64,000 bases of DNA from an uncultured Gemmatimonadales bacterium (GTDB lineage Bacteria; Gemmatimonadota; Gemmatimonadetes; JACCXV01; JAHWKZ01). The stretch is from positions 81,124 through 145,123 of the forward strand of contig CAMYLR010000009.1 of the NCBI GenBank assembly GCA_947259315.1. The letters are read 5' to 3'. How positions within the stretch are numbered: position 1 is the first letter of the stretch; every line of letters begins with the position of its first letter. The position numbers were made by a program, and so were the translations under genes. Positions 1-64,000 of the stretch are shown in pieces. A model generated the notes under the pieces. The model did no database searches. It saw only the letters and a list, made by a program, of their open reading frames with translations, and was not told the DNA's origin.

Positions 1-726
1 GGTGAGACGGATTCGACGTTGCCCCCATTGCCGGATGTCGATCCGTGGCAGCCGGGAGAACAGCTGCGTCAGGAAAAGGAGGTCCTGGGGTTCTATATTT
101 CCGGCCACCCGTTGGACAAAGTCCGGGCCCAGCTGGCGGCTCTCGCGCACCAGACGGCTGCCGGGCTAGCCGATGAGCCACACGGCCGCACGGTCACGCT
201 GGCCGGAGTCGTGACTGCGGTGCGCGGACTGCGCGACAAACGGGGCAACGATATGGCTTTCTTCACCCTCGAGGACTATAGCGGCACGGTAGAGGTGATC
301 ACGTTCAGCTCGATCTACGAGAGCGCACGCGCGCTCATCCATAGCGATACGCCGCTCCTGGTCAGCGGTCGACTGGACCGCCGTGATGACGAGGCTGGCA
401 AGATCATCGCAGACTCGGTGACACCCTTATCCGAAGCCGGTCATGCGAGCGATCATCGGTTGATGGTCAGGGTTCCACCTGACAAGTGCGACCCGTCTAC
501 ATTGGCCGAGCTGAGAGCACTGCTCGTTCGCAACTCCGGTTCGATGCCGGTGCGCCTGAACGTCGACACCGGCGACTGTGATGCGGTGCTCTCAACGGCG
601 ATCTCGGTCGCTCCGAGCAACGGTCTGCTCGAGCCACTGACCGCACTCCTTGGCGCCGACAACGTACGGCTGGAGGCGTCGACATCGACGCCTCGAGGAA
701 ACGGCGGTCGCGAGCGGGAAGCATGA
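1..726 (+). CDS. dnaE: DNA polymerase III alpha subunit, C-terminal part (partial)
   Basis: The reading frame is open at the left edge, so only about the last 241 residues of the replicative polymerase are present. It begins near the end of the polymerase region (KEVLGFYISGHPLDK, a stretch typical of DnaE). It continues with an OB-fold (about residues 60-140 of the visible part, including FFTLEDYSGTVEVI) and ends with a small C-terminal domain that in E. coli DnaE contacts the clamp loader. The PHP and catalytic palm domains lie outside the window. The stop TGA overlaps the ATG of accA by 4 bases (ATGA), so the two are probably co-transcribed and translationally coupled. Confidence 0.93.
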   Translation, partial: GETDSTLPPLPDVDPWQPGEQLRQEKEVLGFYISGHPLDKVRAQLAALAHQTAAGLADEPHGRTVTLAGVVTAVRGLRDKRGNDMAFFTLEDYSGTVEVITFSSIYESARALIHSDTPLLVSGRLDRRDDEAGKIIADSVTPLSEAGHASDHRLMVRVPPDKCDPSTLAELRALLVRNSGSMPVRLNVDTGDCDAVLSTAISVAPSNGLLEPLTALLGADNVRLEASTSTPRGNGGREREA

Positions 727-1736
727 CGACCGGGGCGTATCTCGACTTCGAGCGGCCGATCATCGAGCTGGAAGAGAAGATTGCCGAGATGGAAGCGATG
801 GCCGAAGAGCGCGGCATCGACGTCTCGGCTGAGCTGTCCACGCTGCAAGCCAAGCTGACCCGCCTCAAGGAAGACATTTTCACCAACTTGTCCCCCATTC
901 AGCGGGTGCAGCTGGCTAGGCACCCCAGGCGACCCTACCCGCTTGACTTCATCGAACGGTGCTTCACCGATTGGGTCGAGCTGCACGGGGATCGGGCGTA
1001 CGCTGATGACCATGCGATGATCAGCGGGATGGCTCGCTTCGATGGTCAACCGGTCATGGTCATCGGGCAGCAGAAAGGCCGCGGCACCAAGGAGAACCTG
1101 CAGCGCAACTTCGGCATGCCGCATCCGGAGGGGTACCGCAAAGCGCTCAGGATGATGCGGCTGGCCGAGAAATTCGGGCACCCGGTAATCACCCTTATCG
1201 ACACGCCGGGCGCCTATCCTGGGATTGGGGCGGAGGAGCGCGGCCAGGCGGAAGCGATCGCCTACAACCTGCGTGAGATGGCAGCGCTGCGGGTACCAAC
1301 GATCTCGGTCGTCACTGGCGAGGGCGCATCCGGGGGTGCGCTCGGGATCGGGATTACCGACCGCATTTTGATACTCGAGAATGCGTTCTACTCTGTGATC
1401 AGCCCCGAGGGTTGCGCCGCGATCCTGTGGAAGGACGGGGAGAAACGCGATATCGCCGCGCGGGCCATGAAGATCACCGCGGGCGACTTGTTCGAGCTCG
1501 GCGTGGTCGATGAAATCGTCGTCGAACCGATGGGCGGGGCCCACACCGACTACGCAGCCATCGCCCGAGCGGTGGACGACGCCGTTCGCCGGCATCTGAC
1601 CGAAATCACCGCTTGGGACAGCGACGATCGCATCAAACGCCGACGGGAGAAGTATCGGCAAATGGGCGCGTGGCAGAGCGAGGCAGGGGTTCACGCGGCT
1701 CGCCGCGGAGACTCACCGGCGCCGACGGCCTCCTGA
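723..1736 (+). CDS. accA: Acetyl-CoA carboxylase carboxyltransferase subunit alpha
   Basis: 337 residues, the usual AccA length. With AccD (not in the window) it transfers the carboxyl group from carboxybiotin to acetyl-CoA to make malonyl-CoA, the first step of fatty acid synthesis, in the cytoplasm. An N-terminal helical segment (residues about 8-55) is followed by the crotonase-like carboxyltransferase fold. Family-typical stretches include GQQKGRGTKENLQRNFGM, LIDTPGAYPGIGAEERGQ and TGEGASGGALGIG, the last contributing oxyanion-hole glycines. The ATG overlaps the dnaE stop by 4 bases. The TGA stop overlaps an apparent CTG start of moaC. The C-terminal 20 residues are poorly conserved in the family. 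Confidence 0.96.
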   Translation: MTTGAYLDFERPIIELEEKIAEMEAMAEERGIDVSAELSTLQAKLTRLKEDIFTNLSPIQRVQLARHPRRPYPLDFIERCFTDWVELHGDRAYADDHAMISGMARFDGQPVMVIGQQKGRGTKENLQRNFGMPHPEGYRKALRMMRLAEKFGHPVITLIDTPGAYPGIGAEERGQAEAIAYNLREMAALRVPTISVVTGEGASGGALGIGITDRILILENAFYSVISPEGCAAILWKDGEKRDIAARAMKITAGDLFELGVVDEIVVEPMGGAHTDYAAIARAVDDAVRRHLTEITAWDSDDRIKRRREKYRQMGAWQSEAGVHAARRGDSPAPTAS

Positions 1737-2218
1737 ACGAGCTCACCCACCTGGACGCTGAGGGTCGAGCGAGGATGGTAGACGTCTCCGAGAAGCCCGT
1801 GACTCGGCGAGTAGCCCGCGCCAGCGGCTCGCTGACGATGAGCCGTCAGGCGCTCGATCAGCTCGCGTCAGGTCGGTTGCCGAAAGGCGATGCGCTCGCC
1901 GTCGCTCGCGTGGCCGGGATTCAGGCCGCCAAGGAGACGGCGCGTCTCCTCCCGCTATGTCATCCGCTACCGCTAGACCACGTCACGATAGACGCCAAGC
2001 TCGATCCGGATCTACCCGGTGTTCGCATCACCACGGAGGTGATCGTCACCGCTCGCACCGGTGCCGAGATGGAGGCGTTGGTAGCGGTCAGCGGTGCACT
2101 GCTCGCGATCTACGACATGGCGAAGTCGGTCGACCGATCGATGACGCTCAATGCGATCCACCTCGAGGAAAAGACCGGCGGCGCCAGCGGCACGTACGTC
2201 CGAGAGCAGGGCCAGTGA
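1733..2218 (+). CDS. moaC: Cyclic pyranopterin monophosphate synthase MoaC
   Basis: MoaC converts the MoaA product into cyclic pyranopterin monophosphate, the first stable intermediate of molybdenum cofactor synthesis. The chosen start is CTG at 1733. It gives 161 residues, the usual family length, and a product beginning MNELTHLDAEGRARMVDVSE, which is a standard MoaC N-terminus. No ATG, GTG or TTG lies near that point: the nearest are GTG 1670, which would add 21 unlikely residues, and ATG 1775, which would cut off the conserved LTHLD segment. LPLCHPLPL and EMEALVAVSGALLAIYDM carry active-site residues. CTG overlaps the accA stop as CTGA, and the stop overlaps the next gene as GTGA. moaE and moaD lie about 3 kb away on the other strand. 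Confidence 0.93.
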   Translation: MNELTHLDAEGRARMVDVSEKPVTRRVARASGSLTMSRQALDQLASGRLPKGDALAVARVAGIQAAKETARLLPLCHPLPLDHVTIDAKLDPDLPGVRITTEVIVTARTGAEMEALVAVSGALLAIYDMAKSVDRSMTLNAIHLEEKTGGASGTYVREQGQ

Positions 2219-2781
2219 GCCGCGCGTGGTTTGCAGCCGCGTTCACGCTCGCCTGGGTGATTGGATGTGGCCAGCGCCCAGACGGCGAGGAGTTGGCGAC
2301 GGACAGCGAGCCCGAATCAGCTGTCATGGTTGCCGATACGCAGTTTGTCGTCGACTCGTCGGGAGCGAACCTGCTCATCATCACTGGTCGAACCGATGTC
2401 CGGGAGTTCCAGCCGCGAAAGGGCGCTGGTGACCCAGACGCACCGGATGCGTATCGGGAGCTACCGGCCAAGACCGTGCACTCGATGCTCCAGGCCGCTC
2501 GCCCCCCGTGGTTCATAATCGACGCGCGGACCGACGACGAGTGGGTCGGGATGGGCCACCTGCCCAACGCGATGCTGTTCCCGCTCGAGCAGCTGGAGCA
2601 AAACATCGAGGACCTCCACATCCGCACCGATCAGTTCGTGCTCGTGTACGGCCGCGACACCGAGCACGGCAGAACGGCAGCGCGAGTTCTGGCCACTTAC
2701 GGATTCCCGCATCTGCGCGTCCTGCAAGGCGGGTTCGGCGCCTGGCAACGGGCCGATCTGCCAACCGTGGAGCATCCGTGA
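2215..2781 (+). CDS. Lipoprotein with a cysteine-less (catalytically dead) rhodanese domain
   Basis: 188 residues from a GTG that overlaps the moaC stop. A short signal peptide ends in a lipobox (WVIG before Cys18), so it should be anchored in the periplasm. Residues about 80-185 form a rhodanese domain: FIIDARTDDEWVGMGHLPNA, then FVLVYGRDTEHGRTAARVL, then LQGGFGAWQ. Rhodaneses carry their nucleophile Cys directly after the hydrophobic strand in the position held here by Gly146. Apart from lipobox Cys18 the protein has no cysteine at all, so it cannot carry a persulfide by the normal mechanism. It may bind thiosulfate or sulfide-like ligands, or serve as a structural or sensing protein. The next gene starts inside its stop codon. 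Confidence 0.85.
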   Translation: MSRAWFAAAFTLAWVIGCGQRPDGEELATDSEPESAVMVADTQFVVDSSGANLLIITGRTDVREFQPRKGAGDPDAPDAYRELPAKTVHSMLQAARPPWFIIDARTDDEWVGMGHLPNAMLFPLEQLEQNIEDLHIRTDQFVLVYGRDTEHGRTAARVLATYGFPHLRVLQGGFGAWQRADLPTVEHP

Positions 2782-4115
2782 GGCGGCCACCGGGCACTCG
2801 TTTTAGGGGTATTCGGCTCCCTGTTCTCCTGCTGGCTCTGGCGGCGTGTCTCGGCGACAGCGACACCCCCCTGGGTCCGTTTCCCGATCGCGCGGTGGGT
2901 CTCCGGCTCGAGCGTATCGTGGCGATCGGCGACGGATTTCTGGCCGGTGAGATAGACGGCGCGCTGTACATCGATGGACAGCAGCTGTCGATTCCGGCGC
3001 TGTTCGCCGCTCACGCCGGCGTAACCGATTTCGCGCAACCGCTGATCTCCGACCCCGGCTTGGCAACAGCCGGCGAGGACGGCGGCCGGCTGAGACTCGT
3101 CACGCCACAGCCGCCAGTCGTCGAGCGCACGCCGACCAGCGGAACACCACTCGACCCCGATCGCCCGGGGCCCTACAACAACCTCGGCGTCCCCGGTGCG
3201 CTTCTCAGCGAAGCTCCGACCGCACAAAGCCTGGGGACATCGATCCAAGGCAACCGGTTCTACGACGTCGTGCTCCGCAGCCGCGGGACGTTCACCGAGC
3301 AGGCGGCCGAGCTCGAGGCGACGTTCGTCCTGTTCTGGCTGGGCACCAACGACGTACTGACCTTCGCCCTTGCGGGTGGGGACTTTGAGTTCGCGCCAGG
3401 CTTACCGACCCCCGAAGCGACGTTCGCTCTGATCTACGAGGGGATACTGGACGACCTGCTGTCGCTGACCGATCAGATCGCAGTATTCAACATCCCCGAC
3501 GTGACGCGAGTACCGTTTCTAAACACCGTCCCGCCGGTGGCGATCAACCCCGAAACCGGCGAGCCGTTCACGATTACGATCCTCGAGAAGGTTGTCGATC
3601 CCGTTACCGGCGACACGTTGAGCGTCCAGCGTCAGGTCCCGGTCCCGCTTCGTGGTGAGAGCGGACCGCTCGAATCCTCGGACCTCGTATCGCTCGCGGC
3701 GCAGCCGCTGCTCGACGTCGGCGTCGGTGTGCCGATCGAACAGGGTGGACTCGGCCTCGCGCTCCCCGACCGGTTTGTCCTCGATGGCGACGAGCAGGCG
3801 CTGACCCGTGAGGCTGTCAGCGGGTACAACGCGATCATCGCCAGGCTGGCCAGTGAGCGTGGGTTGGCGCTGGTCGATGTTCGAACGGTTGTCGACACGA
3901 TTCACGACGGAGACCTCATCACCGATGGTATCCGCCTGACGGGGGCTTTCGTGACCGGGCAGGGCTTCAGCCTAGATGGCACACACTTCACGCCCAAGGC
4001 CTACGGTGTGATCACGAACCGTTTGCTGGAGGCGGTGAACGCTCGCTACGGTAGCCGTCTACCACCGATTCGGACCAGCGACCTACCAGGCGTTCCGCTG
4101 ATCTCACAGCCCTGA
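2778..4115 (+). CDS. Lipoprotein of the SGNH/GDSL hydrolase fold, nucleophile replaced by Gly
   Basis: 445 residues from a GTG overlapping the previous stop. The signal peptide ends in LLLALAA before Cys24, a lipobox. The SGNH signature blocks are recognisable: block I at IVAIGDGFLAG (residues 47-57), block II around NNLGVPGA, block III at GTND (189-192), and block V at DGTH (Asp400, His403). In active members block I reads GDS or NS; here the Ser position is Gly53, encoded GGA. The Asp/His pair, Gly and Asn remain. The protein therefore looks like an esterase fold that has lost its nucleophile and may bind a ligand rather than hydrolyse it. It ends a five-gene co-directional run and faces a convergent gene. 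Confidence 0.82.
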   Translation: MRRPPGTRFRGIRLPVLLLALAACLGDSDTPLGPFPDRAVGLRLERIVAIGDGFLAGEIDGALYIDGQQLSIPALFAAHAGVTDFAQPLISDPGLATAGEDGGRLRLVTPQPPVVERTPTSGTPLDPDRPGPYNNLGVPGALLSEAPTAQSLGTSIQGNRFYDVVLRSRGTFTEQAAELEATFVLFWLGTNDVLTFALAGGDFEFAPGLPTPEATFALIYEGILDDLLSLTDQIAVFNIPDVTRVPFLNTVPPVAINPETGEPFTITILEKVVDPVTGDTLSVQRQVPVPLRGESGPLESSDLVSLAAQPLLDVGVGVPIEQGGLGLALPDRFVLDGDEQALTREAVSGYNAIIARLASERGLALVDVRTVVDTIHDGDLITDGIRLTGAFVTGQGFSLDGTHFTPKAYGVITNRLLEAVNARYGSRLPPIRTSDLPGVPLISQP

Positions 4116-4137
4116 GTGACCGGGCTTCGATCGGCGA

Positions 4138-4812
4138 TCAGTTTCTTCGCTCGAGCACGACTCTCTTAGCGCCCAACGGCAGGCGCCGGAAGGCGCGCAG
4201 CGCATCGAGCCGGCGATCCTGCGGCAACGCTTCTAGGCGGTCGATGAAACGCGCGGCGTGGCGCGCAGCTCCACGATAGCGTGCGTCAAGGTCGCCATCC
4301 TCGTAAGCCACTTCCCAGCGGGTCACGGCTTGATGGCGGACCCACTCCCGATCTGTCGCGGTGTAACTGTGCGTTAGGCCGCGGACGAACAACCTCAACA
4401 GTAAATAGGCATCGATCCGGGCCAACATCTCGAGCTCGGTCAGGAAGTCGGGATCGATGACCCGCGAGGAACCGCTCTCGCTAAACGCATAAGTCGTGTG
4501 AATCGCGTGACTCAGCTCCTCGGTCAAAACCAAAAACGGCAGCACGTTGTCTTCGCTCAAACAGCTGCGGGGGTCGCGGTCCTCCAGTGTCGAGATCACC
4601 CGATCATCAAAAAACAGGGCCAACCGCAGGTTTGCATCTTCGACGTAAAAGAAAAACCGCGCCAGGTCGGACATCTCGGCGTGACAGGTCTGACTTCGGA
4701 TCACCAGCTCCGCGCACCGCCTCGGTCCGACGACACAGGCCTCGAGATCGATGCCGATCTCACGACCGTATGTCGTTTCGAAGACGCGTTGCAGGTCACC
4801 GAGCAGAGCCAT
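4138..4812 (-). CDS. Conserved-looking protein of unknown function, second gene of a pair
   Basis: 224 residues from ATG 4812, which lies 5 bases after the upstream stop. A GTG at 4851 would add 13 residues and overlap the upstream gene. I do not recognise the family. There is no signal peptide, so it is probably cytoplasmic. Visible features are an aromatic patch (residues about 53-57, FFFYV), a helix with a possible metal-binding cluster, VLTEELSHAIHTTY (Glu98, Glu99, His102, His105), followed after about 20 residues by another acidic helix (TELEMLARIDAYLLLRLF), and a basic C-terminal helix. The EExxHxxH plus downstream Glu pattern could suit a metalloprotein, but this is only a guess. Base use resembles its neighbours, so it looks resident. 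Confidence 0.75.
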   Translation of the reverse strand: MALLGDLQRVFETTYGREIGIDLEACVVGPRRCAELVIRSQTCHAEMSDLARFFFYVEDANLRLALFFDDRVISTLEDRDPRSCLSEDNVLPFLVLTEELSHAIHTTYAFSESGSSRVIDPDFLTELEMLARIDAYLLLRLFVRGLTHSYTATDREWVRHQAVTRWEVAYEDGDLDARYRGAARHAARFIDRLEALPQDRRLDALRAFRRLPLGAKRVVLERRN

Positions 4813-4817
4813 CTTTG

Positions 4818-5540
4818 TCAGTTCCGAACCCGGTACATCGCCTGGCGACACAGCCGATCTGAGCCGTGCGGCCGACGGCCCAGGTGCAGGTGCTCATCGA
4901 CGAGATCATTCAGCGCCTGACGCAGCATCGGGAACCGGTCCGCCATAAAGCCCAGCACCTCGCCCAACGAGTGACGGCGCGCGATCCGAGAGCGCGACGC
5001 GGCCGCGTAGTGGAGACGTCCCATATCCTCGTAGTAAGCGAGGCTAACCGAGCGCCGGCCGTGAACCGAGCGGTGATAGATCCAATCCGGGAAGACGCCC
5101 GTCAGGAACAGCGCCCGGTTCCCGATCTCGGCCTGCAATGCAAACGCCTCCTCGGGATCGCTAGCCTCGGCCATCGCCGATACCAGGTCGACCAAATAGA
5201 CCGACTCGGATGGCGTCTCATCGTCGCTGCGCGCCTCGAGGTGATATGAAAGGAGCGCACCTACGTAGTCGGCGACGGCGCCGCCCTCATCGATTCCGTG
5301 CTCGAGGAATACACGACGGACGACGATGTAGTAGAAGAAGAACGGTGACACGTTGAGCAATCGGGGGGCTTCGAGAAGGCGGGCGAAGAGCCGCGGATCG
5401 TCGAGCAATCGGTCCAGCGAGTCTGTATCGCTGGTCAACTCCTCGAGCGGAGAGCGTTGCGATCCATCCGGGTCGAGAGTTTCGACCACAAAGTCGAGGT
5501 CCTCGGGGGTTAGACGCGCCCGGCAGTTCGGTTGAATCAG
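4818..5540 (-). CDS. Conserved-looking protein of unknown function, apparent CTG start
   Basis: 240 residues if translation begins at CTG 5540. That codon sits 9 bases after an AGGAGG (within 5547-5556, reading GAGGAGGTGA on the minus strand) and overlaps the moaE stop as CTGA. The first GTG (5489) would discard LTPEDLDFVVETL, which looks like real protein, and has no comparable ribosome binding site; no ATG or TTG precedes it. I do not recognise the family. It is helical and soluble in appearance, with a block rich in aromatics (about residues 65-72, SPFFFYYI), then DYVGALLSYHLEA, and later GVFPDWIYHR and a basic segment. It ends 5 bases before the next unknown gene, with which it probably works. 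Confidence 0.75.
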   Translation of the reverse strand: MIQPNCRARLTPEDLDFVVETLDPDGSQRSPLEELTSDTDSLDRLLDDPRLFARLLEAPRLLNVSPFFFYYIVVRRVFLEHGIDEGGAVADYVGALLSYHLEARSDDETPSESVYLVDLVSAMAEASDPEEAFALQAEIGNRALFLTGVFPDWIYHRSVHGRRSVSLAYYEDMGRLHYAAASRSRIARRHSLGEVLGFMADRFPMLRQALNDLVDEHLHLGRRPHGSDRLCRQAMYRVRN

Positions 5541-5989
5541 GGGGGCTCACCTCCTCGCTCGCGTTCCCACTCGGGGTTCTCCTTCCAAACCCCACCATCT
5601 ACGAAGACTTCCTTCTTCCAGACCGGCAGAACCGCCTTCAACCGATCGATTCCATACTCACAGGCCGCGAACGCCTCGCGCCGATGCGGCGCGGACACCG
5701 CCACCAGGACACTCACCTCACCCACATCCACGGTTCCCAACCGGTGCGCGATCGCCAATCCGATCGTCTGCGGCCACTTGAGGGCAATTTCCGTACCGAT
5801 CTCCTCGAGCGTGCGTTCCGCCAGCACCGCATACGCCTCGTACTCCAAGTGCCGCACCGCTTTGCCCTCAAAGGACTTACGCGTTGTGCCGGCGAACACG
5901 GCGATCGCGCCCGCCGCGGTGTCGGCAACGCGGCCCACAACCCCTGCTACGTCCAGCGGACCATCCGTTATTTCGAATTCCGTGCGCAT
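5537..5989 (-). CDS. moaE: Molybdopterin synthase catalytic subunit MoaE
   Basis: 150 residues. MoaE with MoaD-thiocarboxylate inserts the two dithiolene sulfurs into cyclic pyranopterin monophosphate to make molybdopterin. Family features are FAGTTRKSFEGKAVRHLEYEA near residue 32, IAHRLGTVDVGEVSVLVAV in the middle, and PVWKKEVFVDG near residue 125, where the conserved lysines line the active site. It lies downstream of moaD in the same orientation with a 48-base gap. Its last codons contain the strong ribosome binding site for the next gene, so expression of the unknown pair is tied to moaE. Confidence 0.95.
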   Translation of the reverse strand: MRTEFEITDGPLDVAGVVGRVADTAAGAIAVFAGTTRKSFEGKAVRHLEYEAYAVLAERTLEEIGTEIALKWPQTIGLAIAHRLGTVDVGEVSVLVAVSAPHRREAFAACEYGIDRLKAVLPVWKKEVFVDGGVWKENPEWERERGGEPP

Positions 5990-6037
5990 CGTTACAGAAA
6001 ACTGCCGGCAGCAGAAGCAGAACGGGAGTGCCAGCCG

Positions 6038-6295
6038 TTAACCACCGCTGACCGGGGGGATTATGGCGACCTCGTCTTCGGGCCCGATCGACGCGTCACT
6101 ATCGACATAGCGTTGATTGACGACCAATCGAGAGCGACCCAGCAATGGCGCCAGATTCGGATACGCCGCCGATAGCGCATCGACGACCTGTGCCGCCGTC
6201 ACGGGCGTCGACAACTCCATAACGGTTCGGCTGCACCCCACCGCTTCGCGAGCGGGTCCAAACAACAGCACGGTAACACCCGAAAGCGCGCTCAA
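6038..6295 (-). CDS. moaD: Molybdopterin synthase sulfur carrier subunit MoaD
   Basis: About 85 residues with a ubiquitin-like fold and the essential C-terminal Gly-Gly (IIPPVSGG), which is adenylated and then thiocarboxylated to donate sulfur to molybdopterin. N-terminal VTVLLFGPAREAVGC is typical. The start is taken as TTG 6295, which overlaps the upstream hydrolase stop as TTGA and gives the usual MoaD length. A much longer frame upstream is a shadow of the hydrolase gene. A GTG in VTVLL (10 codons in) is an alternative start. Confidence 0.92.
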   Translation of the reverse strand: MSALSGVTVLLFGPAREAVGCSRTVMELSTPVTAAQVVDALSAAYPNLAPLLGRSRLVVNQRYVDSDASIGPEDEVAIIPPVSGG

Positions 6296-7266
6296 TGCGA
6301 TGCCGTCTCGACGCGATCCAGCTCCGGCGCTTCGCGCGATACCGACGAAGACTCCAGGTGACGATTGAAGAACGCCGCTACACGGGCCGAGTATGCCGGC
6401 CGATCTGTGAAGTACGCGCCGCAGTGATGGGCACCTTTCACAAACCACGCCTCGTGCTTATCGGGTGCGATGGAGACCAGTCGCTCGGCGTGCTCGCGAG
6501 GAATGAGCGCGTCCTGGGAGCCGTGGATCACGAGCACCGGCTTGTCAATCAGCTGCGGCATTGCCGCCTCGGGTGCGATGGCCGAGAACGGGGGCTTGCC
6601 CCACCGCCGGTGCCACCATTCGACCGCCGACAGGAACACCCGACCGTCCAACCACCCGCGCAAGTGCTGGCGCGATTCCTGACGAGCCATATGCTCGAGC
6701 ATCGTGCGCTGGCTCGCGAATGCGCTGTCGACTGCAATCGCCCCAACCCGCGGATCGGAACCGCCCATCAAGGCGACCGCGCCGCCCATCGAGTAGCCGA
6801 GCAGTCCTATCGCCGCGTGCGGCACCTGTTGGTTTGCCACCTCGAGCGCCGCCTTCAGGTCCTCCTGCTCCCACAACCCCATCGAGATGTTGGCTCTGTC
6901 GCTCGCACCCCGGCCCCGAAAGTCAAACAGCAGGACATTGAATCCAGCGCGCCACAAGTAGCTCGAGATCCCCAACAGCTGCGCCTTGTGGCCCCTGTAC
7001 CCGTGCATGACGATGATCACCCGCTGGCTGTCGGGTCGTGGCAGGAACCAGCCGTGCAGCCGCACGTCGTCGGCGGTCTTGAAATCGACCGGCGAAAACT
7101 CGAGATCGAGCTCCCACGGCGTGAACGCGAAGTTGGCATCCGGCCTAGACGAGGGCGGGCGATTGATGCGCCACGCACCGAACCAACCCAGAAAAACCCA
7201 CAGACCTGCCGCCAGGGCGAGAAGACCCAGCCCCACGCCGGCCGCGATTGCGAATCCGGCCGTCAC
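6292..7266 (-). CDS. Membrane-anchored alpha/beta hydrolase
   Basis: 324 residues. A hydrophobic N-terminal segment (about residues 2-32) is likely a membrane anchor. It is followed by an alpha/beta hydrolase domain like those of the YqiK/BAAT-type esterase group annotated as alpha/beta hydrolase. HGYRGHKAQ holds the oxyanion region, GLLGYSMGGAV the nucleophile Ser, VIHGSQDALIP the acid Asp and GAHHCGAYF the catalytic His, so the full triad is present. The substrate cannot be told from sequence. The start overlaps the stop of the regulator gene upstream by 4 bases, and moaD starts in its own stop. No direct functional link to molybdopterin synthesis is evident. Confidence 0.85.
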   Translation of the reverse strand: MTAGFAIAAGVGLGLLALAAGLWVFLGWFGAWRINRPPSSRPDANFAFTPWELDLEFSPVDFKTADDVRLHGWFLPRPDSQRVIIVMHGYRGHKAQLLGISSYLWRAGFNVLLFDFRGRGASDRANISMGLWEQEDLKAALEVANQQVPHAAIGLLGYSMGGAVALMGGSDPRVGAIAVDSAFASQRTMLEHMARQESRQHLRGWLDGRVFLSAVEWWHRRWGKPPFSAIAPEAAMPQLIDKPVLVIHGSQDALIPREHAERLVSIAPDKHEAWFVKGAHHCGAYFTDRPAYSARVAAFFNRHLESSSVSREAPELDRVETASH

Positions 7267-8720
7267 TCTGCGCTCTGTCGCGCCTCAGAGGTAATAGAGC
7301 GATCCCGCCCGCCGCGTTTGGCGGTGTAGAGTGCCTGGTCAGCCCAAGCGATGAGCGCGTCCTGGCGATGCTCGGGACTGGTGAAGTCCTCGGAACCAAA
7401 CGGCATACAAGCCACTCCGCAAGATATCGTCAACGGTTTCCCCTGCAGTGCCTCGAAGTAATGGGCTTTGACCTCGCGGCGCATCCGCTCCGCCTGGCGA
7501 AACGCCCCGGCCATGCCCGTCTCCGGGAGCAGAACAGCGAACTCCTCACCCCCGTAGCGAGCAACAAGATCTGTCTCGCGGATCGTTCGCACCAGTACGC
7601 TGGCCAGTTCCTTGAGAACCGCGTCCCCGCGCTGGTGACCAAAGGTGTCGTTGACGTTCTTGAAATGATCGAGGTCGAGGAGAATCAACCCCAGATCGGA
7701 GTTGTATCGTTCGGCGCGCTTGAACTCGTCTTCGAGGCGCTGATAGAAGTGCCGGTGGTTGTACAGGCCCGTGAGGTCGTCGGTGTTGGCGAGCGTCGAC
7801 AACCGTTGATTGTCAACCGCCGCCTGCTCATACAAGGCGGCGTTGGCGAGACCGTTGGCAGCCGCACTGGCCACGACCTGCGCAAAGCGGATCTCGGGTC
7901 GTGTGTACGGCCTGTGCTCGCGCGAGGAGAGCAACACGTACTCTCCTAGCTCCTTGTGTACGTCGAGCGGAACGATCAACACCGATTTGCGACCCGGTAT
8001 GCGCTCCGTTACGTCGGCCAGCAGCGGGTCGTTGTCAGTGTCATCGATCAAGACCACCCGGCGTTCGTAAGCCGCCTTGAGGATCTCCGGATACTCCTCC
8101 AGGCTGAGCTCCTGGTTTCGCATCTCCGGTTCCTCGCGCGTCGCGATCAAGATGCCGGTCCGCTCGTCGATCACTTTGATCAGCGACACTCGATCCGACT
8201 TGACCACCGCCCCGAGCTCACTCACGATCGTGAACAGAACTTCATCGCTATCCAACGATGAGCTGACCGCTTGGGAAATGCGCAGCATCGCGGCCAGATC
8301 GTCGTGGTATCGCTTGACCTCGAGGTTGGTTCGAATCCGGGCGTCGAGCTCATCAAAGAAGAACGGTTTCGTGACGTAATCGGCCGCTCCAGCCTCGAGT
8401 GCAACGACCACGTCCTCGCGACCGCTCTTGGCGGTCAACATGAGGATCCGCACGTCCTTGAGGCGGGGGTCCTGCTTGAAGATGCGACACACCGCGAGAC
8501 CATCGACCTCGGGCATCATGACGTCGAGCAGCACCAGGTCGGGGGGCTCCTGGCGGGCTAGTTCTATCGCTTCACGCCCGTTTCTTGCTACAGATGTCCG
8601 ATACCCCTTGAATTGCAACATCGTTGTCAATGTGTCGCAAATCGAGGGATCGTCGTCGACGACTAGGATGTGGGCATCCAGGACCGCGTCGCGGGGTGCC
8701 TCTGTGGCGGGCGCCTTCAG
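7263..8720 (-). CDS. Response regulator with GAF and GGDEF (diguanylate cyclase) domains
   Basis: 485 residues if started at CTG 8720; TTG 8630 is possible but would remove the acidic-pocket segment ILVVDDDPS, which a working receiver needs. CTG 8720 lies 9 bases after GAGGAG, which overlaps the end of gyrA. Residues about 17-130 are a receiver domain (acidic Asp22-24, phosphoacceptor Asp66 in LVLLDVMMPE, Lys in TKPF). Residues about 140-290 are GAF-like. The C-terminus is a GGDEF domain with an intact GGEEF active site and, five residues before it, an RETD inhibitory I-site for c-di-GMP. It should make c-di-GMP when phosphorylated. No histidine kinase is adjacent. Confidence 0.9.
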   Translation of the reverse strand: MKAPATEAPRDAVLDAHILVVDDDPSICDTLTTMLQFKGYRTSVARNGREAIELARQEPPDLVLLDVMMPEVDGLAVCRIFKQDPRLKDVRILMLTAKSGREDVVVALEAGAADYVTKPFFFDELDARIRTNLEVKRYHDDLAAMLRISQAVSSSLDSDEVLFTIVSELGAVVKSDRVSLIKVIDERTGILIATREEPEMRNQELSLEEYPEILKAAYERRVVLIDDTDNDPLLADVTERIPGRKSVLIVPLDVHKELGEYVLLSSREHRPYTRPEIRFAQVVASAAANGLANAALYEQAAVDNQRLSTLANTDDLTGLYNHRHFYQRLEDEFKRAERYNSDLGLILLDLDHFKNVNDTFGHQRGDAVLKELASVLVRTIRETDLVARYGGEEFAVLLPETGMAGAFRQAERMRREVKAHYFEALQGKPLTISCGVACMPFGSEDFTSPEHRQDALIAWADQALYTAKRGGRDRSITSEARQSAE

Positions 8721-8726
8721 ACAGCT

Positions 8727-11228
8727 TCACTCCTCTTCAGGTCGCAGGGGGAGCTGCTCCACGGGGTCTTGTGACGAAGCAGCGCTCTCTGCCTCGTCGT
8801 CAAGCACGACCCGTGCCACGTCCCCTACGCGATGACCTTCCTCGAGGTTGATCAGCTTGACGCCTTGGGTCGCACGACCCATTACCCGCACCCCCTTGAC
8901 CGGGAAACGGATGATTATGCCGCCGGTCGTCACGACCATGAGCTCGTCCTCCCCGACGACCTCTTTGACCGCCACCAGCGGCCCGGTCTTCTTGGTCGGC
9001 TTGAGGGTCTTGATACCCTTCCCGCCGCGGTGGGTGACCCGATAATCCGCGATCCGAGTCCGCTTGCCGAAGCCGTTCTCGGTTACCGCCATCAGCGCGT
9101 TGTTCTCGTTTCGAACAACTACCATACCGAGCACGCCGTCGTCCTTGCCTTGCAGCGTCACCCCCTTCACTCCGCGGGTCGCACGACCCATATCGCGGAC
9201 CTCTTCTTCCGAGAATCGAATCGCCTGTCCCTTCCTGGTAGCCAGGATCACGTCGTTCGTCCCGTCGGTGAGCTGGGCATCGATCAGACGATCGTCATCG
9301 TCGATGTTGATCGCGATGATGCCCCCGCGGCGCGGATTGCCGTATGCCGACAGCACCGTCTTCTTGATGATGCCGCTCTCGGTCGCCATCAACACGTGGT
9401 GCTTGTCGTCGAACTCGCGGACGCTTATGACGCCGGCGACTTGATCACCGGAGTCAAGCTCCAACAGGTTGACGATCGGCCGCCCGCGACTGACGCGACC
9501 GGCTTGGGGAATGTCGTACACCTTGAGCCAATGACACTGACCGCGTTCGGTCAACACCAGCAGGTAATCGTGTGTAGTCGCCACGTACAACCGCTCGATC
9601 CAGTCGTCGTCCTTGGTGCCCATCCCGGTTATACCGCGCCCACCGCGGCGCTGGCGTCGATACGTTGTCGCGGCGATGCGCTTGATGTAACCGGTGTGGC
9701 TGATCGTCACGACCATATCTTCTTCGGCGATCAGGTCCTCCATCGATAAGTCGGCGCCACCGGGGAGGATCTCGGTCCGCCGTTCATCGCCGTATTTGTC
9801 GGACAACTCTGTGAGCTCGTCTTTGATCAGCTGCATGCGTAGCCGCTCGGATCCGAGCAGCTCCTTGAGCCGCGCGATCGTCTCCAGCAAGGCCTGGTAC
9901 TCTTCCTCCAGCTTGTCGCGCTCGAGCCCCGTCAGACGTGCCAGCCGCATATCCAGAATCGCTTGAGCCTGGCGCTCACTCAAGCCGAACTCCTCCATCA
10001 GCCCCGAGCGCGCAGCCTCTGTGTCGTCCGCCGATTTGATCAGCTGCACGACCGCATCGATGTTCTCGAGGGCGATCCTCAAGCCTTCCAGGATGTGGGC
10101 TCGGGACTCCGCCTCCTCCAACTCGTGCCGGGCCCGCCGTACGACGACATCGTGACGATGGGCGACAAACCGCTCGAGCATCTCCTTGAGCCCCATCTCC
10201 TTGGGGATGTTGTCCACGAGCGCCAGGTTGATGATCCCGAACGTCCACTCCATCTGCGTTGACTTGTAGAGGTTGTTGAGCACGACCTCGGGGATCGTGC
10301 CCTTCTTGAGCTCCACCACGACACGCATCCCGTCGCGGTCGGACTCGTCCCTCAGGTCCGAAATCCCCTCGACCCGCTTCCGGCGCACCAAGTCGACGAT
10401 CTGCTCGATCAGCTTGGACTTGTTGATCTGGTAGGGGATCTCGGTGATGACAATCGCTTCGCGCCCGTTGGCCTTGGTCTCCGTCACCGCCCTCGCCCGC
10501 ATCGCGATCTTGCCGCGGCCGGTTTCGTACGCGGCACGAATTCCAGCCCGACCCCGGATGAACCCAGCGGTTGGGAAATCGGGCCCCTTGACGTGTTCCA
10601 TCAATCCGTCGAGGTCGATCTCCGGATCGTCGATCAACGCGCACGTGGCAGCGACCACCTCGCGCAGATTGTGGGGCGGGATGTTCGTTGCCATGCCGAC
10701 CGCGATGCCGCTGGCGCCGTTAATCAAAAGGTTGGGCAGCTTCGACGGCAAGACCGATGGCTCCATCAGCCGGTCATCGAAGTTCGGCGCGAAATCAACG
10801 GTGTTCTTATCGATGTCTGCCAGCAACTCCGTCGCTACCGAAGCCAGGCGGATCTCGGTGTATCGATAGGCCGCCGCGGGATCACCGTCTACCGAACCGT
10901 AGTTTCCCTGGCCGTCAAGCAGCGGGTAGCGCAACGAAAAGGGCTGCACCATGCGCACCATCGCATCGTACACAGCGCCATCACCGTGCGGGTGGTACTT
11001 GCCGAGCACATCTCCAACAACCGTCGCGCTCTTTTTGTACGGCCGGTTGGGCGCCAGGCCCAGCTCTGACATCGAGTACAGAATGCGGCGGTGGACCGGC
11101 TTCAGCCCGTCGCGCACATCGGGCAACGCGCGCGCGACGATCACACTCATCGAATAATCGATGAACGATTCCTTCAGCTCATCGGCGATGTACCGCGTTA
11201 CGATCCTCTCTCTAGGCTCAACAACCAT
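8727..11228 (-). CDS. gyrA: DNA gyrase subunit A
   Basis: 833 residues. The breakage-reunion subunit of gyrase, which introduces negative supercoils with GyrB. The catalytic Tyr is in [11 protein letters not shown], and the C-terminal pinwheel domain carries the gyrase-specific GyrA-box QRRGGRG at about residue 525, which separates it from ParC. The quinolone region reads [10 protein letters not shown]: Gly84 stands where E. coli has Ser83, while the Asp equivalent to Asp87 is kept. It follows gyrB by 53 bases. The C-terminus is acidic (RPEEE). The downstream regulator gene has its ribosome binding site in the last gyrA codons. Confidence 0.98.
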
Positions 11229-11281
11229 CTATGCCTACCTCATCCTCATCGTTTGCGATCGTCTTGGGATCCAGGACCGAC

Positions 11282-13261
<1,980 letters not shown>

Positions 13262-13579
13262 TTATCCCTTCGCTCTCGGATCCATTCGAAAGATCAATCG
13301 CTTCACGCAGGTCCTTCTGCGACCCCGATTGAGTCGCTCCAACAATTCGTTCTGACGCAGCGACAATTCGCTCATCCAAGCAGAGCTGGTGACGTTCACG
13401 AGCAACGTCTCTCCGTCCACGCGGTGCGGCTTGGCCGCACGCGCAATCTCACGCCCCACGCGGGACTCCCATTCGCGAAAAACGGCGTGCTGCTCGATCG
13501 CCGACGCGACGCCCAGGTCATCCAGGACAGCGTCCAGGACGCCGGCGATGTGTCGCGCGCGTCGCACCTTCTTGCTCAT
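13262..13579 (-). CDS. DUF721 family protein
   Basis: 105 residues from ATG 13579, two codons into the recF/gyrB junction and 1 base after the recF stop. A longer frame (to 13648) overlaps recF and adds an unlikely N-terminus. The sequence shows the DUF721 pattern: HIAGVLDAVLDDLG, FREWESRVGREIARAAKPHRVDGETLLVNV and the SAWMSELSLRQNELLERLN segment. Members commonly lie between recF and gyrB; some are described as DciA, the ancestral loader of the replicative helicase. DciA function here is an inference from family and position. Confidence 0.85.
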   Translation of the reverse strand: MSKKVRRARHIAGVLDAVLDDLGVASAIEQHAVFREWESRVGREIARAAKPHRVDGETLLVNVTSSAWMSELSLRQNELLERLNRGRRRTCVKRLIFRMDPRAKG

Positions 13580-13580
13580 G

Positions 13581-14705
13581 TCACGCGGCGGCCAGACGAG
13601 GCCCAATTCGTCCATCATCCACGCGCCACTGCACCAGGCCGTTCCCAAGTTGTGGCAGCGGCCGCGGAGTCGTCACGAACTTCTGATGACGATCGCCGAG
13701 CCACTTCAGCAGGCGGCCAGCCCGGTCTTCATCGAGCTCCGAAAACACATCGTCGAGTAGCAAGACCGGCACGTGTTCACTTTCGCTCTCGAGCAGTTCT
13801 GCCTCCGCGAGCCGCAGGGCGATCGCCGCCGTCCGCTGCTCACCCTGTGACCCAAACTGAGCCAGCCGATGGCCCCCCAGCTGGATGAGGAGCTCGTCCC
13901 GATGCGGACCGACCGTGGTCCAGCCCTGTCGCTGATCCCGCGGCTGGCTCTCGGTCAGTGCCTGCCTCCAACTCGCCGCTACACTCTCGGCGTTCGACGC
14001 CGGGTCAGCTGAACCGGGCACCGACGGCCGATACTCGAGCTCGTAACCGAGCCGATCGACGGCTCCCGCGACCTGAGCGCCGACGTCGGTGAACCGGCGC
14101 GCCAACCGCTCAGCGATAACCGCCCTCGCGAGCACGATCACCATCCCGGTCTCGATGAGCGTCTCATCCCACGATGCAAGCTCGGGCCCGGCGACCGGGG
14201 GCCAATTTCGCAACAGCTCGTTGCGCTGCCGCAGTGCACGTTCATACACCGGAAGGGCCCGCGCGTACCGCCGCGACGTCGAGGTCAACAAACCGTCGAG
14301 ATACCGCCGCCGCTGGTCCGGCCCACCCCCGATGATCGCCAAGTCGGTTGGCGCCAAGAGCACTGCGAGGACAGAACCGGCCGCATCCGCCGGTCGGGCG
14401 ACCGTTTGCCCGTCAAGCGAAACGCGCCGTGTCCGACGGTCGGCTGCCACAGCCACCCTCCGGCTTTGACCCGTTCCACACACCACGTGACCTTCGACCC
14501 GAAAATGCTGGGCACCAAAGGCGATCGAGTCCGCGTGCCTCGTACCGCGGAACGACCGGAAACGCGCGAGGTAGTGGATAGCCTCGAGAAAATTGCTCTT
14601 CCCCTGCCCGTTTGAGCCCACCAAAACAGCTCCAGCGGGGGACACCTCGAGGGTCACGGAAGCCAAGTTTCGGAAGTGGTCGAGACCGACCTCAGTCAGC
14701 CGCAC
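13581..14705 (-). CDS. recF: DNA replication and repair protein RecF
   Basis: 374 residues from GTG 14705. An SMC-like ATPase that helps load RecA at gapped DNA. Walker A is VGSNGQGKSNFLEAI near residue 35, the ABC signature is FGSQGEQRTAAIAL, and Walker B is PVLLLDDVFSELD, all in the C-terminal half as expected. It lies 80 bases after dnaN in the dnaA-dnaN-recF-gyrB order. I saw no clear promoter in that 80-base gap, which contains AT-rich sequence but no good -35/-10 pair. Confidence 0.97.
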   Translation of the reverse strand: MRLTEVGLDHFRNLASVTLEVSPAGAVLVGSNGQGKSNFLEAIHYLARFRSFRGTRHADSIAFGAQHFRVEGHVVCGTGQSRRVAVAADRRTRRVSLDGQTVARPADAAGSVLAVLLAPTDLAIIGGGPDQRRRYLDGLLTSTSRRYARALPVYERALRQRNELLRNWPPVAGPELASWDETLIETGMVIVLARAVIAERLARRFTDVGAQVAGAVDRLGYELEYRPSVPGSADPASNAESVAASWRQALTESQPRDQRQGWTTVGPHRDELLIQLGGHRLAQFGSQGEQRTAAIALRLAEAELLESESEHVPVLLLDDVFSELDEDRAGRLLKWLGDRHQKFVTTPRPLPQLGNGLVQWRVDDGRIGPRLAAA

Positions 14706-14785
14706 CGGGCGGCTCCGTCGCGGTTACCCTGAAACACCCTTAAAATTAACTCTCATAAGGACTTCGGGCAATACGTGACGAGCTA

Positions 14786-15895
14786 TTATTCTTGCAGCCG
14801 GAGGGGCATCACGAGACACAAATAGGTGTCTTGATCATCACCTGTTGGGCGCAAGATAGCGGCCCTCTCGGGGGCTTTGAAGGTGATCTCGACTTCGTCG
14901 GTATCGACGTAGCGGAGGACTTCTAACAAGTAGTTCGCGTTGAACCCGATATCGATCGGGTCGCCCTCGTACGTGCAGGGGATTTCGTCGCTTGCCTCTC
15001 CCACATCCGGCGTGGAGACGTGAAACCGCATCGTGTCTTCATCGATCGACAACCGAACGCGGTGCGTCTGATCGCTCGCCATAACAGCCATTCTCCGCAG
15101 CGCTGCCATGAGACGTTCTTTATCAGCGCGCGCGAGCTTGTCGTTGTCTACCGGTATGACCTGTTCATAATTTGGGTAAGGTCCTTCGATGAGTCGGCTG
15201 AAAACAACACCGCGATCGCCCTTAAAACCGATCTGCCGCTCATCCATCGCGACCTTTAGCTCGTCATCGGGAGCAAAGATCCGACCCACCTGTGCCAGGG
15301 CCTTTGGTGCGACGATCACACTCTGCGATGTACCGCTGCTACCATTCGATGCCGGCAGGATGTAGCGCGCCAATCGGTGACCGTTGGTCGCCACCATCTG
15401 CATCTTCTCATTCTCGAGCTCCCACAGAACACCGTTCAGAATGGGTCGCGTATCCTCGGTCGAAGCGGCAAATCGAGTATGTGCTGCCAGTTTTTCAACC
15501 GTTCCCGCAGTGACCGTCAGACCCGCATCAAAATTCAATTCTGGAAAGCTCGGAAAATCGTCTGCCGGTAATCCATGAACTTTGAAGTGGCTGCTTTCAC
15601 ACTCGATCGTGATATGCTCGTTTTTGCCTTTAACCCGCACCGGGCTTGCCGGCAATGCCCGTATCATGTCGGTCAATTTCTTCGCTGGAAGCGTTACCGT
15701 TCCCGCTTTATCGACGCTCGCGGCAACGTTCATAGTAACCGACAGATCAAGATCGGTAGCCGAGACTTGAAGTGCGTCGTTATCCGCAACGAGCATCAAG
15801 TTGCCTATAATCGGAAGCGGCGTCCGAGTTGGAACGATATTTGAAACCGCACTCAGTGTATCGAGAAACTCCGCCTGCCCAATCGTGAACTGCAT
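14786..15895 (-). CDS. dnaN: DNA polymerase III beta subunit (sliding clamp)
   Basis: 369 residues, three-domain clamp of the usual length. It starts MQFTIGQAEFLDTLSAVSN and ends with the clamp-typical LCLVMPLRLQE, whose residues line the hydrophobic partner-binding pocket. GGAGG lies 7 bases before ATG 15895. The coding sequence is somewhat less GC-rich than its neighbours. It follows dnaA after a 281-base AT-rich gap that could hold the origin or the dnaN promoter. Confidence 0.98.
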   Translation of the reverse strand: MQFTIGQAEFLDTLSAVSNIVPTRTPLPIIGNLMLVADNDALQVSATDLDLSVTMNVAASVDKAGTVTLPAKKLTDMIRALPASPVRVKGKNEHITIECESSHFKVHGLPADDFPSFPELNFDAGLTVTAGTVEKLAAHTRFAASTEDTRPILNGVLWELENEKMQMVATNGHRLARYILPASNGSSGTSQSVIVAPKALAQVGRIFAPDDELKVAMDERQIGFKGDRGVVFSRLIEGPYPNYEQVIPVDNDKLARADKERLMAALRRMAVMASDQTHRVRLSIDEDTMRFHVSTPDVGEASDEIPCTYEGDPIDIGFNANYLLEVLRYVDTDEVEITFKAPERAAILRPTGDDQDTYLCLVMPLRLQE

Positions 15896-16176
15896 GTTTC
15901 TACCTCCAACCGGTGATAATTATCCCCGAAGAGATTCTGTTCTTGTTCTACTTATAACTTCACTAAGTAGTAGAAATAGGGACCGCTGACTTGTGGAACA
16001 GTAGATCACTGTAACCCGAAACCTCAGAAAAAATGGAGTGTCTGACGGTCATGATAGATGGCTCATATATCTGACTGTAGTGTGGACAGAGTTGTGGTCG
16101 CTGGGGAAACTTTCAAAAGCTCGCTATAGCCCCCATTAATTCCCCAATTTTGCTACCACTTTTCCAACACCAAGGG
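15896..16176. other. AT-rich dnaA-dnaN intergenic region, candidate replication origin
   Basis: 281 bases without a gene, clearly richer in A and T than the surrounding coding DNA. It holds three 7-of-9 matches to the DnaA box TTATCCACA: TTATCCCCG at 15920-15928 (+), and on the minus strand TGTTCCACA at 15992-16000 and CTGTCCACA at 16081-16089. AT-rich runs (around 15916-15960 and 16065-16075) could serve for unwinding. The dnaA-dnaN gap is a common oriC site in bacteria, but the boxes here are weak, and a perfect box pair lies at 23548-23566 instead. Confidence 0.4.
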
Positions 16177-17559
16177 TCACGACGCAATTCGCTCGCGCAG
16201 TTGCTCAATTCGCATTCTAATGACTCGACTGTCCTTGATCTCATTTTCCACCTTGTCACAAGCATGAATGACAGTCGTGTGATCGCGCCCGCCGAACGCT
16301 TGACCAATTTCAACAAGGGGAAGGTCCGTGAGTTGACGACACAAGAGCATCGCAATTTGCCGTGGTACGGTGAGATTCTTCGTTCGCTTTCGAGACTTCA
16401 ACCCCTCGACAGTAACACCGTACTCGGAGGCGACCTCGGTTTGGATACGATCTACGGTAACGCGGACAGTCTCCGTGGTGAGGATGTTCTTTAGAACTTC
16501 CTCAGCCAACTCGATCGTTATGTCGGAGCCGTTGAGACTGGAATGCGCCATCAGACGAATCAACGAACCTTCCAGCTCACGCACGTTTGATTTGACGTTC
16601 TTGGCGATAAACAGGACCACGTCCTGAGGAATCTCGAGGCTGCTGCGATCCGCCTTGTGCTGCAGAATGGCAATTCGGGTTTCCAGGTCTGGCGGCTGAA
16701 TATCGACCACCAGGCCCCACTCGAATCGGGAGACCAAACGCTCCTCGAGCGTCGGAATCTCTTTTGGTGGTCGATCGCTGGTAACGACGATCTGCTTGTG
16801 AGCGTCGTACAGAGCATTAAACGTGTGAAAGAACTCCTCCTGGGTGGCGTCCTTACCTTGAAGAAACTGGACGTCGTCAATAAGCAGGAGATCCATTTTT
16901 CGGTACTTGTTGCGGAAATCGAGCGTCTTTCCGAACTGCAGAGCTTCGATCATCTGGTTCATGAATGTCTCGGCCGACAGGTAGCAGACCCGTTCGAGCC
17001 TCTCGAATGCGAGCGACGTGTTCCCAATCGCCTGCATGAGATGGGTTTTGCCGAGCCCTACGCCCCCGTAGATAAACAGCGGGTTGTACGTCTGCGCCGG
17101 CTTCTCGGCCACGGCCAACGAGGCCGCATGGGCCCACTGATTGGAGTTGCCAACCACGAAGGTGTCGAACGTATAGCGTGGGTTGAGCGGCAAACCCAGA
17201 TTGACCGATCCACGGGCTGGCTTGGTCCCAACTCGGCGATCGGGTTGCCCACTGGCATCGACCGGCCTTGGTCTATCCGCAGCGTGGCCCACGGTTTCGT
17301 CCTCCAACGATTTGAACGACATCTTGAGCTTGCGGTCAAAGAGCGACCCGGCGATCTCGGAGAGCACTCTTCCGTATTGGCCGCCGATGTAATCGACCGC
17401 GAATTGGTTTTTGACGATCACAAGGAGCTCGTCGCCCGACAGCGCCACCGCTTCGGTGGGCTCAAACCACGTGCGGAAAGTCTGCGGGTTGATGACCTTG
17501 GAAGCCTGGCCGAGTATCTGTGACCAAACCTCAGGCGCGGTGAGTTCGCTCGACTGCAA
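16177..17559 (-). CDS. dnaA: Chromosomal replication initiator DnaA
   Basis: 460 residues from TTG 17559, the only usable start before an in-frame stop. Domain I (APEVWSQILGQASKVINPQTF onward) begins immediately, which supports it; the ribosome binding site is weak and close (GGAG, 3 bases away). The AAA+ core has Walker A GGVGLGKTHL and Walker B LLLIDDVQFL. Domain IV ends with the DnaA signature GGRDHTTVIHACDKV that reads the DnaA box. It binds oriC as ATP-DnaA to open the duplex. A near-consensus promoter lies about 70 bases upstream. Confidence 0.98.
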   Translation of the reverse strand: MQSSELTAPEVWSQILGQASKVINPQTFRTWFEPTEAVALSGDELLVIVKNQFAVDYIGGQYGRVLSEIAGSLFDRKLKMSFKSLEDETVGHAADRPRPVDASGQPDRRVGTKPARGSVNLGLPLNPRYTFDTFVVGNSNQWAHAASLAVAEKPAQTYNPLFIYGGVGLGKTHLMQAIGNTSLAFERLERVCYLSAETFMNQMIEALQFGKTLDFRNKYRKMDLLLIDDVQFLQGKDATQEEFFHTFNALYDAHKQIVVTSDRPPKEIPTLEERLVSRFEWGLVVDIQPPDLETRIAILQHKADRSSLEIPQDVVLFIAKNVKSNVRELEGSLIRLMAHSSLNGSDITIELAEEVLKNILTTETVRVTVDRIQTEVASEYGVTVEGLKSRKRTKNLTVPRQIAMLLCRQLTDLPLVEIGQAFGGRDHTTVIHACDKVENEIKDSRVIRMRIEQLRERIAS

Positions 17560-17629
17560 CGTCTCCGCTCAGCTGGAAATTGGAAGGGTATGTCAACAAC
17601 AACAATGCTGCGGCGTCGAGAGGAATTTC

Positions 17630-17658
17630 ATAGTAGCCGGGCGCATGTCGGGTGTCAA
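17630..17658 (-). promoter_or_regulatory. Sigma-70-type promoter for dnaA
   Basis: On the minus strand a perfect -35 TTGACA (17658-17653) is followed by a 17-base spacer and TACTAT (17635-17630), one of the best promoter matches in the window. Transcription would start near 17623, leaving a leader of about 65 bases before the TTG of dnaA. Confidence 0.75.
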
Positions 17659-17695
17659 CAGGCGCGAGAAAAAACTTTCGACGTTTGAGTTTCTG

Positions 17696-17723
17696 TTGAC
17701 GCTTTCAACCAGCGATCTATATT
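17696..17723 (+). promoter_or_regulatory. Sigma-70-type promoter for rpmH-rnpA-yidD-yidC
   Basis: TTGACG (17696-17701), a 16-base spacer and TATATT (17718-17723) are well placed to drive rpmH, whose ATG lies 65 bases downstream. It is divergent from the dnaA promoter, with the two -35 boxes 38 bases apart. Confidence 0.7.
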
Positions 17724-17787
17724 TCCTGGCCGTTTTAGATGATTCAATGCGACCGCCTCGGCGGTCGCCATTTAGAGGCGAACTTCC

Positions 17788-17949
17788 ATGAAGCGAACGT
17801 ATCAGCCAAGCCGCAGAAAACGTCGCAATAAGCACGGTTTTCGCGCCCGCATGAAATCGCGAAACGGTCGCAAGATCCTCGCCCGGCGGCGGCGGAGGGG
17901 TCGCGCTAAACTCAGCGTGTCAGCGGAGTTCGGCCGGAAGCGGCGCTAG
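17788..17949 (+). CDS. rpmH: Large ribosomal subunit protein bL34
   Basis: 53 residues, very basic: it begins [20 protein letters not shown], the standard bL34 N-terminus, and continues [19 protein letters not shown]. Most bL34 proteins are 44-50 residues; the extra residues are at the C-terminus ([11 protein letters not shown]). It is the first gene of the classic rpmH-rnpA-yidD-yidC cluster next to dnaA. Confidence 0.98.
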
Positions 17950-17973
17950 GCGGCGTCAAGAATCCTTCACAGC

Positions 17974-18321
17974 GTGGGGAACTTGGTGGGCCAGATCCCG
18001 CGGGGTCGTCGGATTACCACGCGCCGCGAGATCCTATCGTTGCTGAGAGGCCGGCGCGTGCGAGGCAGGGCACTGGAGTTGTTCTGGCGGCCAGCCGCGC
18101 AGGACAGCCCTCGCGGGGCTTGTATCACGCCAAAATTCGGGCACACCAGCGTTGAGCGAAACCGTCTGCGGCGTCGGCTCAAGGAGCTGATGCGGGCCAC
18201 TGTTCTCGCCAGCCCGCAACCGCGCGACTACCTCGTCCGTGCCCGCCCGACAGCCTACGAGCTCGATTTCGCGGCCTTGGATATGGCCTTGAAAGCGCTG
18301 CTCGACGAGATCGGAGAGTGA
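17974..18321 (+). CDS. rnpA: Ribonuclease P protein component
   Basis: 115 residues from GTG 17974. The protein subunit of RNase P, which helps the catalytic RNA mature tRNA 5' ends. The RNR motif is present as SVERNRLRRRLKELMR, preceded by the family-typical KFGHT. The C-terminus (RDYLVRARPTAYELDF) matches the last strand and helix of the fold. It overlaps yidD by 4 bases. The gene for the RNase P RNA is not in the window. Confidence 0.95.
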   Translation: MGNLVGQIPRGRRITTRREILSLLRGRRVRGRALELFWRPAAQDSPRGACITPKFGHTSVERNRLRRRLKELMRATVLASPQPRDYLVRARPTAYELDFAALDMALKALLDEIGE

Positions 18322-18563
18322 TCGTGAAGTCGTTGGTAGTATTGCCGATACGAGCTTACCAGGTGTTATTTGCCTGGACGCCTTCCTCGTGTCGTTATTA
18401 CCCCAGTTGCTCGGCCTACGCGATTGAGGCGATCGAGACTCACGGCGTGGGCCGCGGCGCTTGGCTGGCCGTGCGCCGGATCCTCAGGTGCCATCCGTGG
18501 CGGGCCGGTGGGGTTGACCCGGTGCCGCCGCGTCCTGCGGGCGAGGAGATGAGCCGTCGGTGA
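18318..18563 (+). CDS. yidD: Membrane protein insertion efficiency factor YidD
   Basis: 81 residues from GTG 18318. A small protein with a hydrophobic or amphipathic N-terminus (VLPIRAYQVLFAWTP) and the family signature CRYYPSCSAYAIEAIETHG with its conserved cysteines, followed by RILRCHPW. It is known to assist YidC-dependent membrane insertion. It overlaps rnpA and yidC by 4 bases each. Confidence 0.96.
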   Translation: MIVKSLVVLPIRAYQVLFAWTPSSCRYYPSCSAYAIEAIETHGVGRGAWLAVRRILRCHPWRAGGVDPVPPRPAGEEMSRR

Positions 18564-20218
18564 ACGACCAACGACGAGTTCTGCTGGCGTTTCTGCTGAT
18601 GGCCGCGGTTTTGGCTTTTTCGCAGTGGTGGTATTCTCAGATGAGCCCACCGGAGGAGGCGCCCCCGAGAGAGGGTGCACCGCCGGAAGCCGTTGCCCCG
18701 CCGCCCACAGCCGCGCCGATTGAGACGCCACCGCCGACGCCAGTGCCAGCGGCGCCGGCGACAGTCGATAACGAACTGTTGGCTGGCCAACGGTCGCCGG
18801 CTTCGGTGATCGTTGAAACGCCCTTCTACCGCGCCGCGATCGACCCCAAGGGGGGTACGCTGGGGGCGATCGAGCTGAACCGGTACCCCTCATTTACCGA
18901 CTCGGGGCCGGTCCAGTTGGTTCCAGAGACGGCGAGCTTCCTGCGGCGGGCGGCGGATTTGGGCACCCACCGCCTAGCGTTGAGCGATATCCGCTTCGCG
19001 GTCAGCGATACCCTGCTGCAACTCGGTCCCGGGGACGAGGGGCGGGATCTGACGCTGCGCTACAAGTCAGGGGAACGCGCGATAACGCAGACGTACCGCT
19101 TCGACCCGTCGGGGTACGTCATCGATTACGAGCTCGATGTCGGCTCCTCGGAAAACGGGCTCTTGGTGACGAGCCTGGGCCCGCGGTTGGAGTCAAACGA
19201 GAAAAATACCCGGGACGATTATGGTCAGATGCGCGCGGTGGCGCGGGTCGACGGAGAGGTCATCAGCCGACAGGCCAAGGAGGTTGACGAGGGCGAGGCG
19301 CTGGCGCTGGCCGGGGATGTGGATTGGGCGGGGATTCGGAGCAAGTACTTCTTGGCGGTCGTAATGGCGGCTTCCGAGGACGAGCTGCTGAGCGCCGCGA
19401 CGATGGAGGGTGAGGCGAGCGACAGCTTGCCGCTGGTCGACGTGGCGGTGGGGGCACGGATTCGGGACGGGCGGGCGGCGTATCGGCTCTACGTGGGGCC
19501 CCAGGAGTACCAACGCTTGTCGCAGCTCAACGAGGGGTTGGACGATGTGAGCCAGTACGGCTGGTCGTGGATCCGTTGGATGATCACGCCGTTCGCAAAG
19601 CTGTGCGTGATCATCATGTTGTGGCTGCACAACTTCATCCCGAGCTACGGCCTCGTGCTGACGGTTTTTGCGCTCTTGGTTCGAGTAGTAACATGGCCGT
19701 TAACGACCAAATCTTATCAATCCATCCGAGCGATGCAGAAGCTGCAGCCCGAGCTCCAACGCGTTCGTGAGCAGTACAAGGCGGACCCCCAGAGGATGCA
19801 GCAGGAGACGATGGCGCTCTACAAGGAGAAAAAGGTCAACCCGCTTGGCGGGTGCCTGCCGAACCTGATCCCGATGCCGATCTTGTTCGCGTTGTTCTTC
19901 GTGTTCCAATCCACCATCGAGTTCCGGGGTCAACCGTTCTTGTGGTTGGGAGATCTCTCGCAGCCGGATCCGTTGTATATCCTGCCCGTGTTCATGGGGG
20001 CGACGATCTACGCATCGTCGAAGCTGACCACCACCGACCCGAAGATGGCCGCTATGACGTACGTCATGCCGGTCGTGCTGACGTTTGTGTTTCTGAACCT
20101 GGCGGCGGGGCTGGTGTTGTACTATGCGCTGTCCAATCTGCTAACATTTGTTCAGCAATGGTGGCTAAAGCACAGTATGGGACACATGGACGGTGAAGCG
20201 GCGGAGGCGGCGGGGTGA
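18560..20218 (+). CDS. yidC: Membrane protein insertase YidC
   Basis: 552 residues from GTG 18560. An N-terminal membrane segment (residues about 5-22) is followed by a Pro/Ala-rich linker, the large periplasmic beta-domain (about 75-330) typical of diderms, and a C-terminal five-helix insertase core containing VVTWPLTTKSYQSIRAMQKL, with the cytoplasmic coiled hairpin, and NPLGGCLPNLIPMPILFALF. It inserts membrane proteins such as subunits a and c of the ATP synthase encoded nearby. The cluster does not continue into jag, mnmE, mnmG or rsmG as it does in many bacteria; parA follows after 130 bases. Confidence 0.97.
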   Translation: MNDQRRVLLAFLLMAAVLAFSQWWYSQMSPPEEAPPREGAPPEAVAPPPTAAPIETPPPTPVPAAPATVDNELLAGQRSPASVIVETPFYRAAIDPKGGTLGAIELNRYPSFTDSGPVQLVPETASFLRRAADLGTHRLALSDIRFAVSDTLLQLGPGDEGRDLTLRYKSGERAITQTYRFDPSGYVIDYELDVGSSENGLLVTSLGPRLESNEKNTRDDYGQMRAVARVDGEVISRQAKEVDEGEALALAGDVDWAGIRSKYFLAVVMAASEDELLSAATMEGEASDSLPLVDVAVGARIRDGRAAYRLYVGPQEYQRLSQLNEGLDDVSQYGWSWIRWMITPFAKLCVIIMLWLHNFIPSYGLVLTVFALLVRVVTWPLTTKSYQSIRAMQKLQPELQRVREQYKADPQRMQQETMALYKEKKVNPLGGCLPNLIPMPILFALFFVFQSTIEFRGQPFLWLGDLSQPDPLYILPVFMGATIYASSKLTTTDPKMAAMTYVMPVVLTFVFLNLAAGLVLYYALSNLLTFVQQWWLKHSMGHMDGEAAEAAG

Positions 20219-20348
20219 AGTTGCATCGCGACCGGGCTGGGGACAGATTGGTCTTGGGAATGAATAATCCGTCGGTCATTCAAAAGATAGTACGAAGCCG
20301 AACAATCGCCGTGGACCGGCTGGAAGGTGGCGGCAGGGCGGGATATCG

Positions 20349-21335
20349 ATGAGTCGCGCCACAAACGACCGGCCACCGACCGCGGAACAGGCACGAGCCC
20401 GATTGGAGGAGGAGCTCGACCGGGCGTTCGCCGACGATCCTCCCGTGACCAGGGCCGATACTCAGGCCCATGTTTCACGTGAAACATCGGCCGTCGCGGA
20501 ATCCGGCCCGGTTTCCAGCCCCGCAAGAACCGCCCTCGCCAGCGAAACGGCGGGCGAACCCGAAGGGCAGTACAGCACCGCCCGGCTGATCGCGATCGCC
20601 AATCAGAAAGGTGGGGTCGGCAAGACGACGACCGCCGTCAACCTCGCTGCTTCGTTGGCGGTGGCCGAGCGACGAACGCTGCTGGTCGATCTCGACCCCC
20701 AGGGCAACGCCTCGAGCGGTCTGGGCATCCACAAGGAGACGCTCGGCTCGAGCGTCTACGACGTGATCGTCAACGACGCGGCGATGCGCGATGTGGTGGT
20801 TCAGACCTCGATGGAGTATCTCGATGTGGCCCCGGCCACGGTCGATCTGTTCGGGGCCGAGGTCGAGTTGGTCAGCGCCATCGGGCGCGAGCATCGGCTC
20901 AGAGATGCGCTGGCCGATTTACGGGGTGATTACGAGTTCATCTTCGTCGATTGTCCGCCATCCCTCGGCCTGCTGACAGTGAATGCGCTGACGGCGGTCG
21001 ATTCGGTGCTGATCCCGATCCAGTGCGAGTACTATGCGCTGGAAGGGCTGTCGCAACTGTTGGGCACGATCCGGATCGTTCAGAAGCGGCTCAACCGGGA
21101 TCTCACGATCGAGGGCGTCCTGTTGACGATGTACGATTCGCGGTTGAATCTCGCGCGGCAAGTGCAAGACGAAGCGGTTGAGTACTTCGGTAAAAGCGTG
21201 TACGATACAGTCATCCCTCGTAACGTGCGGCTGTCGGAGGCACCAAGCTTCGGCAAGCCGGTGATTCTCTATGACATTCTGTCGGTCGGCGCGGAGAGTT
21301 ACATGAAGCTCGCAGAGGAGTTGATCGCGCGGTGA
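20349..21335 (+). CDS. parA: Chromosome-partitioning ATPase ParA with N-terminal extension
   Basis: 328 residues from ATG 20349. The deviant Walker A motif QKGGVGKTTT starts at residue 87, so there is an extension of about 75 residues rich in Ala, Pro and acidic residues that most ParA/Soj proteins lack. The rest is standard: LLVDLDPQGNASSGLG, then FIFVDCPPSLGLLTVNAL. Residues 41-47 (HVSRETS) are encoded by an intact parS site. If translation really starts later, parS would be in the leader instead. It moves ParB-parS complexes over the nucleoid. It overlaps parB by 4 bases. Confidence 0.95.
   Translation: MSRATNDRPPTAEQARARLEEELDRAFADDPPVTRADTQAHVSRETSAVAESGPVSSPARTALASETAGEPEGQYSTARLIAIANQKGGVGKTTTAVNLAASLAVAERRTLLVDLDPQGNASSGLGIHKETLGSSVYDVIVNDAAMRDVVVQTSMEYLDVAPATVDLFGAEVELVSAIGREHRLRDALADLRGDYEFIFVDCPPSLGLLTVNALTAVDSVLIPIQCEYYALEGLSQLLGTIRIVQKRLNRDLTIEGVLLTMYDSRLNLARQVQDEAVEYFGKSVYDTVIPRNVRLSEAPSFGKPVILYDILSVGAESYMKLAEELIAR
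20471..20486. promoter_or_regulatory. parS centromere site inside parA
   Basis: TGTTTCACGTGAAACA, a perfect 16-base palindrome and exact match to the consensus parS bound by chromosomal ParB proteins. It lies within the 5' part of parA, in frame as HVSRET. It would nucleate the ParB clamp at its own operon, close to the replication origin. Confidence 0.95.
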
Positions 21336-22213
21336 CCCAACAGCGACGACTGGGGAAAGGGCTCGGGGCTCTGCTGGGGGAATCAGCGCTAGAGGCGACG
21401 CGCGCCGAACAGCTTGGCGGGACGCTGGAAGTCGACGTCGGCCGCATCGTGCCGAACCGGTACCAGCCGCGGCAGACGTTCGATGACAGCTCGATCGCGG
21501 AGCTAGCGGAGTCGATCGGCCAAAAGGGTGTGCTCCAGCCGCTGATCGTCACTCCACGCGCCGAGGGGGACTACATGCTGGTGTCGGGAGAGCGGCGCCT
21601 ACGGGCCGCGCGGCAGGCCGGTCTCTCGGCGGTGCCGGTGCTCGTTCGCGACGTTGGCGATCGAGAGCTGCTGGAGATCGCGCTGATCGAGAATCTCCAG
21701 CGCGAGGATCTCGACGCTATAGAGGAAGCGGTTGGTTATCAGCAGCTGATGGAAGGGTTCGGCTTGACCCAGGCCGAGGTCGGCGCACAGGTCGGCCGCA
21801 GCCGGCCGGCGGTGACGAACGCTCTCCGACTGCTCGAGCTGCCGGACGCGGTGCAGTCGATGATCAGGGACGGCGCGCTGTCGGCGGGACATGGTCGGGC
21901 CCTGCTCGGGATAAAGGACCCCCGCCGGATCACCCCGCTTGCGCGAAAGGCCGCGAAGGGCGGGTATTCGGTCCGGCAGGTCGAACGTCTCGTCAAGCGC
22001 GAGGCCAGGAGCAAGAAGAAAGCGCCAGAGAAGCCGGCGGCAACCACCGACGACGCTGAACGCGCGCGGCTCGAGGAGGAGCTTCAGCGACAACTCGGAA
22101 CGCGAGTCAAGATCCACTTGGAGAAGACGGGCAAGGGGCGCATCGAGGTCGCGTTCTATTCGCTTGAGGATCTGGAGCGCTTGGCGGAGAGGCTGGGGGC
22201 CGGGTCAGCATGA
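21332..22213 (+). CDS. parB: Chromosome-partitioning protein ParB
   Basis: 293 residues from GTG 21332. The N-terminal CTP-binding domain has the GERRLRAARQAG box and LIENLQREDLDAIEEA. The central helix-turn-helix domain (LTQAEVGAQVGRSRPAVTNAL) reads parS, and a basic linker leads to a C-terminal dimerisation segment. It loads at parS as a CTP-dependent sliding clamp and stimulates ParA. It overlaps parA upstream and the M23 gene downstream by 4 bases, so the three are likely made together. Confidence 0.97.
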   Translation: MTQQRRLGKGLGALLGESALEATRAEQLGGTLEVDVGRIVPNRYQPRQTFDDSSIAELAESIGQKGVLQPLIVTPRAEGDYMLVSGERRLRAARQAGLSAVPVLVRDVGDRELLEIALIENLQREDLDAIEEAVGYQQLMEGFGLTQAEVGAQVGRSRPAVTNALRLLELPDAVQSMIRDGALSAGHGRALLGIKDPRRITPLARKAAKGGYSVRQVERLVKREARSKKKAPEKPAATTDDAERARLEEELQRQLGTRVKIHLEKTGKGRIEVAFYSLEDLERLAERLGAGSA

Positions 22214-22926
22214 GAGACAAGCACCTGACGCTGCTCGTGGTCCCACACGACGAACACAACGTGCGGCAGATCCGTTTGTCGTACCGCCGGCTACAGGTAC
22301 TGGCCGCCGTGCTCGGGGTGGTGCTGGTGACGGTCCTCGTGGCGATCGCATCTTACGGGCGGGTGGCCGCACGCGCCGGTCGTGCCGTCGCGCTCGAACA
22401 GGAGAACGCTCGCTTGGAGGCAGAGAACGCAAAAGTAAACGCGATCGCGATGAACCTGGCGCGGACCGAACAAGCCTACGAACAGATCCGCTCGATGGCG
22501 GGTTTGACCCCCGATGTGTTGCCGGTCGAAGACGTGCAGCAGGCTGATGCCGAGCCACGATCGCCAAGGGGATGGCCGTTGACGACGAAGGGCTTTGTCA
22601 CCGCGCCGTTCGACAGCGACGAGGGCCATTCGGGCGTGGACATCGCCGTGCCCAGCAACACCCCGGTGGTAGCGACCGCCGGGGGACAGGTCAGAGAGAG
22701 CGGCTCGGACGCGGTTCTGGGAGAGTATGTCGTGATCGATCACGACGACGGCTACGAGACGATGTACGCGCACAATGCGAACCGGCTGGTTAGTACCGGG
22801 GCCGTGGTCGAGCGCGGCCAGACGATCGCTTACAGTGGGAATACCGGCCGTTCGACGGCGCCGCACCTCCACTACGAGGTCCGCAGACGGGGCGAGCCGA
22901 TCGACCCGGCCCCGTACATGCGTTGA
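22210..22926 (+). CDS. M23 (LytM) peptidoglycan endopeptidase, bactofilin-operon type
   Basis: 238 residues from ATG 22210. A short cytoplasmic N-terminus (residues 1-30) contains TLLVVPHDEHNVRQIRLS. A membrane helix (about 31-50), a coiled coil (about 58-95, EQENARLEAENAKV) and a periplasmic LytM domain follow. Zinc and catalytic residues are intact: HSGVDIAV and PHLHYEV. It should cleave peptide cross-links. The position between parB and bactofilin, and a cytoplasmic motif like that seen in bactofilin-partner M23 proteins, suggest that the cytoskeleton recruits it. The same motif recurs in the M23 protein at 50011. Confidence 0.92.
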   Translation: MRDKHLTLLVVPHDEHNVRQIRLSYRRLQVLAAVLGVVLVTVLVAIASYGRVAARAGRAVALEQENARLEAENAKVNAIAMNLARTEQAYEQIRSMAGLTPDVLPVEDVQQADAEPRSPRGWPLTTKGFVTAPFDSDEGHSGVDIAVPSNTPVVATAGGQVRESGSDAVLGEYVVIDHDDGYETMYAHNANRLVSTGAVVERGQTIAYSGNTGRSTAPHLHYEVRRRGEPIDPAPYMR

Positions 22927-22974
22927 CTGGCCCACTTCGGAGACGAATCCATTTCCCAGTAGGAGGGAAAGAGC

Positions 22975-23430
22975 ATGAGCAAGAGAGAGACGGTGAACGG
23001 TGGCCTCAATTCGTTGCTCGGGACAGGTGTTGACTGCCAGGGCACGGCTCGCGTCGAAGGGACATTGCGCCTCGACGGAACTTTCCGAGGCAACCTCGAG
23101 GTGGGGGACACGTTGGTGATCGGTCAGACCGGTGCGCTGGAGGGCAAGGCGTATGGACGCGAGGTCATTATCGCCGGCCGCTTCAAAGGTGAGGTGATGG
23201 GGACCGAGCAGGTGGAGCTTCAAAAAGGGGCTCGTCTCGAGGGCGACGTGATCACGCGGTCCTTTGTCATCGAACCCGGAGTCTATTTCGCCGGCAACTG
23301 CAAGATGGAGTTCACCGAGGCCGATGAGGCCAAGCTCAAAGTCGGACCGAAAAGCACCAAGCCAGCCTCGAAACCGAAGAAATCGGACGACGAGGGCGAC
23401 CAGGCGGTGCTCCGTTCGCTGTCCAAATGA
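22975..23430 (+). CDS. Bactofilin (polymer-forming cytoskeletal protein)
   Basis: 151 residues from ATG 22975, with AGGAGG 9 bases upstream. The bactofilin beta-helix core runs from GTGVDCQGTARVEGTLRLDG to about residue 115, with the repeating pattern of short strands and glycines (EVGDTLVIGQTGALEGKAYG). A charged, lysine-rich C-terminal tail (KSTKPASKPKKSDD) is typical of the unstructured ends. Bactofilins form membrane-associated filaments that place cell-wall enzymes and, in Myxococcus, organise ParABS. The gene ends the parA-parB-M23 run and faces atpC convergently. Confidence 0.94.
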   Translation: MSKRETVNGGLNSLLGTGVDCQGTARVEGTLRLDGTFRGNLEVGDTLVIGQTGALEGKAYGREVIIAGRFKGEVMGTEQVELQKGARLEGDVITRSFVIEPGVYFAGNCKMEFTEADEAKLKVGPKSTKPASKPKKSDDEGDQAVLRSLSK

Positions 23431-23491
23431 GGGTTGGTTGACGGGTCGCGTTTGTGCATACGCTCGCATTCGCGTCGCGCGGCCCGTTTAG

Positions 23492-23522
23492 CCGCAACCT
23501 GTTGTAGCACAACGGTTTGCGG
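23492..23522. terminator. Stem-loop in the convergent bactofilin/atpC gap
   Basis: CCGCAA-CC-t-GTTGT pairs with ACAAC-GG-t-TTGCGG around a 3-base loop: 13 base pairs with single-T bulges. It is placed to end transcripts from both sides, but no T-run follows directly, so it may be a factor-dependent or bidirectional barrier rather than a standard intrinsic terminator. Confidence 0.45.
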
Positions 23523-23547
23523 CGACAGGCGCCGGTTCCCCCCTCGT

Positions 23548-23566
23548 TTTTCCACAGTTATCCACA
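23548..23566 (+). promoter_or_regulatory. Tandem DnaA-box pair
   Basis: TTTTCCACA (23548-23556, 8 of 9) and TTATCCACA (23558-23566, perfect) stand in direct repeat one base apart in an intergenic region. A third near match (GTATGCACA, minus strand, 23461-23453) lies in the same gap. They could belong to the replication origin or to a DnaA-titrating site. They are about 6 kb from dnaA and 3 kb from parS. Confidence 0.6.
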
Positions 23567-23594
23567 GGCCACCCCCGTGGACATGCAGAGTCGG

Positions 23595-25495
<1,901 letters not shown>

Positions 25496-25505
25496 TTATG
25501 GTCCT

Positions 25506-26393
25506 CTACTTCAGTGCTTCAGCACCGCCGACGAGCTCGGCGATTTCCTGTGTTATCTGTGCCTGACGGGCCCGGTTGAACGAACGCGTCAGATCCTTGA
25601 TCATCTCGCCGGCATTATCGGTCGCGTTCTTCATAGCCGTTCGTCGCGCCCCGTGCTCCGACGCCGCGCTCTCGATGAGGGCGCGATAAACCCCGTACTT
25701 GAGGAACAGCGGCAGCAAGCGGGATAAGATGACCTCGGGCGAAGGCAGGAACTCGTAAATCGGTTCGAACTTGCGTTCCGGCTCGCTTTCATCCGCTCGT
25801 TCATCACGCGGCAACGGAAGCAGAGGGGCCGCGACGGGTCGTTGCTCCACCGGACTCCGGAAGTGCGAGTACACGAGGTACACGCCATCGAGCCGGCCAT
25901 CGACGAAGGCATCGATCAACGAGCTCGAAAGTTCCTCCGCTTCGGCGTACGACGGTCGATCCGAGATATCAGTCACCACGCGATCAATCGTCTCTCCCTG
26001 GTATTGGAGCATCGTAGCGCCACGCTTGCCGACCACGTGGAGCTCAGTCCCAAGTCCGTCGGCTTCGAGGTGGCGCAACGATTCCCGCGCCGTTCGAACG
26101 AGGTTCGCATTGAACGCGCCGGCCAGGCCGCGGTTCGATGTCACCACTAGGACCGCTGCGCGATTGGACAAACGGCTGGTGCGCAGCAACGGAAACGCAC
26201 CCTCGGCATCCCCCGCACCCGCTCGGACCTTGGCGATCACCTGGCGCATGAAATCGTCAAACGGGCGCGCTGCGACGACTCGGTCCTGCGCGCGCTTGAG
26301 CTTCGACGCGGCGACCATCTCCATCGTCTTCGTGATCTGCCGCGTCTTGTCGATCGATCGAATGCGGCGCTTGATCTCCCGAGCCTTGGACAC
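25506..26393 (-). CDS. atpG: ATP synthase F1 subunit gamma
   Basis: 295 residues from GTG 26393, with GGAG 6 bases upstream. A longer frame with an extra 18-residue N-terminus overlaps atpA and is unlikely. The start VSKAREIKRRIRSIDKTRQI is the N-terminal coiled-coil helix, and the C-terminal helix (MKNATDNAGEMIKDLTRSFN, RARQAQITQEI) completes the rotor shaft. The middle carries TSNRGLAGAFNANLVR. Confidence 0.97.
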   Translation of the reverse strand: MSKAREIKRRIRSIDKTRQITKTMEMVAASKLKRAQDRVVAARPFDDFMRQVIAKVRAGAGDAEGAFPLLRTSRLSNRAAVLVVTSNRGLAGAFNANLVRTARESLRHLEADGLGTELHVVGKRGATMLQYQGETIDRVVTDISDRPSYAEAEELSSSLIDAFVDGRLDGVYLVYSHFRSPVEQRPVAAPLLPLPRDERADESEPERKFEPIYEFLPSPEVILSRLLPLFLKYGVYRALIESAASEHGARRTAMKNATDNAGEMIKDLTRSFNRARQAQITQEIAELVGGAEALK

Positions 26394-26403
26394 TCCGGTT
26401 CTC

Positions 26404-27978
26404 CTACTCCCCGCTCTCGGTAGCCATGAAGCCGCGCTTGAAGCCATCGATCGCTTCCAGCAGCGCCTTCTCGACAGGGTCAGTCAATTCTTTCTCGCTG
26501 TCGATCAGCTTGAGGGCCTCGGGGTGTGAGCTGCGGAGATAGTCGAGAAAGTCGCTCTCGAACTGCCGCACTCCATCGATCGGTACGTCGTCGAGGTGAC
26601 CCTGCGTGACGGCGTAGATCACCGCGATCTGTTCGGTAACGGGCATCGGTTCGTATTGCGGCTGCTTTAGCACTTCTACTGTCCGACGCCCGCGTTCGAG
26701 CTGCGCCTGGGTCGCCCGGTCGAGCTCGGAGCCGAGCTGGGCGAACGCCTCCAGGTCCCGATACTGTGCCAGGTCGAGGCGCAGCGTGCCGGCGATTCTC
26801 TTCATCGCTTTGATCTGCGCGTTGCCGCCGACCCGGCTGACCGAGATCCCGACGTTGATCGCCGGCCGGACGCCAGCGTAGAACAGGTCCGGCTCGAGGT
26901 AGATCTGGCCGTCGGTGATCGAGATGACATTGGTCGGGATGTACGCCGACACGTCGCCCGCTTGCGTCTCGATGATCGGCAACGCGGTGAGTGAACCACC
27001 ACCGTTTTCGTCAGACATCTTGGCCGCCCGCTCGAGCAATCGGGAGTGGAGATAAAACACGTCACCGGGATACGCCTCGCGTCCCGGCGGTCGACGGAGC
27101 AACAGCGAGAGCTGCCGATACGCTTGGGCTTGCTTTGACAGATCGTCGTATATGCAGAGCGTCGCGCGGCCGGGGTTGTCGGCCGATGCCGGCTTATCGT
27201 CGACGCCGGTGTACATGAAGTGCTCGGCCATCGCAGCGCCCGCGTAGGGCGCCAGGTACTGCAGCGGGGCCGGCGAGGCTGCCGGAGCGGTGACGACGAT
27301 CGTATAGTCCATCGCGCCCTCGGCCTCGAGTCGCTCGACGACACCCGCGACCGTGGACGCTTTTTGCCCGACCGCGACGTAGATGCAGATCACGTCGCCG
27401 CCTCTCTGGTTGATGATCGCGTCGATCGCGATGGCTGACTTCCCGGTACCGCGGTCGCCGATGATGAGCTCACGCTGACCACGACCGATCGGGATCATCG
27501 AATCGACCGCTTTGACGCCGGTCTGGAGTGGCTCTTTCACTGGTTGGCGCTCGACGATGCCAGGAGCGATCCACTCGACCGGTCGTCTGAACTCCGTCGT
27601 GATCGGACCCTTGCCATCGACCGGCTGCCCGAGCGGGTTGACCACGCGGCCCAGCAGAGCATCGCCGGCGGGAACCGACAGCACGCGGCCCGTCCGGCGC
27701 ACCTGATCGCCCTCCGTAATCTCGACGTCGTCGCCCATGACGACGGCACCGATCACGTCTTCCTCCAGGTTCAGCGCCAGTCCGTAGAGGTCGTTTCCGA
27801 AATCGAGCATTTCGCTGGACATCGCGTTTGACAGCCCGTAGATGCGGGCGATACCGTCGCCTACCTCGAGCACCGTGCCGACTTCGTCTACGTCAAGCGC
27901 GGTTTCGAAATCGTCGAGCTCGCGCTCGAGGACCGATGTGATCTCGTCGGCCCGGATCTTTGAATCGGAGGTCTTCAT
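26404..27978 (-). CDS. atpA: ATP synthase F1 subunit alpha
   Basis: 524 residues from ATG 27978. Non-catalytic nucleotide-binding subunit alternating with beta. It has [15 protein letters not shown] (Walker A) and the [20 protein letters not shown] block holding the arginine finger region, and it ends in the usual helical domain. Ten bases separate its stop from atpG. Confidence 0.98.
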
Positions 27979-28006
27979 GCGTTGCTCCCTGTGCGCGTTG
28001 CGATCG

Positions 28007-28552
28007 TTATGCGTGCGATGATCGGAGCTGTCGACCGAGATTCCCCAACTGCGTCTTGAGGCTGGCGTCCATCACCAAATCCCCGGTCTGGACGACGAGG
28101 CCCCCCAAGAGGTCCGGTCGCACTCTCTCTTCGATGACGATTGTCTTGCCGATTGCTTGCTCGAGCGCCTCGCCGAGCGACGCGACCGTGGCCCGGTCGA
28201 TCGGGGTGGCCGACGTGATGGTGGCCGTCTGCCGGTTGGACCGCTCGTCGAGGATCGCTTGCCACGTCGTCGCGATCTCGGGCAACAGCAGCTCTCGGTG
28301 GCGGTCGATGACGAGCCTCAAGAACTGGATCACAAGTGGGTGAACCCGGCCCTCAAAGGCGTCCCTGACCAGAGCCTGTTTTTGACGCGTGGTGATCTGT
28401 GGGGCCTCCAGAAAACGGCGTAATCGCGGGTCGTCCTTGAGGCACTCTGCAAACGCCGCAACCCCATGCGTCACAGGCTCTACGACATCCTCCTGCTCCG
28501 CACGACGGAGCAGCGTTTCCACATACACGCGGGCAACGATGTTGACTCTCAC
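28007..28552 (-). CDS. atpH: ATP synthase F1 subunit delta
   Basis: 181 residues from GTG 28552. OSCP-type peripheral stalk subunit: N-terminal helical domain ([20 protein letters not shown]) and C-terminal beta part with [26 protein letters not shown] shared in pieces with the family. It connects the b-stalk to the top of the alpha-beta hexamer. Six bases after atpF. Confidence 0.95.
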
Positions 28553-28558
28553 TCGCTA

Positions 28559-29056
28559 CTAACCACCCCTCCTCGCGATCTCGGCAACCGCCTGCTCGGC
28601 AAAACGTCGGTGGTCATCGTCCGTAAGCGATCTCTGGATCACTTTTTCGGCCGCTTTGACCGCCAGAGTGGCGGCTTCGTTGCGAATCGTCTCGAGCGCC
28701 TGGTCGGTCTCCAGCTCGAGCTGCCGATGGGCGCGAGCCATGACCTGCTCGGCCTCGACCCTGGCGTTGTCCATGACGTCGGTCTTCAGCCGGTCGCCAG
28801 CTTGTCGCGCTTCGTCGAGAATCCGGTTCCCTTCGGCGCGAGCCTCGGCCAGCTTAGCTTCGTGTTGCTCGAGGAGCGTCTTGGCCTCCGACTGAAGTCG
28901 CTCGGCATCGTCGATCGTCTTGCGGATCGCCTCCTCGCGCGCCTCGAGCGCGCCGAGGATCGGGTTCCACGCGAACTTCCAGAGGATGCCGAGCACCAGC
29001 GCAAAAGTGACGGCCGTCCAGAAGATGAGGCCCGGTTCGGGCTGTAATAGGTCCAT
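28559..29056 (-). CDS. atpF: ATP synthase F0 subunit b
   Basis: 165 residues. One N-terminal membrane helix ([21 protein letters not shown]) followed by a long charged coiled coil (residues about 35-150), the peripheral stalk. Only one b gene is present, so the stalk is a homodimer rather than the b/b' pair of photosynthetic bacteria. Confidence 0.96.
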
Positions 29057-29075
29057 GCGAACCCTCCGGTGTCGC

Positions 29076-29315
29076 TTAGGCCGCTCTGAGGGCCATCAAG
29101 ATGCAGATCACGAGCGCGAACAGCGCCACGCCCTCAATCAGTGCGGCGGCGATGATCATCGTCGTCCGGATCTCACCAGCCGCCTCCGGCTGACGTGCGA
29201 TCCCTTCCATGGCCGGGCCAGCCAGCTTGCCGATGCCGAGGCCAGCGCCGATCAGAGCCAGGCCGGCTCCCAAGCCGGCGCCGAGCCAGCCGAGTCCAAG
29301 ATGAAGCTCAGGCAT
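29076..29315 (-). CDS. atpE: ATP synthase F0 subunit c
   Basis: 79 residues forming two membrane helices around a polar loop ([10 protein letters not shown]). The ion carrier is Glu61 in [13 protein letters not shown]. The Gly-Val after it, instead of the Ser-Thr of sodium-binding rings, and the Gly-rich first helix without the Gln ligand, point to a proton-driven enzyme. Confidence 0.97.
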
Positions 29316-29331
29316 ACTCCCTCTCCTTTGC

Positions 29332-30171
29332 CTAGTGGGGGTGTCGGGTCAATTGAATAAACACGGCGGTCAACGTTGCGAAGATGTAGGCCTGGATGAA
29401 CGCGATAAGGATCTCCAGCAGATAGATAAAGATCGAGAAAGCGACCGCGATCGGCGCCACGAGGTAGCTGTGGATAATGAAGATGAGCCCCAGCAAGCTG
29501 AGGATCACGACGTGTCCGGCCGTCATGTTGGCGAACAGACGGACCATGAGCGCGAACGGCTTGGCGATGTGGCCGATTAGCTCGATCGGGATCATGACCG
29601 GAGCGAGCACGAGCGGTATGCCCTCCGGCATAAGCGAGCGAGCGTACTTCACCGGACCGTTGGCGGCGATCCCGCTGGCTTGGATCGCGCCGAACGAGAA
29701 CAGCGCCAGGACCCCTGTTACGGCCAGGTTGCCGGTCGCGGTGGCCCCAAAAGGCACCAGCCCCAACAGGTTCATGAACAGAATAAAGAAAAACAGCGTG
29801 GCGATGAACGGCACGTACGGCCGACCGTCCTCGCGGCCTATGTTGGCGTACACGATCTCGTCGCGAACGTATACGAAGAGCGCCTCGAACAAGTTGTAGA
29901 CGCCGGTATGGACACTCCCTCGGCGACGCGCCATCGGCAAGAAGATCAGCAACATGAGTGCTGCCGCGAGCCACATGTACACGGTGTACTTGGTGATCGA
30001 GACATCGAGTCCGAACAGCTCCCACTGCGGCAGGTGGAACGTCCCGATCGGCTCGAGCTCGAGGACATGCGAGTCGGCCAGGTGATGGACGACGTCGACG
30101 CCCTGCTCGCCGTGGGCGGCTTCGTCGGCGTGTTCGGCTCCATGTTGAATCGCGGTCGTGAATGCGGTCAT
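29332..30171 (-). CDS. atpB: ATP synthase F0 subunit a
   Basis: 279 residues. An N-terminal His/Glu/Asp-rich stretch (residues about 9-42, including HGAEHADEAAHGEQG) precedes the usual membrane helices. The essential Arg is in ALMVRLFANMTAGH, and the last helices contain LEILIAFIQAYIFATLTAVF. It forms the proton half-channels against the c-ring. It overlaps the atpI-like gene by 4 bases. Confidence 0.97.
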   Translation of the reverse strand: MTAFTTAIQHGAEHADEAAHGEQGVDVVHHLADSHVLELEPIGTFHLPQWELFGLDVSITKYTVYMWLAAALMLLIFLPMARRRGSVHTGVYNLFEALFVYVRDEIVYANIGREDGRPYVPFIATLFFFILFMNLLGLVPFGATATGNLAVTGVLALFSFGAIQASGIAANGPVKYARSLMPEGIPLVLAPVMIPIELIGHIAKPFALMVRLFANMTAGHVVILSLLGLIFIIHSYLVAPIAVAFSIFIYLLEILIAFIQAYIFATLTAVFIQLTRHPH

Positions 30172-30539
30172 GCCAGATTCCCGGTTCGATTCAAGTACAC
30201 GATCTCAACCGCGCCGAAAACGAAATGGGCGGCGACGATGGTTAGGAGTGCGACCGCCACGCTGACGTTCGTCGCGAACGCCAGGATGAGCGCGTATGCT
30301 AGCAGCCCGATGACTCGGGCGGCGAACCCGCCAAGCACGGCGATCATGAACTTGGTGTGGCCGCGGGTCACACTCCAACGAATCCAATGAAACCCGGCGA
30401 CCAAGCTAACGAAGGAGAAGCCGAGCCCGGCGAGCAGCCCGGCCTGACCACCGTCGAAACGATCGACCCACTGCCACGCCCCCGCGGCGACCGCCGCCAC
30501 GAGCACGGCGATGCCGCCGACAAAGCGCCAGTCGATCAC
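30168..30539 (-). CDS. atpI: ATP synthase subunit I-like membrane protein
   Basis: 123 residues with about four hydrophobic helices (residues about 5-25, 33-52, 65-88, 93-115). Position just before atpB, with 4-base overlaps on both sides, and length fit AtpI, thought to help c-ring assembly. The sequence itself is weakly conserved, so the name rests mainly on position and topology. Confidence 0.75.
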   Translation of the reverse strand: MIDWRFVGGIAVLVAAVAAGAWQWVDRFDGGQAGLLAGLGFSFVSLVAGFHWIRWSVTRGHTKFMIAVLGGFAARVIGLLAYALILAFATNVSVAVALLTIVAAHFVFGAVEIVYLNRTGNLA

Positions 30540-30790
30540 CCGTTGGCCTCTTCGTTCCCCGCCGACTTAGTTGCGGTCAAGCCTCGGTAGAGCCGCAAGA
30601 ACCCGCCGGCAGCGCCGACGAACGCTCCGACCAACGTCAGCAACGGTAGCGTTCCCAGTCGCCCATCCAGCCAGTATCCGATCCACAAGAACAGCAGGAC
30701 CGACAGCGCCCAGGTGAGCCCGTAGCCCGAGTAGCGCCCGATCTCCTGGATCGCGCGTTGGCGCTCGGACGAGGGTTCACGAGCCGTCAT
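30536..30790 (-). CDS. atpZ: AtpZ/AtpI family small membrane protein
   Basis: 84 residues, two membrane helices: TWALSVLLFLWIGYWLDGRLG and LLTLVGAFVGAAGGFLRLYR. The first-helix GYWLDGRLG pattern and the Gly-rich second helix match the AtpZ/putative F0F1-ATPase subunit family usually found first in atp operons, where it is linked to assembly or Mg/Ca transport. First gene of this ten-gene operon. Confidence 0.85.
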   Translation of the reverse strand: MTAREPSSERQRAIQEIGRYSGYGLTWALSVLLFLWIGYWLDGRLGTLPLLTLVGAFVGAAGGFLRLYRGLTATKSAGNEEANG

Positions 30791-30826
30791 GGAGCCTCTG
30801 TCGGGAGGGGCGACGTGCTTGTGAAA

Positions 30827-30855
30827 AAAGTAACAAGGCCTCGGTTGAGCGTCAA
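30827..30855 (-). promoter_or_regulatory. Possible promoter of the ATP synthase operon
   Basis: TTGACG (30855-30850, minus), a 17-base spacer and TACTTT (30832-30827) lie 37 bases before the ATG of atpZ. The -10 keeps the key T, A and final T only, so this is a moderate match. Confidence 0.45.
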
Positions 30856-30976
30856 CGAATGTCGGACCGATTTAGCGATCTACGGGTGCAATCGTTAATA
30901 TCTTCGCCCCCCGGAGCGTCTCAACCCTGAGCAGGCCAGCCAATTCAGCCCGATGCCTTTCAAGGAGGACGCGACG

Positions 30977-31615
30977 ATGAGAGTTCGATCGACACTCGCC
31001 GCGCTGGTCCTGGCGCTCCCCCTGGCGCTGGGCTGCAGTGACGAAAGTGACCTAAGCACAGGACCGGCCGGTGATCTGGCCGACCTCGAGCAACTCCAGA
31101 TATCGGCCAGCGAGATCGCGGCGAGCGAGTTCCTGGACGACCTTTCGGAAGAGGATAAGGCCGCCATCCGCGCAGCGCTGCAGGCGGCCCACGAACAGAT
31201 CCGGGCCATCATCGCACAGGTCCGCGCGGGCGAGCTGTCACGCGAAGAGGCACGGGTCCAGATCCAGGCCGTGCACGAGGAACTGATCGCCAAGCTGGCC
31301 GAGTTTCTGACCGATGACCAGATCGCTCGGCTGCTGGACCACCTGAGAGACCGGCGCGATGATCGACCGGATCTCGACCTCACGGAGGAGCAGCTGCGTC
31401 AGATTCAGGCGCTGCACGAGGAGTTCCGTCAGTTTGTGCGCGAGATCCGCGCGCGGGTCGAAAACGGTGACCTGGCGCCGGAAAAGGCGCGGCGGTTGGT
31501 GCGCGAGAAAGCGCAACAGACGAGGCGCGCGATCTGCGGCGTCCTGACCCCGGAACAGCAAGCCCAGGTGCGCTTCTGTCACTCGGATGTAGCGGTTGGG
31601 GATGTGTCGACCTAG
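30977..31615 (+). CDS. Lipoprotein with three LTxxQ (Spy/CpxP-like) motifs
   Basis: 212 residues from ATG 30977, with AAGGAGG upstream; an earlier in-frame codon at 30953 is less likely. The signal peptide ends in a lipobox (ALPLALG before Cys19). The mature part is almost wholly helical and charged, with three LTxxQ motifs (LTDDQ, LTEEQ, LTPEQ), each opening a basic or acidic amphipathic helix. LTxxQ defines the Spy/CpxP family of periplasmic chaperones and stress sensors, which normally have two copies. Two cysteines near the C-terminus (AICGVL, RFCHS) may pair. Its role as an envelope-stress chaperone is inferred. Confidence 0.8.
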   Translation: MRVRSTLAALVLALPLALGCSDESDLSTGPAGDLADLEQLQISASEIAASEFLDDLSEEDKAAIRAALQAAHEQIRAIIAQVRAGELSREEARVQIQAVHEELIAKLAEFLTDDQIARLLDHLRDRRDDRPDLDLTEEQLRQIQALHEEFRQFVREIRARVENGDLAPEKARRLVREKAQQTRRAICGVLTPEQQAQVRFCHSDVAVGDVST

Positions 31616-31624
31616 CTGAAGCTG

Positions 31625-32209
31625 CTACACAGCGGGATTATCGCGCGGCGGCGTGGGCGTTAGCCCGCGCCGTTTGCTTTCGGGCCTTCCCCTCTTGAGT
31701 GAGTCGTCGATCGACTCGCGGATGGCGCGCCTTACATCGTTGATCCGCTCCGCGTTAGCCGACATGAGCAGGGTGCAAGAGAAGACACCCTGAAAGTGGG
31801 TCGGGGCGAGGAGTACCAGTAGCCGCTCGCCGGTGTTGATCCCCATATCGTCCCGGTTCTTATCGTACCAATAGTGGATCGTGATCTCGTCACCGGGCGC
31901 CATCGGGTCGGCGTGCAGCCAACGCACCAAGATCGGATCTGCCGTTCGCACCTTTAGCCAGCAGTAGGTGACGTTGCCGCTGACCCCGGGTCGTGGGTCC
32001 GGCGTGTTGCAGACAGGTGAGTCAGAGGCCTCGACCACTGCGATCGCGAATTGATTTGGCCACGTTGAACGGAGATACGCGATGTGGTCTGCCAGGTCGT
32101 TCCCCGGCGAGAGCCGGAGCACGTGATCAGCCTGGGAGTGCGCAGCGGTCGGGCCGAGCAGGCCCAACCCAAGCCATAGCGTAAGCGCGCGGGCGAGCTT
32201 GGGCTTCAT
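31625..32209 (-). CDS. Exported protein of unknown function
   Basis: 194 residues from ATG 32209, which has a G-rich ribosome binding site 4 bases upstream. A signal peptide (about residues 1-26, ending AAHSQA) marks it for export. The mature domain has two cysteines that could pair (VCNTP, TYCWLK), a stretch ITIHYWYDKNRDDMGIN, and a basic C-terminal tail (LKRGRPESKRRG). I do not recognise the family. It converges on the LTxxQ lipoprotein gene with 9 bases between the stops. Confidence 0.7.
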   Translation of the reverse strand: MKPKLARALTLWLGLGLLGPTAAHSQADHVLRLSPGNDLADHIAYLRSTWPNQFAIAVVEASDSPVCNTPDPRPGVSGNVTYCWLKVRTADPILVRWLHADPMAPGDEITIHYWYDKNRDDMGINTGERLLVLLAPTHFQGVFSCTLLMSANAERINDVRRAIRESIDDSLKRGRPESKRRGLTPTPPRDNPAV

Positions 32210-32264
32210 TTGCCCCCTAAAACGGCAAGCCGCGTGCCGAAGTTCGAGCCTCTGCGGGGCCTGA

Positions 32265-33089
32265 GTGACGGGGTATCTTCCCGTCGTGGTCATTGGAGGC
32301 AGCGACTATTACGACAAAACTCCAGCCGCGGCCGCGCGGTACGACGCGCTCCACGCGACTCAGACCGAAGACACCGCTTTCTACGTCGAGGAAGCACAGA
32401 ACCACGGCGCACCGGTGCTCGAGATCGGGTGCGGCACGGGGCGAGTGACGCAGGCGATCGCCGAAGCCGGCGTTCGTGTCGTGGGCATCGATTCGAGCGC
32501 GCATATGTTGGAGGTGGCGGCGAGCAAGCGAAGCCGGGTGCCGGATGACGTCCGGAAGCGGATCGCCCTGGTGCGCGGTGATATGAGGCGGTTCGCGTTT
32601 CGGCGGACTTTCGCGCAGGTCCTAATGCCGTACCGTGTGTTTCAGTCGATGCTCGAGGTTGGTGATCAGTTGGCAGCGCTGGCCGCGATTCGATCTGCGC
32701 TGGTATCTAAAGGTCGACTGGTGTTTAACGTCTTTGATCCACGCGTCGACCTGCTCGCCGGAGATGACCACGACCCGCTCCCGGTGCAGGACTCTGGCCG
32801 CGAGTACCGCGACGACCGTGGTCGGGTACGCGAGCGGTTCACCGTACGCTACGACCTGCCCGCCCAGTTGCTTGACGTGACGTTCATCTATGAGCGGTTG
32901 GATAACGCCGGCGTGGTCGTTGCGAGGGATTTCGAGCCGCTGAGGTTACGTTACTTTCACCGATTCGAGATTGAACACTTGCTGCATCGAGCGGGTTATG
33001 AGATTGAGGCGCTGTACGGAGGGTGGGAGCGACAGCCGTTCGACCGGAACGGCCAAGAGATGATCTGGATCGCGCGAAGGAGTGATTGA
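32265..33089 (+). CDS. Class I SAM-dependent methyltransferase
   Basis: About 274 residues from GTG 32265; GTG 32286 would also fit and gives a product starting near the conserved YYDK segment. SAM-binding motif I is VLEIGCGTGRVTQAIAEAG, motif II is VVGIDSS, and a post-I acidic region GDMRRF follows. A long insert after GRLVFNVFDPRVDLL and an all-beta C-terminal part (FEIEHLLHRAGYEIEALYGG) are typical of small-molecule methyltransferases of this group. Substrate unknown. It sits directly before moxR. Confidence 0.85.
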   Translation: MTGYLPVVVIGGSDYYDKTPAAAARYDALHATQTEDTAFYVEEAQNHGAPVLEIGCGTGRVTQAIAEAGVRVVGIDSSAHMLEVAASKRSRVPDDVRKRIALVRGDMRRFAFRRTFAQVLMPYRVFQSMLEVGDQLAALAAIRSALVSKGRLVFNVFDPRVDLLAGDDHDPLPVQDSGREYRDDRGRVRERFTVRYDLPAQLLDVTFIYERLDNAGVVVARDFEPLRLRYFHRFEIEHLLHRAGYEIEALYGGWERQPFDRNGQEMIWIARRSD

Positions 33090-33091
33090 CA

Positions 33092-34120
<1,029 letters not shown>

Positions 34121-34122
34121 CG

Positions 34123-35070
34123 ATGGGTCCGGTCGCCCCGCTCAAACCGCCTACGCCCGAGCCGGCGCTCCTTCCGCCAGCCGAGCTGCTCGCCCTGGGC
34201 GGTCTCGACCTGGTATCCCGGCTCGTCGTTGATGGCTACCTGAGCGGTCGACATCGGAGCCCGAACCGAGGTGGGTCTCTCGAGTTCGCCGAGCATCGTC
34301 CCTATGTTCGCGGCGATGATTTGCGGCGTGTCGACTGGAAGGTGTACGGCCGCACCGATCGTTTCTTCATCCGCCAAAGCGACGCCGAAACGAACCTCCG
34401 CGCCACGCTGGCGATCGATGCCAGCGCGTCGATGGGTTTTGGTGCTGGCGGGCGGCCGACGAAATGGGCGTACGGCCGCGCGGTTGCGGCTGCACTCGCG
34501 CATTTGCTGTTGTCCCAGCACGACGGGGTCGGGCTGGCGGTTTTTGACGCCGAGCTGAAGGCGTTTTTGCCGCCGCGCGCGACCCAAGCGCAGCGCAGTC
34601 GGGTCCTGGAGGCCCTCGAGGGGCTCGAGCCGGCTGGTGAGACCGAGCCCGCCGACCCATTCCGGCAACTGGCCGAGCGGCTGCCGCAACGCGGGTTGCT
34701 GGTTCTGATCTCGGACTTGCTCGGCCCCCCGGAGGCCTTTCTCCCCGGGCTTCGGTACTTCCGGCAGCGGAAGCACGAGGTGGTCGTGTTTCATGTCCTC
34801 GACCCGGTCGAGCGCACGCTCAGTGGTTTCGGCGAGACCGGCGCCCTGGCGGACGTCGAGACTGGGCGAGTCGTGCGCGGCACCCCGGCGGCGTTGGCCA
34901 AGGGGTATCGCGAGGAGTTGGCCGCCCTCGAGGCCACCTACCGAGCTCAGGCCCACGATCGGGGCTTCGATTTCGTATCGTTGAGTACCGACGAGCCGTT
35001 GGGCGCGGCGCTCGCGCGGTACCTGCACGGCCGCCGTGTAACGCTGCCTTCACCCACCGTAACCCGTTGA
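34123..35070 (+). CDS. DUF58 domain protein
   Basis: 315 residues. The DUF58 signature FAEHRPYVRGDDLRRVDWKV and RFFIRQSDAE are near residues 50-90, followed by a VWA-like fold (LAIDASASMGFG) with an intact DxSxS metal site, and a C-terminal FDFVSLSTDEP segment. It works with MoxR and membrane VWA proteins in a poorly defined envelope or stress pathway. It starts 2 bases after moxR. Cytoplasmic in appearance. Confidence 0.93.
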   Translation: MGPVAPLKPPTPEPALLPPAELLALGGLDLVSRLVVDGYLSGRHRSPNRGGSLEFAEHRPYVRGDDLRRVDWKVYGRTDRFFIRQSDAETNLRATLAIDASASMGFGAGGRPTKWAYGRAVAAALAHLLLSQHDGVGLAVFDAELKAFLPPRATQAQRSRVLEALEGLEPAGETEPADPFRQLAERLPQRGLLVLISDLLGPPEAFLPGLRYFRQRKHEVVVFHVLDPVERTLSGFGETGALADVETGRVVRGTPAALAKGYREELAALEATYRAQAHDRGFDFVSLSTDEPLGAALARYLHGRRVTLPSPTVTR

Positions 35071-35125
35071 CAGTTACCCTAGTTACTCCTTTTAAACGAA
35101 AGGGGCCGGAAGGGCGGCGATAGGG

Positions 35126-37084
35126 GTGCGTTTCCTTGCTCCCTACGCGCTTCTGGCGCTGCCGTTGGCGCTCGTGCCGCTCTGGCTCGCGTGGCGCTCC
35201 CAGCGATCACAGTCGCCGACCCGCTTCTCGTCGGTGTATCTGGTCGAGCGGGCTCGCCTGGAGCCGACGCGGCACATCTTGACTCGCTCGCGCTGGGTCG
35301 AGTTGCTCCGCGCGCTGGTCATCGGGCTCCTGATCGTGGCGGCGGCGCGTCCCGTCGGCCCCGGGGCCGGCGGTCCCGAGTCCCACTTCCCGACCCAACT
35401 GGTCGTCGCGGTCGATGTCTCAGCCAGCGCGGGTCAGCGCCGCGAGGGCGTGACCGCGTGGTCGGCTATCGAGGTCTGGGCCGACAGCTTGCTGGCGATG
35501 GTAGGTCCTGACGACGAGGCTGCGTTGGCGGCGGTTGCCGACGGGATCGTCGGTTGGTGGGATGGGCCATCGGAAGCGTTGCGGAGACAACTCAGGACGC
35601 TGGGCCCGACGGCTCGGGCGAGCGACTGGCCGCGGACGTTGTCTGCGTTAGCGGGACGGCTGGAGGGGAGTGGAGAGGCGTATCTGCTGACCGATGGAGC
35701 CCGCGGGCCGGGCGGTCCGTTGGCCGGCGAGGGGCAGGTCGACCCCGTCGACGGGTCGTCGGTCGGTCACCGGGTCATCCGCACGTGGCGGCCCGGTCCA
35801 GGTGTGAACCGGGGTCTGATCGCCGCTCAGCCAGAGGCCGGCGGCGAGGTGGCGCTTAGGGCCCGAACCTGGGGGCAGGAGGACCCGCGTTCGGTCGTTG
35901 CCGGCCAACTGGCCGGTGATCAGGTGATCGATGGGCAGCCCATTCCGGCAGATGGGAGTTTTGGGGCGGCGCGATGGGCGGTTGGGGACACCGTGACCTT
36001 CGCCCTGCTGGGGTCGGATCGGCTGGCGGCCGATGATCGGCTGTACATGGCCCGCGGCGGGCCGCGTGGTGTCTACAAGGTGACGCGGTGGGCACCACCG
36101 GATGAGCCACCCGAGTCGGGCACGCTGTTCTGGGAAGCGGCGCTGGCGGCGGCGCCACGGGCGCCGCAGGTCGAGCAGACCGGCTCGCTGGCCGAGCTCG
36201 CTGACGGGGCGCCCGATCTGGCGCTCCTGCCGCTGCGAAGCTACCGCACCGACCAGGCGGCACTGCTGGCCGAGCTCGCGAGGGGTGGAACGCGACTCCT
36301 GTTCGCCCCCAGCTGCCCCGATCCAGCGTGTATCCCCGATGGCGATTGGCTGCCCAGCGGTGCACTGACCACACCGGCGCTCGCGTGGAGGTTGGCTCCC
36401 GCCGAGCGACGGGCCCGGCTGGCGGGCGAGCCGACCGCCGTCCAAGCCCCGGTTGTCGTTCCAGATCACTTGCTGGCTCGTGTGCCAGTCCGACCGGCGA
36501 TCAACATCGCGCCGATCGCTTCCGATTGGCGCTGGGAGCTGGCCACCGGCGCTCCGGCGTTGTGGGTCAGGGGCTCGGTGGCGGTCTGGCTGGTGCCGTT
36601 CGGTCCACCGGTGAGCCGAATCGGCACGACACCGGTCTTCGCGCTGGTGGCCGACGCCGTTATGGCGGCGTGGGACCCACGATGGCGGACCGCCACTGGT
36701 AGCCTGCGGCCGGGTCAGTCGGTGCAGCTCGGGTCGGCCGGTGGGACGGTCATGGGCCCGATGCATGTCGCACCACTTGTCCGTTGGGAAGTCCCGCCCG
36801 GGGGACCCGGGCCGAGTCTCGAGCGAGTCGGGCTCTACCGAGTAGACGGTGAACGGACGAGCTTTGTAGCGGTCAACGGAGAATCGGACGAAGGTGACCT
36901 CACGCCGATCGACCCCGATGCCTGGGAGGCAGCCTGGGGCGTCACGCCGGTGAACGATGACGCGTGGCGGGGAGCGCTGTTTCCGCGTCGACGCGGACCA
37001 GAGCTGCGGTCCTGGTTTCTGGCGCTGGCGCTCGTCGGCCTGGCCCTCGAGGCGTTCTTGAGGCGCCGGGTTCTTAATAAATAG
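35126..37084 (+). CDS. BatA-like membrane protein with VWA domain
   Basis: 652 residues from GTG 35126. Two N-terminal hydrophobic helices (residues about 3-25 and 55-75) are of the BatA N-terminal type (FLAPYALLALPLALVPLWLAWR). A VWA domain with DVSASAG metal site begins near residue 95, a long extracytoplasmic region without clear family follows (two Cys in APSCPDPACIP), and a C-terminal membrane helix (FLALALVGLALEAFL) ends the protein. It completes a MoxR-DUF58-BatA set, with no BatB, BatC or BatD gene adjacent. mfd starts 18 bases downstream. Confidence 0.85.
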   Translation: MRFLAPYALLALPLALVPLWLAWRSQRSQSPTRFSSVYLVERARLEPTRHILTRSRWVELLRALVIGLLIVAAARPVGPGAGGPESHFPTQLVVAVDVSASAGQRREGVTAWSAIEVWADSLLAMVGPDDEAALAAVADGIVGWWDGPSEALRRQLRTLGPTARASDWPRTLSALAGRLEGSGEAYLLTDGARGPGGPLAGEGQVDPVDGSSVGHRVIRTWRPGPGVNRGLIAAQPEAGGEVALRARTWGQEDPRSVVAGQLAGDQVIDGQPIPADGSFGAARWAVGDTVTFALLGSDRLAADDRLYMARGGPRGVYKVTRWAPPDEPPESGTLFWEAALAAAPRAPQVEQTGSLAELADGAPDLALLPLRSYRTDQAALLAELARGGTRLLFAPSCPDPACIPDGDWLPSGALTTPALAWRLAPAERRARLAGEPTAVQAPVVVPDHLLARVPVRPAINIAPIASDWRWELATGAPALWVRGSVAVWLVPFGPPVSRIGTTPVFALVADAVMAAWDPRWRTATGSLRPGQSVQLGSAGGTVMGPMHVAPLVRWEVPPGGPGPSLERVGLYRVDGERTSFVAVNGESDEGDLTPIDPDAWEAAWGVTPVNDDAWRGALFPRRRGPELRSWFLALALVGLALEAFLRRRVLNK

Positions 37085-37102
37085 AGTTGTAGAAGGTCGA
37101 TC

Positions 37103-40100
37103 ATGCGCATCCCGGCGATCGCTACTCGGTTCCGCGCCTCGCCCAGCTATCGCGCCGTCCGTCGCGCGCTGGCGTCTGGTGGCTCGGTACACGCGAGCAA
37201 CCTGGCCGGCTCGAGCAAAGCGGTTCTCGCGGCCGCAGTCGCCGAGGATCTATCGGCGCCGGTGCTGGTGCTGACCGCTTCCACCGACACAGCCGAAACA
37301 TGGGCTACCGATCTCGAGGCGCTGGCCGGTGAGAGTAACGTTGGTCTCTTCCCGCAATGGGAGATCCTGCCGTACGAGGATCGGTCACCGCAGCGAGAGA
37401 TCGAGGGTCAGCGCCTCGAGTTTCTGGTTGGCCTGCTTGAACGAACGATCGCAATTGGGGTGGCGCCGGCGCGCGCAGTAGCGCAGCAAGTGTTGGCGCC
37501 GGCCGCGCTCAATACACGGATCGCGCGGCTCGCTACCGGTGGGCGCGTCGATCTCGAGGACCTCGCTCGGCGGCTCACTGAAATGGGCTTCGAGCGCGAA
37601 GCGATGGTCGCCGACGTCGGCACGTTCAGCGTCCGTGGTGGTATCGTCGACGTCTTTAGCTACCGCTACTCGCACCCGGTCCGGATCGAGTTGGCTGACG
37701 ACGAGATCGCCTCGATCCGGTCGTTTGATTTGGCCACTCAGCGTTCGGTGGAGCCGCTCGACCGAGTCGAGATCCTGCCGGCTCGCGAACGCACCGATTC
37801 GGAATCCGCCGACGAGCCTGACGGAGCTTCAGCCGCCAGTCACGACCTCAGACCGGTGGCCGATTACCTGCACCCCGATTGTGTGATCGTCGTCGACGAG
37901 CCGGAACGCGTAACGGCGGCGCTGGAAAGTGGCTGGGAAGAGGTCGTGCGCCGGTTCAATGAAGCCGACGATGATCGATCGCTCCGTCCGCCGGACGAGT
38001 TGTACCTCGACCCAGCAGGGGTGGAGCGCTCTATCGCTTCGTTTCGCCGGCTCGATGTCGAAGCCTTGCACATGGCGGATCCCAAGGGTGGTGCAGCCGC
38101 GACCCGATTCGGGACCCGCGAACCCGACCCCATTCAAAGATCGGTACCGCGGCTGATCGAGTTGCTGCGCGACGATCTCGCCGGCAGTGGGCAACCGGTC
38201 ATACTGTGTGACAACTGGGGCCAACTCGAGCGGCTTGCGGAGCTGCTGCCGACCGATCTCGAAGCGGTGACACTCGACGTCGGCGCGCTAAACGGTGGTT
38301 TTGTCGATCGTGATGTCGGCCTGGCGGTCTATACCGACCACGAGATCTTTGACCGCCGCCGCCGTCCGCGCCGCCGCAGGCGCTACGCTTCGGCGCCAGC
38401 CGAACTCCACCTCACCGAAGTCGCGGCGGGTGATTTCTTGGTGCACCTCGATTACGGCGTCGGCCGCTACACCGGGCTCGAGCGACTGCGTCTCGCAGAC
38501 CACGGTGAGGTCGAGGCGCTACGACTCGAGTACGACGCCGGCGAGGTTCTATATGTACCCGTCGAGCAGATCGGACGGGTCGAGAAGTTCAGCAGCCCCG
38601 AGGGAACGGTGCCGTCGCTCCATCGACTGTCGTCCCCGCGCTGGGAACGGCAGAAGGCCCGCACGAGGGCGGCGATCGCCGAGCTCACCGAGGAGCTCCT
38701 CCAGCTCCACGCCAAGCGCGAGTTGGCGCTTGGATTCGGGTTTGGCGCCGACACCGATTGGCAACGCGACATGGAAGCCGCGTTTGTCTACGAGGATACG
38801 CCCGACCAGCGAGCGGCGACGGAAGCGGTCAAGCGCGACATGGAAAGACCACGGCCGATGGACCGGTTGATCTGTGGCGACGTGGGCTACGGGAAGACCG
38901 AGGTCGCGATTCGGGCAGCGTTCAAGGCGGTCCAGGACACCAAACAGGTCGCGGTGTTGGCGCCGACGACGGTGCTCGCCGCCCAGCACCTCGAAACTTT
39001 CGGCGAGCGGCTGGCTGATTACCCAGTCAAGATCGGAATGCTGTCGCGATTCAACACACCGTCCGAGAATCGCAGCGTGATCGAAGAGCTGCGAACAGGC
39101 AGGCTGGACATCGTGATCGGCACGCACCGGCTGCTGTCGAGCGATGTCGTGTTCGCGGATCTCGGGCTCATCGTCGTCGACGAGGAGCAACGCTTCGGGG
39201 TCCGGCACAAGGAGCGACTTCGTGCGCTCAAGACGAGCGTTGATGTGCTGACGCTATCGGCGACACCGATACCGCGCACGATGCAGATGAGTCTCATGGG
39301 CCTGCGTGAGATGAGCTTGATCGAGACGCCGCCGCGAGACCGAACCCCGATCGTGACGTGGGTCGCTCTTTACAACGAGGAGCTGATCGCCGAAGCGATC
39401 CGGCGCGAGGTCGATCGTGGCGGCCAGGTGTTCTTCGTCCACAATCGTGTGCAGACGATCGACGCCACTCGGCGCCGGCTCGAGCGACTAGTGCCCGACC
39501 TGCGGCTGGCGATCGCCCACGGGCAACTTCCCGGTCACGAGCTCGAAACGGTGATGATGCGGTTTTTCCGAGGCGAGATCGACGTGCTGGTGACGACGGC
39601 GATCATCGAGTCCGGGCTCGATGTTCCGACCGCCAACACGATCATCGTCGATCGCGCCGATCGCTTCGGCCTGGCCGACCTGTACCAGCTTCGGGGGCGG
39701 GTTGGCCGCTCGCACCATCGAGCTTACTGCTACTTGCTTTCGTTACCGCGCCGAGCGATGACACGCGACGCCGAACGACGGCTCAAGGTGATCGAGGAGC
39801 ACACCGATCTTGGGGCCGGATATCGGATCGCGCTGCACGACTTGGAGATGCGCGGCGCGGGGGATTTGTTGGGCGCCGATCAGTCCGGCTTCATCGCCGC
39901 CGTCGGGTTCGAGACGTACCTGCGGTTGCTCGAAGAGACCGTGCGCGACCTCAAGGGCGAGGACGAGAAGGCCACCGCTCCACCGGAGCTAGTCTTCGAT
40001 GGGGACGCGTACCTGCCCGCGGAGTACGTTCCCGACGACCAGCAGAAGCTGGCTCTCTATCGCCGGCTGGCTCGACTCCGCGAGGTGGGAGCGATCGCCG

Positions 40101-40435
40101 ACTTCTCGGCCGAGCTCGAGGACCGCTACGGACCACTGCCGGATCCGGCCCGGCACTTGTGCACGGCGGCCCGGTTCAAAGCCCTCGGCACGGCGGCCAG
40201 ACTCGAGCGGCTAAGGCTCAAACCCCACCGCGCAACGGCGGAACTGCGCTGGCCAGTGGGGGTAGAGCCTAGATTGAAGGCGATTCAGGCGGCCGCGGGT
40301 GAGTTGGTCGAATTGACAGTGCAACGAGTCGAGCCTCTACACCTCGTGCTCGCTGCGCCGGACTACCCGACGTTGCTGGAAGTGCTCGAAGCCGGCTTGC
40401 GAGCCTGGGTGCCCGACTCTATCGTCACTTGTTGA
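37103..40435 (+). CDS. mfd: Transcription-repair coupling factor Mfd
   Basis: 1110 residues. Removes RNA polymerase stalled at DNA lesions and recruits UvrA. The N-terminal UvrB-like region (LFPQWEILPYEDRSPQREI) is followed by the RNA polymerase interaction domain with a basic stretch of arginines (about residue 425) and FLVHLDYGVGRYTGLERL. The RecG-like translocase has Walker A GDVGYGKTEVAIRAAF near residue 592, DEEQRFGV near 692 and VTTAIIESGLDVP, and the C-terminal regulatory D7 domain completes the usual architecture. Confidence 0.98.
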   Translation: MRIPAIATRFRASPSYRAVRRALASGGSVHASNLAGSSKAVLAAAVAEDLSAPVLVLTASTDTAETWATDLEALAGESNVGLFPQWEILPYEDRSPQREIEGQRLEFLVGLLERTIAIGVAPARAVAQQVLAPAALNTRIARLATGGRVDLEDLARRLTEMGFEREAMVADVGTFSVRGGIVDVFSYRYSHPVRIELADDEIASIRSFDLATQRSVEPLDRVEILPARERTDSESADEPDGASAASHDLRPVADYLHPDCVIVVDEPERVTAALESGWEEVVRRFNEADDDRSLRPPDELYLDPAGVERSIASFRRLDVEALHMADPKGGAAATRFGTREPDPIQRSVPRLIELLRDDLAGSGQPVILCDNWGQLERLAELLPTDLEAVTLDVGALNGGFVDRDVGLAVYTDHEIFDRRRRPRRRRRYASAPAELHLTEVAAGDFLVHLDYGVGRYTGLERLRLADHGEVEALRLEYDAGEVLYVPVEQIGRVEKFSSPEGTVPSLHRLSSPRWERQKARTRAAIAELTEELLQLHAKRELALGFGFGADTDWQRDMEAAFVYEDTPDQRAATEAVKRDMERPRPMDRLICGDVGYGKTEVAIRAAFKAVQDTKQVAVLAPTTVLAAQHLETFGERLADYPVKIGMLSRFNTPSENRSVIEELRTGRLDIVIGTHRLLSSDVVFADLGLIVVDEEQRFGVRHKERLRALKTSVDVLTLSATPIPRTMQMSLMGLREMSLIETPPRDRTPIVTWVALYNEELIAEAIRREVDRGGQVFFVHNRVQTIDATRRRLERLVPDLRLAIAHGQLPGHELETVMMRFFRGEIDVLVTTAIIESGLDVPTANTIIVDRADRFGLADLYQLRGRVGRSHHRAYCYLLSLPRRAMTRDAERRLKVIEEHTDLGAGYRIALHDLEMRGAGDLLGADQSGFIAAVGFETYLRLLEETVRDLKGEDEKATAPPELVFDGDAYLPAEYVPDDQQKLALYRRLARLREVGAIADFSAELEDRYGPLPDPARHLCTAARFKALGTAARLERLRLKPHRATAELRWPVGVEPRLKAIQAAAGELVELTVQRVEPLHLVLAAPDYPTLLEVLEAGLRAWVPDSIVTC

Positions 40436-40485
40436 CCGCCCCATCCGAATAGCGGCTTACCCGATACTCATACACGAGGTGTTCT

Positions 40486-41934
40486 GTGATTGTCAGGCAA
40501 TCGCTCGCGACCCTGAAGGGGTCGATCGCGGCGCTCGCGCTGGCTGTGGCCTGCGGGTCCGGCAACGACGGTGCGGTAGCGACCGTTGACGATAAGACGT
40601 TCACCGTCGACGATGTAGTCCAGTACATGCAGCAGGCGGGGTACGGCGCCAACCGTGAAGCGGTGGAGCGCGCCGTAGACGAGCTCGTAAAGATGCACCT
40701 GGTTACCCAGCGCGCTCGCGAGCGGTACACGTTGACCGCATCCGACAGTCTACGGCTGACGGAAATGCGCGAGACGCTCATGTGGAACCAGTTCCGCGAG
40801 GATGTGATCCACAAGAACGTGACGGTGGACGAAAAGGAGTTGCGGAACTGGTACGTCGAGAACGTGGGCGAAGAAGTGGACGCGCGGCACATCTTGATTC
40901 GCGCCCAGGCGAGCGACCCCGACTCCGTTCGACAGGCGGCCAAGGCGAAAGCCGAATCGTTGTTGGAAGAGGTCAAGGGTGGAGCCGATTTCGCGTCGCT
41001 CGCGGAAGAGAACTCGGACGATCCGGGGAGCGCTCAGCGCGGCGGCTCGCTGGGTTACTTCTCGCGCGGACAGATGGTGGGACCGTTCGAGGAAGCTGCT
41101 TTTGGAACGCCGGTGGGTGAAATCGCTTCCGACATCGTGGAAACTCAGTTCGGGTATCACGTGATAAAGGTCGAGGATCGACGCAAGCAGACGTTCGAAG
41201 AGTTGCGCGAGGAGATCGAAGAGCAGCTGGCCCGGCCGGAGCGACAGGAAGCCGAGCAAGCGTTCCTCACAGGTCTCATGGAAACGAGCTCGATCGAGTT
41301 CTATGAGACCAACATCGACCGGCTTCTCGGGCTGATCGAGAACCCCCCTCCGGGTGACATCGAATCGGCCGAGCGCGATCTGCTGCTGGCGACGTTCACC
41401 GGGGGCGAGATCAAGCTCGGCGATATCTGGAAGCTCTACGAGATGCTACCCGAAGCGAATCGTCGGACGATCGCGACGCTCGACCAGGCGACGATGGTGC
41501 AGGCTCTGTCGTCGATCGTACAGCGGCGGTTGGTGCTTGCGCGTGCTTCGTCCGAGGGGACGGTGCTCGACTCGACCCGACAGGGCCAGCTGGAGGAACG
41601 CGTGGATCTCTTATGGGCGCAGTCGTATCTGGGTCAGCTTCTGGAGAAGCAGAGCGAGGTCGACGACGCCGACGTGCGGCAGTACTTCGACGAGCACCGA
41701 GAGTTCTATCGTGGCCAGACGTTCGAGGACGTTCGCGAGCAAGTCCGAAGCGTGCTGATCGGTCAGCGCAGAGATGAGTTCCGGGACCCCGAATACCAGC
41801 GCGAGTTAATGACCGCGGTTGCCGACTCGCAAGCCGAGAAGGCGTCGCTGCAAACCAATGAAGCGCTTTACGAACGCGTGTTAGCGACGCTCAAGGAACG
41901 GTTGGCGGAGAACGACGCGGGAGCCAGCAGCTGA
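40486..41934 (+). CDS. Lipoprotein peptidyl-prolyl isomerase (PpiC/PrsA-like)
   Basis: 482 residues from GTG 40486. Lipobox ALALAVA before Cys23, so it is membrane-tethered in the periplasm. A SurA-N-like helical chaperone region (residues about 30-130) leads to one parvulin domain (about 135-245: ARHILIRAQ, FSRGQMVGPFEEAAFGTPVG, TQFGYHVIKVEDRR), then a long helical C-terminus. It should chaperone outer-membrane or secreted proteins. It directly follows mfd and precedes a second parvulin gene by 2 bases. Confidence 0.92.
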   Translation: MIVRQSLATLKGSIAALALAVACGSGNDGAVATVDDKTFTVDDVVQYMQQAGYGANREAVERAVDELVKMHLVTQRARERYTLTASDSLRLTEMRETLMWNQFREDVIHKNVTVDEKELRNWYVENVGEEVDARHILIRAQASDPDSVRQAAKAKAESLLEEVKGGADFASLAEENSDDPGSAQRGGSLGYFSRGQMVGPFEEAAFGTPVGEIASDIVETQFGYHVIKVEDRRKQTFEELREEIEEQLARPERQEAEQAFLTGLMETSSIEFYETNIDRLLGLIENPPPGDIESAERDLLLATFTGGEIKLGDIWKLYEMLPEANRRTIATLDQATMVQALSSIVQRRLVLARASSEGTVLDSTRQGQLEERVDLLWAQSYLGQLLEKQSEVDDADVRQYFDEHREFYRGQTFEDVREQVRSVLIGQRRDEFRDPEYQRELMTAVADSQAEKASLQTNEALYERVLATLKERLAENDAGASS

Positions 41935-41936
41935 CG

Positions 41937-43310
41937 ATGATTCGAGCTTTGACCCTGTGCTTGGCGGTGGCGGCCGTTGCCTGGACGGCCGAAGTCAACG
42001 CCCAAGAGGAGGTCGAAACCACCGAGATCCCGCTAGCCGAGGAGGCGGAACCGACTCCCCAGTCATCGGATCGGAGGCTGGGAGACCGCATCATGGCGGT
42101 TGTGGGCGACGACTTGTTGCTCGAATCAGAGTGGGTCGAGCAAACCCTCATTCTGGCCGAGCAGCTCGGCGTCACCAGAGGAACACCACAATTCGACGTC
42201 ATCGCCACCGAGACGTTTGATCAGATCATCAGAAACCTCGTCATCGTCTCGGTCGCGCGCCGCGATACGATGATCATGATCGATGAAGAGCTGGTGCTGG
42301 AGCAGGTCGATCGTGAGATCGAGCAGATAAGCCAACGGTTCCCCAGCGAGGCCGATTTTCGGCGCGAACTCGAGCGCAGCCAGTGGGGAAGCTTGGCTGC
42401 GTATCGAGCCGACATACAGGACCGGAAGCGTCGCGAGATGTTGGGTGAAGCACTGCTCGAGGTACGGCGCGACGAGATCAAGGCGCCGACGATCTCGGAT
42501 GCGGAAGTGCGCGCCTACTGGGACGAAAACCGCGCCGGTTTTGGCACTCAGCCGGTGACGATCCGGTTCGAGGAGATCACCGTCACGCTAAGGCCATCGG
42601 AGAGCGCCCGCGAGGCGGCCCGAAGCGCCGCCGAAGACGTAATGCAGGAGCTAGAAGCGGGGCTCGATTTCACCAGCGCCGCCCGCCGGTACTCGGGTGA
42701 TACCAGCACGGCGGAGGAAGGTGGCGATTTGGGATGGTTTGGTCGCGGACGGATGGTGGCGTCGTTCGAGGAAGCGGCGTTTGGTGCCGTCGGCGGGGAA
42801 CTCATAGGGCCGGTTGAAAGCCCGTTTGGATTTCACATCATACAGGTTTTGGATGAGCGGACCGAGGAGCGGCGGGCGCGTCACATCCTGCTTTCGTTCG
42901 AGCGAACCCAGGAGGATCGCGATCGGGCGCGGCTCGAAGCGGAGTCGATGCGGGATCTGGTACGAGGCGGCGCGGATGTCGACAGCCTGCAGGCGATTCA
43001 CATGCCGGGCGACTCGACCGCCAGCGCACGCATCGAATTCCCGGCCTCACAGCTACCGCCGCTGTATCTGCGCTCGCTCCAAGACCTCGAGGATGGAGAT
43101 GCAACAGTGATTGAAACCGCTACCGGATTCAGTGTGCTCGTGAGTCGAGGACGCGGCGGTGGCGAAGAGATCACTTTCGAAGAGATCGCCCCCCGCATTC
43201 GCCAGCAGCTCGAACAAGAGCGCGCCGAGGAGGCGTTCGTCCAGCGCCTTCGGGAGCAAGTGTTCGTGGACATTCGGGTCCGGCCGGAGAGGGCCCTGGC
43301 CGACATCTGA
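41937..43310 (+). CDS. Periplasmic parvulin-type isomerase, SurA-like
   Basis: 457 residues with a signal peptide (residues 1-22, ending VNAQ). A SurA-type N-terminal chaperone segment (GDRIMAVVGDDLLLESEWVE, residues about 48-200) is followed by one clear parvulin domain (YSGDTSTAEEGGDLGWFGRG, SPFGFHIIQVLDER) and a second, shortened one (RRARHILLSFERTQEDRD onward). This matches SurA in layout. It acts in outer-membrane protein folding. Paired with the lipoprotein isomerase upstream. Confidence 0.92.
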   Translation: MIRALTLCLAVAAVAWTAEVNAQEEVETTEIPLAEEAEPTPQSSDRRLGDRIMAVVGDDLLLESEWVEQTLILAEQLGVTRGTPQFDVIATETFDQIIRNLVIVSVARRDTMIMIDEELVLEQVDREIEQISQRFPSEADFRRELERSQWGSLAAYRADIQDRKRREMLGEALLEVRRDEIKAPTISDAEVRAYWDENRAGFGTQPVTIRFEEITVTLRPSESAREAARSAAEDVMQELEAGLDFTSAARRYSGDTSTAEEGGDLGWFGRGRMVASFEEAAFGAVGGELIGPVESPFGFHIIQVLDERTEERRARHILLSFERTQEDRDRARLEAESMRDLVRGGADVDSLQAIHMPGDSTASARIEFPASQLPPLYLRSLQDLEDGDATVIETATGFSVLVSRGRGGGEEITFEEIAPRIRQQLEQERAEEAFVQRLREQVFVDIRVRPERALADI

Positions 43311-43325
43311 GCGTCGCGACCAGCG

Positions 43326-44003
43326 ATGATTCTCTTCCAGAACGTTTCTAAGGAATACCCAAAGACAGGCTTCGCGTTGCGTGACGTATCGTTTCATCTG
43401 CGCCGCGGTGAGTTCGTCTTTGTCACCGGTCCATCGGGTGCCGGCAAGACGACGCTTGTGAAGCTGATCACGATGGAGGAACGTCCAAGCGCTGGGACGG
43501 TTCGCGTCTCGGGTTTCTCGTCGGATCGCATCAAGCGTCGCGAGATTCCGTATCTGCGGCGTCGTTTGGGGGTGGTGTTTCAGGATTTTCGGCTGCTGAA
43601 GAACCGTACAGCGCGGGAGAACGTCGCCTTCAGCATGGAGGTCATCGGGACTCCCCGCGAGCAGATCGGGCTGGCTGTCCCGCGAACGCTGGCGGCGGTC
43701 GGTTTGGCCAGCAAGGCCGATCACTTGCCCGCCGAGCTGTCCGGCGGTGAGCAACAGCGGGTCGCGATCGCTCGTGCGCTGGTCAACGAACCTTTTGTCT
43801 TGCTCGCCGACGAGCCCACCGGCAACCTGGACGAGCGTGTGTCAAAAGATATCCTGCGCGTGTGCAAGGACATCAATCTCCGCGGGATGGCGGTTCTGTT
43901 TGTAACCCATGACCGTAGCCTCCTCGACGATCACGTCGGTGCACGCGTGATCGAGCTCGACAGCGGCGCTCTCGTGAGCGACACCGAGGCCGGTGATTCG
44001 TAG
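43326..44003 (+). CDS. ftsE: Cell-division ABC transporter ATPase FtsE
   Basis: 225 residues. Walker [16 protein letters not shown]-loop [11 protein letters not shown] signature [15 protein letters not shown] and Walker [13 protein letters not shown] are all intact. The start [20 protein letters not shown] is typical of FtsE. With FtsX it passes ATP-driven movement across the inner membrane to a periplasmic activator of cell-wall hydrolysis. The EnvC-like gene just downstream supplies that activator. Confidence 0.97.
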
Positions 44004-44027
44004 CCGGCCGGCTCACTCGGGGCGGCC

Positions 44028-44891
44028 ATGAGGTACACGCCGCGGGAGGCTTTTTTCGCCTTTCGCCGCGCTCCGCTGCTGACCGCTCTCTCCGTCGTTA
44101 CGATCGCTTTCGCGCTCTATACGCTGGCTGTCTTCGGTCTGGTTTGGCTCAACATCGAACGTGTGCTCGACGACGTGGCGCAGAGGGTCGAGGTGATCGT
44201 CTTCCTCGAGGATGGTACCGATCCAGGCGAGAGCGCGACGCTGATGAGTGAGTTGGCGACCTACCCCGAGGTCGACTCGATCGCGTACGTCTCCAAGGAC
44301 GAAGCACTCGCGCGCGCACGCGCGGACCTGAGCGAATACCGGGACCTGTACGAGGATCTCGAGGTCAACCCGCTCCCGGCGTCGATCGAGGTCGCCCTCA
44401 AACCGGGGTTCCGCCGTAGCGCTCAAGTGAGGGAGGTCGCCGGCCGGGTCGAACAATTCCCGTTTGTAGAAGAGGTGAAGTACGGGGAGGAGTGGGTCTC
44501 CAAGCTCAACTTCCTCCAGGATATCTCGCTGTTCTTGGGTTTTGTGGTGGGTGGGATCTTCGCCGCGGTTGCGTTTGTCGCGATCGGGGCGACGATCAAC
44601 CTGGTACTGATCGCGCGCGAAGACGAGTTCGCGATCATGAAGATGGTTGGTGCAACACCAGGGTTTATCGCCCAGCCGTTTATTCTGGAGGGTTTTGTCA
44701 AAGGAGTGATCGGCGCGGTGCTCGCGCTGGTGCTGCTGACAGCCACGTTTAGCGCGCTCGAGCAACGTGTTCTGTCACTCGGTTTCTATACGCCGGCACA
44801 AATCGTGGTCGGCGTCGTGTTGGGTGGGTTGTTGGGGGCGGTCGGTTCCGTCCTGTCACTGCGTCGTCACCTTTACGGCGGTACGACGTGA
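44028..44891 (+). CDS. ftsX: Cell-division protein FtsX
   Basis: 287 residues. A first membrane helix (residues about 22-42), an extracytoplasmic loop (about 43-165) with the family LPASIEVALKPG segment, and three further helices including VGGIFAAVAFVAIGATINLVL and MKMVGATPGFIAQPFILEGF, which is the conserved FtsX cytoplasmic loop. Partner of FtsE. Its stop overlaps the GTG of the EnvC-like gene. Confidence 0.96.
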   Translation: MRYTPREAFFAFRRAPLLTALSVVTIAFALYTLAVFGLVWLNIERVLDDVAQRVEVIVFLEDGTDPGESATLMSELATYPEVDSIAYVSKDEALARARADLSEYRDLYEDLEVNPLPASIEVALKPGFRRSAQVREVAGRVEQFPFVEEVKYGEEWVSKLNFLQDISLFLGFVVGGIFAAVAFVAIGATINLVLIAREDEFAIMKMVGATPGFIAQPFILEGFVKGVIGAVLALVLLTATFSALEQRVLSLGFYTPAQIVVGVVLGGLLGAVGSVLSLRRHLYGGTT

Positions 44892-46105
44892 TACGTTCTT
44901 GGCTGCACGTCGCGCTGGTGGGCGTGTTTTGCGGCATCGTGCCGGTGGTGCCGACCGCGCTGGCCCAGGAAGATGCGGAGCTGGAGGCACAGCGGCAGCG
45001 GCTCGAGCAAATCCAACAGGAGATCAAGAACAAGCGCGCCGAGGCGGCGCGGCTCGGCGAACGCGAAGAGAGCGTGATTCGAGAGCTGCGGCAGGTCGAG
45101 CGGGAGCTGGGGGTCACCGAACAGCTCGTTGCGACCCTCGGCGACGAGATCGAGAGTCGCGGCCAGCAGATCGAAGAGGTATCGAAATCACTGGCTCGCG
45201 CGCATGACGAGCTAGCGCTCAAGCGTCAAGTCTTGGCGCGACGACTGCGCGCGATATACAAGCTGGGTCGCTTCGGTGTGATCGAAATCCTGTTCCGATC
45301 CGACTCGTTCGCGGACGCGCTCAGTCGCTACAAGTACTTGCGGTTGATCGCGGAACAGGACGGAAGACTGCTGGACCGAATCACGCGCCTGGAGATCGGG
45401 ATAAAGGAGAACCTGGTCGCGCTCGGGCGGGCGCGGGAAGAGCTTGACCACGCGCGAGCGGCTCGCATGCGCCATGCGGAAGAGTTGTCAGCGACAGAGG
45501 GAGACCGGCAGCGCATGTTGGCCGTCGTCAAAGGTCGTCGTTCGGAGCAACTTCGCGCGGCTCAGGCGCTGGAAGAGGAGACCGGACGAATTCAGCAGCT
45601 CTTGGTCGTGCTCGAGCGGCGTCGAGCTGAGCGCGAAGCTGAAGCCGCTCGGCTGGCGACCGCCGCGGGCAGGCGCGCGCCGGACCCGGCGGCTTCGACG
45701 CTCACCGCAGACGTGGGAGCGTTGGCGTGGCCGGTGGAGGGCGAGATCATCGCGCGCTTCGGTCGGGCTGTGCATCCCGTTTACAAGACCGAGGTCGTGA
45801 ACAACGGTATCGATATCCGCGCGCCAAGGGGCACTCCGGTCAGAACGGTCGGCTCGGGCGAGGTCGCCTACGTCGATTGGAACGGTGGCTACGGTCTAAT
45901 GGTGATCGTCGATCATGATGGCGGATATTATTCGCTCTACGCGCACCTCGATCGCGCCGATGTTACCGTGGGACAGCGAGTCGGCCAGCGACAGGTAATC
46001 GGCGCGGTGGGCGAAACAGGGAGTCTGGTGGGGGCTCAACTTCATTTCGAGATTCGTGAAGGAGGCCAGGCGATCGACCCGATCGCCTGGCTGCAAAAGC
46101 GATGA
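44888..46105 (+). CDS. envC: EnvC-like amidase activator: coiled coil plus degenerate LytM domain
   Basis: 405 residues from GTG 44888. Signal peptide (about 1-27, ending ALAQ), then a long coiled coil (about 30-260), then a LytM domain. The zinc site is damaged: the first His is Asn in [11 protein letters not shown] (near residue 304) and the HxH pair reads QLHFEI (near 383), so it cannot cut peptidoglycan itself. E. coli EnvC is equally degenerate and switches on amidases under FtsEX control. Overlap with ftsX supports this role. No amidase gene lies in the window. Confidence 0.92.
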
Positions 46106-47196
46106 CGAGTAGCGCGCGCATCGGAGTGCTCGGCCACGACAAGCTGAAAACGGCGCTCAACGCCGCCATTGGCCGTCAGCGACTGGGGAGTGCGTTGTTG
46201 TTCTACGGCCCCGGCGGGGTTGGCAAACAGACCTTGGCCCGGTGGCTCGCCCAGCGCCTGCTGTGCGTGGATGATGGCGCAAAGTCCGCCGGAGAGCCGT
46301 GCGGCTCCTGCGCCACGTGTCGTCGGTTGGCCGGCAACAATCACCCCGATTTCCACTGGTACTTTCCGCGTCCAGCGGAGACCTATTACAAGGCCAATGC
46401 CCGCGCCGACGATCTCGCTCGCCGCGCCGGCGAGCCGACCGCTCCAGCGACCTACGATCACCCAGCATCGTTTCGGATGGAAGATTTTCGAGCCGTTGCG
46501 CAACAAGCCGGGCGTCCGCCGTTTGAGGCGTCGGAGCAACTGTTCGTGCTGGGCGACGTCGATCAACACCCGCCCGGCGATGAGCCGACCGGCATGCTGA
46601 TGAAGCTGCTGGAGGAAGTGCCACCACGCACGCGGTTCGTACTGACTGCCACGCGACCCGAGGCACTACCGGCGACGATTCATTCCCGCGTCCAATCGCT
46701 GGCGATCCCGACCGTCGATGACGACGCGCTCCGGGCGTTTGTGGAAACTCGGCTCGAGATCCAAGCTCGAGATAGAGCTTCGCTGATCGCGCTTGCCGGC
46801 GGCCGGCCGGGGCGCGCCTTGGCGCTGGCCGACCCCGGGATCTTGGGGCTGCGGGAGTTTGCGGTTCAGTTGTTCAATGCCGGGATGGCGGGCGGCGACC
46901 CGTATGCGTTCCTGCTCGCGACGCAACTGCCGCGGGTCCGGGAGCAGCACGAGCTCGTGTTCGAGTTCTTGCTCGGAATGGCCGAAGACGTGCTGGCGGT
47001 TTGTGTCGCCAACGGTGACGAGGGGACGGCTCTGCACCACCCGGATCTCTTGCCGCGGTACCGTAAAGCGTCTGAGCAAGGCGCGGTGGCACTGTCCGGC
47101 ACAGCGCGCCAACTGGTCGAGGTCCGGGAGCACGTTTGGAGCAACCTCACCCCGACCTTGCTCTATTGGGAGGCGCTGCGCGCACTGGCCCCGTAG
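46102..47196 (+). CDS. holB: DNA polymerase III delta-prime-type clamp-loader subunit
   Basis: 364 residues. Clamp-loader AAA+ fold: [20 protein letters not shown] (Walker A), a four-Cys zinc module (Cys in [13 protein letters not shown]), [19 protein letters not shown] and [11 protein letters not shown]. Delta-prime subunits usually have an altered P-loop; this one is nearly intact, but the context and missing gamma/tau tail support delta-prime. It overlaps the EnvC-like gene by 4 bases and precedes metG. Confidence 0.88.
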
Positions 47197-47208
47197 ATTT
47201 TGGCCCCC

Positions 47209-48804
47209 ATGGCCGAGCGCTACTACCTCACTACTCCGATCTACTACATAAACGATCGTCCCCACATCGGTCATGCTTACACGACGATGCTGGCCGATGT
47301 GCTGGCGCGTCGTCATCGGATGACCGGTGACGACGTCAGGTTCCTGACCGGCACCGATGAGCATGGCGAGAAGATCGTTCGGGCGGCTTCGGAACGTGGC
47401 GCTACGCCGCAGCAGCACGTCGACGAGCTGGCGGTGACGTGGCAGGCAACGTGGGACGAGCTCGAAATCCGATACGATCGGTTCATCCGCACCACCGACG
47501 CTGACCATGTGGCGGTCGTCCAAAAGGCGCTCACGCAACTCCACGCAGGCACGACACCGGCCGGAGAGCCGTTGTTGTACAAGGACGCCTATCGCGGTTG
47601 GTACTGCGTCTCGGACGAGCGGTACTGGACCGAGAAAGACTTGCGGGATGGCCGTTGCCCGGAGTGTGGCAAGCCGGTCGAGGAGATCGAGGAGTCGAAC
47701 TGGTTCTTCCGCATGAGCGCTTATCAGGAAGCGCTGATCGTTCACATTCGCGACAACCCCGGCTTCATCTACCCCGAGACGCGGGCCAACGAGATTCTGG
47801 GTTTTCTTCGAGAGCCCCTCGGCGATTTGTGTATCTCGCGGCCGAAAGCCCGGCTTGCGTGGGGTATCCCGTTCCCGTGGGATGACGGCTACGTTACGTA
47901 CGTGTGGGTCGACGCGTTGCTGAATTACGTCACCGGCACGGTAGATTCCACCGCCGACGCTGAGGCCAGCGCGGAGCGCTCGATCGCCGCCTGGAACGAA
48001 CACCCAGCGGACGTCCATTTGATCGGCAAAGACATCCTGACCACCCACAGCGTCTACTGGACGACGCTCCTGATGGCTCTCGGCTGGGCGCTGCCGAAGC
48101 AGATCCTCGGCCACGGATGGTGGCTTTGGGAGGGCCGCAAGATCGCTAAGTCGGTTGGCAACGTGGTTGACCCCGGACAATTGACGGAGGTCGTTGGGGT
48201 CGATGGGCTGCGGTACTTCCTGCTTCGGGAGATGACCCTCGGGCAGGACAGTACGTTTTCATACGAGTCGATGGCCAAGCGACTCAACGCCGATCTTGCC
48301 AATGACTTGGGGAACCTCCACTCGCGAGTGACCAAGATGGTCGAACGTTATTTGGATGGCCGCTTGCCACTCCGTGACGAGGCTGAGGGGCAGGCCGGCG
48401 AAGCGATGTTGAGAGAGCCGGCGGAGCGGTTGCTGGCCGATGGGGCCGAAGGATCGGTTTCCCAGGCGTGGGGCGAGTGGCGAATCAACCTGGCGTTGGA
48501 GCGGATCGTGGGCTTGGTGTCGGCGACCAACGAGTACCTGGAGCGCCACGCGCCGTGGAAGCGGGCGCGCGATCCGGATGCGCTGCCGGAGGTAGCGGCG
48601 GTACTGGCGCACGCCGCCGAAGCGGTCAGGCTCGCGGCGGCTCTGGTTTGGCCAGTCGCTCCCGAGCTCGCGGGGTCGATCCTGGAGTCGCTCGATCAAC
48701 CGGGCACGCCGCGCACAGACCAGCTGCGCTGGGGCGTGCTGGATGGAGGCTCGGTGCGGGTGGTGCCGCCGGTCTACCAGCGGCTCGAGCTCGAGAAGAC
48801 GTAG
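47209..48804 (+). CDS. metG: Methionyl-tRNA synthetase
   Basis: 531 residues from ATG 47209; TTG 47200 is possible. The class I HIGH motif is HIGH in PHIGHAYTTMLADVLARR, and the second signature reads KIAKS in GRKIAKSVGNVVDP rather than KMSKS. CPEC plus an earlier Cys (YCVSDERYW) form the zinc knuckle in the connective domain. The C-terminal anticodon helices are present, but not the EMAP-like dimerisation domain found in longer MetG. Charges initiator and elongator tRNA-Met. Confidence 0.96.
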   Translation: MAERYYLTTPIYYINDRPHIGHAYTTMLADVLARRHRMTGDDVRFLTGTDEHGEKIVRAASERGATPQQHVDELAVTWQATWDELEIRYDRFIRTTDADHVAVVQKALTQLHAGTTPAGEPLLYKDAYRGWYCVSDERYWTEKDLRDGRCPECGKPVEEIEESNWFFRMSAYQEALIVHIRDNPGFIYPETRANEILGFLREPLGDLCISRPKARLAWGIPFPWDDGYVTYVWVDALLNYVTGTVDSTADAEASAERSIAAWNEHPADVHLIGKDILTTHSVYWTTLLMALGWALPKQILGHGWWLWEGRKIAKSVGNVVDPGQLTEVVGVDGLRYFLLREMTLGQDSTFSYESMAKRLNADLANDLGNLHSRVTKMVERYLDGRLPLRDEAEGQAGEAMLREPAERLLADGAEGSVSQAWGEWRINLALERIVGLVSATNEYLERHAPWKRARDPDALPEVAAVLAHAAEAVRLAAALVWPVAPELAGSILESLDQPGTPRTDQLRWGVLDGGSVRVVPPVYQRLELEKT

Positions 48805-48806
48805 CC

Positions 48807-49835
48807 GTGCCCGACTCGACACGCGATCGCGGTTGGGGAGAGTACCGGTTGGGGATCGTGGTGACTCTGGTTGTTGCCGCGGTCGTAATGACGGTGCTGC
48901 TGCTCGGGTCGCAACGTGGGCCGTTCCTGCCGGACACCCTCCCGTACTATCTCGAGCTGGACGACGCGGCTGGGATCCGAGTCGGATCGTTCGTCCGAGT
49001 CGGTGGCATTCCGGCGGGTGAGGTGCGCGATGTCGAAATCGTGCCGCCACGTCCACCAAAACCACCGGTGGCTGGGGAGATCGTTCTGCCGCCAGCCGAG
49101 TTCAAGCTGGCGGCTGACATCCGAATACAGATCGAAGTCGACGAGCGTTTTGAGCGCTACGTAACGCCAAGCTCGCGAGCACAACTGGCCAACGTGGGGC
49201 TCGGCGGCGAACGGTACGTTCGAATCACCGCCGGTGACGTGCGCGAGTCTCCACTCGAAGTCGGGTCCACGATAGCAGCCGTGCCGAGTGCCGATTGGGA
49301 CTTGATCTTGGCCAAGCTCGCGCGAGCGCTCAACGAGGCGCAGGTGTTGATGGCGGCAGCGCGCGAGGTGCGGGCCGACATAGCGGCGGGAGGCGGCACC
49401 GCCGGTAAGCTGCTGGATTCCGATGCTGAGCTATACCCGATTCTGAGCCGGGTGGTCGATGATGCCGAGCGGTTGCTGGCGGCGATCGACAGCGGGCCTG
49501 GGTTTATCGGACGGTACCGGAGCGATCCCACGCTGCGCGACCAGATCGCATCCCTCAAGCGGGAAATCGAAGCCCTCGACTCGTTGCGCAACGCGCCCGA
49601 TGGTGGGTATCAGCGGTGGGCCAGCCCGACCGAGCTCGAAGCGGCGCTGGCCGATGCCGGATCGCAGGCCGAGGCGGTGCGCTTTCATCTGGACGGCGCG
49701 CACGGCACGTTGGGCCGGTTGGCCTATGACGAGGAACTCCAGCGGCAGCTGAGGGTACTTCAGGCGCGGGTCGCGGATCTGGCCCGGGCGTTTCGCGATA
49801 ACCCATTGGGGTTTATTAACATAGAGCTTTTCTAG
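48807..49835 (+). CDS. MCE/MlaD-family lipid-binding protein
   Basis: 342 residues from GTG 48807; the long frame that begins inside metG is a shadow. One N-terminal membrane helix (residues about 14-36), then an MCE domain: YYLELDDAAGIRVGSFVRVGG and IPAGEVRDVEI, with a proline-rich loop, and ARAQLANVGLGGERYVRI. A helical tail follows. MCE proteins bind lipids between the membranes, normally with an MlaE permease and MlaF ATPase; none is nearby, so it must use partners encoded elsewhere. It follows metG by 2 bases. Confidence 0.88.
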   Translation: MPDSTRDRGWGEYRLGIVVTLVVAAVVMTVLLLGSQRGPFLPDTLPYYLELDDAAGIRVGSFVRVGGIPAGEVRDVEIVPPRPPKPPVAGEIVLPPAEFKLAADIRIQIEVDERFERYVTPSSRAQLANVGLGGERYVRITAGDVRESPLEVGSTIAAVPSADWDLILAKLARALNEAQVLMAAAREVRADIAAGGGTAGKLLDSDAELYPILSRVVDDAERLLAAIDSGPGFIGRYRSDPTLRDQIASLKREIEALDSLRNAPDGGYQRWASPTELEAALADAGSQAEAVRFHLDGAHGTLGRLAYDEELQRQLRVLQARVADLARAFRDNPLGFINIELF

Positions 49836-49887
49836 AGCGGTTCGGACAGAAATGCGGAACGCGGACTGCACACCAGGTCCACTGAGT

Positions 49888-49916
49888 TGACACAACAGTG
49901 CCCGGAAGCTAGCGTT
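49888..49916 (+). promoter_or_regulatory. Promoter upstream of the second M23 gene
   Basis: TTGACA (49888-49893), a 17-base spacer and TAGCGT (49911-49916). The -35 is perfect and the -10 keeps T, A and the final T. A strong hairpin terminator follows at 49963-49985, before the gene at 50011. Confidence 0.55.
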
Positions 49917-49962
49917 TTTGGGCGTTTACTCGACGCACCGCACCACATTATTAGAGTCTTCT

Positions 49963-49985
49963 GGCGGCATGGCCGCCAATTTTTT
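49963..49985 (+). terminator. Intrinsic terminator before the second M23 gene
   Basis: GGCGGC, a 3-base loop and GCCGCC (stem 49963-49977), followed after AA by six T (49980-49985). This is the clearest Rho-independent terminator in the window. It can end the mfd-to-MCE operon and would also stop most transcripts from the promoter at 49888 after about 60 bases. Confidence 0.8.
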
Positions 49986-50010
49986 GCCAATCTCTCGGGG
50001 GGATTGATCG

Positions 50011-50934
50011 GTGTTCGACCGTTTTGGGACGCTCATGTACATACCAAATGAAAAAAGCAAGGTACGATCTTTCCCGCTGTCGACTCGAACCGCTGTCGGC
50101 GTTGGCATGGTTGCGATCGGAGTGGTCGCCTTTGTCTCCGGCTTGGGGTTGGCCGCGTTTCTTGGCGGCGAGCTGCCCGGCAAAGCCACCGTCGTAGCCG
50201 AGAACGACCGCCTCCGCAGCGAGTTGGAGAATGCGGAAGGCGAGATCGCAACTCTGGGTCAGACTCTCGAGACACTGTTGGACCGTGAGGAAGAGCTGCG
50301 GTTGGCGGCCGACCTGCCACCGGTTCCGCTCGAGGTTCAGGCGGTCGGTGTCGGTGGTCCCGGGCACACGCCGTTTGACGGCACCGGGCTGGGCGATGCT
50401 CAGCTTCACAACCGGGTGGCATCGATGACGACTTCGCTCGATGTGCTGTTGCGGCGCAGCGAGTTGGTCGCCAACAGCTTCGAGGACGTCAAGAAGTCGA
50501 TCGCATCCAACCGCGAGCGATTCGAAGCCACGCCATCGATCTGGCCCGCCTCGGGTTTCCTGTCGAGCAGCTATTCGATGCGTCGCAGGCATCCGATCTT
50601 CCACGACGTCCGACCCCACTTCGGGATCGACATCTCGGCCAATCGGGGCAATCCGATTTTGGCTACCGCGGCTGGGCGCGTAGTCCGCGCCGGTTGGCAG
50701 AACGGGCACGGTAATCAGGTTGAGATCGAGCACGGCCACGGCATTCTCACCAAGTACTCGCACGCTTCAAAGGTGCTCGTCAAGCCGGGCCAGAAGGTCA
50801 AGCGCGGAGATACGATCGCGTTGGTCGGGTCGACAGGTTACGCGATCGCGCCCCACGTGCACTATGAGGTGCATGAGAATGGGGATCCGGTTGATCCGCT
50901 GAAGTACATCTTCCCAGACGCCATCGCCGACTGA
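50011..50934 (+). CDS. M23 (LytM) peptidoglycan endopeptidase, second copy
   Basis: 307 residues from GTG 50011, with a G-rich ribosome binding site upstream. A cytoplasmic N-terminus (1-28) contains TLMYIPNEKSKVRSFPLS, then a membrane helix (about 30-52), a coiled-coil region (about 60-175) and a LytM domain with intact HFGIDIS and PHVHYEV. The layout and the N-terminal motif match the M23 protein encoded beside bactofilin at 22210, but this one is longer because of its coiled coil. It likely belongs to the same cytoskeleton-linked cell-wall system. It stands alone, with its own promoter and leader. Confidence 0.9.
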   Translation: MFDRFGTLMYIPNEKSKVRSFPLSTRTAVGVGMVAIGVVAFVSGLGLAAFLGGELPGKATVVAENDRLRSELENAEGEIATLGQTLETLLDREEELRLAADLPPVPLEVQAVGVGGPGHTPFDGTGLGDAQLHNRVASMTTSLDVLLRRSELVANSFEDVKKSIASNRERFEATPSIWPASGFLSSSYSMRRRHPIFHDVRPHFGIDISANRGNPILATAAGRVVRAGWQNGHGNQVEIEHGHGILTKYSHASKVLVKPGQKVKRGDTIALVGSTGYAIAPHVHYEVHENGDPVDPLKYIFPDAIAD

Positions 50935-51045
50935 GGTCACACATCGTGGCCGATCTCTTTGTTGCGCTCGTCGCGACGTTCTGCGGCGTACGTGAAGTAC
51001 GCCTCGACCCCCTCTCCTCACGCGCCTCGATCTGCACTGTCCTGA

Positions 51046-52362
51046 GTGGCCCCCAAGTCTGTGCATAAACGGGTCGTGACCCCGCCACAGCTGACGACCG
51101 TGGGGCAGGCTGGCGATCCCGCCCCGGCGCCGTTTGAGCGCGCGCGACTGGACAGCGGCGCTCGGGTCCTAGTTCGCGCCAATCGCGCACAACCGATCGT
51201 AGCGGTCGATCTTTGGCTTGGGGTCGGCGCGGTCGATGAGGCCGATGAGCACATCGGCATCTCTCATTTTCTCGAGCACATGTTTTTCAAGGGGACCGAG
51301 CGGTTCCCGCTCGGCGCGATGGATCGAGTGGTAAAGGAGATGGGGGGCTACAACAACGCCGCCACGTCGCTCGAGTTCACGCATTACTTCATCGTCTCGC
51401 CGAGCGAGTATTTCGAGACCTCGCTCGAGCTGCTTACTGACCACCTGTTGCGGCCGACGCTCCCGCCGCCCGAACTGGAGCGCGAGCGACAGGTCGTAAA
51501 GGAAGAGATCCGCCGCCGCAACGACTCGCCCCACGGACGGCTGTTCACTCGCCTGAGCCAGGCGGTCTTCGGCGACAGTCCCTACGGTCGAGAGGTTTTG
51601 GGGACCCCCGAATCGCTGGATCGCATCAGCCCCGACGTGATGCGCCGGTACTGGTCGGACCACTACGCGGCCGAACGGTTGGTGGTGGCGGTCGCCGGCG
51701 ACGTCGATCCAACGACGGTCGTCGAGCAGGTCGCCGAGAGGTTGGAGCCACTGCGGAGCGGCTCAGCAGGCGGCGCTCCGCCGGAGCCACCCCCACCAGC
51801 AACGGACCCGGTCGAGGATACGATGGAGATCAACCAGGGGTACCTGGCTTGGGGGTTCAGAACCGCCGGGCGGACCGATCTCGATGAGCTCTGCGCACTG
51901 GACGTGGCGAGTACGATCCTCGGCGATGGTATGACTTCGCGCTTGTATCGACGCTTGATCGACGAGCTGCGCCTGGTGACCTCGGTTAGCGCCTGGATGT
52001 ACCCGCTCAGTGAGACCGGCGTCTTGGGGATTGACGCCATTTGTGCGCCCGACAAACGAGCCCAAGTCGAGTCTGAAATCACGGCTGTCGTGTCGACAGC
52101 GATCGAAACCGGTTTTGAGGAAGAAGAGGTGCGCCGCGCGAAAGCGATGCTGGCCGCCGAGTTCGCTTATGCGACCGAGACGAATGCGGCCGTTACGGGC
52201 ACTCTCGGCGAGCACGAAGTGCTGTTCGGAGACGCGGGGGTTTTTCGTCGTTTGCTCGAGGGCATCGCCGCGGTGACGACCGAGGACGCTACGCAAGCGC
52301 TCGCCGAGCGCGGCGACCCGGGTGTGGCGGTGCGAGCATGGGTGGGCCCCGATGGCTCTTGA
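51046..52362 (+). CDS. M16 family zinc metallopeptidase, active subunit
   Basis: About 438 residues from GTG 51046; the start is uncertain because GTG 51061 and later codons also fit and no ribosome binding site is clear. No signal peptide is obvious. The inverted zinc motif HFLEHMFF (HxxEH) is at about residue 74, with the downstream acidic helix RERQVVKEEI holding the third ligand. Two homologous halves make the usual clamshell. M16B enzymes act as active/inactive heterodimers; the next gene supplies the second chain. Confidence 0.92.
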   Translation: MAPKSVHKRVVTPPQLTTVGQAGDPAPAPFERARLDSGARVLVRANRAQPIVAVDLWLGVGAVDEADEHIGISHFLEHMFFKGTERFPLGAMDRVVKEMGGYNNAATSLEFTHYFIVSPSEYFETSLELLTDHLLRPTLPPPELERERQVVKEEIRRRNDSPHGRLFTRLSQAVFGDSPYGREVLGTPESLDRISPDVMRRYWSDHYAAERLVVAVAGDVDPTTVVEQVAERLEPLRSGSAGGAPPEPPPPATDPVEDTMEINQGYLAWGFRTAGRTDLDELCALDVASTILGDGMTSRLYRRLIDELRLVTSVSAWMYPLSETGVLGIDAICAPDKRAQVESEITAVVSTAIETGFEEEEVRRAKAMLAAEFAYATETNAAVTGTLGEHEVLFGDAGVFRRLLEGIAAVTTEDATQALAERGDPGVAVRAWVGPDGS

Positions 52363-53599
52363 TCACCGAAAGCACGAGTTGTCTGGCGGGACGACGATCC
52401 TCGCCCGGCCGTTGAACGCCAACGATATCGTCGCGCTATATGCGGCGATCCCGATGGGCTCGCTCTACGAAACCGATGAAGAGGCCGGTATCTCTCAACT
52501 CGTTCAGAGTGTGCTTCCAAGGGGTACCGCCCAGCGGTCGGCCGACGCGTTTCAGGATCGCTTGGCTGAGTTGGGTGCCGAGCTGGATACCAGCGCCGGC
52601 ACTGACATGGGCTCGGTCACGTTGAAAGCGACCGCTGAGACTTGGGAGCCTGCGGCGGAGCTGTTCCTCGAGGCCCTGACCCAGCCGGCGTTCACCGAAG
52701 ACGAGGTCGCGTCCGAGGTCGAGCAGACGCTGGGCGCGCTCGAAGCCCGCGAGGACGAGCTTATGACTCGTGCGCTAGACCTCTTTCGGGAGGTGTTTTA
52801 CGGCCAACACCCGTATCACAAGCCGGCGATCGGCTATCGCGAGACCGTTCGCGAGGTCGACCGAGACCAGGTGGTCGCTGCCGCGCATCGGTTCTACAGG
52901 CCGACGCCACCCGTCGTCACCGCCGTCGGTCGTTTCGACACCGACCGTCTCTTGTCGATGCTCGAGTCGACGCTCGGGCCGTTGCCGATCGGTGCCCCGC
53001 CGGCTCGTCCGTCGGCACCCGAACCCGGTGGCGGAGCTCAACGCATCGCCCTCGATCGGGAGGCGGCTTACCTCGTTTACGGTTTCCCGGCCCCAGACTA
53101 CACGCACGCCGATTATCCGACCGCGCGACTCATAGACGCCGTGTTGGGAGGATCGATGTCTTCGCGCCTGTTCGTCGAGCTGCGGGAGAAACGGTCGCTG
53201 GCGTATCAAGTGTCGACGTTCTACAGCGATCGGATCGACGGGTCGTTTCTCGCTGGGTACATCGTCACCGACCCCGATCGCGTCGAAGATGCGGCTCGCG
53301 GGTTGGCGGCCGAGTTCGACCGTATCGTCACCGAGCCGATTGAGGACGACGAGCTCTCCGCCGCGAAGCATTATCTGCGGGGGCGATTCCTTCTTGGCGC
53401 CGAGACGAACATGGCGCAAGCTTCGCGACTCGCGGCCTATGAGGTGTACGGCCTGGGCCATGACTTCGGCGACAGATGGGTGGCCGAGGTCCAGTCAGTG
53501 ACCCCCGAGCAGGTGCGCGCGGTCGCCCAGAGATGGTTGACCGGATCGCCAACCTGTGCATGGATCGTACGAACGGGTACACCGGAGTTTGAGCTCTAG
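52352..53599 (+). CDS. M16 family protein, non-catalytic subunit
   Basis: 415 residues from ATG 52352, overlapping the previous gene by 11 bases. It aligns in form to the active subunit, but the zinc motif is replaced by GISQLVQSVL, so it is catalytically dead. The C-terminal half keeps ELREKRSLAYQVSTFYSD, the substrate-binding R/Y region expected in the regulatory chain of M16B heterodimers. Confidence 0.92.
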   Translation: MALDHRKHELSGGTTILARPLNANDIVALYAAIPMGSLYETDEEAGISQLVQSVLPRGTAQRSADAFQDRLAELGAELDTSAGTDMGSVTLKATAETWEPAAELFLEALTQPAFTEDEVASEVEQTLGALEAREDELMTRALDLFREVFYGQHPYHKPAIGYRETVREVDRDQVVAAAHRFYRPTPPVVTAVGRFDTDRLLSMLESTLGPLPIGAPPARPSAPEPGGGAQRIALDREAAYLVYGFPAPDYTHADYPTARLIDAVLGGSMSSRLFVELREKRSLAYQVSTFYSDRIDGSFLAGYIVTDPDRVEDAARGLAAEFDRIVTEPIEDDELSAAKHYLRGRFLLGAETNMAQASRLAAYEVYGLGHDFGDRWVAEVQSVTPEQVRAVAQRWLTGSPTCAWIVRTGTPEFEL

Positions 53600-53671
53600 C
53601 GCCAACGTTGCTAGCGTCGCCACGCTGCCGGTAACTTGTCGAACCTGAACATCAGCCCAGGAGGTCCGCCG

Positions 53672-54406
53672 GTGGGAGTTGCCCGAAGCTCGCTCGTGCT
53701 TACGCTGTTTCTCGGCGCACTCGTCGCGTGCAGCACAGAGACTCAATTGACGATAGACGCCCACGGAGAGAATGCGGAAGGCGAAATGGTGCCGCTTTCG
53801 AACGTGTCGCTCGACATCCTTCCCTACGACATCGACGAGTTGTATGCCGAGCTAGAGGGCCAGTCCCAGCCGGGTGAGCCGCCGTCAGCCGATGCGATCC
53901 GCCAGCTTTCGCAACAGTATCAAGACGCATGCTCATCGTATCGCGCAACGAGTGATTCGATCGAGGGCGTGCAGGCCCGTGCTAGCGCGATCTCGGATCG
54001 CACATCGGATGAGTACCGAGAGGCGTTTGAGGCGTACCAGGCGCTTGTGGCTCGCGAGAAGCAGCGCTTTGAGTCGTGTCAGACCATCACTGATCGTTAC
54101 ACCGGTGTTCGAGATGAGTATCGAGAGACGCGCCGCGCCTGGGAAGAGCGTGCCTGGCCGGAAGACGCGTTCGCCGTGGCCGAGAATGAGCGCGTTGGTG
54201 AGATGCCCCTGCAGGTAGTGGAGACCGATCCCGATGGTCAGGCTACCGTTACCGTCCCCAATGGTTCATGGTGGATTCTGGGGGATTCACCGGTTCCGGG
54301 TTCGATCAGCCAACGCTATCGTTGGAACCTGCGCGTCGAGGCGGAGGGCGGAGAACAGGCCGTTCAGCTGACCGGCGAAAACGCGAGCCTAGAGCCGGTG
54401 TACTAG
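53672..54406 (+). CDS. Lipoprotein of unknown function
   Basis: 244 residues from GTG 53672, with AGGAGG 7 bases upstream; an earlier frame start at 53636 is unlikely. The lipobox LGALVA precedes Cys20. The mature part has a helical, Gln/Glu-rich middle (about 60-150) with two Cys (DACSSY, ESCQTI) and a beta-rich C-terminus (GQATVTVPNGSWWILG) resembling a carboxypeptidase-regulatory or transthyretin-like fold. Family not recognised. It lies between the M16 pair and the fatty-acid genes. Confidence 0.75.
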   Translation: MGVARSSLVLTLFLGALVACSTETQLTIDAHGENAEGEMVPLSNVSLDILPYDIDELYAELEGQSQPGEPPSADAIRQLSQQYQDACSSYRATSDSIEGVQARASAISDRTSDEYREAFEAYQALVAREKQRFESCQTITDRYTGVRDEYRETRRAWEERAWPEDAFAVAENERVGEMPLQVVETDPDGQATVTVPNGSWWILGDSPVPGSISQRYRWNLRVEAEGGEQAVQLTGENASLEPVY

Positions 54407-54446
54407 TCGACCCAACGATTCGCGCGAGCCAACACAAGGAGGCAGC

Positions 54447-55757
54447 ATGCCTCGACCCGGCAAGTGGGATCACGATCGACGCGTCGTCATCGTGGACGGG
54501 GTTCGAACGCCGTTCGCCAAAGCCGGGACAGGGTTGGCCGACGTCGTGGCGTTGGAGTTGGCACGCACCGCGATTCGTGAACTCGTCGAACGGACCGCAG
54601 TCGACGTAGCCCTCGTCGACGAGGTCATTCTCGGTAACGCTGCCCCTCCAGCAGATGCAGCGAACATCGCGCGCGTCGCCGCGCTCGAAGCTGGGTTGCC
54701 TGAGAGCGCACCCGCATTCTCCGTCGCGCGCAATTGTGCTTCCGGGTTTCAATCAATCACCGACGCTTACAACCAGATCGTCCTGGGGCAGTCGGACGTA
54801 GTCATCGCCGGCGGCGTTGAATCGATGTCGAACGTGCCGCTTCATTATCCGGACGAGTTCTCCGACGTGATGTCAGAGCTGGCGCGCTCGAAGTCGATGG
54901 CCGGCAAGCTGACCGCCGCCACACAGCTCCGCCCCGCGCATCTAAAACCCGTAGTTGCACTGGCCAAGGGGCTCACCGACCCGGTTTGCGGCCTCAATAT
55001 GGGTGAAACGGCCGAGGTTCTGGCTCGCGAGTTCAACCTGACCCGCGAGGCGCAGGACGAATACGCGTTGCGATCGCATCAGCGTGCCGCCGAGGCGTGG
55101 GCCGCGGGTCGCTTCGCGGACGAGGTAACCCCGGTGTTTATCCCACCCAGCTATCGAGACGTAGTCGCCGAAGACATCGGATACCGTCCCGAGCAGAGCT
55201 TGGAGGCGCTGGCGAAGCTCAGGCCCGTGTTCGATCGTCGAAACGGAACCGTTACCGCCGGCAACTCGTCGATGATTACCGACGGTGCGGTAGCTTTATT
55301 GTTAATGGAAGAAACCCGCGCCGCGGAATTGGGTTACGAGCCGCTGGCGCGAGTCGCCGCTTTTGCATTCGCTGGGTTCGATCCGCGCCGAATGGGGCTC
55401 GGCCCGGCTGTCGCCGCGCCGATCGCTCTCGATCGCGCGGGCGTGTCACTCGACGCGATCGACCTGATCGAGTTAAACGAAGCCTTTGCCGCTGTCGTGC
55501 TCGCCAACATGGAGGTCTTTCCGTCCCGCCAGTGGGCGACCGAGGTGCTCAATCGATCGCAACCGATCGGCGAGATCCGAGATGAGCGGTTGAACGTCAA
55601 CGGTGGCGCGATCGCCCTCGGCCACCCGATCGCAGCCACAGGGTCGCGGCTCGTGCTGACGCTGACGCTGGAGATGAAGCGACGCCACGCGAAGTGGGGT
55701 TTGGCGACCCTCTGCGTCGGCGGCGGACTCGGCGGAGCGATCGTCTTCGAGGCCTGA
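54447..55757 (+). CDS. fadI: Acetyl-CoA acyltransferase (thiolase, FadI-like)
   Basis: 436 residues from ATG 54447, with AAGGAGG upstream. Cleaves 3-ketoacyl-CoA to acetyl-CoA and a shortened acyl-CoA, the last step of beta-oxidation. The acylated Cys is in ARNCASGFQSI, the His in GGAIALGHPIAATGSR, and the second Cys in CVGGGLGG. Length and YDEF-type insert fit FadI rather than biosynthetic thiolase. Its last base is shared with the start of fadJ. Confidence 0.93.
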   Translation: MPRPGKWDHDRRVVIVDGVRTPFAKAGTGLADVVALELARTAIRELVERTAVDVALVDEVILGNAAPPADAANIARVAALEAGLPESAPAFSVARNCASGFQSITDAYNQIVLGQSDVVIAGGVESMSNVPLHYPDEFSDVMSELARSKSMAGKLTAATQLRPAHLKPVVALAKGLTDPVCGLNMGETAEVLAREFNLTREAQDEYALRSHQRAAEAWAAGRFADEVTPVFIPPSYRDVVAEDIGYRPEQSLEALAKLRPVFDRRNGTVTAGNSSMITDGAVALLLMEETRAAELGYEPLARVAAFAFAGFDPRRMGLGPAVAAPIALDRAGVSLDAIDLIELNEAFAAVVLANMEVFPSRQWATEVLNRSQPIGEIRDERLNVNGGAIALGHPIAATGSRLVLTLTLEMKRRHAKWGLATLCVGGGLGGAIVFEA

Positions 55758-57943
55758 TGCCGAGAGCGTTCGACTACCTCGTCGACGCGGCTGGCTTGGC
55801 CCAGGTCATGTTCGACACCCCGGAGAAGCGGGTCAACCTGTGGTCGGCGGAGACCCTCGACGAGCTCGAGCAGGTGCTAGCTGAGCTGACCGCGCGGGGG
55901 GATCTGGCGGGCGTCGTTTTTCGTTCCGCAAAACCCGACACGTTTATCGCCGGGGCCGATATCGAGATGTTGGCCTCGGTTGACTCGCGTGAGTCGGCGA
56001 TCGCGCTGGCACGCCGCGGTCAGGAGGTGTTCCAGCGCGTAGCGGACGTTTCCGTACCCACGGTGGCCGCGATCCACGGCGCATGCGTCGGTGGCGGGCT
56101 CGAGTTCGCGCTCGCTTGTTCATTCCGTGTCGCAACCGACGATCGCTCGACCCGACTCGGATTTCCCGAGGTCCAACTCGGGATTCTCCCGGCTTGGGGT
56201 GGCACGCAACGCGCCCCACGACTGATCGGACTTCAGCAAGCGCTGCAGCTGATCCTGACCAGTCGGTTGGTGTCGGGAAGCCGCGCCAAGCGGATCGGCT
56301 TGGTGGATCGGGTGGTTCCAGAGTCGAAGTTGGTCGACGCCGCCGAAGAGGTGGCCCGAGCCGCGTTCGGTGGACGGCGCGTACCGGGCGGAGGCGGTCG
56401 TGGATTGGCGGGCTACGTCCTCGAGCGCAACCCGGTCGGGAGGAAGGTGGTGTTCAATCAGAGTAGGCGCCGCGTCCGCGAACGAACGGGTGGCCACTAC
56501 CCCGCGCCACTTGCGGCCATCGACGCGGTCGAAGCGGGCCAAGTCAGCGGGTTGGCGGCGGGGCTTGAAGCCGAAGCCGCAGCTGCAGGTGAGCTCGCCA
56601 CCTCGTCCACCGCACGCAACCTGATGTGGCTGTACCAGCGCCGCGAGGGGTCGCGCAAACCACTCGAAGAGGGATCGCCTCGTACCGTCAAACGGTTGGG
56701 TATCCTGGGTGCGGGCGTCATGGGTGGCGGTATCGCCGAGGTCGCGGCCTACAACGGAATCGAGGTCCGGCTCAAGGACATCGACGCCGATCAGGTCGCC
56801 GCCGGTCTCGCGCACGCATCGAAGATCGCCCGCGGTCTAGAGCGCAAGGGCAAGTTCACGCGACGTGAAGTACGGCAGTTGATGAACCGCATTTCGGGGA
56901 CCACTTCGTACCGAGGATTTCAGCGCAGCGATGTCGTGGTCGAAGCGATCGTCGAGGATCTCGAGATCAAACGCCGGGTTCTGGCCGAACTCGAATCGGT
57001 CGTCGGGTCGGAGACCGTACTCGCGACTAATACGTCGTCGCTGTTGGTCGATGATCTCGCGACCGCTATCGATCAGCCGGATCGATTTGGCGGGCTTCAC
57101 TTCTTCAACCCGGTCGAAAAGATGCCGTTGGTCGAGATCGTGCGCGGCAAGCACACGTCGCCGACTGCGGTGGCGACGCTGCACAAGCTGGCCCTCGACC
57201 TCGGAAAGACACCGGTCGTGGTCGGCGACGGTCCAGGTTTCTGGGTCAACCGGCTCTTGATGCCGTATTTGAACGAGGCCGCTCACTTGTACGCCGAGGG
57301 TGTGTCGATCGAGGTGCTCGACCGCGCACTCGAAAAGTTCGGGCTGCCGATGGGCCCGTTGGCGCTGCTCGACGAGATCGGGCTCGACGTGGCGGCCAAA
57401 GTCGGCAAGGTCATGGCGGCGGCATTCCCCGATCGCATGCGGCCGCACTCGCTCCTCCAGCGGCTCGAGCACTCCGGCCGGATGGGCAAGAAATCGGGGC
57501 GTGGGTTCTATCTGTACGAGCACGGACGCAGAAAATCGGCCGATGACGATCTACGCGCCGAGCTGGGTATAGGACCAGAGGGGATGGGTGAAGCCGCCGT
57601 ATTCGACGCCGACTACTTGGTGACGCGGTGTGTCTACCCGATGGTCAATGAGGCCTCCCGAGCGCTGACCGAGCAGATCGTCGCGAGCCCCGGCGACGGC
57701 GACTTGGCGCTCGTCATGGGGATCGGATGGCCACCGTTTCGAGGCGGGTTGTTGCGTTGGGCGGACGACGTGGGCTTGACGCCGATTGTAGATCGGCTGG
57801 ACGAATGGTCGGCGGCGATCGACTCACGCTTCGCGCCAGCCGCTGAGCTTCGTGAGCGGGCTCGCTGGGAGGGAGGCTTCTACGGCGCACCGCGAGTTAC
57901 GGTGTCGGGCACCGAGGAATCCCAACCCGGCCTAGGACTGTGA
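55757..57943 (+). CDS. fadJ: Fatty-acid oxidation multifunctional protein (enoyl-CoA hydratase / 3-hydroxyacyl-CoA dehydrogenase)
   Basis: 728 residues from ATG 55757. The N-terminal hydratase (residues 1-190) has AGADIEMLAS and HGACVGGGLEFALAC with the usual Glu positions. An NAD-binding domain (LGILGAGVMGGGIAEVAAYNG) starts near residue 310, and the 3-hydroxyacyl-CoA dehydrogenase signature GGLHFFNPVEKMPLVEI follows, with two C-terminal helical domains. It carries out steps two and three of beta-oxidation and partners with the thiolase encoded immediately upstream. Confidence 0.95.
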   Translation: MPRAFDYLVDAAGLAQVMFDTPEKRVNLWSAETLDELEQVLAELTARGDLAGVVFRSAKPDTFIAGADIEMLASVDSRESAIALARRGQEVFQRVADVSVPTVAAIHGACVGGGLEFALACSFRVATDDRSTRLGFPEVQLGILPAWGGTQRAPRLIGLQQALQLILTSRLVSGSRAKRIGLVDRVVPESKLVDAAEEVARAAFGGRRVPGGGGRGLAGYVLERNPVGRKVVFNQSRRRVRERTGGHYPAPLAAIDAVEAGQVSGLAAGLEAEAAAAGELATSSTARNLMWLYQRREGSRKPLEEGSPRTVKRLGILGAGVMGGGIAEVAAYNGIEVRLKDIDADQVAAGLAHASKIARGLERKGKFTRREVRQLMNRISGTTSYRGFQRSDVVVEAIVEDLEIKRRVLAELESVVGSETVLATNTSSLLVDDLATAIDQPDRFGGLHFFNPVEKMPLVEIVRGKHTSPTAVATLHKLALDLGKTPVVVGDGPGFWVNRLLMPYLNEAAHLYAEGVSIEVLDRALEKFGLPMGPLALLDEIGLDVAAKVGKVMAAAFPDRMRPHSLLQRLEHSGRMGKKSGRGFYLYEHGRRKSADDDLRAELGIGPEGMGEAAVFDADYLVTRCVYPMVNEASRALTEQIVASPGDGDLALVMGIGWPPFRGGLLRWADDVGLTPIVDRLDEWSAAIDSRFAPAAELRERARWEGGFYGAPRVTVSGTEESQPGLGL

Positions 57944-58323
57944 TGAGCTTCTTGGAGCCACTGATCGAAGCGACCGCGCCGGCGATGATGGGCGGCATCG
58001 CGCTCGCGATGATGGCCGTCTACGCCCTCGGCCGGGGCCGATCGTCGGTATGGCCGGCGACGTTGCTCAGGGTCCTGGCGGTGGCCGGAATCGTCGTCCC
58101 CGGAATGACGATCATCGGTTGGTACGAGCAGCTGCGCCGCACCAACCAGTTAACCGAAGCGCTCCCGGTCCACACCGCGCCAATCGTCGATATGGTCATC
58201 GTCAACAGCGCGATCCTCTTGAGCGCCGGCTTCCTGCTGCTGATCGGCGGTGTCTATCTCGCCCGGCAGCTTCCCGATCGACCCGAACTAGCAGCGGGGG
58301 AGCCCGCTGACGCCACGGAATGA
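57943..58323 (+). CDS. Small membrane protein of unknown function
   Basis: About 126 residues from ATG 57943 (GTG 57940 also possible), overlapping fadJ by 1 base and the dehydrogenase gene by 4. Three hydrophobic helices (about 8-30, 42-60, 85-108) and a polar acidic C-terminus. No family recognised. Its embedding in a beta-oxidation operon suggests a link to electron transfer or fatty-acid handling at the membrane. Confidence 0.7.
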   Translation: MSFLEPLIEATAPAMMGGIALAMMAVYALGRGRSSVWPATLLRVLAVAGIVVPGMTIIGWYEQLRRTNQLTEALPVHTAPIVDMVIVNSAILLSAGFLLLIGGVYLARQLPDRPELAAGEPADATE

Positions 58324-60053
58324 GCGTCGTACGCCCCTTTTTCATGGGTCACATCGAGTCCGACGGGTTGTTCCCGTATCCCGAGATCTCACCCGACGAA
58401 GCCGAGACCGCTGACATCCTGGGGAGATCACTCGACCAGTTCGCCGAGGACCACATCGATAGCCGCGCGATCGACACCGAGGGGGAGATCCCGACGGAAG
58501 TTTTGTCCGGACTTGCCGAGCTCGGCATCTTCGGAATCGTCGTGCCCGAAGCCTACGGTGGGTTCGGGGGATCGGAGACGTTGTACGCCAAGATCTTCGA
58601 GAAGGTGGCGACGATCGACACATCGATCGTGGTTACGCTCGGCGCGCATCAGTCGATCGGACTCAAAGGAATTCTCGCCTATGGCACCGAGGAGCAGAAG
58701 CAGCGCTTTTTGCCGCCGCTCGCGCGCGGTGACCAGTTCGCGGCATTCGCGTTAACGGAGCCAGGCGCCGGCTCCGACGCGGCATCGATCCAGACGCGGG
58801 CCGTTTACGACGCGGATCGCGACGCGTACATCTTGAACGGAACCAAGATCTGGATCACTAACGGTGGTTTCGCCGAGATCTTCACCGTGTTTGCCCAAAC
58901 CGAGGTCGAGCGAGACGGGGAGCGGGTCGATCGCATCACCGCGTTCGTCGTTCCACGATCTCTCGGAGGAGTCACCAGCGGGCCCGAAGAGCACAAACTC
59001 GGCATTCGAGGATCGTCGACCACGGAAGTCCATTTCGAGAACACCGTGGTACCGGCCGATCACGTCCTGGGTGAGGTTGGTCGCGGGTTCAAGGTCGCCA
59101 TGGGGGTTCTCAACTCGGGACGATTGGGATTGGCGGCGGGTTGTGTAGGCGGTATCAAGGACGCGCTCGCGGTCGCTACGCGCGCTGCGACCGAGCGCCA
59201 CCAGTTCGACCGGTCGATCGCCAGCTTCGAGATGACACAGCGCAAGCTGGTCCACATGGCGCTCGAGGCTTACGCCTGCGAGTCGATGGTGTACCTGACG
59301 ACCGGACTGGTCGACCGGGGTGACGCCGACTACTCGCTTGAATCCGCGATTTGCAAGGTGTACTGCTCGGAAGCGGTGTGGAACGCGACGAACGAAGCGC
59401 TGCAGATCGCCGGTGGGATGGGGTACATGCAGGAGAACGAGTACGAGCGCGACCTGCGGGACTCGCGGATCAACCTGATCTTCGAAGGCACCAACGAGAT
59501 CCTGCGCTTGTACACCGCGTTAGCTGGACTCGAGGAACCGGGTGCCCATTTGAGAGCCGTTGCCAAAGCGCTGCGAGACCCGATCAACCAGTTGGGTGTG
59601 TTGTCGGAGTACGCTCGTGAGCGGGCGCGACGGACGCTGGTCAACCCGGATCTCCCAGAGCTTCATCCGGACGTCGAAGCGATCGCGGATCCGCTGTCGG
59701 AGTACGTGGCCGACTTCGCGGGCGCGGTGGAATGGGCGCTCCGGCGTCACGGGGAGAAGATCGTAGAGCGCCAGTTGGTGCTCGAACGGATCGCCGCGGC
59801 GGCGATCGATCTCTACCGCATGGCGGCGGTGATATCGCGTGCCGATCGTGGGCGGCGGGCCGACGATGGTGAGCGCGGAGAGGCGCATGTCCGGCGGGCC
59901 AGGCTGATCGTCAACGAAGCTTGGCGCAATGTCCGGCGCAACGTGGCGACGGTGCGATCGAACCTCGATGACGATGTACGGGTCGTCGCCAGCGAGTTGT
60001 CCGACTCGGGTGGTGTCTATCTGCCCGGACAGAGCCGCGTCGGCGCCCGCTAA
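58320..60053 (+). CDS. Acyl-CoA dehydrogenase
   Basis: 577 residues, about 190 longer than simple acyl-CoA dehydrogenases. It keeps the FAD/substrate core ([26 protein letters not shown]) and the catalytic Glu in [15 protein letters not shown], and adds a C-terminal helical extension (about residues 410-577). This is the layout of very-long-chain (VLCAD/ACAD9-like) enzymes, which bind the membrane through the extension. It does the first step of beta-oxidation, complementing fadI and fadJ upstream. Confidence 0.93.
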
Positions 60054-60063
60054 GCCAAGCGGA

Positions 60064-60675
60064 ATGAACGCCGACTCGGCGGGTACCACACAACAGGACA
60101 TAGCGTCTGACGAGCGGGCCGAGGAAGCCGCGCTCATCGAACGCATCCTGGCCGGTGAGAACCGACACTACTCGTTGTTGGTGGAGCGGTATCAGCGCCG
60201 GCTCTACTGGAGTTGCGTGCGGCTGCTCGGAGACACCGACGAAGCCGAGGACGTCGTTCAGGAGGCGTTCGTCAAGGCTTATGAGCGGTTGTCGGACTAC
60301 GATCCGACATATCGCTTTCATACGTGGATTTACTCGATCGCTCGAAACCGATGTCTGAATGTTTTGCGAAAAAGGAAGGTGTGGTCTTTGCTTTCGTTTC
60401 AAGATCCCGAGGCGGCGCCGATCGTCGCTGCGAGAGACGCGACCGACCGTACGGTGGAAAACCAGGAGCTAGCGCTGGCGTTGTCTGAGTGCCGGGCCAC
60501 GCTGCCGACTGAGCAGCGCGAGTGTTTTGATCTGCGGCACGGGGAAGCGTTCAGCTATCGTGAGATCGCGACTGCGCTCGGAGTCCCGGAGGGCACCGTC
60601 ATGTCGCGGTTGGGACGGGCGCGCGAGAAGATGCGCATCTGTTTGGAATCGAAGGGAGTCGCGTGGAGCGCATGA
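60064..60675 (+). CDS. ECF-family RNA polymerase sigma factor
   Basis: 203 residues from ATG 60064 (the earlier frame start overlaps the dehydrogenase gene). Region 2 is clear (LLGDTDEAEDVVQEAFVKAY, TYRFHTWIYSIARNRCLNVL), and region 4 carries the helix-turn-helix YREIATALGVPEGTVMSRLG. Regions 1.1 and 3 are absent, as in extracytoplasmic-function sigma factors. The next gene is its anti-sigma factor. Ten bases separate it from the beta-oxidation operon, so it may be co-transcribed with it. Confidence 0.95.
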   Translation: MNADSAGTTQQDIASDERAEEAALIERILAGENRHYSLLVERYQRRLYWSCVRLLGDTDEAEDVVQEAFVKAYERLSDYDPTYRFHTWIYSIARNRCLNVLRKRKVWSLLSFQDPEAAPIVAARDATDRTVENQELALALSECRATLPTEQRECFDLRHGEAFSYREIATALGVPEGTVMSRLGRAREKMRICLESKGVAWSA

Positions 60676-61868
60676 CGAACGGGTCGACCGCTGGTAACGG
60701 CCATGTGGTGGCATTGCTCGATCGGTATCGAACCGGCGAGCTGTCTGACGAGGAGCGCCGTCATGTAGAAACACACTTGGAGGTGTGTGGGGATTGCATG
60801 GCCGCGCTGGCAGACCTGGCCGCGTTCGCGTCGACAGTCGAGAAGGGGTATGAGGCCGAGCGCGCGTTGGCGGCCGAGAGCGATCCCGACTGGGCCCGAG
60901 TGAGGCAAGAGATCGTGGCACGGACCTCTGCCAAAAAGGCGAGGCGAAGCTGGTTGGCGCAACACGTTCCCCAGACCGCCGCAGCGGTCGTCGCCGTGCT
61001 CGCGGTGGTGATCGTCGTCCAACAGGGAGTGCGCGGGCCGGAGGATGTGTCGCAGGCGTTGCGCCCAACCGAGTCGTCGGAGCGGGGCGAAGTCGACGGT
61101 CCCAAAACGGGGCCGCCGGTGAGCGAACCCCGGTCCAGCGAGCTGGACGCGCTCGGAGCGCTCGAGTCGGAGACCGAGACGCTCGAGCGATCGTACGACG
61201 AGAGCGAGCTGCGCGACGTCGACAACATGCGTCGTGGCGCGCGTAACGAAGAGCTCGATCGAGACGCGCGCCTGGCGGCGCCCGGCGATCGCGCTCGAGA
61301 GCTCGAGGAAGAACCGGCGGTGATCACCGGTGGGCGAGCCGCCGATCCGAATGTGGTTCGACAGGGCCAGCAAGAAGGATTCGATGAAGCCGACCGGGCC
61401 GACGATCTGCGCGAGAATCAAATCGCCGCCGATCGAGAAGTGCCCGCGGTCGGTGAGGTCGAGCACGCCGCGGAGCCAAAGCGCGGGGTGTTTCGAGACC
61501 AAGTCGGCCAGGAGAAGCCTGACGCGGCGGCCCCGCCGCTGCCGGACGAGGAAGAAGTCTCAAAGGACGGTTATTACAAGCAGAGACGGGCCGCCGGTGA
61601 GGATGGCAAGGTGGCCGAGGGCGAGGCCGCAGCCGTCGCCGACAAGCTCGAGGCGCAGATCGAAGTCGACCCCGAAGCCGAGCCGCTATCCCGGTTTGAG
61701 ATGCGTGCCCGCTACGCGATCGCCGAAAGCGACACGCTGGTAGCCAACGCGGCGCTCGAGTTCTGGAACGATAGCCTCGGCGCGGGCGCTGACCTCGAGC
61801 CGGCCGATCGCGAGCGCGCGCAAGCGTTAGCCGACAGCCTGGCTTCGCTTCTGGCCGCGCGTCCCTAG
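60663..61868 (+). CDS. Transmembrane anti-sigma factor (zinc-finger HC2 type)
   Basis: 401 residues from GTG 60663 (ATG 60672 would overlap the sigma gene as ATGA and is also plausible). The cytoplasmic N-terminus has the zf-HC2 motif HVETHLEVCGDCMAAL, with HxxxCxxC. A membrane helix follows (residues about 105-122, TAAAVVAVLAVVIVVQ). About 270 extracytoplasmic residues are very charged and low in hydrophobics (many Glu, Asp, Arg), probably disordered, with a folded-looking end (FEMRARYAIAESDTL). It should hold the sigma factor until a periplasmic signal triggers release. Confidence 0.9.
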   Translation: MERMTNGSTAGNGHVVALLDRYRTGELSDEERRHVETHLEVCGDCMAALADLAAFASTVEKGYEAERALAAESDPDWARVRQEIVARTSAKKARRSWLAQHVPQTAAAVVAVLAVVIVVQQGVRGPEDVSQALRPTESSERGEVDGPKTGPPVSEPRSSELDALGALESETETLERSYDESELRDVDNMRRGARNEELDRDARLAAPGDRARELEEEPAVITGGRAADPNVVRQGQQEGFDEADRADDLRENQIAADREVPAVGEVEHAAEPKRGVFRDQVGQEKPDAAAPPLPDEEEVSKDGYYKQRRAAGEDGKVAEGEAAAVADKLEAQIEVDPEAEPLSRFEMRARYAIAESDTLVANAALEFWNDSLGAGADLEPADRERAQALADSLASLLAARP

Positions 61869-62791
61869 GACAACGACTGGCGCAACATCTCTTTGAAGCG
61901 CCGCACGTCGATCTCCCAGACCACCTTCGCGTTCGGTTTCAGGTTGCGGACACCGAGCTGATCGACGACCGACATCCCACGTGTGAGCTCGCTGGTGTGC
62001 TCGATCTCGACATGATGTCGCGACGCTCGGCGTATCACTCGATCGGGATCGAGCGCGACCGCCATCGCTACCGGATCCGGTAGTCCCAACCCCGGATCAC
62101 CGAGCCATTCCCGGTTGCTCTCGATCGCGGCTGCGTTACAATCGATCGCGAACCGCGCGAGATCGGTCCCGATCGCTCGGACGGCGGCCATCTCGTCATC
62201 GTCGAGGTTCGCCTCTCCGCGGCACAGCTCCCACCCCACCATCACGATCGGCAGTCCGGACGAGAACACGATGTTGGAGGCGTCGGGGTCGACCCACAAG
62301 TTCCACTCGGCCGCCGGCGTGATGTTGCCCACCGTGCAAGCTGCGCCACCCATGATGACGCAGGATCCGATGTTGGCCGCGATGTCGGGCTCGCGACTCA
62401 GGGCCGCGGCGACGTTCGTCAACGGCCCGAGTGTCACGAGCGCGACTCCGGGGTGTTCCCGAATCGTGTCGATCAACGCGTCAACGGCGTGTTCTTTTTC
62501 AGGCGATCTTCGCGGTTCGGGGTAGCCGCGATCTCCCAGCCCGTCACCGCCGTGAAAGAAGTGGGCGTATTGCGGCTCGATACGGAGCGGTCGTTCGCTG
62601 CCGACGTACACCGGGACGTCCGACCCGCACAGCTCGGCGGTGATCAGCGCGTTTCGCGCAGCGTTTGGGACCTCGACATTGCCCGACACGGTGGTAATCG
62701 CGAGCACGTCGACGTCTGGCCAACGGAGCGCCATGATCAGCGCCACCGCGTCATCGGAGGCGGTGTCGGTGTCGACGATGAACTCTCGCAA
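61865..62791 (-). CDS. Inosine-uridine nucleoside hydrolase family protein
   Basis: 308 residues from TTG 62791, with GGAGG 6 bases upstream. The DTDTASDDAVAL start gives the aspartate cluster that binds calcium in this family, and TLGPLTNVAAAL and a C-terminal Asp region complete the fold. It cleaves the N-glycosidic bond of a nucleoside to free a base and ribose, which the adjacent ribokinase can phosphorylate. It ends tail-to-tail with the anti-sigma gene, the two stops sharing CTAG. Confidence 0.92.
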   Translation of the reverse strand: MREFIVDTDTASDDAVALIMALRWPDVDVLAITTVSGNVEVPNAARNALITAELCGSDVPVYVGSERPLRIEPQYAHFFHGGDGLGDRGYPEPRRSPEKEHAVDALIDTIREHPGVALVTLGPLTNVAAALSREPDIAANIGSCVIMGGAACTVGNITPAAEWNLWVDPDASNIVFSSGLPIVMVGWELCRGEANLDDDEMAAVRAIGTDLARFAIDCNAAAIESNREWLGDPGLGLPDPVAMAVALDPDRVIRRASRHHVEIEHTSELTRGMSVVDQLGVRNLKPNAKVVWEIDVRRFKEMLRQSLS

Positions 62792-62808
62792 TCGGATCCT
62801 CCAGTGCT

Positions 62809-63735
62809 TTAGTGGGGCCCGCGCACTTCGTCGAGTCGCGACGTTACAGCGTCCGGCGTGGCGATCGACTTGCGAGCGCCCCTCTCGGTGACCGCGAGGC
62901 CGGATCCGGCGATCGCCCAGCGGACCGCATCGTCGAGCGTGTCGCCGGCGGCCAGCCGCGTGGCCAACACACCGTTGAACACATCGCCCGCGCCGGTCGC
63001 GTCGACCGGCTCAACGTTGATCGCTGAATAACGACGCGCACCAGCGCCATCGACAACGAGCGCACCGGCTTTGCCCAGCGTCACAATTACCGCGGCGCCA
63101 GTGTTCCCGAGCAGCGCATCGGCGGCCCGCGCGGGGTCGCTGCAACCGGTCAAGGCTTCAGCCTCGCCCTCGTTGGGTGTCAAGATGGGGCCGAGCGCCC
63201 ACAGCGCGTTCGGGATCGTTCGTGCCGGTGCCGGGTTGAGAATGAGCGTCAGGCCGCTCCCGGCGGCTGCTTCGGCCGCCGCCAATACCGCCGCGTCACC
63301 GACCTCGAGGTTGGCGAGCATCGCGCCGCCGGGGTTCAGCGGTCGTCGACTCAGGGCTCGTTCGACCAACTCTCGATCCAGAGCCGCGTTGGCACCCGAG
63401 GCGACGGCGATCTGGTTCTCCCCACGTCGATCGACGACGATGATCGCGACCCCGGTCGCGACGTCGCTCAACCGAGCCACGCCGCTCACATCCAACCCGG
63501 CATCGGCCAGCCGGCCCACCGCGTCCACTCCCAAGTCGTCGTCGCCGACGGCTCCGACAAACGCCACCTCGGCACCGGCCCGTGCCGCGGCCACCGCTTG
63601 GTTGGCGCCTTTCCCACCGCCAAAGCGGCGAAAAACTCCGCCCGTGACGGTCTCTCCCGGTCGAGGCAATCGATCGGTGTTGACGACCAGGTCTTCGTTG
63701 GTCGACCCGACGACGAGGACGAATGGGCGATCCAC
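62809..63735 (-). CDS. rbsK: Ribokinase
   Basis: 308 residues from GTG 63735; the frame upstream has an unconvincing extra 34 residues. PfkB fold: N-terminal GGGKGANQAVAAARAG and C-terminal DATGAGDVFNGVLATRL with the catalytic Asp. The sugar-binding NTDRLP and GxND-like loops are present. It phosphorylates ribose, the product of the hydrolase encoded 17 bases downstream, making a small nucleoside salvage operon. Confidence 0.93.
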   Translation of the reverse strand: MDRPFVLVVGSTNEDLVVNTDRLPRPGETVTGGVFRRFGGGKGANQAVAAARAGAEVAFVGAVGDDDLGVDAVGRLADAGLDVSGVARLSDVATGVAIIVVDRRGENQIAVASGANAALDRELVERALSRRPLNPGGAMLANLEVGDAAVLAAAEAAAGSGLTLILNPAPARTIPNALWALGPILTPNEGEAEALTGCSDPARAADALLGNTGAAVIVTLGKAGALVVDGAGARRYSAINVEPVDATGAGDVFNGVLATRLAAGDTLDDAVRWAIAGSGLAVTERGARKSIATPDAVTSRLDEVRGPH

Positions 63736-63862
63736 GGCGAACCAGCCTACGAGGCCCCGCGAGCGGCGTCCAGCGGGACCATGGAATAAACCGCCGTCCC
63801 GGCTGTAGCAAAGGCAGTCAGGCCAGGAGATCGACACCTCGATTTACGGGAGGCATAGGACG

Positions 63863-64000
63863 ATGCGTACGAAGCTGATGTTGCTGGTGCTGGCGGTGGG
63901 TGGGCTGTTGGCGGTGACCGACGGCGCCACCGTGATGGGCGACGACCCCGACCCGCGGACGCTGGCGGTGACGGTCTACAACGGCAACCTGGGGCTGGTC
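63863..64000 (+). CDS. Exported protein, N-terminal part only (possible DUF4139 family)
   Basis: The first 46 residues of a gene cut by the window edge. A signal peptide (RTKLMLLVLAVGGLLAVTDG) is followed by a segment ending LAVTVYNGNLGLV, which resembles the start of DUF4139 proteins. GGAGG-like sequence lies before the ATG at 63863. The family call rests on this short stretch and could change when the rest is seen. Confidence 0.5.
   Translation, partial: MRTKLMLLVLAVGGLLAVTDGATVMGDDPDPRTLAVTVYNGNLGLV

Follow-up and report, generated by a model that had tools for sequence, protein, structure and literature searches.

A conserved parA-parB-M23-bactofilin operon beside the replication origin in Gemmatimonadota and two further phyla, with a peptidase-less form in Gemmatimonadaceae

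The window, a 64,000-nucleotide stretch of DNA from an uncultured Gemmatimonadales bacterium (contig CAMYLR010000009.1), carries four consecutive genes on the plus strand in the order parA, parB, M23 peptidase and bactofilin, with exactly the coordinates and directions given in the first-pass annotation. The parA gene (20349–21335) encodes 328 amino acids, with an N-terminal extension of about 75 residues ahead of the ATPase fold (Pfam AAA_31, 1.9e-64), and overlaps by four bases (GTGA) with parB (21332–22213; 293 amino acids; GTG start; Pfam ParB_N, HTH_ParB and ParB_C). The latter shares four bases (ATGA) with the gene of an LmdC-like M23 (LytM) peptidase (22210–22926; 238 amino acids; Pfam Peptidase_M23, 1e-33). 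Both overlaps had been read at first pass, as had the strong ribosome binding site (AGGAGGG) of the bactofilin gene, which follows 48 bases 3′ of the M23 gene (22975–23430; 151 amino acids; Pfam Bactofilin, PF04519, 2e-24) and whose core domain scores 86 bits against a cut-off of 27.9. The Pfam matches of all four genes lie well over their cut-offs, and no terminator-like sites were found on the plus strand within the four genes. The order of the genes is not due to chance, being repeated across families of Gemmatimonadota and in two further phyla. A search of viral contigs for relatives of the window bactofilin returned none.

The dnaA region to the left of the operon and the switch in GC skew place the operon beside the origin, in agreement with the first-pass annotation. 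The genes recF, dnaN and dnaA lie on the opposite strand, 2.8–6.8 kb to the left of the operon, yidC, yidD and rnpA lie to its left on the same strand, and the skew changes sign at about 16–18 kb of the window. A perfect 16-mer parS, TGTTTCACGTGAAACA (20471–20486), is the only match found anywhere in the assembly, the window included, when up to two mismatches are allowed. The locus has the components of a chromosomal ParABS system, namely a ParA ATPase, a ParB with N-terminal, HTH and C-terminal domains, and a parS near oriC. The parS site lies inside the parA reading frame, and the N-terminal HVSRET motif of ParA is its translation. In the window's family, the ParA extension consists of a parA frame that extends across parS; a role in binding bactofilin, which had been suggested for it, is unsupported, and the extension was set aside as a bactofilin-binding domain. 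The same placement of parS is seen in genome G176 and, with one mismatch, in L084, and in most other families parS is found just upstream of parA. The yidC gene almost adjoins parA in the window (20219–20348), in G176 and in L084, and lies about 2–5 kb away in other families (L077, L078, L081).

Two DnaA boxes (TTTTCCACA g TTATCCACA; 23548–23566, plus strand) are associated with the operon, in the gap between bactofilin and atpC. Across 114 Gemmatimonadota par loci, 41 DnaA boxes occur within 200 bp past the bactofilin stop, against 1.2 expected from shuffles (maximum 5), and the exact box pair is kept in L084 (6955–6973), which has no bactofilin at this site. To judge from these sequences, the boxes may give the origin region a second element to which DnaA binds. 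An origin in the gap itself was considered because of them and was set aside, given that the skew switches at 16–18 kb and that both flanking operons would face replication head-on.

The M23 protein was modelled with AlphaFold2 from 52 orthologues (mean pLDDT 92). The model has two strands (residues 5–10 and 19–24), a continuous helix (residues 25–97) and an M23 fold (residues 129–231), each at a pLDDT of 86–98, with the short linker excepted. The strands form a predicted cytoplasmic β-hairpin (22222–22281, plus strand), the presumed bactofilin-binding element, the segment of which is conserved in the peptidase-less forms described below; an Arg at the start of its second strand is conserved in 87 of 109 full-length M23 proteins. 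The helix (22282–22500, plus strand) comprises a membrane span and then a coiled coil. The M23 domain (22624–22908, plus strand) retains the metal and catalytic residues H140, D144, H188, H219 and H221, as do 106 of the 109 full-length proteins. The closest solved structures are the Csd1–Csd2 pair, which is the best match, and ShyA. A short N-terminus with a β-hairpin followed by one membrane helix (a topology read from the sequence), together with the intact M23 domain and the adjoining bactofilin gene, gives the protein the features of LmdC.

In Rhodospirillum rubrum, the cytoplasmic hairpin of LmdC binds bactofilin, and changes in the hairpin abolish recruitment by bactofilin (PMC10945521). 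The BacA–LmdC systems of Hyphomonas neptunium and R. rubrum resemble the window in that a bactofilin adjoins a bitopic M23 protein with a cytoplasmic β-hairpin, a membrane helix and a periplasmic peptidase (PMC10945521). However, they are two-gene units without parAB, whereas here the pair ends a par operon at the origin; in one family the hairpin part is retained without the peptidase. Neighbouring bactofilin and M23 genes are known from 226 species in many phyla (PMC10945521). The CcmA–Csd1/Csd2 system of Helicobacter pylori likewise combines a bactofilin with M23 proteins, including the best structural match, although there it is a helical-shape complex. To our knowledge, no par genes belong to the CcmA–Csd1/Csd2 operon of H. 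pylori. In Helicobacter, Csd1–Csd2 works with the bactofilin CcmA (PMC9507126).

The bactofilin itself begins with MSKRETVNGG and lacks the canonical membrane-targeting start, a hydrophobic residue near position 2 together with lysines; BacA has an MF-type start of this kind (MFSKQAKS type; PMC12448750). As a rough pattern, the MF-type start is present in most bactofilins of families f2 and f3 and absent from f1, f4, f5, f8, f9 and f10. As the usual N-terminal signal for membrane targeting is missing from bactofilins of the window type, the M23 protein probably helps to keep bactofilin at the membrane in the families without an MF-type start.

To assess conservation, 200 Gemmatimonadota genomes were searched for bactofilin and ParB, and about 180 par loci were fetched and scored with profiles built from the same loci. 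Outside family f3, the order parA-parB-M23-bactofilin is found in 100 of 114 genomes; five others end at contig breaks, which leaves 100 of 109 assessable genomes, and in the same proportion (100/109) M23 adjoins bactofilin. The order that had been noted in a single genome is therefore clearly kept in relatives. It extends to another class, with the quartet in all five genomes of family f10, one of which (L083) has a convergent atp operon downstream, as in the window. Start codons, all of them predictions, allow a four-base parB/M23 overlap in 80 of 130 genomes and a one-base overlap in nine more. The M23 protein of L084 ('Gemmatimonadetes bacterium') is 54% identical to that of the window, and some genomes have M23 without an adjacent bactofilin or the pair apart from parAB (L084, G098, G099, G190). 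In the close relative L084 (6729–7175), parA-parB-M23 is present and no bactofilin lies between M23 and atpC. Conservation also extends to much of the surrounding origin region.

When named genomes were scanned with the M23 protein of the window, the quartet appeared in Zixibacteria and in the Chitinivibrionales/Chitinispirillia of Fibrobacterota, and both phyla were then sampled, with phylum labels following the names of the centre genomes. The quartet is present in 47 of 56 Zixibacteria (30/30 best matches and 17/26 other assessable genomes) and in 41 of 41 Fibrobacterota (29/29 assessable best matches and 12/12 others). In Bacteroidota, 29 loci were examined, and neither M23 nor bactofilin lies within 1.5 kb of parB in any of them. 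The partial combinations also occur: parA-parB-bactofilin without M23, as in Myxococcus, in a Bdellovibrionota locus and in Sulfidibacter, and M23-bactofilin without nearby parAB in Goldbacteria, a spirochaete, FCPU426, Wenzhouxiangella and others. The window does not have a par operon of the Myxococcus type, in that the M23 gene separates parB from bactofilin; direct adjacency of parB and bactofilin was seen only in five Gemmatimonadaceae and in L201 and L204.

Family f3 departs from this order. It corresponds to Gemmatimonadaceae: over the columns used, G181 has the same ParB as a genome of that name. Its 65 par loci include three with a full-length M23 gene, five with bactofilin directly after parB, and 18 (plus two at contig ends) with a gene for the hairpin segment, membrane helix and coiled coil without a peptidase domain. 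Neither gene is close by in the remaining 37, 18 of which have less than 1.8 kb visible downstream. The metal site is broken in two of the three full-length proteins: in G032, T, E and G replace H, D and H, and in G198, S and D replace the first and third metal ligands. The shortened genes comprise 126–254 codons and belong to no Pfam or NCBIfam family (one sub-threshold Pfam match). Their products share 13 invariant columns, most of them in the hairpin segment and the coiled coil (for example, G-L-x-H in the hairpin segment), and dN/dS in ten pairs is 0.08–0.29, which shows purifying selection on the shortened genes. A missed annotation, a frameshift or a pseudogene was rejected on gap length, genome number and dN/dS.

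On the ParB tree, the shortened genes fall into two separate groups, one of them beside the two degenerate full-length genes and the second placed with moderate support (SH-aLRT 81–91), so that two or more separate losses of the peptidase domain are probable. AlphaFold predicts the helix of the peptidase-less protein confidently (16 sequences) and resolves the hairpin poorly (pLDDT about 54–83), and the hairpin in this form is therefore assigned by sequence similarity. Given the purifying selection on a gene that has lost its peptidase domain, it is, as far as the sequences tell, the hairpin-membrane part that selection retains beside bactofilin, and not the cutter. In Gemmatimonadaceae genomes without the pair at the par locus, ten bactofilin loci have an M23 gene next door (L009, L014, L016, L033, L380, L383, L384, L385, L388, L400). 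In L009, L014, L016 and L033, M23 lies beside at least two bactofilin genes in one cluster apart from parAB. Since the pair is found apart from parAB in other genomes, M23 and bactofilin form the tighter bond, and the link to parAB is looser.

The closest known par operon is parA-parB-bacM of Myxococcus xanthus, where a bactofilin gene near the origin is likewise transcribed together with parAB and comes immediately after it, although no M23 gene lies between parB and bactofilin there (PMC3899335, PMC5703909). The first-pass annotation had drawn on Myxococcus as a parallel. That bactofilins organise ParABS holds for BacNOP, which are encoded elsewhere in the M. xanthus genome (PMC5703909). BacM, the bactofilin of the par operon, is dispensable for ParA localisation and segregation and acts in shape (PMC3899335, PMC5703909), and the parallel is weaker for it.

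We consider it likely that the quartet is an operon of long standing at the origin, through which ParABS is co-expressed with a second module, an LmdC-type pair for wall remodelling, in which bactofilin captures the M23 hairpin and so places the cuts. By analogy with LmdC, bactofilin polymers would form on the inner side of the membrane and capture the M23 protein through its cytoplasmic β-hairpin, and the membrane helix and coiled coil would bring the endopeptidase domain to the periplasm; cuts would thereby fall along the bactofilin scaffold. The M23 protein would probably also fix this scaffold to the membrane. Translational coupling through the ATGA overlaps, together with proximity to the origin, may make protein amounts follow ParB and replication. 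The earlier proposal of a unit that links the position of the origin to the cutting of peptidoglycan is not supported as stated, for Gemmatimonadaceae lost the cutter and kept the hairpin-membrane part and bactofilin behind parB, and elsewhere the M23-bactofilin pair lies apart from parAB. Against the two-module explanation itself, it must be noted that a conserved order near the origin can last without functional coupling.

The genes may even be neighbours only, a possibility that we place somewhat short of an even chance: M23-bactofilin would be a shape module in a stable origin neighbourhood, and the shared operon would provide expression matched to growth rate without a link to segregation. 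BacM, dispensable for segregation within a par operon, fits this well, as do the M23-bactofilin pairs apart from parAB in several phyla and at the ten Gemmatimonadaceae loci and the general conservation of the neighbourhood. However, the exact order kept in three phyla with frequent four-base overlaps, and the peptidase-less form retained behind parB, suggest more than drift. Direct coupling, as the first-pass annotation had envisaged, appears unlikely. ParA or ParB would here bind the bactofilin-M23 scaffold, anchoring the segregated origin and marking the local wall for remodelling, and the conserved order, the translational coupling and the role of BacNOP in M. xanthus (PMC5703909) would all agree with this. 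Yet the analogous operon bactofilin of M. xanthus is uninvolved, the peptidase is dispensable in Gemmatimonadaceae, and no conserved ParA extension was found as a possible point of contact; that either Par protein physically touches bactofilin is rather doubtful. It is more unlikely still that the quartet represents an ancestral FCB unit for origin anchoring and wall remodelling, whose scaffold tethers the ParB-bound origin and in which the hairpin protein of Gemmatimonadaceae is a peptidase-free adaptor that serves tethering only; if true, this adaptor would represent a family of small membrane proteins that is new and matches nothing in Pfam or NCBIfam. Two full-length relatives without metal ligands and the complete loss of the gene in many relatives might suggest that the peptidase-less genes are remnants in decay or artefacts of annotation. 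This is highly improbable in view of the dN/dS of the ten pairs, the 13 invariant columns and the presence of the shortened gene in 18–20 genomes, several genera and two parts of the ParB tree.

The individual parts, the M23-bactofilin pair and the parAB-bactofilin pair are already known. In open-licence papers, we found no description of the four-gene order, of its occurrence in Gemmatimonadota, Zixibacteria and Fibrobacterota, or of the peptidase-less form, although the source tables of PMC10945521 may list some of the loci as pairs. An operon shared by three phyla makes it testable, far outside Myxococcus, whether the tie of bactofilins to chromosome segregation is general or confined to that genus. 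Gemmatimonadaceae constitute a natural experiment, having lost the peptidase and retained the part predicted to contact bactofilin.
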